DNA of 64,000 nucleotides from assembly GCA_029945445.1 (NCBI GenBank), contig JAQSCO010000055.1, positions 1-64,000 of the forward strand, read 5' to 3'. Both the position numbers and the translations under genes were made by a program. Below, in pieces: positions 1-64,000 of the stretch. The notes under the pieces are model-generated. The model was not told where the DNA came from, ran no database searches, and worked only from the letters and a program-made list of their open reading frames with translations. Source of the DNA: Lacunisphaera sp. GTDB lineage: Bacteria; Verrucomicrobiota; Verrucomicrobiia; Opitutales; Opitutaceae. Position 1 is the stretch's first letter. Every line of letters begins with the position of its first letter.

Positions 1-54
1 AGCGACTCATTCGTAATGAGTAGGTCGTCGGTTCAAATCCGACAAGCGGCTCCA
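1..54 (+). tRNA. tRNA-Thr (CGT anticodon), 5' end cut by the window edge
   Basis: The anticodon stem ACTCA/TGAGT closes a seven-base loop TTCGTAA, giving anticodon CGT (threonine). The T arm GTCGG-TTCAAAT-CCGAC follows, then the 3' acceptor strand AAGCGGC, discriminator T and an encoded CCA at 52-54. The D arm and 5' acceptor strand lie before the window. Confidence 0.93.
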
Positions 55-163
55 GCCTTCGCGGCGGCTACGGCTGGCAAGCCAGCCACCTGACTGGGCC
101 GCGCGGCAATCCGACCTCGACTACGCGGGGCGGGCCCGCAACCGTGGCGGGAACAACGGCGCC

Positions 164-1201
164 ATGAAAATCCTCGTAGCGGACGACCACGCCTCCGGCC
201 GGCAGGTGATCATGGATATCATCGCCGCGATGGGGCATGAGGTGGTGGCCGCGGAGGACGGCCCGTCCGCCCTGCTTCAGGCGCGGCTGGAGATGCCCGA
301 CCTGGTCATCCTCGACGTGGAAATGCCGGGACTGAGCGGCTTCGAGGTGTGCAAGCTGCTCCGGGCGGAGGAAGCGACCAGCCGGATGTCCATCATCATG
401 TTGACGGCCCTCCATGAGACCGAGGATCGCGTCCGCGGCCTGAACATCGGGGCCGACGATTACCTGATCAAGCCGTTCGCGGTGAAGGAGCTGATGGCCC
501 GCATCGAGAAGCGGCTTGAAGCCAAGCGGGAGGCGGACGCGTTGCGCGACCGGCAGGCCGTCATCCGCCAGGTGTTCGAGCGCTATGTCCCGCCACACGT
601 GGTGGAGCGGCTGCTGCAGGATCCCTCGCTGGTGAAGCTCGGCGGCGAAATGCAGGAGGTCACCGTGCTGTTCGCCGATCTCGAGGGCTTTACGCGCATG
701 TCGGAGCACATGCACCCGGAAAAATTGCTGAGCATCCTCAACCACTATCACGATCTGGTGGTGAACCTCGTGCTGCAACATCACGGCACCGTGAACAAGT
801 TCATCGGCGACGGCGTCATGGCGCTCTTCAATACGCCGCTGCCCGACCCCCGGCACGCCGGGCAGGCCGTGGGGGCGGCGCTGGCCATCCGCGATGCGCT
901 GACGGAATTCCACCGGCAGTTCGAGCCGGCGCACCGCCTGCCCATCAACTTCGGCCTGCACACCGGGCCGGCCGTCGTGGGCAACGTGGGCACGGCGCAG
1001 ATCATGGACTTCACGGCGGTGGGGGACACGGTGAACCTCGCGGCGCGGCTGCGCGAACACGCCCATGGCGGCCAGATCCTCATCAGTGACAAGACCCACG
1101 CCCAGCTGGCCGGCCGGGCCGAAGTGCGGATCGTGGGGCCCCAGCAGGTCAAGAACCGCTCGGAGCCGGTGATGACCTACGAGGTCCTGCAGTGGCGGTG
1201 A
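164..1201 (+). CDS. Response regulator with C-terminal class III nucleotide cyclase domain
   Basis: A 345-residue protein. Residues 1-120 are a receiver domain with the acidic pair after ILVADD, phospho-acceptor Asp51 (ILDVEMPG), Thr81 and Lys103 (KPF). A short helical linker leads to a class III cyclase domain from about residue 165. The metal aspartates are seen in FADLEGFT (Asp172) and FIGDG (Asp216), and the transition-state Asn291/Arg295 in NLAAR. The Thr seven residues before Asn291 resembles the Lys-Thr adenylate-type pair, so cAMP is the likelier product, though cGMP is not excluded. It probably makes a cyclic nucleotide in response to phosphorylation by a kinase encoded elsewhere. 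No partner kinase is adjacent, and the gene follows a tRNA by about 110 bases. Confidence 0.88.
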   Translation: MKILVADDHASGRQVIMDIIAAMGHEVVAAEDGPSALLQARLEMPDLVILDVEMPGLSGFEVCKLLRAEEATSRMSIIMLTALHETEDRVRGLNIGADDYLIKPFAVKELMARIEKRLEAKREADALRDRQAVIRQVFERYVPPHVVERLLQDPSLVKLGGEMQEVTVLFADLEGFTRMSEHMHPEKLLSILNHYHDLVVNLVLQHHGTVNKFIGDGVMALFNTPLPDPRHAGQAVGAALAIRDALTEFHRQFEPAHRLPINFGLHTGPAVVGNVGTAQIMDFTAVGDTVNLAARLREHAHGGQILISDKTHAQLAGRAEVRIVGPQQVKNRSEPVMTYEVLQWR

Positions 1202-1209
1202 AGCGCTGG

Positions 1210-1230
1210 CTTGTCATTCTGAACCCAGCG
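1210..1230 (+). repeat. Dispersed 21-base repeat, copy 1
   Basis: Begins CTTGTCATTCTGAACCCAGC. The reverse complement of 7254-7274 matches it at 19 of 21 bases. It sits just after the cyclase gene in the 136-base convergent gap before the LON-domain gene. The rest of that gap holds only a weak CACCCC/GGGGTG hairpin near 1294-1316, with no T-run. Confidence 0.5.
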
Positions 1231-1337
1231 GAAAATCCCTAGAGGACTCAGCCCTGTTCGGTTAGGCTCCCGACACACCCCGTCGGTGCGCACCACCCCT
1301 CTTGTGAGTTGGGGTGAGCAAACCTGACGGAGTAGTG

Positions 1338-2009
1338 CTAGTTATCCGCGATGTGGTCGTCGGGCAGGTGGCCCTGCAGCTTGCGGCGGAGGCGCTGGTC
1401 CTCAATCTCGGCCTTCAGTGCGGTGGCAAAGAGCTGCAGCCGGCGGCGCGTCTCGAGGGTTTCAAGCAGCTGCTGCTTGAGGGCGCTGTTCTCGCAGAGG
1501 TTGAACACGGCGATGTCGGCAAAGGTGTCGATGTCGTCGATGCTCTCGAGGAATTGCGTCATGCCCTTCGGCACCGGCGTGCCGAGCCGGCGGCGGAGGT
1601 TGAGCAGGCGCATGACCTCGAAGCGCAGCAGCTCGAGCTCGGCGTGGTGCGTGCCGGCCGTGGTCGTGATCGGTTTGACCGCGATGATGCGGTAGGGCGC
1701 CTCCCGGACGATGGCCTTCACCTCGACGCGGCAGATGCCCTGGAGCAGGAGGTTGGACGTGTCGTTCTCGGCCTTCTGGCAGGCGCGGATGATGCCGATC
1801 GAGGCGATGGAGGGCAGCGGCTCATCGGCCCCGTTCTGGGCGGGATCAAGCCGCGCGACCGCGAAAATCCGGTTCGAGCAAAGCACATCGCGCAGCATCT
1901 GCCGGTAGCGCGGCTCGAAAATATGCAGTGGCAGCAGCGCCTGCGGAAAGAACACGGTGTTGGGCAGCGTCATCACCGGCACCGTCTCGGGCACATGCAA
2001 CGTCTCCAT
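1338..2009 (-). CDS. LON peptidase N-terminal (substrate-binding) domain protein
   Basis: A 223-residue protein that is essentially one LON N-terminal domain. It opens with PVMTLPNTVFFPQALLPLHI and IFEPRY, the hallmark strand-turn of this family, followed by an alpha-helical C-terminal half. There is no AAA+ ATPase and no Ser-Lys protease dyad, so this is not a Lon protease. Stand-alone LON-domain proteins occur widely in bacteria and are thought to bind peptides or unfolded protein, but their role is poorly defined. It is convergent with the cyclase gene and divergent from dnaK, and the dnaK-side spacer carries paired palindromes that could regulate both genes. Confidence 0.85.
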   Translation of the reverse strand: METLHVPETVPVMTLPNTVFFPQALLPLHIFEPRYRQMLRDVLCSNRIFAVARLDPAQNGADEPLPSIASIGIIRACQKAENDTSNLLLQGICRVEVKAIVREAPYRIIAVKPITTTAGTHHAELELLRFEVMRLLNLRRRLGTPVPKGMTQFLESIDDIDTFADIAVFNLCENSALKQQLLETLETRRRLQLFATALKAEIEDQRLRRKLQGHLPDDHIADN

Positions 2010-2053
2010 GAATAAAAGGTAGGCGCCGCCGCCGGATTATCAACCCGAGGTTC

Positions 2054-2099
2054 GTGCCACAGTGGGACACGCCGAAAAATAGATGTGCCACGGTGGCAC
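2054..2099. promoter_or_regulatory. Paired inverted palindromes upstream of dnaK
   Basis: GTGCCACAGTGGGACAC (2054-2070) and GTGCCACGGTGGCAC (2085-2099) lie in the 204-base divergent spacer between the LON-domain gene and dnaK. The second is a near-perfect dyad. Read in reverse complement it repeats the first, including the preceding TTC (TTCGTGCCACNGTGG). The arrangement suits either an operator pair or a stem-loop. It is not the HrcA/CIRCE sequence. Function is inferred from position only. Confidence 0.4.
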
Positions 2100-2213
2100 G
2101 AAAGCGATGGGTGGTGGGAGAATGGATCGCCTCGATGTATTTCCTAAGGCATTGGCTTACAGGAGTAAAAGAATCAACACCGGCCGAGGCACAGGCATTG
2201 CTGGATAGGGCGC

Positions 2214-4154
2214 ATGAGTAAGATTTTAGGCATCGATTTGGGCACGACGAATTCCTGCATGGCGATCATGGAGGGCGGCGAGCCCGTGGTGATTCCGAAC
2301 GCCGAGGGCGCGCGCACGACGCCGTCAGTCGTCGCGTTCACCAAGACCGGCGAGCGCGTTGTCGGCCAGGCCGCGAAACGCCAGGCCGTGACCAATCCGA
2401 AGAACACAATCTTTTCCGCGAAGCGCCTCATCGGCCGCAAATTCACCGAGGTCAGCGAGGAGGCCAAGAACCTGCCCTACAAGGTGGTCGCCGGCAAGAA
2501 CGGCGACGCCTACGTCGAGGTGCAGGTCGGCGACAAGGCCGAGCAGTTCGCGCCGCAGCAGATCGCGGCGTTCGTCCTCGGCAAGCTGAAGGCCGATGCC
2601 GAGGCCTACCTCGGCGAGAAGATCACGCAGGCCGTCATCACGGTCCCGGCTTACTTTAACGACGCCCAGCGTCAGGCCACCAAGGATGCCGGCAAGATCG
2701 CCGGCCTCGAGGTGCTCCGCATCATCAACGAGCCGACGGCCGCCTCGCTCGCCTACGGCCTCGACAAGAAAAAGGACGAGAAGATCGCGGTGTTCGACCT
2801 CGGCGGCGGCACCTTTGACGTCTCGATCCTCGAGATCGGCGACGGCGTGTTCGAGGTGAAGGCGACCAACGGCGACACCCACCTCGGCGGCGACAATTGG
2901 GACGACGCCATCATCGGCTGGCTCGTTGACAGCTTTAAGAAGGAAAACGGCATCGACCTCCGCAAGGACCCGATGGCGCTCCAGCGCCTGAAGGAAGAGG
3001 CCGAGAAGGCCAAGATCGCCCTCTCCTCCGCCACCACCTACGACATCAACCTGCCGTTCATCACGGCGGACGCGTCCGGCCCGAAGCACCTGAACATCGC
3101 GGTCACCCGCGCGAAGATGGAGCAGATCTGCGACGCGCTCTTCGAGCGCTGCATCCAGCCGTTCAAGAACTGCCTCAAGGACTCCGGCGTCTCCACCGAC
3201 AAGATCGACGAGCTCGTGCTCGTCGGCGGCATGACCCGCATGCCCAAGGTCGTCGAGATCGCCCACACCCTCGGCGGCAAGACCCCGCACCAGGGCGTGA
3301 ACCCCGACGAGGTCGTCGCGGTCGGCGCGGCCATCCAGGGCGGCGTCCTCAAGGGCGAGGTGCGCGACGTGCTCCTGCTCGACGTGACCCCGCTCACCCT
3401 CGGCATCATGACCGCGGGCGATGTGTCCACGCCGATGATCCCGCGCAACACCACCATTCCCTCCAAGAAGGCGCAGACGTTTTCCACCTACAGCGACAAC
3501 CAGCCGGGCGTCGAGATCGTGGTCCTGCAGGGCGAGCGCCCGATGGCTCGCGACAACAAGAACCTCGGCACGTTCAAGCTCGACGGCATCCCGCCGGCGC
3601 CGCGCGGCACGCCGCAGATCGAGGTCACCTTCGACATTGACGCCAACGGCATCCTGCACGTCTCCGCCAAGGACATGGGCACCGGTAAGGAGCAGAAGAT
3701 CACCATCCAGGGCTCGTCCGGCCTCTCCAAGGAAGAGGTCGAGAAGATGACCAAGGAGGCCGAACTCAACGCCGCCGAGGACGCCAAGCGCAAGGAGGCC
3801 GTCGAGGCGAAGAACCAGCTCGACACGACCATCTACCAGCTCGAGAAGACCCTCAAGGACGCGGGCGACAAAATTCCCGCCGAGTTGAAGACCAAATTCG
3901 AGGCCGCCATCGCCGACGGCAAGAAGGACCTCGAGTCCAACGACCCGACGAAGATGAAGGCCGCCGTCGAGAACCTCTCGAAGATCGGCGCCGAGCTCTA
4001 CCAGCAGGCGCAGGCGGCCCAGGCGGCCGCCGGGGCCCAGCCGGGCACCGCGCCCGACGCCGGGGCCGCCGCTTCCGAGCCCAAGGCCGCCAAGAAGACC
4101 GAGGGCAAGGTCGTCGATGCCGACGTCGAGATCGTCGACGAAGAGAAGAAATAA
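2214..4154 (+). CDS. dnaK: Chaperone DnaK (Hsp70)
   Basis: A 646-residue Hsp70, the usual length. The nucleotide-binding domain begins [17 protein letters not shown] and contains [11 protein letters not shown] and the phosphate-2 loop [13 protein letters not shown]. The substrate-binding domain follows from about residue 390 ([14 protein letters not shown]), then the helical lid. The tail is an Ala/Gln/Gly-rich flexible stretch ending in the acidic EIVDEEKK typical of bacterial DnaK. It folds nascent and stress-damaged proteins with DnaJ and GrpE, which are not encoded nearby. It is followed at 88 bases by groES-groEL, making a compact heat-shock cluster. No CIRCE element is visible upstream. 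Confidence 0.98.
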
Positions 4155-4166
4155 CCTTTTGCGAGC

Positions 4167-4192
4167 ACCCGCTCCCTGCTAGGGGAACGGGT
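4167..4192 (+). terminator. Possible hairpin between dnaK and groES
   Basis: ACCCGCTCCC (4167-4176) can pair with GGGAACGGGT (4183-4192), with one mismatch, across a six-base loop. Only a short TTTT occurs eight bases later (4199-4202). It may be a weak terminator or a processing hairpin that lets groESL levels differ from dnaK. This is an inference from fold alone. Confidence 0.3.
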
Positions 4193-4241
4193 TCCCGCTT
4201 TTCATCCACCCATCCTCCAACCCCAACCAGACAAAACCAAT

Positions 4242-4538
4242 ATGGCTAAAGTAAACATCAAACCCATCGGTGATCGCGTGCTCGTGCAGCACATCGAGGA
4301 AAAAGAACAAGTTCGCGGCGGGATCATCATTCCCGACAGCGCCAAAGAAAAACCGCAGGAGGCCAAGGTCATCGCCCTGGGCACCGGCAAGCGGGATGAA
4401 AACGGCAAGGTCACGCCCTTCGAGGTGAAGGTCGGCGACAAGGTCCTCATCTCCAAATACGGCGGCACCGAGGTCAAGATCGACGACCAGAAGTTCACGC
4501 TCGTCCGCGAGGACGACATTCTCGGCGTCATCGGCTAA
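4242..4538 (+). CDS. groES: Co-chaperonin GroES (Hsp10)
   Basis: A 98-residue Hsp10 of normal length. It begins [13 protein letters not shown], followed by the mobile loop [16 protein letters not shown] that docks on GroEL. The C-terminal half contains [17 protein letters not shown] and ends DDILGVIG. It caps the GroEL cylinder to close the folding chamber. groEL starts 50 bases downstream, and that spacer is a heptamer repeat array rather than an ordinary leader. Confidence 0.98.
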
Positions 4539-4548
4539 GCCGCTTCGC

Positions 4549-4576
4549 TCTCAACTCTCATCACTCAACTCTAAAC
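4549..4576 (+). repeat. Heptamer array between groES and groEL
   Basis: Four contiguous seven-base units fill most of the spacer: TCTCAAC, TCTCATC, ACTCAAC, TCTAAAC (GTTGAGA-like on the minus strand). The same GTTGAGA word occurs in the coxC-coxD spacer. No inverted second arm is seen here. Confidence 0.65.
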
Positions 4577-4588
4577 TAGTTTTATCAT

Positions 4589-6232
4589 ATGGCAGCCAAA
4601 CAACTCCTGTTCGACGAGGCCGCTCGTCAGAAAATCCTCCGCGGTGTCGAGATCCTCTCCCGCGCCGTCAAGGTCACCCTCGGGCCCAAGGGCCGGAATG
4701 TCGTGATCGACAAGAAATTCGGATCGCCGACCGTCACCAAGGACGGCGTCACCGTCGCCAAGGAAGTCGAGCTTCCCGATCCCTACGAGAACATGGGCGC
4801 GCAGATGGTCAAGGAAGTCGCTTCCAAGACCTCCGACGCCGCCGGTGACGGCACCACCACGGCGACCGTGCTCGCCGAGGGCATCTATCGCGAGGGCCTG
4901 AAGAACGTCACCGCCGGCGCCAACCCGGTCTACCTCAAGCGCGGCATCGACAAGGCCGTCGAGGCCGCCGTCGCCGAGCTCGCGCGTGTTTCCAAGAAGG
5001 TCAATGACCGCGAGGAAATCCGCCAGGTCGCCACCGTCTCCGCCAACTGGGACGAGACCATCGGCAACATCATCGCCGACGCCATGGACAAGGTCGGCAA
5101 GGACGGCACCATCACCGTCGAAGAGGCCAAGTCCATCGAGACCAGCCTCGACGTCGTCGAGGGCATGCAGTTCGACAAGGGCTACCTCTCGCCCTACTTC
5201 GCCACCAACATGGAGGCTCAGGAGGCCGTCCTCGAGGACGCCTACGTGCTCATCCACGAGAAGAAGATCGCCAACCTGCAGGAGTTCCTCCCGTTGCTCC
5301 AGTCGGTCGCCAAGACCGGCAAGCCGCTCCTCGTCATCGCCGAGGAAGTCGAGGGCGAGGCGCTCGCCGCGCTCGTCGTCAACAAGATCCGCGGCACGAT
5401 CAACGTGTGCGCCGTCAAGGCCCCCGGCTTCGGCGACCGCCGCAAGGCCATGCTCGAGGACATCGCGGTCCTCACCGGCGGCAAGTGCATCACCGAGGAC
5501 CTCGGCCTCAAGCTCGAGAACCTCACCATCGCCGACCTCGGCAAGGCCAAGCGCATCACCGTCGACAAGGAGAACACCACCATTGTCGAGGGTGGCGGCA
5601 AGACCTCCGAGATCCAGGGCCGCGTGAAACAGATTCGCCGCCAGATCGAGGAGACCACCAGCGATTACGACAAGGAGAAGCTCCAGGAGCGCCTTGCCAA
5701 GCTCGCCGGCGGTATCGCCGTCATCAACGTCGGTGCCTCCACCGAGGTGGAGATGAAGGAGAAGAAGGCCCGCGTCGAAGACGCGCTGCACGCCACCCGG
5801 GCGGCCGTGGAAGAGGGCATCGTCGCCGGCGGCGGCGTCGCGCTCCTCCGCACCATCAAGGCCATCGAGGCCCTCAAGCTCGAGGGTGACGAAGCCTTCG
5901 GCGCCCAGATCGTGCGCCGCGCCATCGAGCACCCGATCCGCATGCTTTGCGCCAACGCGGGCGTGGACGCCGGCGTCGTCGTGAAGGAAGTGCTCTCCGG
6001 CAAGGGCAACCTCGGCTACAACGTGGCCACCGGTGAATACGAGGACCTCGTCAAGGCCGGTGTCGTCGACCCCACGAAGGTCACGCGCACCGCGCTGCAG
6101 AACGCGGCCTCGATCGCCGGCCTGCTGCTGACGACCGAGTGCATGATCACCGACCTCCCGGAGAAGAAGGAAGCTCCGGGTGGCGGCGGCGGCCACGGCG
6201 GCGGCGGCGGCATGGGCGGCATGGACTACTAA
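4589..6232 (+). CDS. groEL: Chaperonin GroEL (Hsp60)
   Basis: A 547-residue Hsp60 covering the full equatorial-intermediate-apical order. Seen directly: [19 protein letters not shown] near the start, the ATP-binding [17 protein letters not shown], the apical [19 protein letters not shown], and [15 protein letters not shown] in the second equatorial segment. It ends in the Gly-Gly-Met-rich tail GGMGGMDY. It forms the double-ring folding chamber closed by GroES. The ATG follows a repeat array rather than a clear ribosome-binding site. A strong terminator lies 30 bases after the stop codon. Confidence 0.98.
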
Positions 6233-6261
6233 GTCCGGGTCACCAACCTCCCAACAACTTC

Positions 6262-6293
6262 AAGGCGCGCTCTTCGGAGCGCGCCTTTTTCTT
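6262..6293 (+). terminator. Rho-independent terminator after groEL
   Basis: Perfect ten-base stem AAGGCGCGCT/AGCGCGCCTT with a CTTCGG loop, followed by TTT-CTT. It closes the dnaK-groES-groEL cluster. Confidence 0.9.
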
Positions 6294-6302
6294 GTCGAAT
6301 AG

Positions 6303-6575
6303 TTACGCGAATTTCAGAGGAATGGTCGCGCTTATGGGTCTTTCTCCAATATAGCCGACGACGAAGACGGTGCGCGGGCTAACCTCAGTAAACCCCAAAG
6401 CGCAGACTCCGGCTAAGTTGTGATTGGGGACCTCAATCGTCTGGGCGATGCCGCCGCCTCGATTGGCAAAAATAGCCACTAAGACGTCAGGTGATCGAGG
6501 CAGTTTTTTTATGACGTTTCTGAGTATTTCCTCAATAGTGGCGTGCGGGGCCAGGCTGGCTGGAGGTAGCGCCAT
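6303..6575 (-). CDS. Hypothetical small protein
   Basis: A 90-residue reading frame that I do not recognise. It starts MALPPASLAPHATIEEILRN, has alternating hydrophobic strands (VLVAIFANRG, GVCALGFTEV, RTVFVVGYIG), and shows no signal peptide or metal motif. Base composition is lower in G+C than the neighbours, consistent with a real but possibly acquired gene. It is convergent with groEL and divergent from the toxin-antitoxin pair, sharing a 61-base upstream spacer. It could be a spurious frame, but the amino-acid composition is protein-like and no longer frame competes. Confidence 0.45.
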   Translation of the reverse strand: MALPPASLAPHATIEEILRNVIKKLPRSPDVLVAIFANRGGGIAQTIEVPNHNLAGVCALGFTEVSPRTVFVVGYIGERPISATIPLKFA

Positions 6576-6636
6576 TGCGGCGTACGGAACGGCAGCAGGC
6601 TTGACCGCGACGCTATAACGGCTTTATTGCGCTGAT

Positions 6637-6921
6637 ATGACGACTCTCTCTCCGACCAAGGCGCGGGCGAATCTCACCCACTGGCTCAAGCGGGCCGTGG
6701 CGGGGGAGGACATCGGCATCCTGTGCGGCGACAAGGTGGTCGCCTTGCGGACGGTGCGCGTGTTCTCCGAGGACTCCGATTACGCGAAGCGCGAATACGG
6801 TGTCACCGAGGCGGAGTTGAAGGCTTTTGTGAAGAGAGTGAATGCACAAACAGCGCGTGACCGCAGGGCCGGGCGGATGACGCGTTACACCGGAGATCTT
6901 AATGCCGCCCTTAGAGATTGA
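6637..6921 (+). CDS. Phd/YefM-like antitoxin
   Basis: A 94-residue protein opening TTLSPTKARANLTHWLKRAV, the short strand-helix pattern of Phd/YefM DNA-binding antitoxins (SxTKARANL is characteristic). A strand GILCGDKVVALRTV and a basic, probably disordered tail follow, and the tail would wrap the toxin. Its last 20 bases overlap the next gene, the usual translational coupling of type II toxin-antitoxin operons. It would neutralise the toxin and autorepress the operon. Family assignment is from pattern only. Confidence 0.72.
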   Translation: MTTLSPTKARANLTHWLKRAVAGEDIGILCGDKVVALRTVRVFSEDSDYAKREYGVTEAELKAFVKRVNAQTARDRRAGRMTRYTGDLNAALRD

Positions 6922-7186
6922 TTTCTCTCCTCAGTTCAGACGTCGGGCCCGTCAACTATCGCAGGACCAGCGCCGGCAAGTAGCCGGAGCCAGCGATGCG
7001 TTGCGTGAAGCCTTCGGCCACCCTCATCGACATGGCGGGCTTGGGGTCCGCAAGCTGGGTGGGAATCTCCACGAGTTCCGCGTAGGCCGTGATCTTCGTG
7101 TGGTGTTTGAGCTGCAGGGCAGCCGGGCGGAGTTCGTCATGATCGGCAACCACGACGAGGTGCGGCGCTTCCTGATGAATCGTTGA
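6902..7186 (+). CDS. RelE/ParE-family toxin
   Basis: A 94-residue basic protein with the RelE/ParE fold signature. Two N-terminal helices (FRRRARQLSQDQRRQVA) precede the strands KLGGNLHEFRVGRDLRVVFE and the terminal FVMIGNHDEVRRFL, a very typical ending. Members either cleave mRNA in the ribosome or poison gyrase, and the sequence does not decide which. The ATG at 6902 lies inside the antitoxin gene. The pair sits after the chaperonin terminator, a typical place for a small acquired module. Confidence 0.8.
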   Translation: MPPLEIDFSPQFRRRARQLSQDQRRQVAGASDALREAFGHPHRHGGLGVRKLGGNLHEFRVGRDLRVVFELQGSRAEFVMIGNHDEVRRFLMNR

Positions 7187-7253
7187 GCCGAGGGCACATA
7201 AGTTGCCGGACGACAGAGTGGACTGGATGTCTACCAGCCTGCTGGCTAGACTT

Positions 7254-7274
7254 CGCTGCGCTCAGAATGACAAG
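7254..7274 (-). repeat. Dispersed 21-base repeat, copy 2
   Basis: Reverse complement begins CTTGTCATTCTGAGCGCAGC, matching 1210-1230 at 19 of 21 bases. It lies in the 183-base gap after the toxin gene. The same gap also contains TTTGTGTCAATCCGTGG near 7289, resembling the ATTCGTGT words elsewhere in the window, and no gene that I can support. Confidence 0.5.
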
Positions 7275-7369
7275 CTGGGAGGATTTATTTGTGTCAATCC
7301 GTGGTGGCAGGGCGCGGATTCAGTTCTGCGCCGCGGTGGTGAAGGGACTCACCGCCCTACCTCAGGCCT

Positions 7370-8320
7370 TCAAGCTTCGGCCAGGGGTCGCGTCACCGGG
7401 GCAAAGCCCAGCCGCGCCGCGCGCCGGCGCAGATCGATGGCGTAACGGCTCCACGAGCGGACGATGCGCTTGGTGTCGACGAGCGTGAGGTCGCCGCATT
7501 GGGACAGCGTGTGGCAGCCGTCCGGATGCGAGGCACTGAAAAGGTCGCCGGTGAGGGGGGGATGGGCGAGATGCTCAAAGGCGAGGTCGTCGGGCGTCAG
7601 CGTCGTGAAGCAGAGGAAGCGGAGCGCACCGCCGTAGGTCCGGCTGCAGTCCTGCACCGGCAGGAGCAGCGCACCGTCCCGGGTGACGAACGGGGTGCCG
7701 CCGGGCCGGGCGCCGCGGCGGTCGTCGAGGATGGGGTTCTGCGGATGCAGCCGCCAGGGTCCGGTGAGGCTTTGCGCATAGGCCACGTGGAGCTCGCGCT
7801 GGTCGCGGGCCTTGGGCCCGACAATCGTGAAGAACATCCACCAGAGGCCCCCGTGCTTGATCACGGAAGCCTCGGCGCCCGGCACGCCGGCGAGCAGGGT
7901 CGTTTCGCGCACCCAGCGGCTGGGAAATTCCCGCGCGCGGTAAAGCGTGATCTCGCCGCTGTGGTGGCATTCCGGAATCATGAAGACCTCGTTGCGGTCC
8001 TGGACGATAAAAGGGTAGGAGAGGTGGAACGGCCGGGACAGCACCACCGACGAGTTGCGCCAGGCGAGGTTCGGGTCGAATTCGTGGTGCTCGATGACGC
8101 CGTGCTTCGTCCGGTAGTCGAACGACTCGACAAACACGTGCGTGACGCCGCGGCGCCGCAGCCCGAACGGGTCGGCCAGGTAGCACCAGGGGCCGGGATC
8201 GGGCAGCCAGGTGACCCGCTGTTGCCACGGCAAGCCCACCCCGGCGGGCTCGAGCAGCGCCGTGATCGGCGCGTTGATCAGGCCGACCTGCCAGAAATCG
8301 CTGCAGGGCGGGCGGATCAT
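7370..8320 (-). CDS. GINT1-N/GH43-like five-bladed propeller protein (glucosamine inositolphosphorylceramide transferase family)
   Basis: A 316-residue soluble protein with repeated blade-like segments: WCYLADPFGLRRRG, YPFIVQDRNEVFMIPE, WWMFFTIVGP and RPGGTPFVTRDGALLLPVQD. This pattern is seen in the N-terminal propeller domain of the plant GINT1 family and its bacterial relatives. Those bacterial relatives often lie in cell-surface glycan loci. It overlaps the upstream glycosyltransferase gene by four bases (ATGA), so the two are co-translated and probably act on one glycan. Catalytic function is not established, and it could instead bind or hydrolyse a sugar. Confidence 0.65.
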   Translation of the reverse strand: MIRPPCSDFWQVGLINAPITALLEPAGVGLPWQQRVTWLPDPGPWCYLADPFGLRRRGVTHVFVESFDYRTKHGVIEHHEFDPNLAWRNSSVVLSRPFHLSYPFIVQDRNEVFMIPECHHSGEITLYRAREFPSRWVRETTLLAGVPGAEASVIKHGGLWWMFFTIVGPKARDQRELHVAYAQSLTGPWRLHPQNPILDDRRGARPGGTPFVTRDGALLLPVQDCSRTYGGALRFLCFTTLTPDDLAFEHLAHPPLTGDLFSASHPDGCHTLSQCGDLTLVDTKRIVRSWSRYAIDLRRRAARLGFAPVTRPLAEA

Positions 8321-9420
8321 GTGGCGATGGCGGCCTCGCGGACGGGCGCCGCGACCGGCTGCTTCTGCTTCGCCTCAATCACATGGCCGTAGAAATCCAT
8401 GATGTTGCCGATGCGCGCGGCCGGGTTGAAGAGGCTGAGATCGTAGGTGACGCGGGACAGGCGGCCGGCCCGGAACTGTTCATGCGCGACCGTGATCGCG
8501 GCGGCCAGGGCCGCGACCGAGCCCGGCGGCACCAGCGCGACGGGCTGGTCGCTGAGGTATTCCGCCGGGCCCTCGGCGGTGGTCGCGATGATCGGCACGC
8601 CGGTGCCCATGGCCTCGACGATGGCGAGGCCGAAGCTTTCCTCGCGCGAGGGCGAGACGAAGAGGTCGAGGTCGCGCAGGCAGCCGTGCACGACGGGCCG
8701 GTAGCCGACGAAATGAATGCGGGGGTCGCCGCCCCGGAGTTTTTCCAGGTGGGCGCGCTGCGGGCCCTCGCCGAGGACCACGAGCGCCGCGTCCGTGGGC
8801 GCCGCGGCGCGGAACGCCGAGACCAGCACGTCCGTGCCCTTGCTTTCATGCAGCCGGCCGACCGCGCCGACGAGGAAGGTTCCGCGCGCGAGACCGAGTT
8901 CCTCGCGGATGCCCGGGGGCAGGACCTGCGGGGCGGCGGGCATCCAGTTGGCGATCGTGCGCGCCATGCCGGGAAAACCGGCGAGTCTTTCCGCCTGCGC
9001 CCGGTTGACGCAGATCAGGCCGTCGAGCCGCGCGTGCTGGTGGGGCTTGTAGCCGACATGGAGCGTGGCCACGGACTGGTGCTGGCCGCGGATGCCGCCG
9101 AGCGCCTTGCAGGCGGCACTCAGGTGGCCGTGGCAGACGTCGGGCTCCAGCCGCGCCATCAGGCGGCGGAGCAGCAGGCCGCGGAAGAACCGGCCGAAAT
9201 TATGAACCCGGATGGCCGGGGCGAGCGCGTGCCGCAGCGGCGAGGCGCGCGTGCAGGCGACGTGCACCTCGTGACCGAGGGCGGCCTGCCGGTTGGCGAG
9301 ATCCGCACAGTAGCGCTCCGAACCGGCCATGCGGGAGGAGAAGACGACATGGAGAATGCGGCGGTGGGGTTGTTTCTTCGAATATTCGTCGTGGAAACCG
9401 TAGGGTGCGGGAGGTGACAC
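8317..9420 (-). CDS. Glycosyltransferase family 4 (GT-B fold)
   Basis: A 367-residue GT-B enzyme. The N-terminal domain begins ILHVVFSSRMAGSERYCADL, with the glycine-containing acceptor loop of GT4 enzymes. The C-terminal nucleotide-sugar domain shows VGAVGRLHESKGTDVLV, the LVVLGEGPQRAHLE strand, and the E-x7-E motif in ESFGLAIVEAMGTGVPIIAT. It transfers a sugar from an activated donor to a surface glycan or lipid. It is first in a two-gene unit with the propeller protein, and neither donor nor acceptor can be read from sequence. Confidence 0.88.
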   Translation of the reverse strand: MSPPAPYGFHDEYSKKQPHRRILHVVFSSRMAGSERYCADLANRQAALGHEVHVACTRASPLRHALAPAIRVHNFGRFFRGLLLRRLMARLEPDVCHGHLSAACKALGGIRGQHQSVATLHVGYKPHQHARLDGLICVNRAQAERLAGFPGMARTIANWMPAAPQVLPPGIREELGLARGTFLVGAVGRLHESKGTDVLVSAFRAAAPTDAALVVLGEGPQRAHLEKLRGGDPRIHFVGYRPVVHGCLRDLDLFVSPSREESFGLAIVEAMGTGVPIIATTAEGPAEYLSDQPVALVPPGSVAALAAAITVAHEQFRAGRLSRVTYDLSLFNPAARIGNIMDFYGHVIEAKQKQPVAAPVREAAIAT

Positions 9421-9552
9421 GGGTGCTGTGGGTAGGGATTTTCAAAGACTGCGGCACAGGGGTGGGCCGCAGGGCCGGGGTATCGCGTGGGGGCGACGGC
9501 TTACTTTAAACCACCGGCCGGGATTTCTCTAGTAGGCCGGGTCAGAATCGGC

Positions 9553-9571
9553 TGTAGGGTCATGCCCTACA
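9553..9571. repeat. Short GTAGGG palindrome
   Basis: TGTAGGG and CCCTACA (9553-9559 and 9565-9571) form a seven-base stem with a five-base loop. It lies in the 166-base gap between the glycosyltransferase start and the regulator stop. The GTAG head recalls the REP hairpins at 52163 and 57728. There is no T-run, so it is unlikely to be a terminator. Confidence 0.4.
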
Positions 9572-9586
9572 CCGGCAACCCGCCGC

Positions 9587-10249
9587 CTAGCTGGTCTGGT
9601 TTTTCTCCACCCAACAGACGGCCTCGCGCACGAGCTCGCTCACATTGGCGAGGCCGAGCTTTTCCTTGATGCGGGCGCAATAGGCCTGGACGGTCTTCAT
9701 GCTGAGGCTCATCTCCGTGGCGATCTTGCGCGTGCCCTGGCCCGCGCCCAGCCGGCGGAACACCTCCATCTCGCGGTCGCTGAGCGATTCAATCTGCCCC
9801 CGGTGCTTGGTCGCCGACAGTCCGACCATGCGCTCGGTCAGCTGGGCCAGCAGGCCGGAATTGGCGTAGACATTCCCGGCCAGCACCGCGCGGATGGCCT
9901 CGACGATGCGGTGGGTGGAATCACGCTTGGTGACATAGCCCCGGGCCCCGGCGCGGAAGGCGCGTTCGACGAAATAGATTTCCTCGTGCATGGAAAGCAC
10001 GACCACCTGCGTGGTCGGGCACTGCTGACGAAGGTCCTTGATCAGGTCGAGGCCGGAGCCGCCTTTCAGGGAGAGGTCAACGATCGCAATCTCGGGCGCG
10101 GCGGCACTGATGCCGGCGAGGGCCGCCAGGGCGTTTTCCGCCTGCCCGCAGACGGTGAAGTCCGGCTCCTGCCGGAGGAGATTGGCCAGCCACTCGCGCA
10201 CGAGCGTGTGGTCGTCCACGATGAAAATCCGGGTGGGCGGGGCGCTCAT
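9587..10249 (-). CDS. NarL/FixJ-type response regulator
   Basis: A 220-residue protein with a receiver domain (IFIVDDHTLVREWL, phospho-acceptor Asp58 in AIVDLSLKGGSG, Lys in YVTKRD) and a C-terminal LuxR-type helix-turn-helix (LSDREMEVFRRLGAGQGTRK, then SMKTVQAYCARIKEKLG). It would bind DNA when phosphorylated by the kinase encoded just upstream, whose stop codon overlaps this ATG (ATGA at 10246-10249). The target genes are not evident. Confidence 0.93.
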   Translation of the reverse strand: MSAPPTRIFIVDDHTLVREWLANLLRQEPDFTVCGQAENALAALAGISAAAPEIAIVDLSLKGGSGLDLIKDLRQQCPTTQVVVLSMHEEIYFVERAFRAGARGYVTKRDSTHRIVEAIRAVLAGNVYANSGLLAQLTERMVGLSATKHRGQIESLSDREMEVFRRLGAGQGTRKIATEMSLSMKTVQAYCARIKEKLGLANVSELVREAVCWVEKNQTS

Positions 10250-11346
10250 ACCGCGAGGGCCGGGGCCGGCAGCTTGGGCAGCGGCACGCGGCAGCGGATG
10301 TGCGTGCCCTCGCCCGGCGTGGACTCCAGCGTGAAATCGGCGCCGATGAGCTTGGCGCGGTGCGCCATCACGCGCAGGCCGACACCGGCCTTGCTGCCGG
10401 GCGTGGCGGGCAGGCCCGGCCCGTTGTCCCTGACCGAGAGCACCAGGGCCTGGCTGTCGCTGGTCAGGCTCAGGTTCAGCGCGGTCGGATGGGCGTGGCG
10501 GATGGAATTGCGGACCGCCTCCTGGGCGATGCGGAAGATATGCGAGGCCGTGGTGCTGTCGTTGACGAGGGGCGGGTGCCCCGACTCGTAGTAGCAGCGC
10601 ACGCCGCTCTGCCGCTGCACGCTGGCGGCCAGTTCCTCGAGCTCGCGGTTGAGGCTGCCGGGTTCGATGGCGGTGAGCAGCAGGCCGCGGGCGAGCTGCC
10701 GCGATTGCAGGATGCCGTCCTCGGCCAGCTGCACGATCTGCTGCGCGGCACTGGCGGCGGGATGCTGCTGCGTGGCCAGCTGCTGGCTCAGGATCTGGGC
10801 GGCGTAGGCCATCGCGGTGAGATGCTGGCCGAGGCCGTCGTGCAGGTCGTTGCCGATGGTGCGGCGCTCGCGCTCGCTGAGCTCGATCAATTCCTGCTGC
10901 AACTGCTCGCGGGCGTTAGTCTCCCGGGCCAGCGCGGAGGTGCGGGCCCGCACCCGCTCTTCCAGCTCCCGCTGGAAATTGACCAGCAGGTAGATGCCCC
11001 AGGCGACGACCATGTAGGTCATCAGGAAGACCAGTGAATTCCACGCGATGCTCGGCTGGACGGTGTAGGGTGCGCCCTGCAGATAGTCGCCGCCCACCCG
11101 GACAATGATGCAGATGATCGAGGTCAGGAACGCGGCGAGGAATCCCAGCCAAGCCACCGCGAAGGCGATCGGCACCAGATAGAATACCTGCAGCGAAATC
11201 CAGATGCCGGACAAATAGTCAATCGCGCCGATCCCAAGCACGAGGGAAGCAATGATGCCCAGGCGGGAACCCAGCCCGGCCGGTGGCTGCGTCAGGACGC
11301 GCAGGACCCATGAATCGAGGGTGGTTTTGAATTCTTCCAGAGGCAT
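10246..11346 (-). CDS. Membrane sensor histidine kinase (HisKA_3/NarX type)
   Basis: A 366-residue protein with four to five transmembrane segments in residues 28-122 (for example FYLVPIAFAVAWLGFLAAFL), of the compact integral-membrane sensor type. A coiled coil (residues 125-155) leads to the HisKA_3 box ERERRTIGNDLHDGLGQHL with His169. The HATPase domain has FRIAQEAVRNSIRHAHP, DNGPGLP and GVGLRVMAHRAKLIG. I place the start at the ATG of MPLEEF, since the frame upstream overlaps the opposite-strand hydrolase gene. It phosphorylates the response regulator it overlaps. The stimulus is unknown. Confidence 0.9.
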   Translation of the reverse strand: MPLEEFKTTLDSWVLRVLTQPPAGLGSRLGIIASLVLGIGAIDYLSGIWISLQVFYLVPIAFAVAWLGFLAAFLTSIICIIVRVGGDYLQGAPYTVQPSIAWNSLVFLMTYMVVAWGIYLLVNFQRELEERVRARTSALARETNAREQLQQELIELSERERRTIGNDLHDGLGQHLTAMAYAAQILSQQLATQQHPAASAAQQIVQLAEDGILQSRQLARGLLLTAIEPGSLNRELEELAASVQRQSGVRCYYESGHPPLVNDSTTASHIFRIAQEAVRNSIRHAHPTALNLSLTSDSQALVLSVRDNGPGLPATPGSKAGVGLRVMAHRAKLIGADFTLESTPGEGTHIRCRVPLPKLPAPALAV

Positions 11347-11481
11347 CTTCGGGGCGAAGGCGTGATTTTCCGGCAGTGTGCGCCGGCCGACCCGCCGCGC
11401 AACTGCATTTGGCGTTACGCCGGCCCGCCCCCGCCTTTCGCCTTTAGTTTCGCGGGTTTGCTGTATTTCGTAGGCCGCATT

Positions 11482-12261
11482 ATGGAAGTCATCTTTCTCG
11501 GCACAGGCACATCGCAGGGGGTGCCCATGATTGCCTGCGATTGCGCCGTCTGCACCTCGGCCGATCCACGCAACCGGCGCACGCGGGCGAGCATCCATGT
11601 CGTAATGGACGGCCTGCATATCCAGGTGGACGCCTCGCCGGAGTTCCGATTGCAGTGCCTGCGGGAGAACGTGACGCAACTCGACGTGTTCATCCTGACG
11701 CATGGCCACAACGACCACATCGCGGGGATGGACGACCTCCGGCGCTTCTGCGACCTGCACGGCGGCACGGCGCTGACGGTCTATACGACGGGGGAGGGCA
11801 TCAGTCGCGTGCAGGCGATGTTTCCCTACGCGATCACCGAGCGGCCGGTGTCGAAGGGCTACGCGGCGTTCAAGCTGGTCGACATGCCGCCCGTCCTGGA
11901 ATTCCCGCAGGGCACGATCCATTCCACGCTGCTGCCGCACGGCGGCATCAACACCCTCGGGCTCGTCTTCACGGAAAAATCGTCGGGCCGGAAGTTCGCC
12001 TATTACTCCGACTGCAAGCAGGTGCCCCGTGAGGCCGTGGCCCTGGCCCAAGGCGCCGGCGTGGTCGTGCTCGACGGCTTGCGCGAGGAGCCGCACCCGA
12101 CGCACATGAATATTGCGGAAGCCTGCGTGGTGGCTGCGGAAATTGGGGCGCCGGTCTCCTACCTGACTCATCTGACCCACCGGATCGGACACGAGGGGTG
12201 GAGCGCAAAACTCCCTCACGGCGTGCAGCTTGCCTACGACGGTCTCCGGCTGAAACTGTAG
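11482..12261 (+). CDS. PhnP-like metallo-beta-lactamase-fold hydrolase
   Basis: A 259-residue MBL-fold protein. The start is MEVIFLGTGTSQGVPMIAC, a glycine-rich first strand followed by Cys-x-Cys-x2-Cys (CDCAVC) as in PhnP. The metal-binding HGHNDHIAGMDDLR is present, as are further metal-ligand histidines in LPHGG and LTHLTHRIGH. Relatives include the 5-phosphoribosyl 1,2-cyclic phosphate phosphodiesterase PhnP, but no phn genes are nearby, so the substrate is open. The gene is divergent from the histidine kinase, with a 135-base shared spacer. The start codon is chosen by family N-terminus. Confidence 0.85.
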   Translation: MEVIFLGTGTSQGVPMIACDCAVCTSADPRNRRTRASIHVVMDGLHIQVDASPEFRLQCLRENVTQLDVFILTHGHNDHIAGMDDLRRFCDLHGGTALTVYTTGEGISRVQAMFPYAITERPVSKGYAAFKLVDMPPVLEFPQGTIHSTLLPHGGINTLGLVFTEKSSGRKFAYYSDCKQVPREAVALAQGAGVVVLDGLREEPHPTHMNIAEACVVAAEIGAPVSYLTHLTHRIGHEGWSAKLPHGVQLAYDGLRLKL

Positions 12262-12293
12262 GGTCGGGTCATATTCAAAGAGCTAGGGAAAAG

Positions 12294-12325
12294 GCGCTTG
12301 CTTAATTCCTACTAAATCAATGTAG
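12294..12325. promoter_or_regulatory. AT-rich promoter/operator candidate upstream of the Rrf2 gene
   Basis: An unusually AT-rich stretch for this genome contains TTGCTT, 17 bases, then TGTAGA, a loose sigma-70-like pair. It overlaps an imperfect dyad CTAC-N9-GTAG. Rrf2 regulators commonly autoregulate through such sites. No protein-DNA evidence exists here. Confidence 0.3.
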
Positions 12326-12341
12326 ATTCATTCAGTCGTCT

Positions 12342-12920
12342 ATGAAACTCTCGAAACGTGGCGAATATGCGCTCCGCTCCCTGATCAACCTCGGCATCGC
12401 GGCCAAGGTCGGGCGCTCGCTGCTCCGCGTCACCGAGCTGGCCAAGGCCGAGGACCTGCCGGTCAAGTTTCTCGAGCAAATCATGCAGCAGCTGCGCGAG
12501 GCCGGCTATGTCGAGAGCGTGCGGGGCAAGCATGGCGGCTACCGGCTCGCCAAGCCCGCCACGAAAATCGTCATCGGCTCGGTGGTCCGCCTCATCGACG
12601 GCCCGCTCGCCCCGATCGGCTGCGTCAGCCAGACGGCCTACGAACCGTGCAACTGCCCCGACGAGGCGCATTGCGGCCTGCGCATGCTCATGCTCGACGT
12701 GCGCAACGCCATCGCCGCCATCCTCGACCGCTACACGCTCGCCGACGTCGTCGAGGTCACCACGCGCAAGCTCGTGACCAGCGGCCTGCCGCTGCCGTTC
12801 AGTGCCGCGGCGGATGCGCCCGTGATTCGCCGCGGAGCCAAGGCGAGCCGCTTGCGCGCCGCCCGCACCAGCCCGACCGAGGGCGTCGTCCACCAGTTGC
12901 TGGGTGATTACGCCATCTGA
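12342..12920 (+). CDS. Rrf2-family transcriptional regulator (sulfur or Fe-S responsive)
   Basis: A 192-residue protein. The winged helix-turn-helix starts MKLSKRGEYALRSLINL and includes VKFLEQIMQQLREAGYVESV and RGKHGGYRLAK, all diagnostic of Rrf2. A cysteine cluster follows (Cys in IGCVSQ, then EPCNCPDEAHCG), resembling the Fe-S ligand region of IscR/NsrR/RsrR-type members rather than the cysteine-free CymR. It is immediately followed (three bases) by an ABC importer and then cysteine synthase, so a role in sulfur supply or Fe-S status is likely. The last 30 residues are a basic, low-complexity tail. Confidence 0.88.
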   Translation: MKLSKRGEYALRSLINLGIAAKVGRSLLRVTELAKAEDLPVKFLEQIMQQLREAGYVESVRGKHGGYRLAKPATKIVIGSVVRLIDGPLAPIGCVSQTAYEPCNCPDEAHCGLRMLMLDVRNAIAAILDRYTLADVVEVTTRKLVTSGLPLPFSAAADAPVIRRGAKASRLRAARTSPTEGVVHQLLGDYAI

Positions 12921-12923
12921 GCG

Positions 12924-13889
12924 ATGAAACTCTGGTCCTCCCTTGCCCTTGCCTGCGTGCTCCTTGGTCCGATCGCGGCCCGGGCGGAAAAAATCACGCT
13001 GCGCGTCGGGTATTTCCCGAACGTCACACACGCTCAGGGCGTCGTCGGCAGCCACACCACGCGCGAGAAGCACGGCTGGTTCGAGCAGCGGCTCGGGCCG
13101 GACGTCATCATCCAATGGTATCCGTTCAACGCCGGCCCGAGCGCCATGGAGGCGATTTTTGCCGGCTCGATCGACCTGACCTACGTCGGGCCCAACCCGG
13201 CGCTGAACGCCTACATCCGCTCGCGCGGCGACGAGATCCGCGTGCTCGCGGGTTCCGCCGAGGGTGGGGCGGCGCTGGTGGTGGCTGGCGACGGCCGCAT
13301 CACTTCGCCGGCAGATTTCCGCGGCAAGAAAATCGCCACGCCACAGCTCGGCAACACCCAGGACGTCGCGGCGCGCGCGTGGCTGGTGCAGCAGAAATTC
13401 AAGGTCACCCTCACCGGGGGCGACGTGCTGGTGATCCCGACGGCCAACGCCGACCAGCTCGGCCTGTTCCAGCAGGGCCGCCTCGATGGGGTCTGGACCG
13501 TCGAGCCGTGGGTCTCGCGCCTCGAGCTCGAGGCCGGCGGCAAGGTTTTCCTTGAGCAAACGGACGCGATCACGACCGTGCTGGTCAGCAGCGTGAAATT
13601 CCTGCAGGCGCATCCGGACCTCGTGGAAAAGTTTCGCGCCGCGCACGTCGAGCTCACGGCCTGGCTCAACGCCCAGCCGGAGCAGGCGCGGGCGCTGGTC
13701 CGCGCCGGCCTCAGCGCCGAGGTCAGGCGCGAGATGTCCGGTACCATCATCACGAGCGCGTGGCGGCGGCTGAAGTTCACCGACCAGGTCACGCCGGCGC
13801 AGTTCACCACGCTGGTCGGCGAAGCCCAGAGCGTCGGCTTCCTGCGCGACGCCATCCCTCTCGACCGCCTGCTCTCCCGCCGGCCATGA
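12924..13889 (+). CDS. ABC transporter substrate-binding protein, SsuA/TauA/NrtA type
   Basis: A 321-residue periplasmic protein with a cleavable signal peptide ending near Ala-Arg-Ala (about residue 21). The mature start ITLRVGYFPNVTHAQGV is typical of the aliphatic sulfonate/taurine/nitrate (NMT1/SsuA-like) family, as are DLTYVGPNPALNAYI, KKIATPQLGNTQDVA and GVWTVEPWVSRLE. It is the first of three overlapping importer genes (stop/start overlap ATGA with the ATPase). The Rrf2 regulator upstream and cysK downstream favour a sulfur compound over nitrate, an inference from context. Confidence 0.88.
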   Translation: MKLWSSLALACVLLGPIAARAEKITLRVGYFPNVTHAQGVVGSHTTREKHGWFEQRLGPDVIIQWYPFNAGPSAMEAIFAGSIDLTYVGPNPALNAYIRSRGDEIRVLAGSAEGGAALVVAGDGRITSPADFRGKKIATPQLGNTQDVAARAWLVQQKFKVTLTGGDVLVIPTANADQLGLFQQGRLDGVWTVEPWVSRLELEAGGKVFLEQTDAITTVLVSSVKFLQAHPDLVEKFRAAHVELTAWLNAQPEQARALVRAGLSAEVRREMSGTIITSAWRRLKFTDQVTPAQFTTLVGEAQSVGFLRDAIPLDRLLSRRP

Positions 13890-14689
13890 CCCTCGCCACC
13901 GAACTCTCCGCCCCGCCCGGCGCCCGGCTCGCGATCGACAAGGTCTCGAAATGGTTTGAGACCTCGCGTGGGCGCGTGCACGCCTTGGACGATATCAGCC
14001 TGCAGGTCTCCGAGCGGGAGTTCGTTTGTCTCGTCGGTCCCAGCGGCTGCGGAAAGTCCACGCTGCTGAACATGATCGCCGGCCTGGAAATGCCGGACCA
14101 GGGCAGTGTCGTGACGGCCGGCCAGCCGGTGAAGGGCCCGAGCCGCGAGCGCATGATGATGTTCCAGGAGTCGGCGCTCTTCCCGTGGCTGGACGCCTTT
14201 GGCAACGTCATGTTCAGCCTCAAGCGCAAGCCCGGGCTGAGCGAGCCCGAGCGGCGCGAGGTGGCGGAGTATTACCTGAGGCTCGTCGGGTTGGAAAAGT
14301 TCATGCACGCCAATATCCACGAGCTCTCCGGCGGCATGAAGCAGCGCGTAGCCCTGGCGCGGGCGCTGGCGCCGAACCCCCGCGTGCTGCTGATGGACGA
14401 GCCCTTCGCCGCGCTCGACGCCCTCACGCGCGAGCAGCTCTACGGCGATCTGCAGCGCATCTGGGCGCAGCGGCACGTGACGATCGTCTTCGTCACGCAC
14501 AACGTGCGCGAGGCGGTGAGCCTCGGCGACCGGGTGGTACTCTTCTCGCCGCATCCCGGTCGCATCCGCGAGGAGTTCCGGATCGATCTGCCACGGCCGC
14601 GCGACATCAACAGTGTCGAGGTCGCGGGTTACGCCACGCGCATCACCCGGGCGCTCAAGGACCGGATGGAACACGGAGCCGGCATCTGA
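13886..14689 (+). CDS. ABC transporter ATP-binding protein, SsuB/TauB type
   Basis: A 267-residue ATPase with Walker A GPSGCGKST, Q-loop MMMFQESALFPWLDA, signature LSGGMKQRVALARALA, Walker B VLLMDEPFAALD and H-loop VFVTHNVREAV, in the order of NitT/TauT importers. It powers uptake with the adjacent permease and binding protein. The ATG at 13886 overlaps the binding-protein stop, and its own stop overlaps the permease start. A longer frame upstream would lie inside the previous gene and is rejected. Confidence 0.93.
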   Translation: MTLATELSAPPGARLAIDKVSKWFETSRGRVHALDDISLQVSEREFVCLVGPSGCGKSTLLNMIAGLEMPDQGSVVTAGQPVKGPSRERMMMFQESALFPWLDAFGNVMFSLKRKPGLSEPERREVAEYYLRLVGLEKFMHANIHELSGGMKQRVALARALAPNPRVLLMDEPFAALDALTREQLYGDLQRIWAQRHVTIVFVTHNVREAVSLGDRVVLFSPHPGRIREEFRIDLPRPRDINSVEVAGYATRITRALKDRMEHGAGI

Positions 14690-15453
14690 TGAAACGCTTC
14701 TGCACCGCCGCGCTCTTCTTCGTGCTGCTCATCGCCGCCTGGCACTGGGCCTATCAGGCAAGAATCTGGTCGCCCGTGCTGGTGCCCTCGCCCGAAAGCG
14801 TGGTCCGCTACCTCTGGGAGATATCCCTCGACGGTTCCCTCTGGTCCAGCACGGTGGTGACGATGAAGCGGCTGCTGGCCGGCTATGTGATCGGGCTGCT
14901 GGCGGGGCTGCCGCTGGGTTTCCTGACGGCGCGGGTGCAGGCGCTGCGCGACACGGTCGGCGTGCTGGCGCTCGGCCTGCAGGGGTTGCCGAGCGTCTGC
15001 TGGGTGCCGCTGGCGCTGCTGTGGTTCGGGCAGACCGAGGGCGCCATGCTCTTCGTGGTGGTCATGGGCACGCTCTGGTCCGTGATTCTTGCGACAGAAA
15101 CCGGGGTCCGGAATGTGAACCCCATCTACGTGCGGGCGGCGCGCACGATGGGCTCGGAGGGCGTGCACACCTGGGTGACGGTCATGCTGCCCGCCTCGCT
15201 GCCCTTCATCGTGAGCGGCATGAAGCAGGGCTGGGCCTTTGCCTGGCGCTCGCTGATGGCGGCGGAAATCTATGTGACCATCCTGACCGGCTTCGGCCTC
15301 GGGCACCTGCTGCACTACGGCCGCGAGTTGAACGCCATGGAACAGGTGGTCGGCATCATGCTGGTCATCGTCCTGATCGGGCTCCTGGCGGACAAGATCC
15401 TGTTCTCCCCCTGGGAAAAATTCCTGCACCGCCGCTGGGGCACGGAGAAATGA
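14689..15453 (+). CDS. ABC transporter permease, SsuC/TauC type
   Basis: A 254-residue membrane protein with about six transmembrane helices, starting with FCTAALFFVLLIAAWHWAY. The BPD_transp_1 EAA-like loop is seen in YVRAARTMGSEGVHTWVTVM, followed by LPASLPFIVSGMKQGWAFAW. It forms the membrane channel of the sulfonate/taurine/nitrate-type importer. Its ATG shares an A with the ATPase stop codon (TGATG). cysK starts 92 bases downstream. Confidence 0.9.
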   Translation: MKRFCTAALFFVLLIAAWHWAYQARIWSPVLVPSPESVVRYLWEISLDGSLWSSTVVTMKRLLAGYVIGLLAGLPLGFLTARVQALRDTVGVLALGLQGLPSVCWVPLALLWFGQTEGAMLFVVVMGTLWSVILATETGVRNVNPIYVRAARTMGSEGVHTWVTVMLPASLPFIVSGMKQGWAFAWRSLMAAEIYVTILTGFGLGHLLHYGRELNAMEQVVGIMLVIVLIGLLADKILFSPWEKFLHRRWGTEK

Positions 15454-15545
15454 TCCGTTTAAGACAATCCCCGGAGTTGCCTCCCGTGTTCAGCTGTTCT
15501 TAACTAAACTTGCCAATTTCATCCAACCGTCAACCCACGTCCATC

Positions 15546-16526
15546 ATGGCCAAGATATACAACGACATTACGGAAACGATCGGCAATACCCCCCTCGTGC
15601 GGCTCAACCGCACGGCCGCCGCCCACGGGGCCCAGGCGGAAATCCTCCTCAAGCTCGAGTTCTTCAACCCGCTCTCCAGCGTCAAGGATCGCATCGGCTT
15701 CTCCATGATCGAGGATGGCCTCAAGTCCGGCAAGATCACCAAGGACACCGTCCTCATCGAGCCGACCTCCGGCAACACCGGCATCGCGCTGGCGTTCGTC
15801 GCCGCGGCCAAGGGCATCAAGCTCATCCTGACCATGCCGGAGACGATGAGCACGGAGCGCCGCAAGCTCCTGAAAGTTCTCGGCGCGCGCCTCGTGCTGA
15901 CCGAGGGGCCGAAGGGCATGAAGGGCGCCATCGCCAAGGCTGAGGAACTCGCCGCGAAGATCCCAAACAGCCTCATCCTGCAGCAATTCGCCAACCCGGC
16001 CAATCCCGCGATCCACCGCAAGACGACGGCCGAGGAAATCTGGCGTGATACCGACGGCAAGGTGGACATCATCGTCTCCGGTATCGGCACCGGTGGCACC
16101 ATCACCGGGATCGGCGAGGTGCTGAAGGCCCGCAAGCCGTCGCTGAAGATCGTGGCCCTCGAACCCGACGCCTCGCCGATCCTGTCGGGCGGCGCGCCCG
16201 GCCCGCACAAGCTTCAGGGCATCGGCGCCGGTTTTGTGCCCGGCGTGCTCAACACGAAGATCTACGACGAGGTCATCCGCGTGAAGGAGGCCGATTCCGG
16301 CCCGGTGTCGAAGCAGGTCAACCAGCTCGACGGCATCCCGATCGGCATTTCTTCCGGCGCGGCCGTGTGGGCGGCCATCCAACTGTCGAAGCGGCCCGAG
16401 AACAAGGGCAAGCAGATCGTCGCCATCATCCCGTCGAGCAGCGAGCGCTACCTGTCCACCTGGCTCTTCGCCGACGTGAACACCGAGAGCGACTCGCTGG
16501 ACGATCTGATTCCTGCCGGCGCCTGA
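15546..16526 (+). CDS. cysK: Cysteine synthase A (O-acetylserine sulfhydrylase)
   Basis: A 326-residue PLP enzyme. It starts [18 protein letters not shown]. The PLP lysine lies in [15 protein letters not shown], and the substrate loop [16 protein letters not shown], the phosphate loop [14 protein letters not shown] and [20 protein letters not shown] are all present. It condenses O-acetylserine with sulfide to make cysteine. The position after an Rrf2-controlled importer suggests a sulfur assimilation unit. The start at 15546 fits the family N-terminus. Confidence 0.97.
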
Positions 16527-16549
16527 GTGCCGAATCAGTTTATCGCGCA

Positions 16550-16577
16550 GGGCGGACCTTCGGGGTCCGCCCTTTTT
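16550..16577 (+). terminator. Rho-independent terminator after cysK
   Basis: Nine-base stem GGGCGGACC/GGTCCGCCC with a TTCGG loop, followed by TTTTT. Confidence 0.9.
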
Positions 16578-16590
16578 GTTGATCGGGAAT

Positions 16591-16644
16591 GCAGGGCCGG
16601 CGCTTGTCGCCGGGCCACGGCCTGCCGACAAGCGGCAGCCCTAC
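16591..16644. repeat. GTAG-type REP doublet between cysK and rsmH
   Basis: Two head-to-head hairpins. The left is GCAG then CCGGCG-CTTGT-CGCCGG. The right ends in CTAC (GTAG in reverse) with TGCCG-ACAAG-CGGCA. The two halves match at 22 of 26 positions in inverted orientation. They share the CTTGT/CTTGA loop and GTAG head with the doublet inside dnaE. The doublet lies at a convergent gene junction. Confidence 0.65.
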
Positions 16645-16656
16645 AAAAACTGCGGT

Positions 16657-17721
16657 TCACGCCCGCACGGCCCAGCGGAGCTTGGCGGAGGCGCTGCGGG
16701 GATTGGCGCGGAGTTCCTCGGGACCGGCGCGGATGATGTCGTCGCTCGCGGCGGTGTAGACGCCGTCGCGCAGGCCGGCCTTGAGGGCGTGTTTCACGCG
16801 GCGGTCCTCGCCGGAATGAAAGGTCAGGATCGCCACACGGCCGCCGGACTTCAGGCACGAAGGCAGATGGCGCAGGAACTGGTCGAGCACGCCGAACTCG
16901 TCGTTCACCGCGATCCGCAGCGCCTGAAACACGCGGCGCACCGGCGTGTCGTCCGGTTCCCGGTCACTGCCGGGTTTCGGCAGACGGAGGACGTCGCGGA
17001 TCGCGTCGGCGAGCTGGCGGGTCCGCGTAAAGGGAGCCCGTTCCCGCCGCATGACGAGCTCGCGGGCGAGCAGGTCGGCGCGGGGCTCGTCGGCGTTCTC
17101 GGTGAGCACGGCGGCAAGATCGGCTTCCTTGACCTTGGCCAGCCACTCGGCGGCGGAGGGTGGACGCGTGGGATTCAACCGCAGGTCCAGCGGGCCGTCG
17201 GCCTTGAAGGTGAAGCCGCGCGCCGGGTCGTCGAGTTGCATCGAGGACACGCCCAGGTCGGCGAGGATGGCGGCGGCGCCCGCGACGCCGAGTTCCGCTA
17301 GCACCTGGGGCAGGCCGGCGAAATTGCGGCGCACCGGCGTGAAGACTTTCTCGTCGAAACCGGCGGCGCGGAGACGCGCGATGGTCTTGGGTTGCTCAAC
17401 CGGATCGACGTCGAGGCCGATGAGGCGCCCGCCGGGTGCAACCTGCGCCAGCATCTCCCGCGCGTGGCCGCCGTAGCCGAGCGTGCAGTCCACGACAACC
17501 TCGCCTGGCTGCAGCGCGAGTGCCTCGAGAATTTCGCCGACCATGATCGGCCGGTGGCTGCCGGCCGGCGTCTTGCCGGCGGCGAGGACCTTGGCGACGT
17601 CGTCGGTGTAACGTTCCGGTCTGAGCTCCTTGTATTTCTCCGCGAAGCGCCGCGGGTTCTTCCCGGCGTAGCGTGGCCGCCGCTTGTGCGGTGCCGGAGA
17701 GCTTGAATCGGGCTCAGACAT
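16657..17721 (-). CDS. rsmH: 16S rRNA (cytosine(1402)-N(4))-methyltransferase RsmH
   Basis: A 354-residue protein. After a basic N-terminal extension of about 50 residues, the catalytic domain shows RPIMVGEILEALALQPGEVV, VDCTLGYGGHAREML (the RsmH SAM-binding GGHA motif), GLDVDPVEQPKTIARL, AILADLGVSSMQLD and the C-terminal AILTFHSGEDRRVKHAL. It methylates C1402 in the ribosomal decoding centre. The gene usually heads the dcw cell-division cluster. Here it instead overlaps the oxidase assembly gene ctaG by eight bases. Confidence 0.95.
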   Translation of the reverse strand: MSEPDSSSPAPHKRRPRYAGKNPRRFAEKYKELRPERYTDDVAKVLAAGKTPAGSHRPIMVGEILEALALQPGEVVVDCTLGYGGHAREMLAQVAPGGRLIGLDVDPVEQPKTIARLRAAGFDEKVFTPVRRNFAGLPQVLAELGVAGAAAILADLGVSSMQLDDPARGFTFKADGPLDLRLNPTRPPSAAEWLAKVKEADLAAVLTENADEPRADLLARELVMRRERAPFTRTRQLADAIRDVLRLPKPGSDREPDDTPVRRVFQALRIAVNDEFGVLDQFLRHLPSCLKSGGRVAILTFHSGEDRRVKHALKAGLRDGVYTAASDDIIRAGPEELRANPRSASAKLRWAVRA

Positions 17722-18541
17722 CGGAGCGGCGCCCAGCGGACTTCTTCTCCCCCAGATGGTCGCCCGCCTGATACCAGCGGTAGAAACTCACGCCGAAGGC
17801 GATCATCGCGACGGACATGCCGATCAGTTTCATCATCGCCCCGGCCAGCAGCTGGTCGCTGGCGGCGGTCATGCTGACGCCGAACAGAACGATGCGCGGG
17901 GCGTATTCGTAGGTCGGGTAGAGCACGTCCTGCGAGAACGTGATGAAGGCGAAGACCGGGGTCATGCCGATGATGACCGCGGGCAGGTAGAGCATCTGCC
18001 AGGCGTGGCTGGCGCACGGGAATTCCATCGAGGGACTCAGCAGCGGCCACCAGTAGAACAGCGCGGCACCGAAGAACATGAAGTGCTCGGCGATGTGGAC
18101 CGGCCGGTTCTGCAGCGCCAGGTCGTAGAAGGACGGCATATGCCAGACCGTGATGACCGTGATGTAGATGACACCGCAGACCACCGGATGGGTGAGGACG
18201 CGCAGGGCCGGCCGCAGCCCGGCCCGGCCGGTGACGGGCCGCACCAGCCAGTCGGGGAGCCCGAGCAGGAAGAGGACGGCGGCCGGATAAATGATGAGCT
18301 GGTGCTGCAGCATGTGGGCGCTGAGCAGGAAGCGTTCGCCGAGCTGGTCGAGCGGCGAGCCGACCGCGAGGTAGAAGATGACGAGGGCGATGTAGAACCT
18401 GATGGCTTGGGCCCGCGGGTAAGGCGCATGGGCGTCGAGCCGAGACCGCAGCGGGCCGGTCAGGATGGCGTAGAGCCAGCCAAGGAAGATGAGCCCGCCG
18501 ATCAGGAAGGGTTCATTGTGCCAGTGGGTCCAGTCGATCAT
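17714..18541 (-). CDS. ctaG: Cytochrome c oxidase assembly protein CtaG (caa3 type)
   Basis: A 275-residue polytopic protein with about seven transmembrane helices (PFLIGGLIFLGWLYAIL near the start). Conserved histidines are seen in SAHMLQHQLIIYPAAV and EHFMFFGAALFYWWPLLS. This is the caa3_CtaG family that helps insert copper in caa3-type oxidases of Bacillus-like organisation, unrelated to the Cox11-type CtaG. It lies downstream of the oxidase operon but beyond a terminator, so it is probably a separate transcript with rsmH. Confidence 0.87.
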   Translation of the reverse strand: MIDWTHWHNEPFLIGGLIFLGWLYAILTGPLRSRLDAHAPYPRAQAIRFYIALVIFYLAVGSPLDQLGERFLLSAHMLQHQLIIYPAAVLFLLGLPDWLVRPVTGRAGLRPALRVLTHPVVCGVIYITVITVWHMPSFYDLALQNRPVHIAEHFMFFGAALFYWWPLLSPSMEFPCASHAWQMLYLPAVIIGMTPVFAFITFSQDVLYPTYEYAPRIVLFGVSMTAASDQLLAGAMMKLIGMSVAMIAFGVSFYRWYQAGDHLGEKKSAGRRSDV

Positions 18542-18574
18542 GGGTCAGGAGGAATGCAGCCTGGGCAAATTAGC

Positions 18575-18603
18575 CACAAAAAGCACAAAAGGGCACAAAA
18601 AAG
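18575..18603 (+). repeat. CACAAAA word array (single arm)
   Basis: Three consecutive units, CACAAAAAG, CACAAAAGGG and CACAAAAAAG, run directly into the terminator of the PEP-CTERM gene. The same decamer word appears at 30039-30143 and 63826-63907. Confidence 0.6.
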
Positions 18604-18623
18604 CCGCGCGCGCGGCGCGGCTT
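18595..18623 (-). terminator. Terminator at the end of the cox operon
   Basis: Nine-base stem AAGCCGCGC/GCGCGGCTT with a five-base loop, preceded on the plus strand by AAAAAA. On the minus strand the stem is therefore followed by a T-run. It lies 43 bases past the PEP-CTERM stop. Confidence 0.7.
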
Positions 18624-18665
18624 GAGATGGAAACGAGCAAGCTGGCAGGCAGGGCCCTGCAGAGG

Positions 18666-19316
18666 TCAGGCCGCCCGGGCCTGCTCACGGCGCTTTAGAT
18701 AGAGCACCACCCCGGCGGCGAGCAGGCCCACGGCCAAGGTGGCAGTCGCCGGCTCGGGAATCGCCGTGGCCCCGGCGGCAATCGGCCCGCCCGAGGTTTC
18801 GTAGGCGAAGCCGTAGACGGTGAGATACGGGCCGTAGAGGACGTCGATCCAGCCGTTGACGAGGCCGTTGGTGCCGGCGGTAAACTGCACCCCCAGGTAG
18901 CCCCGGGTGCCATACGCCCAGTTGGGATTGCTCCCAGACGGATCATTCAGAAAGAGCGAGCCGTTGTCGGATGTGCTAATGGATGATCCGAAGCTGAAAT
19001 TCTTGGCCCAGCCATTGTCCGAGGCGATGCTGGCTCCTAATCCCTCAATGAGCGGGCGGTAGTTGTTCGAGGCGAACATATACAACTGGAAATCCGTCGC
19101 GGCAAAAAAGCTGTTGCTGGCCGATCCGCCTGCGCCCGACTCCCCCAAGTCGACATAAATCTTGTCCGGACCACCCGCTCCAACGCCAACCACGTCCGTG
19201 AAAACGATCACTGCCCAGGCCGAAGGGAAAACCGTGAAGCTGAGCAGAACGGCCAGGAGAGTTAGGCGGCCTAGTGGCTTGAGCCTGGCAGGACGTAGAA
19301 AAACACGGAAGTTCAT
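18666..19316 (-). CDS. PEP-CTERM sorting domain protein
   Basis: A 216-residue exported protein. An N-terminal signal segment (LTLLAVLLSFTVFPSAWA) precedes a Ser/Gly/Asn-rich beta-type body. The C-terminus is a canonical PEP-CTERM tripartite signal: IPEPATATLA, then a hydrophobic helix, then KRREQ. Such proteins are processed by an exosortase and usually displayed on the cell surface or in matrix. It starts 13 bases after the coxD stop on the same strand with no promoter-sized gap, so it is probably the last gene of the oxidase operon. No exosortase is in the window. The body has no recognised enzyme motif. Confidence 0.85.
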   Translation of the reverse strand: MNFRVFLRPARLKPLGRLTLLAVLLSFTVFPSAWAVIVFTDVVGVGAGGPDKIYVDLGESGAGGSASNSFFAATDFQLYMFASNNYRPLIEGLGASIASDNGWAKNFSFGSSISTSDNGSLFLNDPSGSNPNWAYGTRGYLGVQFTAGTNGLVNGWIDVLYGPYLTVYGFAYETSGGPIAAGATAIPEPATATLAVGLLAAGVVLYLKRREQARAA

Positions 19317-19329
19317 CCGGGGTCGAATC

Positions 19330-19692
19330 TCAGCCGACCGTCAGGCGGGCGAAGTCGAGGGCCGCGGCGCTCAGCGGCTTGCCGGCGTCGGCGCCGAAGA
19401 GGTGGAGCAGCGCCCACATCGTGCCGCCGGCGAGCACCAGGCCGATGAAGAACAGGATGGTGCAAAACACCTTGTCCCAGCGCAGGTGCATGAAGAAGAA
19501 AATGACGAACATGAACTTCACGGCAGAGAGCACGACGAGCGCCGTGACGACGAACCACTTGGCGATGGGCAGGTAGACGAGCACGACCTCGACGCCGGTG
19601 ATGACGGAGAGGATCATCGCGATCGCGATGTAGAAATGGAACTTGCTCGGCTCGTGGTGGCCGGCGTCGGCGGTGGTGGCGGGGGCGGACAT
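19330..19692 (-). CDS. coxD: Cytochrome c oxidase subunit IV (caa3/cox4-like)
   Basis: A 120-residue protein with three transmembrane helices: YIAIAMILSVITGVEVVLVY, FVVTALVVLSAVKFMFVIFF, and VFCTILFFIGLVLAGGTMWA. The bridging FFFMHLRWDK is the signature of the COX4_pro family. A His-containing N-terminal tail precedes the first helix. It stabilises the oxidase complex. I place the start at the ATG of MSAPATT, since sequence upstream lies in coxC and the repeat spacer. A 53-base heptamer spacer separates it from coxC. Confidence 0.85.
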   Translation of the reverse strand: MSAPATTADAGHHEPSKFHFYIAIAMILSVITGVEVVLVYLPIAKWFVVTALVVLSAVKFMFVIFFFMHLRWDKVFCTILFFIGLVLAGGTMWALLHLFGADAGKPLSAAALDFARLTVG

Positions 19693-19702
19693 GGGCGGAA
19701 TA

Positions 19703-19751
19703 GCGGAGAGTTGAGAGCGGAGAGTTGAGAGCCAGAGGCCTGAACTCAGAG
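19703..19751 (+). repeat. Heptamer array between coxC and coxD
   Basis: GCGGAGA, GTTGAGA, GCGGAGA, GTTGAGA are contiguous at 19703-19730. Weaker units GCCAGAG, GCCTGAA and CTCAGAG continue to 19751, the last containing the coxC stop. The GTTGAGA word is also used (opposite strand) between groES and groEL. Confidence 0.65.
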
Positions 19752-20576
19752 GTATTCGAGGAGGTAGACGGCGGTGAAGATGATGATCCAGACGATGTCG
19801 ACGAAGTGCCAGTAGAGGCCGATGGCCTCGACATCGATGGCGTTCTTCTCGCCGAACTCGACCTCGCCGCCGGAGCGGGCGAACCAGAAGACGACCGCCA
19901 GAGCAACGGCGCCGATCCCGAAGGGCACGGCGTGGTGCGAGAGCAGCTCGCCGACGGGGGCACCATAGATGGCCTCGATGCCGCTCGGGACGAGCCAGAT
20001 GAAGGAAACGGCCATCACGGTACACACGGCGGCGAGATGGGCGAAATTCCGGAGCAGGCCGCTCTCACCGTGGGCGGGCTTGAACGTGCGGACATACATC
20101 ATGCCGAGCAGGAGCACGCCGATGGCGACGTGCGTGCCGTGCGTGCCGGTCAGGGTGTAGAACGTGGAGCCAAAGATGCTGTTCGAGAGCGTCATCTTCT
20201 TCACCGCGACGAAGTGGGCGAACTCGTAGACTTGGCCGCCGAGGAAGATGCAGCCGAAGAACATTGTGCCGAGCAGCATGGTGCGCGTGCTCCGGATGTT
20301 GCCCTTCTGAATGGCGTTCACCGCGAGCGCCATGAGCAGTGAGGACATGAGCAGGATGAACGTCGAGAAGGACGTGAGCTCGATGTTGAAGACCTGCGTC
20401 GGGATCGCGTTGCCCGGGGGCGGGTTGAGGCGGTAGACGAGATGGGTGGAGATCAGCGCGCCGAAGAACATGCAGTCCGAGGCAAGGAAGGCCCACCAAA
20501 GGAGCTTCTTGTTCGGGATGCCGGTCGACGTCGTCGCGTCGTGATGGTGGTCGATAGTGGCCGCGTGGCTGCTCAT
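19746..20576 (-). CDS. coxC: Cytochrome c oxidase subunit III, enlarged
   Basis: A 276-residue membrane protein. The first part is an ordinary subunit III: NKKLLWWAFLASDCMFFGAL, STFILLMSSLLMALAV, GGQVYEFAHF and TGTHGTHVAIGVLLLGMMYV. Before the terminal GLYWHFVDIVWIIIFTAVYL there is an extra region of about 70 residues with two further hydrophobic segments (LAAVCTVMAVSFIWLVPSG and VPFGIGAVALAVVFWFA). Bacterial caa3 subunit III is commonly near 200 residues. It supports proton uptake to the oxidase core. The gene lies between coxA and coxD, each junction filled by a word array. Confidence 0.9.
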   Translation of the reverse strand: MSSHAATIDHHHDATTSTGIPNKKLLWWAFLASDCMFFGALISTHLVYRLNPPPGNAIPTQVFNIELTSFSTFILLMSSLLMALAVNAIQKGNIRSTRTMLLGTMFFGCIFLGGQVYEFAHFVAVKKMTLSNSIFGSTFYTLTGTHGTHVAIGVLLLGMMYVRTFKPAHGESGLLRNFAHLAAVCTVMAVSFIWLVPSGIEAIYGAPVGELLSHHAVPFGIGAVALAVVFWFARSGGEVEFGEKNAIDVEAIGLYWHFVDIVWIIIFTAVYLLEYL

Positions 20577-20579
20577 GGA

Positions 20580-20683
<104 letters not shown>

Positions 20684-20693
20684 ATTTTACTCA

Positions 20694-22700
20694 TCAGTGG
20701 TGGTCGCCGCGGGACTCGGTGGCGTTGCCGTTGGCATCGAGATGGATGTGGTAGCCGCCGGGGCCCTCGAGGGACCAAAGGTAAAGCGCGGCGACCATGA
20801 TGACGCCGCCAGTGAGGGCGAGCGGCAGGTGCGAGGAGAGGACCTGGTTGCCCATCATCATCACGGGGTGGTGCAGCTGCGCGAAGTTGAACGCGGCGAG
20901 CCCGAGGCCGGCCGCCGCAAAGAGCGGATACCACGACTGGTCGGGCATGTGGATGCCGCCGTGGGATTCCTCGGCCTTGATGTGCGCGGCCTTCTCGGCC
21001 GCGATCTCGTCCTGGTGGGTCTTCTCATACCACCAGGCGTCGCGGGCGTGGACGTTCGGGATGGCCGCGAAGTTGTGCTCCGGCGGCGGCGAGGGGATGG
21101 ACCATTCGAGGGTGCGGCCGTCCCACGGGTCGTTGCCGCACTTCTGGCCCTTGAAGAAGCTCCAGACCAGCACGGCGAAGTAGGTGAAGATGCCGAGGCC
21201 GAGGAGGTAGGCGCCCATCGTCGCGAAGAAGTTGCCCTCGTTCCACCCCATGTTGGAGTCGTAGGTCCAGGTGCGGCGCGGCATGCCGTTCAGGCCGAGG
21301 AAGTGCATCGGGAAGAACGTGCAGTTGAAGCCGACGAAGATGAGCCAGAAGGAGACCTTGCCCCAGAACTCCGGCACCATCCGGCCGAAAAACTTCGGGA
21401 ACCAGTAATGGATGGCCGCGAGCAGCGCGAAGGTGGCGCCGCCGATGAGCACGTAGTGGAAGTGGGCGATGACGAAGTAGCTGTCCTGCTGCTGGGCGTC
21501 GGCCGGCGCGGCGGAGTGCATGATGCCGGAGAAGCCGCCGAGCATGAACATCCAGATGAAGCCGAGCGCGAACATCATCGGCACGCGCGTCATGATCTGG
21601 CCGCCCCAGAGGGTGCCGATCCAGTTGAAGATCTTCACGCCCGTCGGCACCGCGATGGCCATGGTGGCAATGGAGAAGGCCGCCGTCGCGACCACGCCCA
21701 TGCCGGTGGTGAACATGTGGTGGCTCCACACGCCGAAGCCGATGAAGCCGATCGCCACACCCGAGAACACGATGATCGGGTAGCCGAAGAGCGGCTTGCG
21801 CGCGAACGTCGGGAGGATTTCCGAGACGTAGCCCATCGGGGGCAGGATGAGGATGTAGACCTCGGGGTGGCCGAACACCCAGAACAGGTGCTGCCAGAGG
21901 ATGGGCTGGCCGCCCCCGGAGACCTCGAAGAAGTTCGTGCCGAAGTTGCGGTCGAACATCACCTCGACCAGCGCGATGGCGATGGCCGGCAGGGCGAGGA
22001 TGAGCAGGAAGCTCGTGACGAGCGCCATCCAGCAGAACACGGGCAGGCGCATCATGGTGAGGCCCGGCGCGCGCATGTTGATGATCGTGACGATGAAGTT
22101 CAGCGACGCCACGATGGACGAGAGGCCGAGGATCTGCAGGCCGAGGACCCAGAGGTCGGTGGACAGGTCGGGCGTGAACACCTTGGAGGTGAGGGGGGCG
22201 TAGCCGAACCAGCCGACATCGGGCGCGCCGCCGAACTGCCAGCTCGGGACGATGTGCGAGAGCCAACCGACGTTCAGCAGGAAGGCGCCGACGACCCAGA
22301 CCCAGAGCGAAAAGGCGTTGAGGCGGGGGAAGGCGACGTCGCGCGCGCCGACCTGGATCGGGATGAGCAGGTTGAAGAACGCGGCGTTGAGCGGCATGAC
22401 CGCGAGGAAGATCATCGTCGTGCCGTGCATCGTGAACAGCTCGTTGTAAAGCTGCGCGCCGATGAAGCGGTTGTTCGGCACCATGAGCTGCGTGCGGATC
22501 ATCAGCGCCTCCAGGCCGCCGATGAGGAAGAACAGGATGGCGAAACCGCCGTAAAGCATGCCGATCTTCTTGTGGTCGACCGTGGTCAGCCAGCTGATGA
22601 GGCCGGTCTTCGCCGTCGGGCGGGCCATGAGTTCGAACGTCGCCTTGGCGGGCGGATGTCCGGCGCCGGTGAAGGCGTGTTTTGCGATAGCTTCAGCCAT
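20694..22700 (-). CDS. coxA: Cytochrome c oxidase subunit I
   Basis: A 668-residue haem-copper oxidase core. Heme and copper ligands are visible in FTMHGTTMIFLAVMP, HPEVYILILPPMG (CuB His cross-linked to Tyr), SHHMFTTGM and HFHYVLIGG. A long C-terminal extension after the twelve core helices carries two further hydrophobic segments (SWYPLFAAAGLGLAAFNFA and LPLALTGGVIMVAALYLWSL) joined by a His/Glu-rich linker, as in large caa3 subunits I. It reduces oxygen to water and pumps protons. It lies between coxB and coxC on the same strand. Confidence 0.97.
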   Translation of the reverse strand: MAEAIAKHAFTGAGHPPAKATFELMARPTAKTGLISWLTTVDHKKIGMLYGGFAILFFLIGGLEALMIRTQLMVPNNRFIGAQLYNELFTMHGTTMIFLAVMPLNAAFFNLLIPIQVGARDVAFPRLNAFSLWVWVVGAFLLNVGWLSHIVPSWQFGGAPDVGWFGYAPLTSKVFTPDLSTDLWVLGLQILGLSSIVASLNFIVTIINMRAPGLTMMRLPVFCWMALVTSFLLILALPAIAIALVEVMFDRNFGTNFFEVSGGGQPILWQHLFWVFGHPEVYILILPPMGYVSEILPTFARKPLFGYPIIVFSGVAIGFIGFGVWSHHMFTTGMGVVATAAFSIATMAIAVPTGVKIFNWIGTLWGGQIMTRVPMMFALGFIWMFMLGGFSGIMHSAAPADAQQQDSYFVIAHFHYVLIGGATFALLAAIHYWFPKFFGRMVPEFWGKVSFWLIFVGFNCTFFPMHFLGLNGMPRRTWTYDSNMGWNEGNFFATMGAYLLGLGIFTYFAVLVWSFFKGQKCGNDPWDGRTLEWSIPSPPPEHNFAAIPNVHARDAWWYEKTHQDEIAAEKAAHIKAEESHGGIHMPDQSWYPLFAAAGLGLAAFNFAQLHHPVMMMGNQVLSSHLPLALTGGVIMVAALYLWSLEGPGGYHIHLDANGNATESRGDHH

Positions 22701-22733
22701 GGGAGGAAAGGGAGTGGGCGGGTGGATGCCGGA

Positions 22734-24059
22734 TTACTTCAGGCTATGGAGGTAGGCGACGAGAGCCGTGATCTCCGTGTCGTTGAGGATGATGTTGGGC
22801 ACCAGATCGCCCTTGTCGTTGGGCGCCATGTAGCCGGTCATGCCGCCGATGCCGTGGAACATCTTGTTGCCCGGCTTGAAATACTCCGGGTCCTTGATCC
22901 ATTTGTGCATCAGGTCCTGGGTGTTCTCCAGCACGCCGGCGGCGATGGTGGAACGGGCGCCGACGCGGGTGAGATCGGGACCGGTGATGCCGATGCCCTC
23001 GTGGCCGCGCACCATGTGGCACTTGACGCAGGTTTTCTCATTGAAGAGCTTGCGGCCGGTCGCGATCAGCGCGGCGTTCTCGCCGGCCTCGGGCTTCTGC
23101 ATCGCCTTCCAGGCGCCGAGCGGGTCGGCGTCGAACTGGGGCGAGCCGGAGAGCGCCGCGCCCGCGTCGAACTTCATGCTGGCGAACTGCACGGTCGGGG
23201 CCGCGGCGGCGGCGGCGAGCGACGAGGCGGTGACGGTGCGGGCGGCCTGTTTCTGGTTCTCGAGCCACTTGGCGTAGTCGGGCGCGGAGAGGGCGATGAC
23301 GCGGAAGCGCATGATCGCATGCGACTCGCCGCAATACTCGGCGCACTGGCCGTAGAAGTAGCCCGGGTGGTCGGCCTTGAACCACAGGAAATTGCCGCGG
23401 TTGGGCATCATGTCCACCTTGCCGGCCAGTTTCGGGATCCAGAAGCTGTGGATGACATCCACGGTGCGGAGCTGCACGCGAACCGGCACGCCGGCAGGGA
23501 CGACGAGCTCGTTGCCGGTGACAAGCGGGGCTTCGCCGGCGCCGCCCGGGAGCTTCACCATCTCGGTCGGATACTCGAACTTGAACCACCACTGGTAGCC
23601 GGTGGCGGTGACATCAATGGCGTTGGCCTTATCCTCGTCCGGCACGTCATGGGTATACCAGATGCCCTTGAGGGTGGGGATGGCGATGATGACGAGCAGG
23701 AAAACGGAGGCGGCGATGAGCCCGATTTCCACAAACGGGTTGCCGTGCCCCTGCGGCGGCGGCTCGGCGTGCTCGTCGGCCTCGGACTTGGCGCGGAACT
23801 TGATCTGCGCGTAGGCCAGCACGGCGCCGACCACGATGAAAATGAAGGTCGTCACGTAGACCGTGACCATGAACAGGTCCCACTGGCTCTTGGCGACGGG
23901 ACCGGCGGTGACCATCGTGGACTGCGGGCCGCTGAGGCTGAAGATTTGGTGCACGGCATCGACCAGTTTGCAGCCGGACAAAAGGGCCAGGCTGAGCCCG
24001 GCGAACGAGGCGGTGACAAGGCGCAAAATATTGCGGTGGACGAGGCGTGGGCGGGTCAT
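22734..24059 (-). CDS. coxB: Cytochrome c oxidase subunit II with fused cytochrome c (caa3 type)
   Basis: A 441-residue protein. A lipoprotein-type signal (LALLSGC) is followed by two membrane helices and the cupredoxin domain with CuA ligands in IHSFWIPKL and QCAEYCGESHAIM. A fused C-terminal cytochrome c domain binds haem at CVKCH and likely uses the Met in GYMAPN. The fused haem makes the oxidase caa3-type, able to take electrons from small carriers such as the azurin encoded divergently next door. It is first in the oxidase operon. Confidence 0.97.
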   Translation of the reverse strand: MTRPRLVHRNILRLVTASFAGLSLALLSGCKLVDAVHQIFSLSGPQSTMVTAGPVAKSQWDLFMVTVYVTTFIFIVVGAVLAYAQIKFRAKSEADEHAEPPPQGHGNPFVEIGLIAASVFLLVIIAIPTLKGIWYTHDVPDEDKANAIDVTATGYQWWFKFEYPTEMVKLPGGAGEAPLVTGNELVVPAGVPVRVQLRTVDVIHSFWIPKLAGKVDMMPNRGNFLWFKADHPGYFYGQCAEYCGESHAIMRFRVIALSAPDYAKWLENQKQAARTVTASSLAAAAAAPTVQFASMKFDAGAALSGSPQFDADPLGAWKAMQKPEAGENAALIATGRKLFNEKTCVKCHMVRGHEGIGITGPDLTRVGARSTIAAGVLENTQDLMHKWIKDPEYFKPGNKMFHGIGGMTGYMAPNDKGDLVPNIILNDTEITALVAYLHSLK

Positions 24060-24152
24060 GGGTGACAGTGGTGCCAGTGGCGTTTTGCGCGACGGCAGGT
24101 GAGTTCGGCGACAGTTTGCAAAATACCCCCCTTTTCAACCACAAAACCGCGC

Positions 24153-24175
24153 AAAAAACCGCCGGGAGGCCCGGG
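24153..24175 (-). terminator. Terminator-like hairpin in the coxB leader region
   Basis: CCGGG-AGG-CCCGG at 24162-24174 is preceded by AAAAAA on the plus strand, so on the minus strand a GC stem is followed by a T-run. It lies about 95 bases upstream of coxB, where no minus-strand gene ends. It could therefore be a leader attenuator, if the oxidase promoter lies upstream of it. Weak evidence. Confidence 0.25.
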
Positions 24176-24266
24176 TATTAAGGCCGCGGTGCGGAGCATT
24201 AGTCTTGCATGAACTTTGCCCTGCGGGATTGCACCTGGCCGTCCCCTGTGCGATAGTCCCGGTCGT

Positions 24267-24752
24267 ATGAAATACCCACTGCTCCTTTCCCTGTGTGCGG
24301 CCAGCCTGCTTTTCGCGGGTTGCGGCCCGAAAAACGAGTCGACCGCCCCGGCGGTCACCGCCAACGCCGCGTCCGGACCGGTCGAGTTCACCGCCAACGA
24401 CAGCATGAAATACAACCTCACCCGTTTCGAGGTGAAGGCTGGTGCGGAGGTCACCGTCTCCCTGACCAACATGGGCAACATGCCCAAGGCCGCCATGGCG
24501 CACAACTGGGTCCTCCTGAAGAAGGGTGTCGATCCGAAGGCCTTCGCGGACGCTGCCGTCATGGCCGCCGCGACCGACTACATCCCGGCCGCTCTCGCCG
24601 ACCAGGTCATCGCCCACACCAAGCTCCTCGGGCCGAAGCAGACCGACGAGATCAAGTTCACGGCGCCGACCGAGCCGGGCGAATACCACTTCGTCTGCAC
24701 TTTTCCCGCCCACTTCCTCTCCGGCATGACCGGCGTGATGGTGGTCAAGTAA
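24267..24752 (+). CDS. Azurin-like cupredoxin lipoprotein
   Basis: A 161-residue exported protein. The lipobox LLFAGC (Cys about residue 18) predicts membrane anchoring. The cupredoxin domain has AMAHNWVLLKKG (first Cu His) and VCTFPAHFLSGM, giving Cys, His and Met ligands as in azurin. It would carry electrons in the periplasm, plausibly to the caa3 oxidase transcribed divergently from the neighbouring operon. The start is at the ATG of MKYPLL, which gives an intact signal peptide. Confidence 0.92.
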   Translation: MKYPLLLSLCAASLLFAGCGPKNESTAPAVTANAASGPVEFTANDSMKYNLTRFEVKAGAEVTVSLTNMGNMPKAAMAHNWVLLKKGVDPKAFADAAVMAAATDYIPAALADQVIAHTKLLGPKQTDEIKFTAPTEPGEYHFVCTFPAHFLSGMTGVMVVK

Positions 24753-24780
24753 ACGGGCACCATTCCGCTCAAAACACGAA

Positions 24781-24805
24781 AGCCGGGCCCTGCGCCCGGC
24801 TTTTT
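24781..24805 (+). terminator. Rho-independent terminator after the azurin gene
   Basis: Seven-base stem GCCGGGC/GCCCGGC with a five-base loop, followed by TTTTT. Confidence 0.88.
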
Positions 24806-24874
24806 CTTTGGTGGGCGTCGGTTTCCACACCGACGCGGCGAGTCGCCGATATGGAAATCGGCGACCACCTTTTT

Positions 24875-25318
24875 TCATCCCACCGGCCGCGCCGGCCACC
24901 AGATATACAGGAAGAAATACACCAGCACGCCCGTCACCGATACATAAAGCCAGATGGGGAAGGTGACCTTCGCCCATTTCTTGTGCGTCACGTAGTCGCC
25001 CTTGATCGCAAACAGGAACGTGCGCGGCACGAGGTAGGCGATGGCGATGGCGAGGACGATGTGGGTGATCAGCATCGTGTAGTAGAAGGCCCGCAGTGCC
25101 GGGGCCTCGCCGCCGAAGGGCGTGTGCACGCCGCGGATCAGCGCCTTGTGCGTCACGTAGCCGACAAGGAACAGGGCCGAAACCACGCCGGCGGTCAGCA
25201 TCGCGGCGCGGTGCGCGTCTTTCTTGCCCAGTTTGATCAGGACGAAGCCGGTCGTGATGAGCACCGTGGCGGTGGCGTTGAGCGCGGCGTTAAGCGTGGG
25301 AATGTCGGAAACGGTCAT
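24875..25318 (-). CDS. DUF420 protein, CtaM/YozB-like oxidase assembly factor
   Basis: A 147-residue protein with four transmembrane helices and conserved histidines (AHRAAML, GYVTHKALI, LITHIVLAIAIAYLVP, YVTHKKWAKVT). This is the DUF420 family, whose Bacillus/Staphylococcus members (CtaM) are needed for aa3/caa3 oxidase activity. It is the last gene after ctaA and ctaB on the minus strand, matching a haem A and oxidase assembly role. The spacer to ctaB is an inverted heptamer array. Confidence 0.85.
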   Translation of the reverse strand: MTVSDIPTLNAALNATATVLITTGFVLIKLGKKDAHRAAMLTAGVVSALFLVGYVTHKALIRGVHTPFGGEAPALRAFYYTMLITHIVLAIAIAYLVPRTFLFAIKGDYVTHKKWAKVTFPIWLYVSVTGVLVYFFLYIWWPARPVG

Positions 25319-25327
25319 GGGAGGAAA

Positions 25328-25410
25328 GGGACAAGGGACAGGTGATCAGTGACAAGAGTAAGAACGAGCGACGAGGCGGGTCTCGTCACTTGTCACACAT
25401 CACTCATCAC
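25328..25410. repeat. Inverted heptamer array between ctaB and the DUF420 gene
   Basis: Left arm: GGGACAA, GGGACAG, GTGATCA, GTGACAA (25328-25355), then weaker units. Right arm, read in reverse complement: GTGATGA, GTGATGT, GTGACAA, GTGACGA (25383-25410), all contiguous. The ctaB stop codon lies inside the right arm. Confidence 0.75.
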
Positions 25411-26327
25411 AGTTTGAAAATCACCCGGTCGGCCACGAGCAGGCCGAGCAGCAGCGGCAGGTAGCCGAGCGTGATGAAGAACAGCCGGCGCGCCTCGGTC
25501 TCGCGGATCGCCGGGTTCAGGAAATTGAACGCCGATTTCAGGATCCACAGGCCGAGCGCCGCGGCGAAGGCGAAGTAATACCACGAGCAGTAGCCCAGCA
25601 GGGTCGGCAGCACGCTCGCGGTCACCAGCAGCACCGTCCAGATGAACGTCCACCGCGTCAGTTTCACGCCGCTCGGGTCGGTGACGGAGAGCATCGGCAT
25701 GCCGGCGGCGGCGTAATCCTTGCGGTAGGTCCAGGCCAGCGAGAAGAAGTGCGGCAGCTGCCAGGTGTAGAGAATGGCGAAGAGGATCCAGCCGAGCAGG
25801 GGGTTGGAACGACCGGCCGCGGCCCAGCCGATCATCGGCGGCAGCGCGCCGCTGATGGCGCCGATCTCGGTGTTCCAGCGCGACCAGCGCTTGGCCGGCG
25901 TGTAGATGGCGAGGTAGGCCACGATGGTGGCGAGCGCGATGAACGCCGACAAACCATTCACAAACTTGAACAGCACCGCCAGCCCCGCGACATTCAGCAG
26001 CCAGCCGAGCACGAACGCCGAGCCGGGCGCCACGATGCCGGCGGGGATGGGCCGGTCGGCCGTGCGCTTCATCAGCTTGTCGGTCTCGCGCTCCATATAC
26101 ATGTTGAGCGCCGCCGCGCCGCCCGCGCAGCACGCGGTGCCGAGCACGACGTAGAAGGTCCGCGACCAGTCCCAGAAGGAATACGGCACCGCCGCCAGAT
26201 AGCCCAGCAGCGCCGTGATGACCGACATCATGCTCAGCCGCGGCTTCGTCAGTTCGAGGTAATGCCGCCACGTCGCGCCGACCGGGGCCGCGAGATCGGC
26301 GGGAACTTGCTGCTCGGTGTGGGTCAT
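25407..26327 (-). CDS. ctaB: Protohaem IX farnesyltransferase (haem O synthase)
   Basis: A 306-residue UbiA-family enzyme with about nine helices. Seen: YLELTKPRLSMMSVITALLG, the prenyl-diphosphate binding NMYMERETDKLMKRTADRP, and WQLPHFFSLAWTYRKDYAAA. It farnesylates haem B to haem O, the precursor of haem A for the caa3 oxidase. Its ATG overlaps the ctaA stop by four bases, so the two are coupled. Confidence 0.95.
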   Translation of the reverse strand: MTHTEQQVPADLAAPVGATWRHYLELTKPRLSMMSVITALLGYLAAVPYSFWDWSRTFYVVLGTACCAGGAAALNMYMERETDKLMKRTADRPIPAGIVAPGSAFVLGWLLNVAGLAVLFKFVNGLSAFIALATIVAYLAIYTPAKRWSRWNTEIGAISGALPPMIGWAAAGRSNPLLGWILFAILYTWQLPHFFSLAWTYRKDYAAAGMPMLSVTDPSGVKLTRWTFIWTVLLVTASVLPTLLGYCSWYYFAFAAALGLWILKSAFNFLNPAIRETEARRLFFITLGYLPLLLGLLVADRVIFKL

Positions 26328-27289
26328 GGATTGGCCGGCTCCATCGAGCCGCGGTGGGTGAAAAAGGCCACCACGAACGTCACGGCCAGCGTCAGGGCGC
26401 CGAGGATGACGTGGCCCGTGGTCATGTAGACGCTCCGGCCGGTCCAGATGATCTGCGCACCGAGGTAAATCTGGCCGGCGACGAGCCCGACCAGCAGGAA
26501 GCTCGCCCCGCGCAGCACCGGCGCCAGCGCCTTGTCGCGGAGGAGAAAATGGCCGTAGGCCGCCACGCCGAGGGCGATGGCCGCCGCCATGATCCGGTGG
26601 GCGAATTGCAGCGCGACGCGGTAGTCCCAGGCCGCCGGCAGCAAGCCGCCGTCGGCCGTGGAATAGGGGAAGGTCGGGATGGCGAGGCCGGCGTAGTTGT
26701 GCCGCATCGTCGCCGCGATGGTCAGTTGCACGAACAGCAGCACGGCGCACCACCAGCCGAGCCGGCGCACGCGCGGGCTGGCCGTGCCGAGGGTGTTCTC
26801 GATCCACGGGCGCGACAGCCCGGCGGCGATGGCGAAGAGCACGCCCACATAGACCTGCGCCAGCACGCCGTGCGGGATGCGCAACATCTGGCCGAAGGAC
26901 ATCTCGAAGCCCGGGACATGGACGCGATCGAACAGCACGCGCGTGCCGCCGAGGACACCTTGGAAAATCACGATGCCCAGCGCCCACCCGCCGAGTTTCC
27001 GCAGCCACGGGCGCTCCTCGCGGCGGTGCAGCCAGAACGCCAGGACGATCGTGATGAGCCCCATCATCGTGCCGCTCAGCCGGTGCGAGTGCTCGGCGAA
27101 TTTGTCGATCTCCTCCAGCCAGCCGTGCGGGTTGACCGAGCCGTTCGACAGCGGCCAGTCCGCAAACGCCATGCCGGCGCCGATGCTGGTTGTGAAGGCC
27201 CCGAGCGCCACGAGCACGAACACCCACGCGCTGCCGAGCGCGGCGAACCAGGCGAGGGCGGGCTGGTAGGACTTGGTGCGGTTGGTCAT
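26324..27289 (-). CDS. ctaA: Haem A synthase (CtaA/COX15)
   Basis: A 321-residue protein with eight helices in two four-helix halves. The paired haem-ligand histidines are visible: EHSHRLSG and RIPHGVLAQ in the first half, and FAHRIMAAAIALG and TTGHVILGAL in the second. It oxidises haem O to haem A. It is the first gene of ctaA-ctaB-DUF420, divergent from the SCO-type gene across a 93-base spacer. Confidence 0.95.
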   Translation of the reverse strand: MTNRTKSYQPALAWFAALGSAWVFVLVALGAFTTSIGAGMAFADWPLSNGSVNPHGWLEEIDKFAEHSHRLSGTMMGLITIVLAFWLHRREERPWLRKLGGWALGIVIFQGVLGGTRVLFDRVHVPGFEMSFGQMLRIPHGVLAQVYVGVLFAIAAGLSRPWIENTLGTASPRVRRLGWWCAVLLFVQLTIAATMRHNYAGLAIPTFPYSTADGGLLPAAWDYRVALQFAHRIMAAAIALGVAAYGHFLLRDKALAPVLRGASFLLVGLVAGQIYLGAQIIWTGRSVYMTTGHVILGALTLAVTFVVAFFTHRGSMEPANP

Positions 27290-27382
27290 TCGTCGTGGGT
27301 GGTCGGGAAACGGGCAAGTGATACTCCGGGCCGATGCAGCGCAAACCTTTTGACAATTTCCGTGTCTGGCAAATGTGTCTCC

Positions 27383-28297
27383 ATGATGAAGCCCGGTTAT
27401 TCGCCCCTGCCACGCCTCGCGACATGTTTGCTAATACTCCTCGGGGCGCTCGGCGCCGGTTGCGGCAAGCAGCCGGCCGCGACCCCCGCGGTCACCGCCG
27501 CCCCGGCCGAAAAGCGCTACGCGCTGAAGGGCGAGATTGTGAAGGCCGACCTCGGGCGCCGCGTGCTCATCGTGACGCACGACGAGATCAAGGGCTTCAT
27601 GCCGCGCATGACAATGGAGTTCAAGGTCAGCCAGGGCGATCTTGCCATCGCCCAGCCCGGCCAGCACATCCGCGCCGAACTGGTGCAGCGCGACGACGGC
27701 ATGTATCTGGAAAAAATCTGGCCGGACGACGAGGCGACGGCGCGCGCCCTCGACGCCGCGGCCAAGGCCCTCGCGCAGGACACTGCGATGCGCGGCAAGG
27801 AGGCCTACCGCGAGATCGGCGAGGCGCTGCCGGAGTTCACCCTGCTCGACCAGGACGGGCGCGCGGTGGCGGGCAGCCGGTTCCGCGGCAAGCAGGTCGT
27901 GCTCAACTTCATCTTCACCCGCTGCCCCATCGCCACCATGTGCCCCGCCGCCACGCTGCGTATGATGGACCTGCAGAAGGCGGCGCGGGCGGCCGGCGCG
28001 AAGGACTTCGAACTCGTCTCTCTCTCGCTCGACCCGGAATACGACACGCCCGGCGTGCTCAAGGAGTACGCCGCGGTGCGCGGCATCGACCTGTCGAACT
28101 GGTCGTTCCTCACCGGCCCCGACGCCGCCGTGCGCCACCTGCTCGCGCAGCTGGGCGTCATCCGCGAGTTCGAGGGCGACACCATCAAGCACACGCTCGC
28201 CACCGTGCTCATCAACGAGCAGGGCAAGATCATCTACCGCATGGACGGCAGCATGTGGACGCCGGAGGATTTTGTCCGGCGGCTGAAGAAGGAATGA
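27383..28297 (+). CDS. SCO1/SenC copper chaperone fused to a CusF-like domain
   Basis: A 304-residue lipoprotein (lipobox near LGAGC). Residues about 45-110 form a CusF-like copper-binding domain (KGEIVKADLGRRVLIVTHDE, GFMPRMTMEFKV). A thioredoxin-fold SCO domain follows from about residue 145. Its copper cysteines lie in FTRCPIATMCP, a C-x5-C spacing instead of the usual C-x3-C of SCO1, with the partner His in DTIKHTLATVLI. It probably delivers copper to CuA of the adjacent caa3 oxidase. A TTGACA at 27350 may be part of a promoter, but no good -10 follows. Confidence 0.9.
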   Translation: MMKPGYSPLPRLATCLLILLGALGAGCGKQPAATPAVTAAPAEKRYALKGEIVKADLGRRVLIVTHDEIKGFMPRMTMEFKVSQGDLAIAQPGQHIRAELVQRDDGMYLEKIWPDDEATARALDAAAKALAQDTAMRGKEAYREIGEALPEFTLLDQDGRAVAGSRFRGKQVVLNFIFTRCPIATMCPAATLRMMDLQKAARAAGAKDFELVSLSLDPEYDTPGVLKEYAAVRGIDLSNWSFLTGPDAAVRHLLAQLGVIREFEGDTIKHTLATVLINEQGKIIYRMDGSMWTPEDFVRRLKKE

Positions 28298-28310
28298 GCG
28301 CGTTCCACCC

Positions 28311-29216
28311 ATGAGCCAGAACCGCCAGATCGCGATCATCACCGCCGCCGCGCTTGCGGTCTACCTCGCGGTGCGCCTGCTGCCGACCGGGACCAACCTG
28401 AGCCACATGGATTTCCGGGTGGAGGGGAAGGGGGCGGACAAGAGTTCGCTCGAATTCTGCGATCCCGCGAACCCGCAGTTCATCCCCGTGGTGCAGGTGC
28501 GTTCGCCCATCGTGCTCTCGCTGCAGAGCGCCGCCGCGCCCGCCCGGGGCCAGCCGGCGAACTTCACGCTCACGCTGCGCACGGCCAGCGGCAAACCCAT
28601 CGCGCCCGAGGATCTGCTCGTCGCGCACACCCGCAAGCTCCACCTGCTGGTCGTCGATCCCACGCTCAACGACTACCAGCACCTCCACCCCGAGCCGGGC
28701 CGGCGCGCCGGCGAATGGGTCTTCACGATGGCGCCGCAGCGCGCGGGGCTTTACCGCGTGTTCGCCGACTTCACCCCTGCGGCCACGTCGCGCGGACTCT
28801 ACGGCGTGGCGGAGTTCACCGTGCCCGGCACCGTGCCGGTCGTGACGCGCGAGCCGAGCACCCGGTGGCAGAACGGCGGGTTCAACTTCGAACTCGTCGT
28901 GCCGAAAGTATTTCGTGCCGGCCAGCCGGCGGACCTGGCTTTCCGCATCCAGAGCCCGGGCACAGTGAAGCAACCCGTGCCGCTGCAGCCGGTGATGGGC
29001 GCCTTCGCGCATCTCGTGGCCTTCGACGAGACGCGCAGCGGCTTCGCGCACCTGCACCCGGCGGAAGTGGACCTGGCGAAAGCGCCCGACGCGCTGCGGC
29101 CCGAGCTGCACTTCAAGGTCACGATCCCCGCGCCCGGCCGCTACGCCATCTGGGCGCAAGTGAACCTCGGCGGCACCGAGGTCTTCGCGCCGTTCTGGGT
29201 GGACGTCGCGCCGTGA
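28311..29216 (+). CDS. Duplicated YtkA/FixH-like periplasmic protein
   Basis: A 301-residue protein with an N-terminal membrane anchor (IAIITAAALAVYLAVRLLP) and two similar Ig-like halves. Each half has a His-rich signature: KLHLLVVDPTLNDYQHLHPE in the first and FAHLVAFDETRSGFAHLHP in the second. Each is followed by a GEWVF/GRYAI-type strand region. The pattern resembles YtkA/FixH-like domains found near copper and oxidase genes. It starts 13 bases after the SCO fusion gene, so a role in copper handling for the oxidase is likely but inferred. Confidence 0.7.
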   Translation: MSQNRQIAIITAAALAVYLAVRLLPTGTNLSHMDFRVEGKGADKSSLEFCDPANPQFIPVVQVRSPIVLSLQSAAAPARGQPANFTLTLRTASGKPIAPEDLLVAHTRKLHLLVVDPTLNDYQHLHPEPGRRAGEWVFTMAPQRAGLYRVFADFTPAATSRGLYGVAEFTVPGTVPVVTREPSTRWQNGGFNFELVVPKVFRAGQPADLAFRIQSPGTVKQPVPLQPVMGAFAHLVAFDETRSGFAHLHPAEVDLAKAPDALRPELHFKVTIPAPGRYAIWAQVNLGGTEVFAPFWVDVAP

Positions 29217-29257
29217 GACGGCGCGAAGCTCCAGAGAAACGGACAAGGATTCCAAAC

Positions 29258-29303
29258 TGGAAATTGGAAATTCCCTGGAGCTTGGAGGTTGGGATTTGGC
29301 GCT
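29258..29303 (+). repeat. TGGNNNT heptamer array
   Basis: TGGAAAT twice (29258-29271), a TCCC interruption, then TGGAGCT, TGGAGGT, TGGGATT and TGGCGCT contiguous at 29276-29303. It fills most of the convergent gap between the YtkA-like gene and the hydrolase stop at 29311. Confidence 0.65.
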
Positions 29304-29310
29304 TTCCTGC

Positions 29311-30003
29311 TTACACCGGTCGGCCGGACAGCTCGAACACCTCGCCGGTGCCGGTGCTGAGGAAACGGTGCAGCTCCGAGCCGGGGAAACTGCCGAAGTT
29401 GCCGGGGTGGCAGCGCAGCAGGCCCTCGCGCGCGAGCCGCACGATGCTCCGCCGGTTGAGCTCGGGGTCGTTGCAGAAGTAGTGGTCGCGGGCCTTGTTC
29501 GGCCAGACGAGGCTGCCGCGCAGCACGTCGCCGATGACGGCCTCACCGCTGCCGAGCACGACCGACGCCGAGCCGGGCGTGTGTCCCGGCGTGGCGATCA
29601 CGCTGCCCTTCACGCCGTGCGGCTCGAGCGAGAAGCCGTCGCGAAAAACCACGTCGGGCTCGAAGGCCTCGTATTCCTCGTCGACGAACGGCCGCACGAT
29701 GCGGCCCATGGTGTCCTGCGGGGCGAGCACGCCGTTGCGGCCGCCGCGGACGAGCGCGACGTCGCCGGCGTGCAGCGCAATCTGCGCGCCGCTGCGACGC
29801 TTGAGTTCCGCCGCGCAACCGGCGTGGTCGCTGTGGCCGTGCGTGAGCAGGATGAGGGCAAGCTGCGCCGGCTCGACGCCGTAGGCGCGGAACGCCGCGA
29901 GGATGTGCTTGAGATCGCCCGGCGCGCCGGTGTCCACCAGCACCGGCCGCTCGCCGAGCAGCAGGTAGCAGTTGGAAATCGCGCCTTTGATCCGGATGAG
30001 CAT
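29311..30003 (-). CDS. Metallo-beta-lactamase-fold hydrolase (glyoxalase II-like group)
   Basis: A 230-residue MBL-fold protein. The di-metal site motif LLTHGHSDHAGCAAELK is intact, with later ligands in VIATPGHTPGSASVVL and an Asp in EAVIGDVLRG. This spacing matches small cytosolic hydrolases of the glyoxalase II/YcbL group. The substrate cannot be read from sequence. It stands alone, convergent with the copper genes. Confidence 0.85.
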   Translation of the reverse strand: MLIRIKGAISNCYLLLGERPVLVDTGAPGDLKHILAAFRAYGVEPAQLALILLTHGHSDHAGCAAELKRRSGAQIALHAGDVALVRGGRNGVLAPQDTMGRIVRPFVDEEYEAFEPDVVFRDGFSLEPHGVKGSVIATPGHTPGSASVVLGSGEAVIGDVLRGSLVWPNKARDHYFCNDPELNRRSIVRLAREGLLRCHPGNFGSFPGSELHRFLSTGTGEVFELSGRPV

Positions 30004-30038
30004 GCGAGATCCTGATTAGCACCAAGGCAGGGTTTAGC

Positions 30039-30143
30039 CACGAAAAGTCACAAGAAGCTGGCGGCGGATGTTTCGCGCAAGGCGCCTAGAGGCGCGCGGG
30101 TGATAATCGACGGCAGGACAAACGATTCTTGTGCCTCTTTGTG
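30039..30143. repeat. Inverted CACAA decamer pair
   Basis: Left arm CACGAAAAGT, CACAAGAAGC (30039-30058). Right arm in reverse complement CACAAAGAGG, CACAAGAATC (30124-30143). The arms flank about 65 bases in the gap before the AMP nucleosidase stop codon. Confidence 0.65.
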
Positions 30144-30158
30144 GCAAAAAACTTCCGC

Positions 30159-30929
30159 TCAGAATTTCAGGTGCTTCACCGTCACGCCGCGGTTGATCAG
30201 CTGCTTGAGCGAATCGATGCCGATGCGCAGGTGCATCGAGACGTGCTTGTTGTCGACGTCCTGGTCGCTCTCCTCGGTCTTCACGCCCTCGGGGGTCATC
30301 GGCTCGTCGGACACGAGCAGGAGGGCGCCGGTGGAAATCTCGTTGGCGAAGCCGGTGATGAAGATGGTGGCGGTCTCCATGTCGACGGCGATGGCGCGGA
30401 CTTTCTTCAGGTATTTCTTGAAGTCGCCGTCATGCTCCCACACGCGGCGGTTGGTGGTGTAGATGGTGCCGGTCCAGTAGTCCTTCTTGTGCTCGCGGAT
30501 GGCGGTTGAGATGGCCTTCTGCAGCGCGAAGGCGGGGAGGGCGGGCACCTCGGGCGGGAAGTAATCGTTGCTCGTGCCCTCGCCGCGGATGGCGGCGATG
30601 GGGAGGATGAGGCTGCCGATCTTCGCGCGATGCTTGAGTCCGCCGCACTTGCCGAGGAAGAGAACCGCCTCGGGCTTGATCGCGCTGAGCAGGTCCATGA
30701 CCGTCGCGGCGGTCGCGCTGCCCATGCCGAAGTTGATGATGGTGATGCCGTGGGCGGTGGCGCTGGTCATCGGCTTGTTCCGGCCGTGCACGGGCACGCG
30801 GTGCCAGTGGGCGAACTGTTCGACGTAGCGGTCGAAGTTGGTCAGCAGAATGAAGCGACCAAAGTTTTTGAGCGGCACGCCGGTGTAGCGCGGCAGCCAG
30901 TTCTCGACGATTTTCTTCTTGGTTTCCAT
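30159..30929 (-). CDS. amn: AMP nucleosidase (short form)
   Basis: A 256-residue nucleoside-phosphorylase-fold protein corresponding to the catalytic domain of AMP nucleosidase, without the long N-terminal regulatory domain of the E. coli enzyme. Motifs: TIINFGMGSATAATVMDLL, VLFLGKCGGLK, the ribose-binding AVDMETATIFITGFA and LLLVSDEPMTPEGVK. It splits AMP into adenine and ribose 5-phosphate. Short forms of this length occur in Bacteroidota and relatives. It is a single gene on the minus strand, upstream of no obvious partner. Confidence 0.9.
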   Translation of the reverse strand: METKKKIVENWLPRYTGVPLKNFGRFILLTNFDRYVEQFAHWHRVPVHGRNKPMTSATAHGITIINFGMGSATAATVMDLLSAIKPEAVLFLGKCGGLKHRAKIGSLILPIAAIRGEGTSNDYFPPEVPALPAFALQKAISTAIREHKKDYWTGTIYTTNRRVWEHDGDFKKYLKKVRAIAVDMETATIFITGFANEISTGALLLVSDEPMTPEGVKTEESDQDVDNKHVSMHLRIGIDSLKQLINRGVTVKHLKF

Positions 30930-31008
30930 GCGGGTGGTTTTGCCCTCAAAAAATTAGCCGGGCCGCGGATTTCCGCGAGGGAAATCTGAGGCCCGCCCCC
31001 ACCGTCGC

Positions 31009-31908
31009 TCAGGCATTAGCCAGCGTGTTCGCCGTGTTCAGGTGCTCGACGCCGGTGTATTTCAACGACTGCTCGTCGGCGTGGTAGCTCGAGCGCACGA
31101 GCGGGCCGCTCTCGACGGTGCCGAGGCCGGCCGCGAGCGCGAACTCCTTCCAGTGCTTGAACTCCTCCGGCGGCACCCAGCGGTCGATCTTCCAGTGCTG
31201 GGGCGTCGGCTGGAGATACTGGCCGAGCGTGAGGATGTCGGTCTTGTCGCTCGCGATGTCGCGGAGGCACTGTGCGATCTCCTCCTGCGTCTCGCCAAGC
31301 CCGAGCATGATGCCGGTCTTGGTGGTGAAGCCGCGGCTCTTCGCGTGGCGCAGCACCGCGCGCGAGCGGTCGTAGCGGGCCTGCACGCGGACGGGCTTCT
31401 GCAGGCGCTCCACGGTCTCGACGTTGTGGTTGAAGATGTCGGGCTTGGCGGCGAGCACGGTGTCGACCTGGTCCAGGTTGCCCTTGAAGTCCGGCACGAG
31501 CACCTCGACGGCGCACTGCGGGTTGCGGTATTTCGTGGCGCGGATGGTCGCGGCCCAGACGCTCGCGCCGCCGTCCTTCAGGTCGTCGCGGGCGACGGAG
31601 GTGATGACGCAGTGGCGCAGGCCCATCTTGGCGACGGCGTCGGCCACGCGGGCGGGCTCGCCCAGGTCGAACTCGGTCGGGCGGCCGGTCTGGATCGCGC
31701 AGAAGTTGCAGGAGCGCGTGCAGATGTTGCCCAGGATCATGACCGTCGCCGTGCCGCGCGACCAGCACTCGCCGATGTTCGGGCACTGCGCGCTCTGGCA
31801 GACCGTGTGGAGCTTGCTGTCCTCGACCAGCCGGCGGGTCGCCTGATAGGCGGGGCCGGCGGGCAGCTTGGCGCGGAGCCAGTCGGGTTTGCGGTTGGTG
31901 GGTGTCAT
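31009..31908 (-). CDS. lipA: Lipoyl synthase
   Basis: A 299-residue radical SAM enzyme with both Fe-S cluster motifs: the auxiliary cluster Cys set in CQSAQCPNIGECW and the radical SAM CTRSCNFC. Downstream are DDLKDGGA, ETVERLQKPVRVQARYDRSR and the C-terminal LVRSSYHADE with the conserved Arg-Ser-Ser. It inserts two sulfurs into octanoyl groups made by LipB, encoded just upstream on the same strand. I chose the ATG at 31908. A GTG five codons earlier lies inside a repeat unit. Confidence 0.95.
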   Translation of the reverse strand: MTPTNRKPDWLRAKLPAGPAYQATRRLVEDSKLHTVCQSAQCPNIGECWSRGTATVMILGNICTRSCNFCAIQTGRPTEFDLGEPARVADAVAKMGLRHCVITSVARDDLKDGGASVWAATIRATKYRNPQCAVEVLVPDFKGNLDQVDTVLAAKPDIFNHNVETVERLQKPVRVQARYDRSRAVLRHAKSRGFTTKTGIMLGLGETQEEIAQCLRDIASDKTDILTLGQYLQPTPQHWKIDRWVPPEEFKHWKEFALAAGLGTVESGPLVRSSYHADEQSLKYTGVEHLNTANTLANA

Positions 31909-31920
31909 GGGCAGTGGCCC

Positions 31921-32028
31921 CACGAATGGACACGAATGAACCCGAAGGACAAGGGGCTTTTAGCCCACGCCACGGCCAGCAGCGCACCTGATTGGGCGCA
32001 TATTCGTGTTAATGGGTGTTTATTCGTG
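31921..32028. repeat. Inverted CACGAAT decamer array between lipB and lipA
   Basis: Left arm CACGAATGGA, CACGAATGAA, CCCGAAGGAC (31921-31950). Right arm in reverse complement CACGAATAAA, CACCCATTAA, CACGAATATG (31999-32028). Three contiguous decamers per arm. The right arm begins inside the last codons of lipB. Confidence 0.75.
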
Positions 32029-32691
32029 GTTTCGAAAAAACTCCGGCAGCTGGCGCCAGAACTCGGCGGCGAGCACGCGCTTCACCTCGGCCTCGTCGAC
32101 GGGCCGGCCGAGTTCGGCGGCCATCGAGGTGACGGTGCCGTCGGTGATGCCGCAGGGCACGATGCCGGAGAAGGGCGTGAGGTCGGTGTTCACGTTGAGC
32201 GCGAAGCCGTGGTAGGTCGTCCATTTTTTCACCGCGACGCCGATGGCCGCGATTTTTCGCGAACCAAGCCAGATGCCGGTCTTGCCGGCGCGGCGGTCGG
32301 CCGCGAGGCCGAGTGTGCCTACGGAATTGATCAGCACCTGCTCCATGAAACGCAAATAGGCGTGCAGGTCCTTGCGCGGGGTCAGGTTGATGATCGGGTA
32401 GCCGACGATCTGCCCGGGCCCATGGTAGGTGATGTCGCCGCCGCGGTTGGTCTGGACGACCTCGATGCCGCGGCGCTGCAGCTCGGCCGCGTCCCAGATC
32501 ATGTTCTGTTCGGCCCCGAGCCGCAGCCCGAGCGTAAAAACGGGGCTGTGCTCGGTGAAGACCAGCGTGTCGCCGACCTCGCCGGCATTCCGCCGCGCGA
32601 CCAGTTCCTCCTGCCGCCGCCAGGCGTCGGCGTAGCCGGTGCGGCCCCAATCGAGGGTCACCAGTCCGGGCATGAGGGAAGCGGAGGGCAT
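32020..32691 (-). CDS. lipB: Octanoyltransferase LipB
   Basis: A 223-residue protein of the LipB family. Motifs: YADAWRRQEELVARRNAG, NRGGDITYHGPGQIVGYPII (the family signature), KTGIWLGSRKIAAIGVAVKK with the catalytic Lys, and the catalytic Cys in SGIVPCGITDGTVTSM. It transfers octanoate from acyl carrier protein to lipoyl domains ahead of LipA. The start is uncertain: ATG at 32691 is used, with an upstream GTG and a downstream ATG at 32673 possible. Confidence 0.94.
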   Translation of the reverse strand: MPSASLMPGLVTLDWGRTGYADAWRRQEELVARRNAGEVGDTLVFTEHSPVFTLGLRLGAEQNMIWDAAELQRRGIEVVQTNRGGDITYHGPGQIVGYPIINLTPRKDLHAYLRFMEQVLINSVGTLGLAADRRAGKTGIWLGSRKIAAIGVAVKKWTTYHGFALNVNTDLTPFSGIVPCGITDGTVTSMAAELGRPVDEAEVKRVLAAEFWRQLPEFFRNHE

Positions 32692-32804
32692 GGTGGGCAG
32701 TGTGGTTAACACCGCGCCGGGCGCAAGTACGGCCCCGCGGCCGGCGGCAATCTTTCAGTCACTTTCATTTTGCGCGCGACGGATTTGTCCGCCCGACTGG
32801 CCGC

Positions 32805-34487
32805 ATGCCCGCGCTGCTGCCCCTGGCGGATGTTGTGATGGCCGGCGATTTGCGCCGCCGCGCCCTGCTGAATTTTTCGCGGCTGCACGACGCGCCGTTC
32901 CGTTTCGACGCGATGGTGCACGCCGCCACGGCGCGCGAGGCGCCGGGTGACTGGATCGGCCGGGCCATCCTCGGGTTGTCGCTGCTGGGCCAGGCGCTGC
33001 GGACCAAGCCGACTTACCTCGAGGAAATCATCGCGCGCCTGCCGGAGGCGCTCAACGAGCGCGGCTACATCGGGCCCGTGCACCCGGCCGGCACGGCGGA
33101 CGAGAACCAGGTCGGCGGCCACAACGGCCTGCTGCGCGGCCTCTGCGAATATTACCGGTGGCAGCGTGACCCGCGCGCGCTGGCGGTCATCCGCTCGGTC
33201 GTGACGAACCTCATGCTGCCGACGCGCCCGCTCTACGCGGCCTACCCGGACCACCCGTTGGCGAAGCTCGGCGCCGGCCAGGCCATCGGGCTGACGGTGA
33301 AGAACGACGGCCCGTGGCTTGGCCTCTCGACGGACATCGGCACGGTTTTCTTCACCCTCGATGCCCTGACGCAGGTTTACACGCTCGACCCGGGCCCGGA
33401 GTTGCGCGCGCTGATCGAGACGCTGCTGGCGCGCTACGCGCAGCTCGACGTCGAGCGGATCGGCGCGCAGACGCATTCCACGCTCAGCACGCTGCGCGGG
33501 ATCATGCGCTGGTGGGAGGAGGTCGACCCGCGGCCCGACCTGCTGGCGCTCGTGCGGGCGCGTTACCAAACCTACCGGGCGCACGCCGAGACGGAGCATT
33601 TCGCCAACTACAACTGGTTCGGCCGGCCGGAGTGGACCGAGGCGTGCGGCGTGGTGGACTCGTTCATGCTCGCGGGGCAGCTCTGGGCCGCGACGGCCGA
33701 GCCGGAATATCTGCGCGCGGCGCACCGGATTTATTTCAACGCCCTCAGCTACGCGCAGCGGCCGAACGGCGGCTTTGGTTGCGACCTGTGCGTGGGCGCG
33801 GGCGGCCGGCTGCACCTCGCGCCGCACCCGAAGATCTTCGAGGCGCCGTGGTGCTGCTCGATGCGCGGGGCGGAGGGGCTGGCGCACGCGGCCCAGGGCA
33901 ACGTGAGGCTCGACGCGGCCCGCCGCACGGCGTGGCAGCTGTTCTATTTTGCCGGCGAAAGCACGCTGCGCCTCGCGGGGGGCGATATCGTGCTGGAGTG
34001 CCGCAGCGAATATCCGCACACGGGCCACGTGGAGTGGACGGTGCGGCAGTGCCCGGCGGGGGCGGCCCTGGCCTGGCACTTCCTCGTGCCGCCGGGCGTC
34101 AAGGCCGGCCGCCTCACGTTCGCGCACGCGGGCCGGGCCGTGGCGTTGCGCGAGGCGGCGGGTTTCATGGCGGCGGACCTGACGCTCGTGGCCGGCGACG
34201 TGCTGGCGCTGGATTTTCCGCTGGCCGTCACGGCGCTGCAGCCCGCCACGCCGGGGCTGCCGGCGGGCTACCACCGTTTCGCGCACGGTCCGCTCCTGCT
34301 CGGGGCGGAGCAGCCGGATGAGGTCATCCTCCACACCGGGGACGAGTTCACCGCGCTCGGGCGCGGCCGCTACGAGTGCCGGCGCACGGGCACGGTGCTC
34401 GGCCCGATTGACGGCCTGACCTATCTCACCGAGGCGGCCGCACGGGCCCACCGGGTCCAGTTGCTCTTTGCCGACGGCCCGGCCTGA
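32805..34487 (+). CDS. GH127/DUF1680 beta-L-arabinofuranosidase-like glycoside hydrolase
   Basis: A 560-residue cytosolic protein, with no signal peptide. The alpha/alpha-barrel region shows ENQVGGHNGLLRGLCEYYRW and HSTLSTLRGIMRWWE. The GH127-type catalytic region includes WTEACGVVDSFMLA and the Cys pair in APWCCSMRGAEGL (the family uses a Cys nucleophile with zinc). A beta-sandwich follows. GH127 enzymes cleave beta-L-arabinofuranosides, but relatives have varied substrates, so specificity is open. It is divergent from lipB. ATG at 32805 is preferred over an upstream start inside the lipB promoter region. Confidence 0.8.
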   Translation: MPALLPLADVVMAGDLRRRALLNFSRLHDAPFRFDAMVHAATAREAPGDWIGRAILGLSLLGQALRTKPTYLEEIIARLPEALNERGYIGPVHPAGTADENQVGGHNGLLRGLCEYYRWQRDPRALAVIRSVVTNLMLPTRPLYAAYPDHPLAKLGAGQAIGLTVKNDGPWLGLSTDIGTVFFTLDALTQVYTLDPGPELRALIETLLARYAQLDVERIGAQTHSTLSTLRGIMRWWEEVDPRPDLLALVRARYQTYRAHAETEHFANYNWFGRPEWTEACGVVDSFMLAGQLWAATAEPEYLRAAHRIYFNALSYAQRPNGGFGCDLCVGAGGRLHLAPHPKIFEAPWCCSMRGAEGLAHAAQGNVRLDAARRTAWQLFYFAGESTLRLAGGDIVLECRSEYPHTGHVEWTVRQCPAGAALAWHFLVPPGVKAGRLTFAHAGRAVALREAAGFMAADLTLVAGDVLALDFPLAVTALQPATPGLPAGYHRFAHGPLLLGAEQPDEVILHTGDEFTALGRGRYECRRTGTVLGPIDGLTYLTEAAARAHRVQLLFADGPA

Positions 34488-34553
34488 AGGCGGGACGGGC
34501 GGCCTACTTTCCATTTGCCCCCGCTGGGCGGGCCGCCAAGCCTGCGCCATTCC

Positions 34554-36056
34554 ATGAGCGACATTCCTGCGGACATTTCCCACGACCAGTATGCCGTGCG
34601 GCTGAAGAAGCTGCAGGACATGCGCGCGGCGGGCTTCGACCCCTTCCGCGCCAGCACGGCGCAGACGCATTTCTCGGCCGACGCCATGAAGCTCCATACC
34701 GAGGGCCAGGACAACGCCGTCGCCGTCAAGGTTGCCGGCCGGCTCGTCGTCATCCGTGACATGGGCAAGAGCCAGTTCGTGAAGATTCTCGACCAGCAGG
34801 GCCAGATCCAGCTCTACCTCAAGAAGGACGTCGTCGGCGAGGAGGCCTACGTGGCCTTCAAGAAACTCGATCTCGGCGACATCATCGGCGCCGAGGGCAC
34901 GCTCTTCAAGACCAAGACCGGCGAGATCACCGTCCGCGTCGAAAAATACACGCTCGTGGCGAAGGCGCTGCGGCCGCTCCCGGAAAAGTGGCACGGCCTG
35001 ACCGACATGGAGCAGGTCTACCGCCAGCGCTACCTCGACCTCATCGTCAATGAGGAGTCCCGCGCCCGCCTGATGATGCGCAGCCGCATCGTCACGAGCA
35101 TCCGCGCGACGCTGGCGAACCGGCAGTTCCTTGAGGTCGAGACGCCCGTGCTCGAGGGCGTGGCCGGCGGCGCGGCGGCGCGGCCGTTCGTCACGCACCA
35201 CAACGCGCTCGGGACGGATTTCTATTTGCGCATCGCGCTCGAGCTGCGCCTCAAGCGCCTGCTCGTCGGCGGCTACGACCGCGTCTACGAGATCGGCCGC
35301 ATCTTCCGCAACGAGGGCGTGTCGCGGAAGCACAACCCCGAGTTCACCATGCTCGAGGTCTACCAGGCCTATTCGGATTTTCGCGGCATGATGGATCTGA
35401 TCAAGGCCATCTTCACCGACCTCTGCCGCGACGTCATCGGCAGTTTCGAGATCAAGCACGCCGCGAGCGGGCAGCTGATCAACTTCGCCGGCGACTGGCG
35501 CGAGGCGCGCTATTTCGACCTCATCGACGAGGCGGTCGGCTTCAAGCTGAGCGCGCTCCGTTCCACGCCCGACTACGCCGCGAAGGCGACCGGGGCCGCG
35601 CAGCAGCTTGGTCTCGAGATCCATGCCGGCTGGCAGCCGTTCGAGATCGTCAACGAGATTTTCTCCAAGAAGATCGAGCCGACGCTCATCCAGCCGACGT
35701 TCGTCACGCACCTGCCGAAGGAGCTGTGCCCGCTGGCCAAGCTCAACCAGCAGGACGCCGGCCTGATCGACGTGTTCGAGCTGTGCATCGGCGGCATGGA
35801 GGTCGCGCCGGCCTACTCGGAGCAGAACGACCCGTTCGTGCAACGCGAGATGTTCGAGGCGCAGGTCGGCGAGGATCAGCAGAAGATGGACACGGATTTC
35901 CTGCTCGCGCTCGAGCATGGCATGCCGCCCGCCGGCGGCATGGGCGTCGGCATCGACCGCCTCTGCATCCTGCTCACCGGCGCCGAAAGCATCCGCGACG
36001 TCATCCTTTTTCCCTCGCTGCGGCCCGGATCTGCCGGGGCCGGCGATAAGCAATAA
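34554..36056 (+). CDS. lysS: Lysyl-tRNA synthetase, class II
   Basis: A 500-residue enzyme of normal length. An N-terminal OB-fold anticodon-binding domain (VAGRLVVIRDMGKSQFVKIL) is followed by class II motif 1 (YRQRYLDLIVN), motif 2 (RIFRNEGVSRKHNPEFTMLE) and motif 3 (GMGVGIDRLCILLTG). It charges tRNA-Lys. Its stop codon falls inside the second unit of a heptamer array. lolC starts 76 bases later. Confidence 0.97.
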   Translation: MSDIPADISHDQYAVRLKKLQDMRAAGFDPFRASTAQTHFSADAMKLHTEGQDNAVAVKVAGRLVVIRDMGKSQFVKILDQQGQIQLYLKKDVVGEEAYVAFKKLDLGDIIGAEGTLFKTKTGEITVRVEKYTLVAKALRPLPEKWHGLTDMEQVYRQRYLDLIVNEESRARLMMRSRIVTSIRATLANRQFLEVETPVLEGVAGGAAARPFVTHHNALGTDFYLRIALELRLKRLLVGGYDRVYEIGRIFRNEGVSRKHNPEFTMLEVYQAYSDFRGMMDLIKAIFTDLCRDVIGSFEIKHAASGQLINFAGDWREARYFDLIDEAVGFKLSALRSTPDYAAKATGAAQQLGLEIHAGWQPFEIVNEIFSKKIEPTLIQPTFVTHLPKELCPLAKLNQQDAGLIDVFELCIGGMEVAPAYSEQNDPFVQREMFEAQVGEDQQKMDTDFLLALEHGMPPAGGMGVGIDRLCILLTGAESIRDVILFPSLRPGSAGAGDKQ

Positions 36057-36122
36057 GCTTTAAGCATTAAGCCAGAAACAGGTTGGCACCGTGAGCTTAC
36101 AGCTTATCGCTTAAAGCTTACC
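36045..36122. repeat. Inverted NNTAAGC heptamer array between lysS and lolC
   Basis: Left arm, four contiguous units: GATAAGC, AATAAGC, TTTAAGC, ATTAAGC (36045-36072). A 22-base spacer follows. Right arm: GCTTACA, GCTTATC, GCTTAAA, GCTTACC (36095-36122). The invariant TAAGC/GCTTA cores can pair unit by unit while the two variable bases differ. The lysS stop is in unit two. Confidence 0.85.
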
Positions 36123-36132
36123 GCTCTCCAAG

Positions 36133-37362
36133 ATGCCCTGGCCCCTTTATCTCGCGTTGAAGCAGCTTTTCCCGTCGGGCCGGCGGCTGCCGTTCTTCAC
36201 GATCATCTCGATCATGGGCGTCGGGCTGGGCGTGGCGCTGATGCTGGTGTCGACGAGCGTCATGGGCGGCTTCGGCCACCAGATCAAGACGATGATCATC
36301 GACACCCAGGGCGAGGTGCAAATCCGCGGCCGCTCGCCGATGGAGGCAACCGCCGCGGTGGAATCGGCGATTGCGGGCGTGCCCGCCGTCGCGGCCTCGT
36401 CGCCGTACGCGCAGGGCGTGGTGATGCTCGAATACGGGCACCGGCCCGCGTTCCCCGTCATCCAGGGTTTCGACCTCGCGCGCATCAGGCAGGTCATCCC
36501 GCTCAATCGTTACATGACGGCGGGTTCGCTCGACGACCTCGACGACGACTCCGTCATCCTCAGCTCCCTGCTCGCCGGTTCGCTCGGCGTCAACGTGGGC
36601 GACAAGCTCGACCTCTACACGCCGCTCATGCTCGAGCGGATGAAGCGCAACGAGGTCCTGCTGCCGCGCGAGGTGCGCGTCGCCGGCATCTTTCGCATCG
36701 GCCACCAGCAGCTCGACAGCTCCACGGTGCTCTGCTCGCTGCGCCTGATGCAGGATCTTTACGGGCTGCGGCAGATGGTCCACGGCTACAACGTCCGCCT
36801 CAAGCCCGGCGCCGACCCGGATGCCGCCGTGGCCGCGCTCAACCGGGTACTGCCGCCGGTGGCGCGGGCGCTGACCTGGTTCGAGGCCAACGCCGACTTC
36901 CAGGCCGTGCTCAGCTTTGAGCGGAACATGATTTTCTTCCTGCTCACGTTCATCGTCGTCGTGGCGGCGTTCTCGATCACCAGCTCGCTGCTCGTCACGG
37001 TCGTCCGCAAGACCCGCGAGATCGGCCTGCTCGGCGCGATGGGCGGCCGCGCGCGGTCGGTCGCCGCGTGCTTCTGTTTCCAGGGCCTGTTCATCGGCGT
37101 CGGCGGCACGGTCGCGGGCCTCGGGCTCGGCTTCCTGCTGCTGCACTACCGCAACGCCGCCGTGCATTTCATCGCGAGCTTCACGATGGGGCAGGACGTT
37201 TTTGAAAAATTCTACCAGTTCAGCAACCTGCCGGCCTACACCGAGACGAAGGATGTGGTCATCATCGTGGTGTTCTCCGTCATCGCCTCGACGCTCGCCG
37301 GGCTGATTCCGGCGTGGCGCGCGGCCAAGCTCAAGCCCGTGGAGGCGTTGCGCAGTGAGTAA
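36133..37362 (+). CDS. lolC: Lipoprotein-releasing ABC permease LolC/LolE
   Basis: A 409-residue MacB-type permease. The first helix lies near PFFTIISIMGVGLGVALMLV, followed by a large periplasmic domain (residues about 45-265) and three C-terminal helices (FERNMIFFLLTFIVVVAAFS, GLFIGVGGTVAGLGLGFLLL, VIIVVFSVIASTLAGLIPAW) ending with RAAKLKPVEALR. It extracts lipoproteins from the inner membrane for LolA. Only one permease gene is present, so it probably works as a homodimer. It overlaps lolD by eight bases. Confidence 0.9.
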   Translation: MPWPLYLALKQLFPSGRRLPFFTIISIMGVGLGVALMLVSTSVMGGFGHQIKTMIIDTQGEVQIRGRSPMEATAAVESAIAGVPAVAASSPYAQGVVMLEYGHRPAFPVIQGFDLARIRQVIPLNRYMTAGSLDDLDDDSVILSSLLAGSLGVNVGDKLDLYTPLMLERMKRNEVLLPREVRVAGIFRIGHQQLDSSTVLCSLRLMQDLYGLRQMVHGYNVRLKPGADPDAAVAALNRVLPPVARALTWFEANADFQAVLSFERNMIFFLLTFIVVVAAFSITSSLLVTVVRKTREIGLLGAMGGRARSVAACFCFQGLFIGVGGTVAGLGLGFLLLHYRNAAVHFIASFTMGQDVFEKFYQFSNLPAYTETKDVVIIVVFSVIASTLAGLIPAWRAAKLKPVEALRSE

Positions 37363-38044
37363 TCCCGCCACCGTCCTCCGCGCCTCCGGCCTGCGCAAGA
37401 ACTACCCGAGCGGCGACCGCGTGCTCGAGGTGCTGTCGGGCGTGGACTTAACCGTCGCCGCCGGCGAGAGCGTTTCGATCCGCGGTGAATCCGGCTCCGG
37501 CAAGAGCACGCTGCTCAACATCCTCGCCGGCCTCGACCGGCCCGACGCCGGCGAACTCTTCTGGGCGGACGAGGCCGCGCACCAACTCTCGCTCGGCGAC
37601 CTCACCGCGCGCCGCGGCCGTTTCCTCGGCATGGTCTTCCAGTCGTATTACCTCATCCCCGAGCTCGACGCCTTCGCCAATGTGCTCATGGGCGCGCGCG
37701 TCATCGGCGGGGTGGGGGCGGCGGAACGCGCGCGCACCGCGGCGCTGCTCAAGCGCGTCGGCCTCGCCGAGCGCGGCCATCACCTGCCGTCGCAGCTTTC
37801 CGGCGGCGAGCGCCAGCGCGTGGCCGTGGCCCGGGCGCTGATGAACCGCCCGCACGTCATCCTCGCCGACGAGCCGACGGGCAACCTCGACGAGCGCACC
37901 GGCGACAGCATCGTCGAGCTCCTGCTCGGCGTCTGCGCCGAGGAAAAGGCCGCCTTGGTGCTCGTGACGCACAATCCCGCCCACGCGAAGAAGACCGCGC
38001 GCCAGCTGCTGCTGCGCGACGGCCGGTTTGCGGCAACCCTGTAA
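37355..38044 (+). CDS. lolD: Lipoprotein-releasing ABC ATPase LolD
   Basis: A 229-residue ATPase with Walker A GESGSGKST, LGMVFQSYYLIPELDAFANV (Q-loop), signature LSGGERQRVAVARALMNRP and Walker B VILADEPTGNLDE. The order and the TGNLDE sequence are typical of LolD/MacB-class ATPases. It drives lipoprotein release with the overlapping permease. The next gene starts six bases after the stop. Confidence 0.93.
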   Translation: MSNPATVLRASGLRKNYPSGDRVLEVLSGVDLTVAAGESVSIRGESGSGKSTLLNILAGLDRPDAGELFWADEAAHQLSLGDLTARRGRFLGMVFQSYYLIPELDAFANVLMGARVIGGVGAAERARTAALLKRVGLAERGHHLPSQLSGGERQRVAVARALMNRPHVILADEPTGNLDERTGDSIVELLLGVCAEEKAALVLVTHNPAHAKKTARQLLLRDGRFAATL

Positions 38045-38049
38045 GTCCG

Positions 38050-39333
38050 ATGCGACGTATCGGTCTCCTATGGTCCTGCCTGCTTGGCTTGACCGTCATT
38101 CTGCGGGCCGCGCCGGCCGACCTGAATCCCATCGCCGCATCCTACGTGAAGCTCGCGCTCGCCCTCGGGGGGCATGACGGCGACTACGTCGACGCCTACT
38201 TCGGGCCGGCGGAGTGGCGGACGGCCGCCCAGGTGGAGAAACTGCCGCTGGCGAGGATCAAGGAGAACGCCGGGGCGCTACGCACGGGCTTGGGCGCCAT
38301 GAACACCAGCGGCTTCACCGCGCTGGACCTCCTGCGCCGGGAATACCTTGTCAAGCAACTGCGCGCCATGGCGGCACGGGTCGAGATGCTCGAGGGCCGG
38401 AAGTTCACCTTCGACGAGGAATCGAGCCTTGTCTTCGACGCTGTGGCGCCGGTCAATTCCGCCGCGCACTTCGACGCGATTCTCGGCGAGTTGGAAAAGG
38501 CGCTGCCCGGCCCGGGCCCGCTCGCCGCGCGCGTGCAGGCCTACCGCAACCAGTTCGTCATTCCGCCCGACAAGGTCGACGCCGTCTTCCGCGCGGCCAT
38601 TGCGGCCGCGCGCGAGCGGACCCTCCGGCACATCGCGCTGCCCGCCAACGAGAGTTTCACGGTGGAGTATGTCACCGGCAAGCCGTGGGGCGGCTACAAC
38701 TGGTATCAGGGTAATTTCCACAGCCTCATCCAGGTGAACACCGAGCTGCCCATCTACATCGACCGCGCCGTAGACCTCGCGGCGCACGAGGGCTACCCCG
38801 GCCACCACGTCTACAACGCCCTGCTCGAGAAAAATCTCCTGCGCGACCGCGGCTGGGTCGAGTTTTCCGTCTATGCGCTCTTCAGCCCGCAGTCGCTCAT
38901 CGCCGAGGGCAGCGCCAATTACGGCGTCGATGTCGCGTTCCCCGGGGCGGAGCGCGTCGCCTTCGAGCGCGACGTGCTTTTCCCGCTGGCGGGGCTCGAT
39001 CCGGCCAAGGCGGCGGGCTATTACCATTTCCTCGACCTGCTGAAGGCGCTCGGCTTCGCCGGCAACGAGGCCGCGCGCCGCTACCTCAATGGCGAGATCA
39101 AGGCCGACGAGACCGTGGCGTGGCTCACGCACTATGCGTTCCAGGAACCGGTGCGCGCGCAGCGGTCGATCCGGTTCTACGACCAATACCGGAGCTATGT
39201 GATCAACTACAACCTGGGCCGGAAGATGGTGGAGGACTACGTCGAGCGCCGCGCCGCGGGTGACCCGGAGCGCCGCTGGCAGGAGTTCAAGGACCTGATT
39301 TCCTCGCCGCGCCTGCCCTCGGGGCTGAAGTGA
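38050..39333 (+). CDS. DUF885-like secreted metallopeptidase
   Basis: A 427-residue exported protein (signal segment LLWSCLLGLTVILRA). The helical body carries LAAHEGYPGHHVYNALLE near residue 246, the HE-x4-HH zinc motif shared by DUF885 proteins. A conserved glutamate follows in LIAEGSANYG. DUF885 proteins are thought to be periplasmic zinc peptidases, but substrates are mostly unknown. It is packed six bases behind lolD and may be co-transcribed with it, without a known functional link. Confidence 0.72.
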   Translation: MRRIGLLWSCLLGLTVILRAAPADLNPIAASYVKLALALGGHDGDYVDAYFGPAEWRTAAQVEKLPLARIKENAGALRTGLGAMNTSGFTALDLLRREYLVKQLRAMAARVEMLEGRKFTFDEESSLVFDAVAPVNSAAHFDAILGELEKALPGPGPLAARVQAYRNQFVIPPDKVDAVFRAAIAAARERTLRHIALPANESFTVEYVTGKPWGGYNWYQGNFHSLIQVNTELPIYIDRAVDLAAHEGYPGHHVYNALLEKNLLRDRGWVEFSVYALFSPQSLIAEGSANYGVDVAFPGAERVAFERDVLFPLAGLDPAKAAGYYHFLDLLKALGFAGNEAARRYLNGEIKADETVAWLTHYAFQEPVRAQRSIRFYDQYRSYVINYNLGRKMVEDYVERRAAGDPERRWQEFKDLISSPRLPSGLK

Positions 39334-39418
39334 CCGCGGATGGCCGGCCCGGTGGATGACTTATAATTCAGGGAGCGTTCAGGCGGGGTTAATGTTGAAG
39401 GGCCAGATTGTCCGCTGC

Positions 39419-40429
39419 ATGAAACATCCCCGCCTTCTCCTGCCCCTGGTCCTGCTCCTCTGTGCCGCGGCCCTGCGCGCCGAGCCGGTGAAACCCGGCC
39501 GCATCGTCCTGCTGGTGGACGAGATCAAGCAGATCCGTTCCTTTCCCGTCGTCCTCGCCGAGCGGCTGGGCTATTTCAAGGCGGACGGCGTCGTGGTCAC
39601 GGTGATGAACATCCGCGACGACGCGACCACCGCCGACATGCTGATGGACGGGCGCGTCGATGCCGTGATGGCCTATTATCACCACACCGTGGTCAACCAG
39701 TCCGAGGGCCGGAATTTCGAGACGATCGTCGCGCTGGGCATGACGCCGGGCGCGAAGGTCCTCGTCGCCAACCAGGCGAAGGACAAATTCAAGTCCACCG
39801 CCGACCTGAAGGGCAGCCGGTTCATCTCCGGCGGCGCGGGTTCGTCCAAGACCACGCTGGCGAACTACCTCGTGCTCGCCGGCGGGCTCAAGCTTTCTGA
39901 TTACACGCGCACCGGCACCGACGGCCGAGAGAAGAACGTCGTCACGCTCCGCGAGGGGAAGGCGGACTTCGTCGTGGCGCCGGTGCCCGACGGTGATTTC
40001 TACGAAGGCGAGGGCGTTGCCACGGTCTGGGCCGACCTCACCACGGTCGAGGGCACGAGGAAGTATTTCGGCGCCCTGTTCCCGTCGGCCTCGGTCTACA
40101 TGACGACCGAGCGCGCGAACGCGCACCCCGAGATCGCGCAGCACCTGGCCAGCGCCTTTGTCCGCACCCTGCGCTTCATCAACACGCACACGCCGGAGGA
40201 GATCGCGGCCGTCATGCCCGACGAGATCGCCGGCAAGGACCGCGCCGCCTACCTGAAGATCCTGCGGCAGGAGATCCCGATGTTCGCCACCGACGGCCGC
40301 ATGCCGCCGGACGCCGCCGAGAAGGAGTGGCGCGTGCTCACCGCGGCCAATCCCAAATACCAGGCGGTGAAAGTCGGGCAGACCTACACAAACGTGTTCG
40401 CCGACGAGGCGCTACGCCGGTTCCCCTGA
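39419..40429 (+). CDS. NMT1/THI5-like ABC substrate-binding protein, no transporter partner nearby
   Basis: A 336-residue periplasmic protein with a clear signal peptide (LLLPLVLLLCAAALRA). The NMT1-like fold is marked by PVVLAERLGYFKADGVVV, DMLMDGRVDAVMAYYHHTVV, SRFISGGAGSSKTTLANYLV and FPSASVYMTTERANAHPE. It belongs to the same superfamily as the binding protein at 12924 but is clearly divergent. No permease or ATPase lies next to it, so it may serve a transporter encoded elsewhere. The start could also be an in-frame ATG at 39392. A TATAAT-like sequence lies near 39362. Confidence 0.82.
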   Translation: MKHPRLLLPLVLLLCAAALRAEPVKPGRIVLLVDEIKQIRSFPVVLAERLGYFKADGVVVTVMNIRDDATTADMLMDGRVDAVMAYYHHTVVNQSEGRNFETIVALGMTPGAKVLVANQAKDKFKSTADLKGSRFISGGAGSSKTTLANYLVLAGGLKLSDYTRTGTDGREKNVVTLREGKADFVVAPVPDGDFYEGEGVATVWADLTTVEGTRKYFGALFPSASVYMTTERANAHPEIAQHLASAFVRTLRFINTHTPEEIAAVMPDEIAGKDRAAYLKILRQEIPMFATDGRMPPDAAEKEWRVLTAANPKYQAVKVGQTYTNVFADEALRRFP

Positions 40430-40488
40430 GCCGGTCCCGCGGCAACATCGCTGTTGCCTCGTGCGCCGGAGGAATCGAGCATCCGCGC

Positions 40489-41472
40489 ATGGCTAAACCC
40501 CGGATCAAATGCGGCGTCGCCGGTGTCGGCTCCCTCGGCCAGCACCACGCCCGCATCTACGCGTCGCTGCCCAATGTCGAGTTCATGGGCATCTTCGAGA
40601 CCAGCGAGGCCCGCGCGGCGGAGATCTGCGCGAAGCACAACTGCCGGCGCTTCGCCACCATCGCGGAACTCGGCGAGGCCTGTGACGCCATCAGCGTTGT
40701 CGTGCCGACCGACAAGCATGCGCTCGTCGCGCTGCCGCTGCTGGCCCAGGGCTGCCACCTGTTGATCGAGAAGCCGCTTTGCGCCAGCCTCGAGGAGGCC
40801 GAGCAGGTCCTCTCGGCGGCGCGGAAGCACAACTGCCTCGTGCAGGTCGGCCACATCGAGCACTTCAACCCGGTGATGAGTTACCTCGAGAAGCACACGG
40901 GGCGCCCGCAATACATCACCACCGAGCGGCTCGCGCCGTACCAGACGCGCGGCACCGAGGTGGGCGTCGTGCTCGACCTGATGATCCACGACATTGGCAT
41001 CGTCCTCGCGCTCGTGAAGTCGCCCATCCGCAAGATCGACTCCGTCGGCATCAACGTCCTCTCGAAGACCGAGGACATCGCGAACGCCCGCATCGAGTTC
41101 GCGAGCGGCTGCGTGGCCAACCTCAGCGCCTCGCGCATGAGCCTGAAGAAGAACCGCGAGATCCGCGTCTTCCAGGACAACGCCTACCTCTCGCTCGATT
41201 TCATGAACCAGAAGGGCCACCTCGTGAAGAAGAGCGACATCATCGCCTACGGCCTGAAGCTGAAGATCGGCCTCGCGAAGGCGGGCGACGGCCAGTCAGT
41301 GCCCGTGCACGAGATCCCGATCGAGAAGGGCGAGCCGCTCGCGATCGAGCTGGCGCATTTCATTGACAGCGTGAGCGAGGCGAAGCAGCCGAAGGTCGGC
41401 GGCGCCCTCGGCAAGTCGGCGCTCGAGGTGGCGATCACCATCACGGACCAGATCCGGAAGAACCAGAAGTGA
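40489..41472 (+). CDS. Gfo/Idh/MocA-family NAD(P)-dependent sugar dehydrogenase
   Basis: A 327-residue two-domain enzyme. The Rossmann domain begins KCGVAGVGSLGQHHARIYA with the dinucleotide-binding glycine motif. The catalytic Lys is in HLLIEKPLCASLEEAEQ, the family EKP motif. The C-terminal domain includes VGHIEHFNP and a His-Asp pair in LDLMIHDIGIVLALV. It precedes lpxB by 142 bases, so it may act on a nucleotide sugar for lipid A or surface glycan, as does GnnA in organisms with amide-linked lipid A. That link is inferred. A GGAGG-like site precedes the ATG. Confidence 0.85.
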   Translation: MAKPRIKCGVAGVGSLGQHHARIYASLPNVEFMGIFETSEARAAEICAKHNCRRFATIAELGEACDAISVVVPTDKHALVALPLLAQGCHLLIEKPLCASLEEAEQVLSAARKHNCLVQVGHIEHFNPVMSYLEKHTGRPQYITTERLAPYQTRGTEVGVVLDLMIHDIGIVLALVKSPIRKIDSVGINVLSKTEDIANARIEFASGCVANLSASRMSLKKNREIRVFQDNAYLSLDFMNQKGHLVKKSDIIAYGLKLKIGLAKAGDGQSVPVHEIPIEKGEPLAIELAHFIDSVSEAKQPKVGGALGKSALEVAITITDQIRKNQK

Positions 41473-41475
41473 GCC

Positions 41476-41502
41476 CACGGAACACACGGAACACCCGGCA
41501 GG
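41476..41502 (+). repeat. CACGGAACA nonamer array
   Basis: CACGGAACA occurs twice in tandem, followed by the weaker CCCGGCAGG, starting four bases after the dehydrogenase stop codon. No inverted arm was found; a REP pair follows directly. Confidence 0.5.
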
Positions 41503-41511
41503 AATCCTTCC

Positions 41512-41593
41512 TTTGTGGGGGGGGTGCCCTTACCCCGCGGGTTATCGCGTGCGCTGCCCAGGCCTCGCGGGGTGAGGGCACCCCGCCCACAAA
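41512..41593. repeat. Inverted pair of GCGGGGTG REP hairpins (BIME-like)
   Basis: The left copy (41512-41541) begins TTTGTGG and contains GGGGTG-CCCT-TACCCC. The right copy (41563-41593) is its near-exact reverse complement, ending CCCACAAA, with stem GCGGGGTG/CACCCCGC. They are separated by 21 bases between the dehydrogenase and lpxB. They are the same family as the hairpins flanking the transposase at 49050 and inside dnaE. Confidence 0.8.
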
Positions 41594-41614
41594 CAGCAAA
41601 GACAGGGAAGGCGG

Positions 41615-42784
41615 ATGAGTAAGGTCGTTGCTCCAAAGTCGCTGCCGGCGCCGGCGGCCGGCCCCGTCGATCTCCTCATCGTCGCCGGCGAGCACTCGGG
41701 CGACGAGCACGCGGCGCGCGTCGTGCGCGAGCTGCTGGTCAAAAATCCCAACCTCAAGATCTGCGCGCTCGGCGGGCCGGAGCTGGCGAAGGCCGGCGCG
41801 CTGCTGCTGCACGACCTCACGGCGACGTCGGTCGTCGGCTTTGTCGAGGTGCTCAAACACTATTCCTACTTCAAGGCGCTGTTCGATGCGACGCTCCGGT
41901 GGGTCGCGTCGCACCAGCCGCGGGCGGTCTGCTTCGTGGATTATCCCGGCTTCAACCTCCGGCTGGCGGCGCAACTGCGCGCGCGCGGCCTGAGCGTGCA
42001 GGGTGGCGGCAAGGTGAAGCTCCTCTATTACATCTCGCCTCAGATCTGGGCCTGGAAACCGCGGCGCCGCTTCTCCATGGCGCGCGACCTCGACGCCATG
42101 GCCGTCATTTTCCCGTTCGAGCCCGACTGCTACGCGGACACGAAGCTGCCGGTCGAGTTTGTGGGTCATCCGTTCCTTGCGCCGGACTACTCGGCGCCGG
42201 TGCGACATGACCCGGCCGGGCCCGTTTTGCTGCTGCCCGGCAGCCGCACGCAGGCGGTCGCAAAGATCTTTCCGCTGCTGCTCGCCGGGTTTGCGGAGTT
42301 CCGCAAGGCCGACCCGGACGCGCGCGCGGTCGTGCTCTACCCGAGCGAGGAGGTCCTGGCCGCCGCCCGCAAGGTGCTGGCGCAGTGGCCGCCGCTGGCC
42401 GCCGCGGTCGAGCTGCGCGCGAACGCCGGCAGCACCGCGGCGTCGGCCGTGCTGACCTCGAGCGGCACGATGTCGCTGCACTGCGCGCTGGCGGGCATCC
42501 CGGGCGCGGTCGTCTACAAGACGAAGACGCTGACCTACTGGCTCGGCCGCATGCTGGTGAGCGTCGAGTTCATCGGCATGGCGAACCTGCTGCTCAAGGA
42601 GCCGATGTATCCCGAGTTCATCCAGGGCGCGGCGACCGCGCGGGCGCTGGCGCGGCAGTTGCGCGAATGCACGGCGGACGAGTTGCGCCGCGAGCGCACG
42701 CGGGCGCAGGCGGTGAAGCTGCGGGCGCTGCTCGCGCAACCGGTGGTGGGTACCGCCGCGGACTGGCTCGTCCGCCAGCTGTAG
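41615..42784 (+). CDS. lpxB: Lipid-A-disaccharide synthase
   Basis: A 389-residue family 19 glycosyltransferase. Motifs: LLIVAGEHSGDEHAARVVRE (LpxB N-terminal signature), FVDYPGFNLRLAAQLRARGL, YYISPQIWAWKPRRR, VGHPFLAPDY, VLLLPGSRTQAVAKIFPLLL and SSGTMSLHCALAGIPGAVVY. It joins UDP-diacylglucosamine and lipid X at the inner membrane, showing that this organism makes lipid A. The TAG stop is within a GTAGGG sequence like those heading the REP hairpins elsewhere. Confidence 0.96.
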   Translation: MSKVVAPKSLPAPAAGPVDLLIVAGEHSGDEHAARVVRELLVKNPNLKICALGGPELAKAGALLLHDLTATSVVGFVEVLKHYSYFKALFDATLRWVASHQPRAVCFVDYPGFNLRLAAQLRARGLSVQGGGKVKLLYYISPQIWAWKPRRRFSMARDLDAMAVIFPFEPDCYADTKLPVEFVGHPFLAPDYSAPVRHDPAGPVLLLPGSRTQAVAKIFPLLLAGFAEFRKADPDARAVVLYPSEEVLAAARKVLAQWPPLAAAVELRANAGSTAASAVLTSSGTMSLHCALAGIPGAVVYKTKTLTYWLGRMLVSVEFIGMANLLLKEPMYPEFIQGAATARALARQLRECTADELRRERTRAQAVKLRALLAQPVVGTAADWLVRQL

Positions 42785-42844
42785 GGCGCGGTCCGGCCTG
42801 CAATATTTGTGGCCTAAGTCAGGCAAGAGGGCTTTATTGGGACC

Positions 42845-45874
<3,030 letters not shown>

Positions 45875-45946
45875 CCGGCCGGCCCAACCTGACGTTAGGT
45901 GGAGAAAAAAGTCGCCTCGGCGTGCCCGCCGAAACAGATATTCCCG

Positions 45947-49003
<3,057 letters not shown>

Positions 49004-49011
49004 ACGAAAGA

Positions 49012-49045
49012 TTTGTTGGAGGCGGGGTGCCCTCACCCCGCAGGG
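49012..49045 (+). repeat. REP hairpin upstream of the RAYT gene
   Basis: TTTGTTGGAG precedes the stem GCGGGGTG-CCCT-CACCCCGC. The copy at 49504-49530 is its inverse. GGAG just before the stem occupies the place of the conserved REP tetranucleotide. It begins nine bases after the kinase stop and ends four bases before the transposase ATG. Confidence 0.82.
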
Positions 49046-49049
49046 CATC

Positions 49050-49514
49050 ATGCATCTTCCGCATCTACCGTCGTTCAGCAAACAGCCGCTACTCTTCATC
49101 ACCACTTGCACGGCTGGCCGGCACCTTCTGCTCGCAACCGCAAGCTCTCACGATATTCTGAAGGCAATCTGGTCAAAATCCGCGGCTTTGGACGGATGGT
49201 ATGTGGGCCACTATTTGCTAATGCCCGATCACCTTCATCTTTTCGCTGTTCCGGGTCCCGAGGCGAAGCCCTTGGCCATCTGGATAAAAAGTTGGAAATC
49301 AATTTCGTCCCGCCAGCTGGCTATAACCAGAGCCATTACTCCACCGGTCTGGCAAGGGGACTACTTCGATCACTTTGTGCGCTCGCGGGCAGCCTATCGC
49401 TTGAAATGGACTTATGTTCAGCAAAACCCAGTTAGGCAGGGGCTTTGCGTGGAAAGTTCCGATTGGTTGTTTCAGGGCACCTTGCACGATATCGATTGCC
49501 GTCTTGCGGGGTGA
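49050..49514 (+). mobile_element. REP-associated tyrosine transposase (RAYT, Y1/IS200-like)
   Basis: A 154-residue HUH-type Y1 transposase domain. The metal histidines are in MPDHLHLF (His61, His63) and the catalytic tyrosine is probably Tyr122 in TYVQQNP, as in RAYTs, which mobilise or maintain REP sequences. It lies between the convergent ends of a kinase gene and hemA, bracketed by inverted REP hairpins. Its stop codon TGA is supplied by the downstream hairpin (GCGGGGTGA), so the last residues are encoded by the REP itself. Composition is lower in G+C than the neighbours, consistent with transfer. It appears intact. Confidence 0.88.
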
Positions 49515-49530
49515 GGGCACCCCGCCTCCA
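49504..49530 (-). repeat. REP hairpin downstream of the RAYT gene
   Basis: Reverse complement of the upstream copy: stem GCGGGGTG/CACCCCGC with loop AGGG, then CCTCC. It contains the TGA stop of the transposase gene and ends nine bases before the hemA stop codon. Confidence 0.82.
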
Positions 49531-49538
49531 TCCCCCGT

Positions 49539-50588
49539 TCACGAACCCGCCGGCCGGTTCAGCGACTGCGCCACCTGCGGCCACAGGGCCGCGGTGCGCT
49601 CCGCGAGGATGGCGCGGCAGCGCGCGACCTCGGCCTCGCGCTGGGCGAGGTTCGTCTCGGCGATCTTGGCGAGGTCGTCGAGGTTGTAGACAAAGACGTT
49701 GGCCAGCTCGGCGGCGGCGGGGTCGACGTCGCGTGGCAGCGCCAGGTCGATCAGGAACAGTGGCCGCGCGGCGCGGCGCTTCATGGCCGCGGCCACCAGG
49801 TCCCGCGTCAGGACGAAGCCGGGCGCGGAGGTCGAGCTCGCGACGATGTCGGCGGCGGCGAGCAGCTCGGGGAGGTCGGCGAGGCTGGCGGCCCAGCCGC
49901 CGGTCTGCGCGGCGGCGGCCTCGGCGTTGGAGAGAGTGCGGCTGGCGACGGTGATCGAGGCGGCGCCGCGACTCTGGAAGGCCTGGGCGGTCTTCAGCCC
50001 GATGTCGCCGGCGCCGACGACCAGGACCTTGGTCGTCGTGAGCTCGCCGAAGATGCGCCCGGCGAGGTCCACCGCCACGGTGGCGATGCTGATCTGGCCG
50101 GCGCCGATGCCGGTGGTGGTGCGGATGTGCTTCGCCGCCTGGAAGGTTTTCTGGAAAACGCGGTTGAGCACCGGGCCGGTCGACTTCTGCGCGAGCGCCG
50201 CGTCGTAGGCCTGCTTCACCTGGCCGAGGATCTCGGTCTCGCCCACGATCTGCGAGTCGAGGCCGGAGGCGACGGCGAAGAGGTGCGCGATGGCCTCATG
50301 GTTATGCCGCGTGAAGCCGGCGCCGTTGAGCTCCGCGGGGGTGCAGCCGGTCGTCTCGCAGAGCGCGGCGTGCAGGGCGTCGATCGTCCCGGGCGTGAGC
50401 GCCACGCCGTAGAGCTCGACGCGGTTGCAGGTGTTGAGGAGCGTGAACTCCCGCACGTCGGGCATCGCCCGCAGCTTCGCGGACAGGGCGGCGGCGCGGG
50501 TGTCATCCAAGGACAACTTCTCCCGCACGGCGAGGGACGCCGTGCGGTGGGTGGCGCCGAGCAGGAAGAGGACGGGCGTGGCGGCCAT
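49539..50588 (-). CDS. hemA: Glutamyl-tRNA reductase
   Basis: A 349-residue enzyme, slightly shorter than the common 410-430 because the dimerisation tail is reduced. Motifs: FLLGATHRTASLAVREKL, the catalytic Cys in LLNTCNRVELYGVA, GLDSQIVGETEILGQVKQAY, the NADPH-binding KVLVVGAGDIGLKTAQAF and LFLIDLALPRDVDP. It makes glutamate-1-semialdehyde, the first committed step of C5-pathway haem synthesis. It follows the HemX/CcsA-like gene by two bases, as in hemA-hemX operons of other bacteria. Confidence 0.95.
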   Translation of the reverse strand: MAATPVLFLLGATHRTASLAVREKLSLDDTRAAALSAKLRAMPDVREFTLLNTCNRVELYGVALTPGTIDALHAALCETTGCTPAELNGAGFTRHNHEAIAHLFAVASGLDSQIVGETEILGQVKQAYDAALAQKSTGPVLNRVFQKTFQAAKHIRTTTGIGAGQISIATVAVDLAGRIFGELTTTKVLVVGAGDIGLKTAQAFQSRGAASITVASRTLSNAEAAAAQTGGWAASLADLPELLAAADIVASSTSAPGFVLTRDLVAAAMKRRAARPLFLIDLALPRDVDPAAAELANVFVYNLDDLAKIAETNLAQREAEVARCRAILAERTAALWPQVAQSLNRPAGS

Positions 50589-50590
50589 CG

Positions 50591-51436
50591 TCAGCGGTGG
50601 GGGGTGAGGGGCACCTGGTGGTGCCGGCTGGAGTTCACCGGCCCGAGTGAGAGCAGGGCGATGAGGAACATCACGAGGCAGACCCACGCGAAGCGCACCG
50701 CGACCAGCCGGGCCCGCCAGCGCAGCAGGCCGATCGCGAGGTAGGCGGCCCACACGCTGATCGTCACCGTGAGCTTCGGCACGTCGACGGAGGCCGTGTC
50801 GCGCACCCACCAGCTGGCGCCGACCCCGAGGGAGACGGTGAGGAGGAGCACGCCGAGGGTCAGGGCACGAAAGTTGATCTGGTCGAGCTGGACGACCGAG
50901 GGGAGAAACCAGAAGAGGCCGTTGAGGCGCTTGTGCTTCAGGTTCCAGCTCTGCAGCACGTGCATGAGCGAGGTGATGGCCAGCAGGCCGAACACGCCGT
51001 AGCTGAACACCGCCAGCGCGGCATGCAGCTCGATCCAGGGATTGTTGCCGAAGATCTTCAGGCCGCGCGTCAGGTCCCAATGCGGCACCAGCAGCGAGAC
51101 GAGGGCCAGCGTCGCGGCGTAGCCGGCGGTGAAGAGTCCCAGCAGCGTGACGTGGAGCGTCGCGCCGACGAAAAAATAAACGACCATCGCGGACCAGGCC
51201 ACAAACTGGACGATCTCAAATGTGTTGCCCAGCGGGCAGCCGCCGACCGCCAGGCCGCGCACGTAGAGGCCGGCCATCTGGAAACCCCAGCCGCCGACCA
51301 GCAGGGTGTTGAGGATGGTGCGCAGGCCCGGGCGCGGCTGCCGCCAGGTCAGCGCCACCAGGCCGGTCAGGAACCCGGCGAGATAAAGCAGGGCGCCGAT
51401 CCACAGCAGGGAGCGGTCGGTGAGCAGCGAGGACAT
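50591..51436 (-). CDS. HemX/CcsA-like membrane protein (cytochrome c assembly family)
   Basis: A 281-residue protein with about eight transmembrane helices. Conserved features of the family include GNTFEIVQFVAWSAMVVYFF and IELHAALAVFSYGVFGLLAI. The tryptophan-rich haem-handling motif of true CcsA is not obvious. HemX proteins of this family are encoded with hemA and influence glutamyl-tRNA reductase levels in Bacillus; CcsA members export haem for cytochrome c maturation. The direct linkage to hemA favours a HemX-type role. Confidence 0.8.
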   Translation of the reverse strand: MSSLLTDRSLLWIGALLYLAGFLTGLVALTWRQPRPGLRTILNTLLVGGWGFQMAGLYVRGLAVGGCPLGNTFEIVQFVAWSAMVVYFFVGATLHVTLLGLFTAGYAATLALVSLLVPHWDLTRGLKIFGNNPWIELHAALAVFSYGVFGLLAITSLMHVLQSWNLKHKRLNGLFWFLPSVVQLDQINFRALTLGVLLLTVSLGVGASWWVRDTASVDVPKLTVTISVWAAYLAIGLLRWRARLVAVRFAWVCLVMFLIALLSLGPVNSSRHHQVPLTPHR

Positions 51437-51566
51437 GATGGGCCCAACATGGCGGGAGGCCGGACGGGCGCAAGAAAGACAAATTGGTATTAGCGCGGCA
51501 GGCGGCTGTGCCGGGGCGGAACTGATTTGGGCTTGGGCGCGGCGGGGCGGCCGGCATGCTGGCCGC

Positions 51567-52166
51567 ATGTCTCCTGCCTTCGAGCCCAAGCCCGTCCTGC
51601 TGACCGGCCGCCACGTGCGGCTCGAGCCGCTGGAACGCCGACACCTGCCGGCGCTGCTGGACGCGGCGCGCGACCCGGAGACCTTCCGCTATTTTGTGAC
51701 ACCGCCGCTCGGCGAGGAAAGCGCGATGACCAAGTGGCTCGACGCGATCCTGAAGGGGCAGGCGGCGGGCACCGACGTGGGTTGGGCCACGGTGCGCCTC
51801 AGCGATGGCCGCGTGGTTGGCGCGACCACCTACCTCGACATCCGCCGGGTCAACCACGGGCTGGAAATCGGCAACACCTGGATCGCGCCCGAGGCGCAGC
51901 GCACCGCCGTCAACACGGAGGCGAAGTACCTGCAGTTGCGGCACGCGTTCGAGGACCTCGGGGCCTGGCGGGTGCAGCTGAAGACCGACGAGCGCAACGC
52001 CCGGTCCCGCGCGGCGATCGCGCGGCTGGGCTGCACCTTCGAGGGCATTTTGCGCAAATACCAGCTGCGCTTCGACGGCTTCGTGCGCAACACGGCGATA
52101 TTCAGCCTCCTCGCCGAGGAGTGGCCGGCGGCGAAGGCTGCGCTCGAGGCGAAGCTCAAAGAGTAG
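51567..52166 (+). CDS. GNAT-family N-acetyltransferase (RimJ/RimL type)
   Basis: A 199-residue acetyltransferase. The N-terminal RLEPLERRHLPALLDAARDP and the core LEIGNTWIAPEAQRTAVNTE with RVQLKTDERNARSRAAIARL match RimL-like GNATs, with the late motif GCTFEGILRKYQLRFDGFVR. It would acetylate a protein N-terminus or small amine using acetyl-CoA; the substrate is unknown. Its stop codon TAG is part of a GTAG-headed REP hairpin. It is divergent from the HemX-like gene. Confidence 0.88.
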   Translation: MSPAFEPKPVLLTGRHVRLEPLERRHLPALLDAARDPETFRYFVTPPLGEESAMTKWLDAILKGQAAGTDVGWATVRLSDGRVVGATTYLDIRRVNHGLEIGNTWIAPEAQRTAVNTEAKYLQLRHAFEDLGAWRVQLKTDERNARSRAAIARLGCTFEGILRKYQLRFDGFVRNTAIFSLLAEEWPAAKAALEAKLKE

Positions 52167-52225
52167 GGCGCGTCATCCCGAACGCGCCGTCTGTTCACGG
52201 CGGATTGAAGGATAATCCGCCCTAC
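52163..52225. repeat. GTAG REP hairpin pair at convergent stops
   Basis: Left hairpin GTAG then GGCGCGT-N8-ACGCGCC (52163-52188). Right hairpin, inverted, GGCGGATT-N7-AATCCGCC then CTAC (52199-52225). The acetyltransferase TAG lies in the left GTAG and the thioredoxin gene TAG in the right one. Confidence 0.8.
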
Positions 52226-52707
52226 CGCGGCGCCCAGCGTTGCAGGAAGGCGATGACCTTGGCCGGGTCGTGCGCCGCCTTGCCGTCCTCCAGCGCGCCC
52301 GTCTCCTGGGTCGTCAGCTGGTGGCCGTCCTCGTCGAGCACGACGAGCACCGGCAGGCCCTGCGCCATCGGGTTGCCGTAGCGGGTGTTCACGACGTCGT
52401 TGCGCTGCTTGCCCTCCCGGTGGTTCACGTCGACCAGCACCAGCACGAAGTTGGCCTGGAGGACTTTCGCGACCGCCGCGTCCGTTTCGAAGGTGTGGCT
52501 CAGCCGCCGGCACCAGATGCACCAGTTGGCGCCGAGCTTCACGAGGACGCGCTTGTGGTCCGCCTTCGCCGTGGACAGGGCGGCGGCGATCTGCGCCTTG
52601 CCGTCGGCCACGGTGTCGTAGAGGTCGGGCCCCATTTTCGGGTATTCCGGCTCGGCGTGCAGCGTCGCGACGGCGGTGAGGAGGGCCAAGGCGGGCAGGA
52701 ACTTCAT
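52222..52707 (-). CDS. Thioredoxin-family protein with WCIWC active site
   Basis: A 161-residue exported protein with a signal peptide (FLPALALLTAVATLHA). The thioredoxin fold contains LVKLGANWCIWCRRLSHTFE, an unusual C-I-W-C redox pair. The cis-proline region is GLPVLVVLDEDGHQL. It probably reduces disulfides or handles cytochrome c maturation in the periplasm; related proteins are called thioredoxin_7/DUF255-like. Its TAG stop is in a REP hairpin head. Confidence 0.85.
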   Translation of the reverse strand: MKFLPALALLTAVATLHAEPEYPKMGPDLYDTVADGKAQIAAALSTAKADHKRVLVKLGANWCIWCRRLSHTFETDAAVAKVLQANFVLVLVDVNHREGKQRNDVVNTRYGNPMAQGLPVLVVLDEDGHQLTTQETGALEDGKAAHDPAKVIAFLQRWAPR

Positions 52708-52738
52708 CCGGGCACGCTAACCATGCGGCCGGATTCCG

Positions 52739-53512
52739 CTAGCCCTTTCGCGCGACCCAGAACCGGCAGTTGTCGGAGAAATTCCGGACGGCCGGCGTCT
52801 CGCTGGCGAGTTCGTCCCGCGTGCGGTCGTGGATGTGGCGCCAGCCGGTGGCCGCCAGGTCCTCGAAGATTTCCTTCCGGTCCGGCAAGTGCATGAAGGT
52901 GTTGCCGTTCTCGTCGGAGAAGTAACGGTCGCCGAACTCCAGCAGCCGCGGGTTCTGCTCGCCGCGCGCCCAGCGGTCGGCCTCCTTCGCCCATTCCTTG
53001 ACGTCCTTCGGATCCTCGCGGTCGTGGGTGGTGAAGAGGAAGTGCGCGCCCGGCCGGCAGACGCGGTGCAGCTCCCGCATCGCCACGCGCCGGCTCTCGC
53101 GCCCGGGAATCTGCATCAGCCCGTTGAACATGAAGAGCACGCCGTCGAACAGTTTGTCATATAATATATGACAAGCGCTCAGTTGCGTCGCGTCGGCCTG
53201 GAGGAAGGTGAGGTCCTTGAGGCCCTGTTCGTTGGCCAGGTTCTGCGCCTGCTCGACGAGCTCGGCGGCGAAATCGAAGCCGGTCAGGTGGCGGTAACCC
53301 TGGTGCCAGAGGCCGACGGTCACGCGGCCGGCGCCGCAGCCGGCCTCGAGCAGCCGCGCGTTGCGGTCGGGGAGGTAGCGCGTGATCAGCTCGCGCTCGG
53401 ATTTCCACAGGCCGATGAAATGCGCGGCGCGGGTGTAGTGCAGGACCGCGTTGATGGCATTGAAGTCATCGCGCACGGTCGCACCGTCGACTTTGGTTAT
53501 TTCCGCCGCCAT
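52739..53512 (-). CDS. SAM-dependent class I methyltransferase
   Basis: A 257-residue Rossmann methyltransferase. SAM motifs: RLLEAGCGAGRVTVGLWHQG, LTGFDFAAELVEQAQNLA, FLQADATQLS and FDGVLFMFNGLMQIPGRESR. The substrate is not evident, and small-molecule methyltransferases have this shape. The start overlaps the RsmB-like gene by 16 bases, suggesting co-translation. I place the ATG at 53512, because sequence further upstream reads the RsmB-like gene in another frame. Confidence 0.88.
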   Translation of the reverse strand: MAAEITKVDGATVRDDFNAINAVLHYTRAAHFIGLWKSERELITRYLPDRNARLLEAGCGAGRVTVGLWHQGYRHLTGFDFAAELVEQAQNLANEQGLKDLTFLQADATQLSACHILYDKLFDGVLFMFNGLMQIPGRESRRVAMRELHRVCRPGAHFLFTTHDREDPKDVKEWAKEADRWARGEQNPRLLEFGDRYFSDENGNTFMHLPDRKEIFEDLAATGWRHIHDRTRDELASETPAVRNFSDNCRFWVARKG

Positions 53513-54612
53513 GTCGCGATGAACATGCCGTTCGCGTCCAGCTCGTGCGGCCAGAGCGTCTGGGCCGAAACCGGTGCGAGTTCCGGATGCGCGGCAGTGA
53601 AGGCCGTGGCGACGCCGGTCGTCTCGGCGCGGGTAAGCGTGCAGACGGAGTAGACGAGCCGGCCGCCGGGCTTGAGCGAGCCGGCGACATTGCTGAGCAG
53701 CTTCGCCTGCACGGCGGCGAGTTCGCCGACATCCTTCGGCGTGGTTGTCCAACGGGCGTGCGGGTTGCGCTGCCAGGTGCCGACACCGGTGCACGGCGCG
53801 TCGATGAGGATGCCGTCGAACTTGGTCTTCGTCGGCAGCTTGGCGTCGCCCTCCCAGGGCGCGGCGCGGAAGTTGAAGACCTTGGCGCGGGCAGCTCGCT
53901 CCTTGAGCTTGGCCAACCGGCGCAGCGAGCGGTCGCTGGCCCAGATGAGGCCCTTGTTCTGCATCAGGTCGGAGAGGTGCATCGTCTTGCCGCCCTCGCC
54001 GGCGCAGGCATCCCACCACGTCTCGCCCGGCTGCGGTGCGCAAGCGAGGCTGACCAGCTGCGAGGCGAGGTCCTGGATCTCGAACTCGCCCGCCTGAAAT
54101 TCCTTCGTGCGGTAAAGGTCGGTCAGGCCGGAGTAGCGCAGCGCGTCGGCGGACTGCGGCGCGGGGGTGAAGTGGCTGAGCTTCTTCACCAACTCGACGC
54201 CGGTGCCGGCCTTGGCGCGGATCCACAGCGGCGGATCGCGCTGGAGCTGCGGCAGCCAGCTGGGGGGAATGTCATCCATCTCCGCCTTCAGCCAATCGGG
54301 CACGGCGCGCGCGGCGAGGGCCTCGGTCTTGAAGCCCGCCGGATTTTTGTCGAAGCGCGCCTGCAGTTCGAGCGCGGCGGTCAGTTGCTTCTGGAGCGAG
54401 TCCCTTTCGCCGAGCCAGCGCCACCAGCGGAAATAGGTGAACACGGCCCGGCTGATGCCGCGGCGTTCGGCGGGTGCGGTGAAGTGCCGGTCCTGCGTCA
54501 AGGAGTCGCGCAACGCCTGGTCGGCCGGCGTGCCGGTTTGCACCAGCTTCAGGATGCGGGCGGCGTTATTGAGGACGGCGGAGGTGGACACCTCGGCAGC
54601 AGAGTCTTTCAA
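53497..54612 (-). CDS. RsmB/NOP2/Sun-family rRNA cytosine-5 methyltransferase
   Basis: About 371 residues. An N-terminal NusB-like helical segment (AVLNNAARILKLVQTGTPAD) is followed by the methyltransferase domain with WWDACAGEGGKTMHLSDLM, the proton-transfer Cys in LIDAPCTGVGTWQRNP and the catalytic Cys in LVYSVCTLTRAET. This double-cysteine arrangement defines RNA m5C methyltransferases such as RsmB. The start is unclear: a TTG at 54612, overlapping the upstream peptidase stop and preceded by AGAAGAA, or a GTG at 54591. Confidence 0.88.
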   Translation of the reverse strand: MKDSAAEVSTSAVLNNAARILKLVQTGTPADQALRDSLTQDRHFTAPAERRGISRAVFTYFRWWRWLGERDSLQKQLTAALELQARFDKNPAGFKTEALAARAVPDWLKAEMDDIPPSWLPQLQRDPPLWIRAKAGTGVELVKKLSHFTPAPQSADALRYSGLTDLYRTKEFQAGEFEIQDLASQLVSLACAPQPGETWWDACAGEGGKTMHLSDLMQNKGLIWASDRSLRRLAKLKERAARAKVFNFRAAPWEGDAKLPTKTKFDGILIDAPCTGVGTWQRNPHARWTTTPKDVGELAAVQAKLLSNVAGSLKPGGRLVYSVCTLTRAETTGVATAFTAAHPELAPVSAQTLWPHELDANGMFIATWRRK

Positions 54613-56561
54613 AGGTTCTTCTGCAAGAACGCTTCGATGCGTGTGAACAGCTCGACGCGGTGTTTCATCTCGGCCAAGCCGTGGGCTTCGTCCGGGATGA
54701 ACCATGCTTCGTAGGGCACACCGGCTTGCTTCAAGGCCTTGGTCAACCGGCGCGATTGATCGGTGTCGGCGTTGGTGTCCTCCTTGCCGTGGATGACAAA
54801 GACCGGCGCCTTGATCTGCGCGACCGCATGGTAGGGTGACATGGCCTCGAATTTCTCGCGCTGCTGCTTGGGGTCGCCGATGTTCCGGCGCAGCCAGGCA
54901 TAGCGGAAATCATTTTCGTTCTGCCGGTCCTGCTTCATCACCGTTTCCCAGTCGAAGACACCGGCGATCGTCACGGCGCAGCGATACAGGCCGGGTTCGT
55001 AGGCCGCGCCGCACAGGGCGAGGTAGCCGCCGAAGCTCGAGCCGATGATCGCCAGGTGGGCCGGGTCGGCGATCTTGGCGGCAACCAGCGCGCGGACGCC
55101 GTCGGTCACGTCGTCGTGCATCTTGCGGAACTCGAATTGCTGGGCCTTGCTAATCTCGGGCGAGTAGCCGGCGGAGCCACGATAGTTGGGCTGGAAAACA
55201 ATGTAGCCGCGGCTCGCGAAGAACTGGCTCTGGGCATCGTAGCCCCAGCTGTCCCGCACCCATGGTCCGCCATGCGGCAATACGATCATCGGTCCGGGGC
55301 GGGCCTCGTCGTGGTTCAGCGGCAGCGTTACGTAGCCGTCGAGCTTCAGGCCGTCCCGGGTGCGATAGGTCATCAGCCGGACCGGTGCCATGAGCTTCTC
55401 GGGCAGCCAGGGGGCGAGTTGGGCGAGGGCCTTCAATTTTGCATTAGTGCGGTCGAGCAGGTAGAGTGCGCCCGGGTGCCGGTCGGAAGAGCTGATGAGC
55501 AGGATTTTGTTTCCGTCGCGACTGCGGCTGACGATCGTGTTGATGTGATCGGCGGGCAGCACCGAGTCGATGCTGAGCTGCAGCGACTCCTCCTCGGGCT
55601 GGAACCAGATCTGCGTCGCCGCCTGCTGCGCATAGGAAAGGCCGATGACCGTCTGGTCATTGCCGCTGTAATGCAGGCGGCCGGTGCTGAAATCGTATTT
55701 GTCATCACGGTGCAGCACCGGGCCGCGCGTGCCGTCGGTCAGGTTGAGGCGCAGGAGCTCGCAGTCGCCGTTTTCATTGCGGTGCGCCACGAGGAACACG
55801 TTCGGATCCGCATCCACGCCGAGCGGCTGGTCGACATCGAGGTTGATCTTCGGCTTGGACCAACTGCCGTCCGGCTCCAACCGCAACAGGTGGAACACCC
55901 CGTCGGTGTGGGCGAGGGCGTAGCGCACCTCGCCCGCGCGGTCGCGGAACCAGCGCAACACGCCGGTGCAGTTGCCGGGGAGGGCGATCGAGCGGCGGAT
56001 ATTCCACGGGTCGCCCGCTCCCTTCTGGTTGCGGCGCAGGTCCAGCTCGAGGAGGCCGATGTCGTCGCCGTCGTTGCGGGCCGACTTGCGGACCCAAACG
56101 AGCAGATTGTCGGAGCGCGCGGCGGGGCGACCCAGCACCTCGATGACATCGAAGGAATTCAAGACCGTGACGCGCCCCGGGTCATCGCGCGGCGCCGCGT
56201 AGAGGCCCCAGGCGTAGTGGTTGTCCTTGATGATGGTGAACACGACGCGCTCGTCACCCATCCACCAACTGGCGCCGATATTGAGGTCGGTCTTGCCGTG
56301 GATGCCTTTCATGGTGTTGCCCGCGAGATCGAAGATGGCCAGCGACGCGTAGTCCTTGACGTGGTCCTGGGTCAAAGCCGCCACGTGCGTGCCCGCCGGA
56401 TTCAGGCTGGCGGACTTCAGGGCCCGCGGGCGGAAAAAATACTCCACCGGAATCTCGCCGGGCGTTGCCGGCACGGATTTCTCCGCCGCCAGCAGGAGGG
56501 TGGCCGAGCCGGCGAGGATGCAGCAGGCGGCAATTATCCGCCGCACGGAATCGGTGAACAT
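54609..56561 (-). CDS. S9-family prolyl oligopeptidase-like peptidase
   Basis: A 650-residue exported protein (signal segment IIAACCILAGSATLLLAA). A seven-bladed propeller occupies the first 400 residues. The alpha/beta-hydrolase domain has the nucleophile Ser in IIGSSFGGYLALCGAA, Asp in VIHGKEDTNADTDQS and His in DEAHGLAEMKHR, the full catalytic triad. Such enzymes cleave dipeptides or short peptides in the periplasm. A GTG eight codons upstream is an alternative start. Its stop overlaps the proposed start of the RsmB-like gene. Confidence 0.92.
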   Translation of the reverse strand: MFTDSVRRIIAACCILAGSATLLLAAEKSVPATPGEIPVEYFFRPRALKSASLNPAGTHVAALTQDHVKDYASLAIFDLAGNTMKGIHGKTDLNIGASWWMGDERVVFTIIKDNHYAWGLYAAPRDDPGRVTVLNSFDVIEVLGRPAARSDNLLVWVRKSARNDGDDIGLLELDLRRNQKGAGDPWNIRRSIALPGNCTGVLRWFRDRAGEVRYALAHTDGVFHLLRLEPDGSWSKPKINLDVDQPLGVDADPNVFLVAHRNENGDCELLRLNLTDGTRGPVLHRDDKYDFSTGRLHYSGNDQTVIGLSYAQQAATQIWFQPEEESLQLSIDSVLPADHINTIVSRSRDGNKILLISSSDRHPGALYLLDRTNAKLKALAQLAPWLPEKLMAPVRLMTYRTRDGLKLDGYVTLPLNHDEARPGPMIVLPHGGPWVRDSWGYDAQSQFFASRGYIVFQPNYRGSAGYSPEISKAQQFEFRKMHDDVTDGVRALVAAKIADPAHLAIIGSSFGGYLALCGAAYEPGLYRCAVTIAGVFDWETVMKQDRQNENDFRYAWLRRNIGDPKQQREKFEAMSPYHAVAQIKAPVFVIHGKEDTNADTDQSRRLTKALKQAGVPYEAWFIPDEAHGLAEMKHRVELFTRIEAFLQKNL

Positions 56562-56646
56562 AAGGGATAGGCTTGGCCCGCCCACCGAGAAAACGGCCGG
56601 AGGAGCGGGCGGTCAAACCAACTTTGGCTGCGCGCTGGCCGGGAGG

Positions 56647-59600
56647 TTAGCCGCGCTTGTTGCCCCAGCGCTTCACTTCCTTCAGTTCGACGCGGCGGGC
56701 CTCGATCTGCGTGCCGGCGACGGCGGGGTGCGAGCGCAGCTCCTGGAAGGCGACCGGCGTCACGCGCCAGTTCAGGCTGGCCGGCGCCTCGGCGATGGGG
56801 GCCACGCGGTTCTCGAACAGGAAGGCCAGTTCGACGCGGGTCTCGCCGCCGGAGGCGTTGATCGCGGTGCGGAGTTTTTGCAGGAAGTCGGGTAGTCCGG
56901 CGTGCGCCGGATCGAGCAGCCAGGTGACCTTGCGCACGTTCGCCGGCAGGTAACCGTCGAGCGGGTAGAGTTCCTTCACGTTGAGGCGCGCGCCGTCGTT
57001 GCCCTTCATCACGGTGCCGAGCACGACGACCGGCTGGTTCTCGCCGAGGCTCTTGCCGTAGGTCTCGTAGGCGTCGGCATACATGTTGACCGAGATCGTG
57101 GCTTGCTTGCTCGCGAGGTTGAAGAACGCCCAGGGGCGGTTGTCTTTTTTCGAGAGCTTCTTGTTGATGCCGCTCATGATGCCGGCGAGGCGGAACTCGA
57201 TGCGATCGCCCTCGAGCAAAACCGACGCCTCGGTGTGCGTGCACAGCGCCTCGGCGAGTCCGGCGTAGGCATTGAGCGGATGGCCGGAAACGTAGAAACC
57301 GAGCAGCTCTTTCTCGAACTGCAGGCGTTCGGCCGAGGTGAAGTCGGCCGCGGTGGTCGTGTGGACGGTGCTGCCGTTGCGGGGTGAGGGCACCCCGCCT
57401 CCATTTCGGGCGGGCGGCTCCTCGGCGAGCGCATCGAGGAAGGAGTGCTGGCCGGCGGCCTTGTCGCGGGCGTGGGCCGCCGCGCCGGCGATGGCGGAGT
57501 CGATGCTGTCGAAGAGCTGCTTGCGCGCGGCGCCGCTGAAGTCGAAGGCGCCCGTCTTCACGAGATGCTCGAGCACGCGCTTGTTGAGTGCGCGGGTGTC
57601 GACCCGCGTGGTGAAGTCGGCGAAGTCCTTGAACGGGCCGTTCGCCTCGCGTTCCTCGATGATCTTGACCGCGGCCTGCTCGCCCACGCCCTTGATGCCG
57701 GCGAGGCCGAAGCGGATGGCGTTGAACGTAGGGGCGTCGCTTGACGACGCCCGGGCGCCGTCAAGCGGCGCCCCTACAAGGCGGAACGCCACCGGAGTGA
57801 AATTAGTGCGCGACTCGTTCACGTCGGGACCGAGGACCTTGAGGCCCATCGCCTCGCACTCCGCGACGAAGTGCGCGACCTTTTCCGAGTTGCCGAGCTC
57901 GGAGGTGAGCATGGCGGCCATGAACTGGACCGGGTAGTTGGCCTTGAGGAAACCGGTCTGGTAACTGAGGACGGCGTAGGCGGCGGAGTGGGACTTGTTG
58001 AAGCCGTAGCCGGCGAATTTGTTGAGGATGTCGAAGATCGAGTTGGCCGTCTTGGCGTCGATCTGGTTCACCTTCGCGGCGCCCTCGACGAACTTCGCGC
58101 GCTCCTTCGCCATGGCATCGGCGTCCTTCTTGCCCATGGCGCGGCGCAGCATGTCGGCGCCGCCGAGCGTGTAGCCGGCGATGATCTTGGCGGCCTCCAT
58201 GACCTGCTCCTGGTAGACCATGACGCCGTAGGTCTCGCGGCAGACTTCCTCGAGGAGCTTGTGCGGGAACTGGACGGTGCTCGGGTCCTTTTTGCCGCGG
58301 ACGTAGTCGGGAATCCACTCCATCGGGCCGGGGCGGTAGAGGGCGATGAGCGCGACGATCTCGTCGATCGACGACAGGCCGATCTGGCGGCAGAGCGCCT
58401 GCATGCCGCCGGATTCCAGCTGGAACACGCCGGTGGTGCGGCCGGAGTTGAGCAGGGCGTAGGTCTTCGGGTCCTCGAAGCCGACCGTCTCGATGTCGAA
58501 CTTCGGGTCGGCGGTGCGATGGACGTTGTCGATGGCGTCGGCGATGACGGTGAGGGTTTTGAGGCCGAGGAAGTCCATCTTCAGCAGGCCGAGCTTGCCC
58601 ACCGCGTTCATGTCATACTGCACCGTGATGTCGCCCTCCTGCAGCGTGAGCGGGACGAACTCCTCCAGCGGCCGGTCGGTGATGATGATGCCGGCGGCGT
58701 GCTTGCCGGTGTTGCGCACCATGCCCTCGAGCACGAGGCCCTGGTCGATGATCTTTTTCGCGATCGGATTCTTCTCGTATTCGTTGCGGAGCTCGGCGGA
58801 TTTTTCGAGCGCGGTCTGGAGCTCGATGTTGAGCTCGTCGGGGATCATCTTGGCGAGGCGGTCGGCCTCGGCGTAGGGCAGGTCATGGACGCGCGAGACG
58901 TCGCGGATGACCATCTTGGCGCCGAGCGTGCCGTAGGTGATGATGTTGGCGACGCACGGCTCGCCGTATTTCTGGCGGACGTACGCGATGACCTCGCCGC
59001 GACGGCGCATGCAGAAGTCGATGTCGAAGTCCGGCGGCGACACGCGCTCGGGGTTGAGGAAGCGCTCGAAGAGCAGCTTGAAACGCAGCGGGTCGAGGTT
59101 GGTGATGCCGAGCAGGTAGGCGACGATGCAGCCGGCGCCCGAGCCGCGGCCCGGGCCGACGGGGATGCCCTGGCGCTTGGCCCAGTCGATGAAATCCCAG
59201 ACGACGAGGAAGTAGTCGACGAAACCGGTCTTCGCGATGATCGAGATTTCGTAGTCGAGCCGCTCAAGGAGGACCTTGGCCAGGGCCTGGTCCTTGGCCT
59301 TTTCCGGTTTCGCGTAATCGACGCCGTAGCGGTGCTTGAGGCCGACGATGCAGAGTTCCTTGAGGTAGCCGGTGCGATCGGTCTTCACCTCGGCGGGGAG
59401 CGGATACTTCGGGTAGCGCTCGGAGCCCTTGGGGAAGGGGATGGTGAGGTCGCACATCTCGGCGACGAGCTGGGTGTTGGCGACCGATTCGGGCACCTCG
59501 CTGAAGACGCGGCTCATTTCCTCGCGCGACTTGAGGTAGAATTGCGTGCCGGAGAACTTCATCCGGTTCTCCTCGGCGATCTTCGAGCCGGTCTGGATGC

Positions 59601-60285
59601 AGAGCAGGGTGTCGTGCGGGCCGGCGTCGGCCGAGTTGACGTAATGGACGTCGTTCGAGCAGATGACCTTCAGGCCGAATTCCTCGCCGAGTTTGAGGAG
59701 GCCGGGGATGACCTTGCGTTGTTCCGGAATGCCATGGTCCTGGATCTCGACGAAATAGTTTTCGCGGCCGAAGATCTCCACGAAGCGGCCGCAGGCCTGG
59801 CGGGCGGCCTCGTAGTTGTCGTTGAGCAGGTGCTGCGGCACGAGCGAGGCGAGGCAACCGGTGAAGCCGATGAGGCCCTTGGAATGCCGGGCGAGCGTCT
59901 CAAAGTCGGTGCGCGGCTTGTAATAAAAACCCTTGAGGTGCGCGTCGGAGACGAGCTTGAGGAGATTCTGGTAGCCGGTGAGATCGCGGGCGAGCAGGCC
60001 GAGGTGGAAGATGCTCTTGCCCTCGTCGGACCGGCCGGTGCGTTCGAGGCGGGAGCCGGCGGCGAGGTAGAGTTCGCAGCCGACGAGCGGCTTGATGCCC
60101 TTCGCCTTGGCCTGATTGTAGAACTCGATCGCGCCGTAAAGATTGCCGTGGTCGGTGAGGGCGAGGGACGTCATGCCGAGCGCCGAGGCGCGGTCCATCA
60201 GGCGGTCGATGCGGCAGGCGCCGTCCAGCAGGCTGTAGTCGCTGTGGACGTGGAGATGGACGAAATTCTGGTCAGCGGAAGCCAC
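56647..60285 (-). CDS. dnaE: DNA polymerase III subunit alpha, with two REP-derived insertions
   Basis: A 1212-residue replicative polymerase. The PHP domain opens FVHLHVHSDYSLLDGACRID. The palm carries the catalytic aspartates in PPDFDIDFCMRRRGE, preceded by PVGPGRGSGAGCIVAYLLGI. GLAGIKGVGEQAAVK marks the helix-hairpin-helix, and an OB domain follows (ELLGFYVSGHPLNAYA). Two short stretches match intergenic REP repeats at the DNA level: 57728-57777, just before the helix-hairpin-helix, and 57377-57403, in the linker before the OB domain. Both keep the frame and lie in variable loops, so the protein is probably functional. It is divergent from rpsU. Confidence 0.97.
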   Translation of the reverse strand: MASADQNFVHLHVHSDYSLLDGACRIDRLMDRASALGMTSLALTDHGNLYGAIEFYNQAKAKGIKPLVGCELYLAAGSRLERTGRSDEGKSIFHLGLLARDLTGYQNLLKLVSDAHLKGFYYKPRTDFETLARHSKGLIGFTGCLASLVPQHLLNDNYEAARQACGRFVEIFGRENYFVEIQDHGIPEQRKVIPGLLKLGEEFGLKVICSNDVHYVNSADAGPHDTLLCIQTGSKIAEENRMKFSGTQFYLKSREEMSRVFSEVPESVANTQLVAEMCDLTIPFPKGSERYPKYPLPAEVKTDRTGYLKELCIVGLKHRYGVDYAKPEKAKDQALAKVLLERLDYEISIIAKTGFVDYFLVVWDFIDWAKRQGIPVGPGRGSGAGCIVAYLLGITNLDPLRFKLLFERFLNPERVSPPDFDIDFCMRRRGEVIAYVRQKYGEPCVANIITYGTLGAKMVIRDVSRVHDLPYAEADRLAKMIPDELNIELQTALEKSAELRNEYEKNPIAKKIIDQGLVLEGMVRNTGKHAAGIIITDRPLEEFVPLTLQEGDITVQYDMNAVGKLGLLKMDFLGLKTLTVIADAIDNVHRTADPKFDIETVGFEDPKTYALLNSGRTTGVFQLESGGMQALCRQIGLSSIDEIVALIALYRPGPMEWIPDYVRGKKDPSTVQFPHKLLEEVCRETYGVMVYQEQVMEAAKIIAGYTLGGADMLRRAMGKKDADAMAKERAKFVEGAAKVNQIDAKTANSIFDILNKFAGYGFNKSHSAAYAVLSYQTGFLKANYPVQFMAAMLTSELGNSEKVAHFVAECEAMGLKVLGPDVNESRTNFTPVAFRLVGAPLDGARASSSDAPTFNAIRFGLAGIKGVGEQAAVKIIEEREANGPFKDFADFTTRVDTRALNKRVLEHLVKTGAFDFSGAARKQLFDSIDSAIAGAAAHARDKAAGQHSFLDALAEEPPARNGGGVPSPRNGSTVHTTTAADFTSAERLQFEKELLGFYVSGHPLNAYAGLAEALCTHTEASVLLEGDRIEFRLAGIMSGINKKLSKKDNRPWAFFNLASKQATISVNMYADAYETYGKSLGENQPVVVLGTVMKGNDGARLNVKELYPLDGYLPANVRKVTWLLDPAHAGLPDFLQKLRTAINASGGETRVELAFLFENRVAPIAEAPASLNWRVTPVAFQELRSHPAVAGTQIEARRVELKEVKRWGNKRG
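57377..57403 (-). repeat. REP hairpin inside dnaE
   Basis: Contains GCGGGGTG-AGGG-CACCCCGC plus CCTCC, the same sequence as the hairpin after the RAYT gene at 49504. On the coding strand it is read as GGGVPSPR within dnaE, without a frameshift. Confidence 0.85.
57728..57777. repeat. GTAG REP doublet inside dnaE
   Basis: Fifty bases: GTAG, hairpin GGGCGTCG-CTTGA-CGACGCCC, then hairpin GGGCGCCG-TCAAG-CGGCGCCC, CTAC. The halves differ at two sites that compensate within each hairpin (T-A versus C-G). It is translated as part of dnaE (VGAPLDGARASSSDAPT). Confidence 0.82.
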
Positions 60286-60477
60286 GGAAGTTGATGGGAT
60301 GCCGGCCGATTGGGGCGGGCAAGCGCGAAAGCGTAAACTTATTCACCCGCGGCGTTTAGCCCCGGCGCAGGGGAGGGAGGATTTGCGCCTCCGGCGGTGC
60401 AAAAAAATAGGGGTTGACGGTCGCCGGAGCGGATGGCTTGTTGCTCGTTTTCCACAACGCCAACCACTCCATTTCAC

Positions 60478-60675
60478 ATGCCTATTGAGATCAAGATGCG
60501 CAAGAATGAGCCGATCGATCGTGCGCTGCGCCGCATGAAGAAGAAGCTCGAACGCGAGAACATCATCAAGGATGTGCGCATGAAGCGCTATGCCGAGAAG
60601 CCCTCGGAGCGCAAGCGCCGCAAAAACAAGGTCATGGCCTTCACCGCCATGCTGCGCCGCCGCTACGCGGAGTAA
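60478..60675 (+). CDS. rpsU: 30S ribosomal protein S21
   Basis: A 65-residue basic protein beginning PIEIKMRKNEPIDRALRRMK, the bS21 signature, ending in an Arg/Lys-rich helix (KRRKNKVMAFTAMLRRRYAE). It is part of the 30S platform near the anti-Shine-Dalgarno. The 192-base divergent spacer with dnaE holds a TTGACG at 60414 that may be a -35 element; no strong -10 is seen. A terminator follows the gene. Confidence 0.97.
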   Translation: MPIEIKMRKNEPIDRALRRMKKKLERENIIKDVRMKRYAEKPSERKRRKNKVMAFTAMLRRRYAE

Positions 60676-60697
60676 TCCGTTCCGTCTCCCTTTGCCG

Positions 60698-60726
60698 GCC
60701 GCGCGTCCTCGGATGCGCGGCTTTTT
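60698..60726 (+). terminator. Rho-independent terminator after rpsU
   Basis: Stem GCCGCGCGTCC/GGATGCGCGGC (one G-T pair) with a two-base loop as drawn, more likely four once the end pair opens, followed by TTTTT. The next 125 bases before the following gene show no feature I can support. Confidence 0.88.
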
Positions 60727-60851
60727 CATGCCCGCGTTTTGCACCGCAAGAACCCGGGCCATGCACCGGGCCGGCAGCAGCCGGCAACGGTGTTATCCCT
60801 TCCCCCATGCTTGATTTGGGCGGGGCGTCCTGTCCTAGTGGCTGCAGCCGC

Positions 60852-61805
60852 ATGAAGCCCATCGTCGCCCTTTCCTCCTGCTGGTGCTCGCACCGTCATG
60901 CCGACGGCTACGAGATGCTGCAGGAGATGGCGGGCCTCGGTTTTGAGTGGGTCGAGCTGAGCCACGGCATCAAGATCATCCTCGTGCCGGGCATCCTGAA
61001 GGCCGTCGAGGACGGCGTCGTCAAGGTCGCCTCCTGCCATAACTTCTGCCCGCTGCCGACCGGGGTCATGCACGCCGCGCCGAACCTCTACATGCCGTCG
61101 TCGCTCGACGCCCGCGAGCGCGACCAGTGGCTGCGCCAGAGCAAGCGCACCATCGACTTCGCCCACCAGGTGAAGGCGAAGAAGGTCGTCCTGCACCTCG
61201 GCTCGACCGAGTTCTTCTGGTTCAACCCGGCGCGCACCGTGGACAGCTATCTCGAATCCCACGAGGGCGCGGACCTGGCCGCCGACGCCGCCTACCAGAA
61301 GGTGCTCGCGAAATCCCTCGCCCGGCTCGGCAAGCGCATGCCGCCCTACTGGGCGAACACCCGGCAGGGCCTCACCGACCTGCTGCCCTACGCGGAGCAG
61401 AAAGGCATCAAGCTGGGCTTCGAGAACCGCGAGAAATTCGAGGAACTGCCGCTCGACGCCGACCACCCGGCGCTGATCGAGCTGATGGCCAACCCGAACG
61501 CCTGCGGCTACTGGCACGATACCGGCCACGCGCAGATCAAGCAGGACATGTGCCTGCTCAACCACCGCGAGCACCTCACGAAGAACGCGCCCAACGCCAT
61601 CGGCTTCCACCTGCATGACGTCACGCCCGAGGGCCGCGACCACCACGCCATCGGCACGGGCAAGATCGACTTCGAGATGGTCAGCAGCTTCTGGCGACCA
61701 GAGCACACACTCGTCATCGAGCTCAGCCCGCGCCTCACCGTCGAGGAAGTGCTGGTCTCCAAGAAACGCGTCGAGGAACTCGTCGCGGCCCGGTTCGGCC
61801 GCTGA
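60852..61805 (+). CDS. Sugar phosphate isomerase/epimerase-like TIM barrel
   Basis: A 317-residue xylose-isomerase-like TIM barrel (AP endonuclease 2 fold). Features: EMLQEMAGLGFEWVELSHG, VVLHLGSTEFFWFNP, IKLGFENREKFEELP with a metal-ligand Glu, GYWHDTGHAQIKQ and IGFHLHDVTPEGRDHHAIGT, whose His/Asp/Glu set is typical of metal-dependent sugar isomerases. The substrate is unknown. I chose the ATG of MKPIVAL at 60852. It is convergent with the FAD enzyme gene, with 20 bases between stops. Confidence 0.82.
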   Translation: MKPIVALSSCWCSHRHADGYEMLQEMAGLGFEWVELSHGIKIILVPGILKAVEDGVVKVASCHNFCPLPTGVMHAAPNLYMPSSLDARERDQWLRQSKRTIDFAHQVKAKKVVLHLGSTEFFWFNPARTVDSYLESHEGADLAADAAYQKVLAKSLARLGKRMPPYWANTRQGLTDLLPYAEQKGIKLGFENREKFEELPLDADHPALIELMANPNACGYWHDTGHAQIKQDMCLLNHREHLTKNAPNAIGFHLHDVTPEGRDHHAIGTGKIDFEMVSSFWRPEHTLVIELSPRLTVEEVLVSKKRVEELVAARFGR

Positions 61806-61825
61806 ACGCGGCGTGGTTCGGTTAC

Positions 61826-62782
61826 TCAGCCGACACGCGTTGTGCGGAACAGGCTCTCGGCGATCCGCGGATAGACCCGCGTCACCCGCAGACCCACCTG
61901 ACGGAGCGGCGCCGACATCATCAGGGTGTGCAGGCTCTTGGCCAAAATAAAACCACCCAGCGTGGAGGTGCGCCGCGGCGGGCGGTTTTCGAGGAGGGCC
62001 TGCGCCTGCTCCATCCCGGCCGACAACGCGCGGCTCATGCCGTCGCCCACCAGCGGCGGCCACACGCTCCGGCGGTCGCCCAGGCGGCCGGGGCCCGGAT
62101 AATTCCGGAAATCAAAGCTAGCGATAGCCGCGAAGGGCTCCAGCCGGTCGGCGATTCCGGCCAGCACCGGGTGGCTGGCGAGGAGTTGGTTGATCACCAC
62201 CGGCGTCCGGGCCACGAGGCAGACGTTGTAGCGGCCGTCCTCGATCCGGGAAAAACCGCAGTAGCCTTCGGGCACGGGCAGCATGACGAGGTCCACGGAC
62301 TGAAAGTCGGTCGGCGCGGCGCCGGCCGGCAAATACGCCCGCCAGCCGACCCACGCGCTCTCGCCGGGCAGGCCCGGTTTTCCGCGGGCATCGATCACGG
62401 TCACGCCGTCGGCTTCGCCCTCGTATTTGCTGTTTTCCCGCAGCGTGCCGCCGAGCTGCTGGAAGCGCCGGGCCAGGGCCGTGTCCATCGCGTGCCGGCT
62501 CAGCCCGAGCGCAAACGGTTTCAGGGCGAAATCCACCGAATGGGATTCATCCGCATAAAACCGCACGCGGCGCAGCTCGGTGGGCGCCTGCGGCAGGAAA
62601 GGTTCCGCGCCCAGTTCCTGCAGGCGTTGCCAGCCGCCGGGAGACAGGAATTCCCCGCAGACTTTTTTCAACGGATACGACTTCCGCTCGTGCACCGTCA
62701 CCTGCACGCCCCGCTCCTGCAGCCGGATCGCGCAGGCCAGGCCGGCGAGACCGCCGCCCGCAATTGTGATGGCTTTGGTCAT
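61826..62782 (-). CDS. FAD-dependent oxidoreductase (geranylgeranyl reductase-like)
   Basis: A 318-residue flavoprotein. The dinucleotide motif ITIAGGGLAGLACAIRLQER begins the protein, followed by KKVCGEFLSPGGWQRL, a sequence shared by geranylgeranyl-reductase-related and halogenase-like FAD enzymes. A late GDGMSRALSAGMEQA is the second FAD-binding Asp region. It may reduce isoprenoid or modify a lipid or pigment; no biosynthetic neighbours confirm this. Its ATG overlaps the mutY stop by four bases. Confidence 0.8.
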   Translation of the reverse strand: MTKAITIAGGGLAGLACAIRLQERGVQVTVHERKSYPLKKVCGEFLSPGGWQRLQELGAEPFLPQAPTELRRVRFYADESHSVDFALKPFALGLSRHAMDTALARRFQQLGGTLRENSKYEGEADGVTVIDARGKPGLPGESAWVGWRAYLPAGAAPTDFQSVDLVMLPVPEGYCGFSRIEDGRYNVCLVARTPVVINQLLASHPVLAGIADRLEPFAAIASFDFRNYPGPGRLGDRRSVWPPLVGDGMSRALSAGMEQAQALLENRPPRRTSTLGGFILAKSLHTLMMSAPLRQVGLRVTRVYPRIAESLFRTTRVG

Positions 62783-63828
62783 GGGGCGGATGCGGTTAGT
62801 TCGCCGATCCATCTTTTGTGCGGGCCGGACAACGTGACGTGGGCGAGTTTTTGCAACGACACCCATTCCAGCGCCTCGTTCCGCGCGATCAATTTCCGCA
62901 GCGCCGCGGTCGGCGGCACGGCGTAGATAGACTCGGTGATCTGGAAACGCGTGATCGTGCGCCGCTTCACGGCGAGGAGGGATTTCTTCGCGGGTTTCAC
63001 GGCCAGATCAGAGGCTTCGGGCAGCTCGAGTATTCCCGCGAGCCGTTTCGCCTTGGCGTGGCCGTGGCGGAGCAGGAGCCGGCCGCGATACAGGCTGAAT
63101 GTTCGTATTACGAACATTTGCTCCACGCGCTTGGGCTTGAGGCGCGGCAGCTTGGCCTGGCTGCCGGCGGCGCGCGCGGCGCAGAATTCCGCGACGGGAC
63201 AAATGAGGCATTGCGGATTGGCGCGCAGGCAAACGGTCGCCCCGAGTTCCATCATCGCCTGATTGTGCTCACCCGGGTCCGAGCCGATGACGAGCGCATC
63301 GGCCAGCGGCGTGAAATGTTTCACGGCCTCGGTGCCGTCACGGAAGAGCCGGCCCTCGCCGGTCAGTCGCGCGAGGATGCGGACGACGTTGCCGTCGACG
63401 ACGGCCGCCGGTTCGCCGAACGAGATGCTCGTGACGGCCGCCGCGGTATAGGGGCCGATGCCGGGCAGTTCGCGCCACTCGGCCGGCGTGCGCGGTGGCC
63501 GGGGCATGGCGACGAGCGCCTGCGCGAGCTGGTGCAGGTTGCGGGCCCGGGAGTAGTAACCGAGGCCTTCCCAGAGTTTCATGACCTTCGAATGGGGGGC
63601 GGAGGCGAGGGTGGTGAAGTCGGGCAGTTCGTGCAGCCAGCGGTCGAAGTAGGGCAGCACGGTCGCGACCTGTGTCTGCTGCAGCATGAACTCGGAAACC
63701 ACCGTCTTGTAGAGCGAAGGGGCGTCGCGCCACGGCAGCTTGCGGTGGTGGACGCGATACCAAGCGTGCAGCACCTGCTGGAAGGGCTGCCGCGAGGCAA
63801 TCAGTGAAGCCGAAGAGGGTTTAGCCAC
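62779..63828 (-). CDS. mutY: A/G-specific adenine DNA glycosylase
   Basis: A 349-residue MutY. The HhH-GPD domain has FMLQQTQVATVLPYF, the helix-hairpin-helix LPGIGPYTAAAVTSISFGEP and the catalytic Asp in AAVVDGNVVRIL. The Fe-S loop C-x6-C-x2-C-x5-C is in CLRANPQCLICPVAEFC. A C-terminal NUDIX-like domain recognises 8-oxoguanine. It removes adenine mispaired with 8-oxoG. The only start found is a GTG at 63828, which lies inside a repeat unit, so the true start is uncertain. Confidence 0.94.
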   Translation of the reverse strand: MAKPSSASLIASRQPFQQVLHAWYRVHHRKLPWRDAPSLYKTVVSEFMLQQTQVATVLPYFDRWLHELPDFTTLASAPHSKVMKLWEGLGYYSRARNLHQLAQALVAMPRPPRTPAEWRELPGIGPYTAAAVTSISFGEPAAVVDGNVVRILARLTGEGRLFRDGTEAVKHFTPLADALVIGSDPGEHNQAMMELGATVCLRANPQCLICPVAEFCAARAAGSQAKLPRLKPKRVEQMFVIRTFSLYRGRLLLRHGHAKAKRLAGILELPEASDLAVKPAKKSLLAVKRRTITRFQITESIYAVPPTAALRKLIARNEALEWVSLQKLAHVTLSGPHKRWIGELTASAP

Positions 63829-63907
63829 GAAGAGTCACAAAAAGGCACAAAAAGCCAAACAACTGAAGTCCGCTGTCATTTTTTGTGTGTTTTTGTGTCA
63901 TTTTATG
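63826..63907. repeat. Inverted CACAAAAAGN decamer array
   Basis: Left arm CACGAAGAGT, CACAAAAAGG, CACAAAAAGC contiguous at 63826-63855. Right arm in reverse complement CATAAAATGA, CACAAAAACA, CACAAAAAAT at 63878-63907. It fills the divergent spacer between mutY and the last gene and contains the proposed mutY GTG. Confidence 0.8.
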
Positions 63908-63921
63908 GCCATCTAATCCGC

Positions 63922-64000
63922 ATGCCCAAACGGTCCGACGACGCCGAGGATAAGCCCAAGGCGATCACCACCTACACCATCAAGCTCGACGACGCGCAGA
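63922..64000 (+). CDS. Unidentified protein, 5' end only
   Basis: An ATG at 63922 opens a frame running off the window. The visible 26 residues start MPKRSDDAEDKPKAITTYTI and continue KLDDAQ: a charged lead followed by a strand-like segment. This is too short to assign a family. It is divergent from mutY and starts 14 bases after the inverted decamer array. Confidence 0.5.
   Translation, partial: MPKRSDDAEDKPKAITTYTIKLDDAQ

What the first reader, a model, noticed from the sequence alone, without database searches (positions are those of the whole stretch)
49012..49530. RAYT gene boxed by REP hairpins, one of which supplies its stop codon
The transposase starts four bases after one hairpin and terminates at TGA inside the inverted partner. 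The whole 519-base unit sits between convergent genes like an inserted cassette, suggesting that REP and RAYT move together and that the hairpin evolved a coding role.
Basis: partly seen in the sequence, partly recalled or inferred. Interest (0 to 1): 0.62.

Follow-up and report, generated by a model that had tools for sequence, protein, structure and literature searches.

The report
Transposase gene flipping between REP hairpins
A small domesticated transposase gene is boxed by two mirror-image DNA hairpins, one of which holds its stop codon; comparison with related bacteria indicates that the box keeps its place on the chromosome for very long times but has turned round in place, with the joints at the hairpins.

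Summary
A 154-aa RAYT (ATG 49050, TGA 49512-49514) lies between two REPs that form a perfect 26-bp inverted repeat, and its TGA is inside the right hairpin. The ATG follows the left hairpin by 8 nt, not 4. REP-RAYT-REP is the textbook REPtron. A 'coding role' is overstated: 3 of 5 congeneric orthologues end inside the REP; it recurs in a second RAYT lineage (2 of 2) with another REP.

Comparison gave more. Of 103 hemA junctions examined, 7 hold a related RAYT cassette, in both orientations (3 against 4). DNA alignments put the inversion joints at the REPs. Sister RAYTs at a clpB/psd junction show the same; a third locus is likely, a fourth possible. So REPtrons can keep their place yet invert as a unit, which the searches and passages seen here do not report. 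The REP head is GGAG, not canonical GT[AG]G; one RAYT residue (109) predicted GG or GT heads in 29 of 32 further RAYTs with clear heads. How the flip happens (exchange at inverted REPs, or the RAYT itself) is unproven. New variant of a known kind.

The parts
49018..49041 (+). left REP: head GGAG 49018-49021, hairpin 49022-49041
49050..49514 (+). RAYT gene, 154 aa; HLH motif residues 61-63 (49230-49238), tyrosine 122 (49413-49415)
   Evidence: NF047646 E 6.7e-21, Pfam Y1_Tnp E 2.2e-4, PDB 4er8 TnpAREP E 5e-6, invariant motifs in seven RAYTs
49506..49529 (-). right REP, same sequence inverted; hairpin 49506-49525
49512..49514 (+). TGA stop codon of the RAYT inside the right hairpin
49042..49049 (+). 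8-nt spacer between left hairpin and ATG, holds AGGG (likely ribosome site)
   Evidence: ribosome site inferred
45899..49003 (+). CHASE-PAS hybrid histidine kinase, upstream neighbour (start codon not settled)
49539..50552 (-). hemA (glutamyl-tRNA reductase; name recalled), convergent neighbour; 337 codons plus stop, as used in the searches

Best explanation
This is a REPtron: a domesticated Y1 (HUH) transposase of the RAYT/TnpAREP kind, bounded by two inverted copies of the REP hairpin that it is expected to recognise as single-stranded DNA. It has sat behind hemA probably since the common ancestor of the five congeneric species that carry it, is under purifying selection, and is probably expressed by read-through from whichever neighbour it follows. 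Because its ends are perfect inverted repeats, the whole 0.5-kb box can turn round in place by an exchange between the two REPs; it has done so here and at one to three other RAYT loci of the family. Most likely host recombination or replication template switching at the inverted REPs does this, with RAYT cleavage possibly starting it. The TGA in the right REP is a by-product of tight packing: the RAYT frame runs into the REP, whose inverted strand offers TGA in one frame, and the REP sequence is kept for recognition. Shown: anatomy, REP copy number, opposite orientations, joints at REPs, selection. Inferred: orthology of the five (clade support and matching branching), REP cleavage, expression, mechanism of the flip.
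For: REP 35 times in the genome, reversed control 0. RAYT family matches; pN/pS 0.27 against the nearest relative. Five congeneric hemA-junction RAYTs form one clade (95/91, 95/89) and branch, unrooted, as HemA does. Same junction, both orientations. Window against G134: same-side flanks share only 38 and 25 bp (the REP); turned round they align over 424 bp (71%) and 606 bp (81%) running into the REPs; against G142 29 and 29 bp, and 419 bp (70%) and 607 bp (79%). Sister RAYTs L102/L125 at clpB/psd, 80% identical, opposite orientation, joints at the REPs. Controls with the same orientation (L118/L120, L005/L074, L075/L077) align on the same side, with nothing or only the REP when turned.
Against: Flips are seen between species, not within a strain. 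REP cleavage, expression and mechanism were not tested. The clpB/psd junction also holds a second, distant RAYT lineage, so repeated insertion at one place happens. All seven hemA-junction RAYTs were not one clade in the free trees (holding them together is not rejected, p-AU 0.34). Both Pfam and NCBIfam matches are just under their curated cut-offs. Most genomes are draft assemblies.
Confidence: 0.7

Rival explanations
1. Independent insertions: related REPtrons entered the same junctions several times, in either orientation, because REPs and REPtrons prefer gene ends or existing REPs. The two orientations are then separate arrivals.
For: Two distant RAYT lineages (L084/L094 and L102/L108/L122/L125) lie at the same clpB/psd junction. 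REP-like elements of other kinds lie at hemA/kinase junctions without RAYT (G064, G048, G050). At plsC/trpS the RAYTs of both orientations are not one clade.
Against: L102 and L125 are sisters among 106 RAYTs (SH-aLRT 95) at one junction in one genus; the five congeneric hemA-junction RAYTs are one clade that branches as HemA does.
Confidence: 0.2
2. Programmed switch: the RAYT itself cuts at its two REPs and turns its own gene round, so that it is read from one or the other neighbour at different levels.
For: TnpAREP cuts and rejoins REP DNA in vitro (PMC8266576, passages); joints lie at the REPs; in window and G142 the RAYT lies 46 and 34 nt behind a gene on its own strand in either orientation.
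Against: The two REPs are recognised on opposite strands, and a single-strand enzyme does not simply join them crosswise (inference). Orientation is the same in G000 and G147, and in G142 and G134, over large divergence, so flips are rare. At clpB/psd one orientation sets the RAYT against both neighbours.
Confidence: 0.2
3. Selected stop: the REP-borne TGA is kept because it ties the end of translation to the hairpin (protects mRNA or the REP).
For: Stop inside the REP in two RAYT lineages with different REPs: L005, L074, L077 (same place) and L079, L080 (TGA in the loop).
Against: 5 of 44 RAYTs with a downstream inverted repeat found; orthologues G142 and G143 stop at or before it. TGA lies in one of three frames, so once the frame reaches the REP chance is about one in three. 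No other gene at 30 REP copies of this genome clearly uses it.
Confidence: 0.1
4. Assembly error: short repeats made the assembler turn the box in some genomes.
For: Most of the genomes compared are drafts in many contigs.
Against: G134, with one of the two orientations, is a single contig; repeats of 23-28 bp are shorter than usual assembly k-mers (recalled); orientation follows the HemA tree within the genus.
Confidence: 0.04

Closest known systems
REPtron: RAYT flanked by inverted REPs (Nunvar 2010, PMC2817692; passages seen)
   Same: RAYT single gene between two inverted REPs that are abundant in the genome; REP very close behind the stop codon
   Different: Stop inside the REP; GGAG head; opposite orientations at one locus, where that paper found no signs of mobility such as changes of chromosomal location
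GTAG REPs of Opitutus terrae and others (Di Nocera 2013, PMC3733652; passages seen)
   Same: REPs in the same bacterial group; REP termini often supply a TAG stop codon to neighbouring genes
   Different: There TAG comes from the GTAG head; here TGA from the stem or loop of the inverted strand; 'GGAG' not found in its main text
TnpAREP classes (PMC6006769; passages seen)
   Same: HUH and tyrosine motifs, REPtron layout
   Different: Its REP search required a GTAG or GTGG head, which would miss GGAG and GGGG heads; 'inversion' and 'GGAG' not found in its main text
E. coli TnpAREP (PDB 4er8; PMC8266576 passages seen)
   Same: Best match in the PDB; Tyr122 aligns with Tyr115
   Different: Distant sequence; GTAG-headed REPs with bulged stems; several REPs around the gene

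Membership tests
RAYT / TnpAREP (Y1 HUH transposase) | HUH motif and catalytic tyrosine in the Y1 fold | tested here: met
   HLH 61-63 and Tyr122, aligned with Tyr115 of 4er8 and invariant in seven RAYTs; family scores just under curated cut-offs
RAYT / TnpAREP (Y1 HUH transposase) | Gene bounded by two inverted REPs | tested here: met
   26-bp perfect inverted repeat
RAYT / TnpAREP (Y1 HUH transposase) | The flanking REP is abundant in the genome | tested here: met
   35 copies with up to 3 mismatches, reversed control 0
RAYT / TnpAREP (Y1 HUH transposase) | Binds and cleaves its REP as single-stranded DNA | not testable with these tools
   Known for E. coli and two other systems (PMC8266576, passages)
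Canonical REP | Head GT[AG]G at the foot of the hairpin | tested here: not met
   Head is GGAG on both sides; GTGG-headed copies of the same hairpin exist elsewhere in the genome. So: REPtron with a non-canonical head
Insertion sequence of the IS200/IS605 family | Several copies at different sites | tested here: not met
   Seven matches in the genome; next best listed is 37% identical with another REP

The most novel reading that the evidence does not exclude
REPtrons are in-place invertible cassettes: the RAYT, or exchange at its REPs, turns its own gene round at a fixed chromosomal site, so that it is read from one neighbour or the other; and in a large group the guide head changed from GT[AG]G to GG[AG]G together with one RAYT residue, so that guide choice of a single-strand transposase can be read from one position.
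Probability: 0.25. Interest if true: 0.75.

Novelty: new variant of a known kind. Interest (0 to 1): 0.55.

Why it matters
RAYTs are described as vertically inherited genes that do not copy themselves, and REPtrons as units that do not appear to transpose (PMC8049555, PMC6006769, passages); how REPs spread and why RAYTs are kept is open. In-place inversion with joints at the REPs is a footprint of exchange at both ends of the unit. It gives a simple PCR test (both orientations in one population) of whether a REPtron is active, with or without the RAYT. The GGAG heads and residue 109 give a direct test of how TnpAREP reads its guide.

Tried and rejected
Coding role of the REP as a general feature: rejected. 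Of 35 REP copies in this genome 30 were fetched as loci; 26 of the 30 carry TGAGGG on one strand, and only the RAYT clearly uses it as a stop; L031 has a 61-codon frame of unclear status, and the method (third-position G+C) can miss AT-rich genes. In G135, however, hemA itself stops at a TGA inside a single REP.

REP as an mRNA control hairpin: folding of the leader gave no significant excess stability (z -1.2); left open.

Residue 105 (Tyr) as marker of GG heads: weaker than residue 109, since the distant GGAG-headed RAYTs C60 and L041 have Phe there. The residue-109 rule was noted before 40 further RAYTs were fetched. Of the 40: 29 as predicted, 3 against (L267, L285, L299), 2 mixed, 6 without a detected REP. 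It remains confounded with clade.

Clade of all seven hemA-junction RAYTs: not found by the free trees, not rejected (p-AU 0.34). Locus 3 (plsC/trpS): flanks are swapped but the RAYTs are not one clade, so not counted as proven. Locus 2: L103 matches the query only over residues 1-132 and its frame runs on (222 aa; no right REP found), so its RAYT is probably damaged and the case is weaker.

Faults of mine: one search scored inverted repeats that are not REPs (L083, L095, L098), took a wrong stop for L076 and passed over the nearer REP of L079; one search corrects the last two. In one search the L101 row is not a REP. In the survey of hemA junctions G074 (contig end) and G087 (overlooked) were left out of the ranked list.

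Not used: structure prediction, fold search, PADLOC, PHROGs, phage, plasmid and E. coli collections, viral contigs.

Full report
What is there. Between a hybrid histidine kinase ending at 49003 (+) and hemA ending at 49539 (-) the window carries a 154-aa reading frame from ATG 49050 to TGA 49512-49514. On either side stands the same sequence, GGAG followed by a hairpin with an 8-bp stem and 4-nt loop, in inverted orientation: arms 49017-49042 and 49505-49530, 26 nt, without a mismatch. The stop codon lies inside the right hairpin. The protein is a relative of REP-associated tyrosine transposases (NF047646, E 6.7e-21, 74.7 bits against a cut-off of 80; Pfam Y1_Tnp, 21.8 against 23); its best match among solved structures is E. 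coli TnpAREP (4er8, E 5e-6). HLH (residues 61-63 here) and Tyr122 (aligned with Tyr115 of 4er8) fall in motifs shared by the seven RAYTs found at this junction (the middle residue of HUH varies). Against the nearest relative pN/pS is 0.27, so the gene is under purifying selection, although synonymous sites are nearly saturated.

The hairpin is a true REP. It occurs 35 times in the genome with up to 3 mismatches, against 0 for the reversed pattern, and several of the 30 copies printed form close inverted pairs. Two head types share the hairpin, GGAG and GTGG. Of 21 genomes of the genus, 15 hold the core hairpin with up to 2 mismatches, from 2 to 113 copies; the reversed control gave one hit each in two genomes.

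The stop codon. Of five congeneric RAYTs at this junction, those of G000, G147 and G134 end at the same TGA inside the REP, G142 ends with a TAG that shares its last base with the REP, and G143 stops 5 nt before it. In a second RAYT lineage (L079 of G149, L080 of G139) with a different REP, both genes end at a TGA in the REP loop. Of 65 RAYTs examined, 44 had a detected downstream inverted repeat: 5 stop wholly inside it, 2 overlap it by one base (in one, L105, the TAG is that of a GTAG head), and 37 stop 2-85 nt before it (at least one of the 44, L101, is not a REP). So the trait is real, recurrent and not conserved. It fits what was noted before: REPs often follow RAYT stop codons directly (PMC2817692, passages), and GTAG termini often supply TAG stops to neighbouring genes (PMC3733652, passages). 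I see no need for a coding role.

The place. I examined 103 hemA junctions: 21 of the genus, 80 others of the family taken in order of HemA similarity (G074 and G087 left out), and the two RAYT loci G229 and G080 that showed hemA beside them. In 44 of the 103 a kinase of this kind lies convergent to hemA (43 within 1.2 kb, G080 at 1.24 kb), and in 7 of those 44 a RAYT lies between. No RAYT was found in the other 96 stretches, 6 of which are shorter than 1 kb. In the genus, G133 has the junction with one REP and no RAYT, G139 a half REP, and G149, G140 and G145 none (G145's contig ends soon after); G135 has one REP whose TGA is the stop codon of hemA itself, with another neighbour.

The flip. 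In G000, G147 and G143 the RAYT faces hemA; in G134, G142, G229 and G080 it follows hemA. The five congeneric RAYTs are one clade (95/91, 95/89), and their unrooted branching agrees with that of HemA (it is unresolved). DNA shows the joints. Between the window and G134, flanks on the same side of the RAYT share only 38 and 25 bp (the REP), while turned round they align over 424 bp (71%) and 606 bp (81%), running into the REPs; with G142 the figures are 29 and 29 bp against 419 bp (70%) and 607 bp (79%). Pairs of equal orientation (L005/L074, L075/L077, L118/L120) behave the other way round. So the box has turned round in place within the genus at least once, if the five are orthologues.

Other loci. 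A comparison of neighbours among the fetched RAYTs found the same at a clpB/psd junction (gene names recalled; Pfam): L102 (G224) and L125 (G228), of one genus, have sister RAYTs (80% identical, SH-aLRT 95) in opposite orientation between genes 96% and 82% identical; turned round, DNA aligns over 538 bp (83%) through the REP on one side and 356 bp (81%) plus the REP on the other, while in RAYT sense it aligns only from the REPs inward. A third case is L082 and L090 against L103 (RAYT clade 97, one neighbour RodZ-like), weaker because L103 seems damaged. A fourth, at plsC/trpS (L083 against L088, L096, L099), has swapped flanks but RAYTs that are not one clade. At other shared loci orientation is kept: L107/L111/L130, L101/L110/L115/L119/L123/L127, L104/L113, L112/L129, L118/L120. 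The clpB/psd junction also holds a second RAYT lineage, L084/L094, so insertion at a hot spot is a serious rival in general, though weak for the sister pair.

How it may work. TnpAREP cuts single-stranded REP DNA at CT and rejoins it, the head acting as guide (PMC8266576, passages). Inverted REPs could turn the box by host recombination or by template switching at forks; that this happens at short inverted repeats is recalled, not looked up. I put host exchange first because the two REPs are recognised on opposite strands. In window and G142 either orientation sets the RAYT 46 or 34 nt behind a host gene on its own strand; over the fetched loci 46 of 61 RAYTs with a called upstream neighbour have it on the same strand (genes called by third-position G+C only). 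Read-through expression is inferred; Di Nocera and colleagues suggest the same (PMC3733652, passage).

The head. REPs of this RAYT and its nearer relatives have GG[AG]G heads, many others GT[AG]G. The residue aligned with Phe109 is F, Y, H or Q in 18 GG-headed rows, and L, V or I in 34 of 35 GT-headed rows, R in one (the rows are those whose head I read off). The rule was noted before 40 further RAYTs were fetched: 29 of 32 with clear heads agreed, 3 did not, 2 were mixed, 6 had no detected REP. Clade and residue are confounded. A published REP scan required GTAG or GTGG (PMC6006769, passages); 'GGAG' as a word start is absent from the main texts of PMC6006769 and PMC3733652 (figures are not held), and a search for it with REP and tyrosine transposase found no paper.

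Known and new. The unit is a REPtron, described since 2010. In-place inversion of REPtrons was not found in the held library by searches, nor in passages seen of PMC2817692, PMC3733652, PMC6006769, PMC8266576, PMC3686654, PMC3116915 and PMC8049555. PMC3686654 does tell of RAYTs at novel chromosomal sites, explained by duplication or horizontal gain, so RAYTs are not wholly immobile in print. The 2017 paper on RAYT groups (recalled) is not held and may report more. Weak points: flips between species only, mostly draft genomes, nothing tested at the bench.

Noticed in passing
window 57379-57402 (-): A GGAG REP lies in frame inside a 1212-aa frame that reads as DNA polymerase III alpha (name recalled, not searched), giving GGGVPSPR; REPs inside replication genes were noted before (PMC3733652, passages).
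   Followed up: partly
window 41519-41586: A GTGG-headed inverted REP pair with the same hairpin as the RAYT's REPs; no RAYT with GTGG REPs was seen in this genome, so these copies may be orphans.
   Followed up: no
L164 (G000:C60), 1870-2425: A second REPtron of the same genome: a RAYT about 37% identical, with GGAG heads on another hairpin and a TGA 4 nt before its right REP.
   Followed up: partly
L142 / L169 (G135), hemA 3' end: hemA itself ends at a TGA inside a single REP, without RAYT.
   Followed up: no
L084, L094, L102, L108, L122, L125: One clpB/psd junction holds two distant RAYT lineages with different REP heads in different species, which suggests preferred sites for REPtrons.
   Followed up: partly
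window 44000-49003: Two hybrid kinases of one kind stand in tandem before the RAYT.
   Followed up: no
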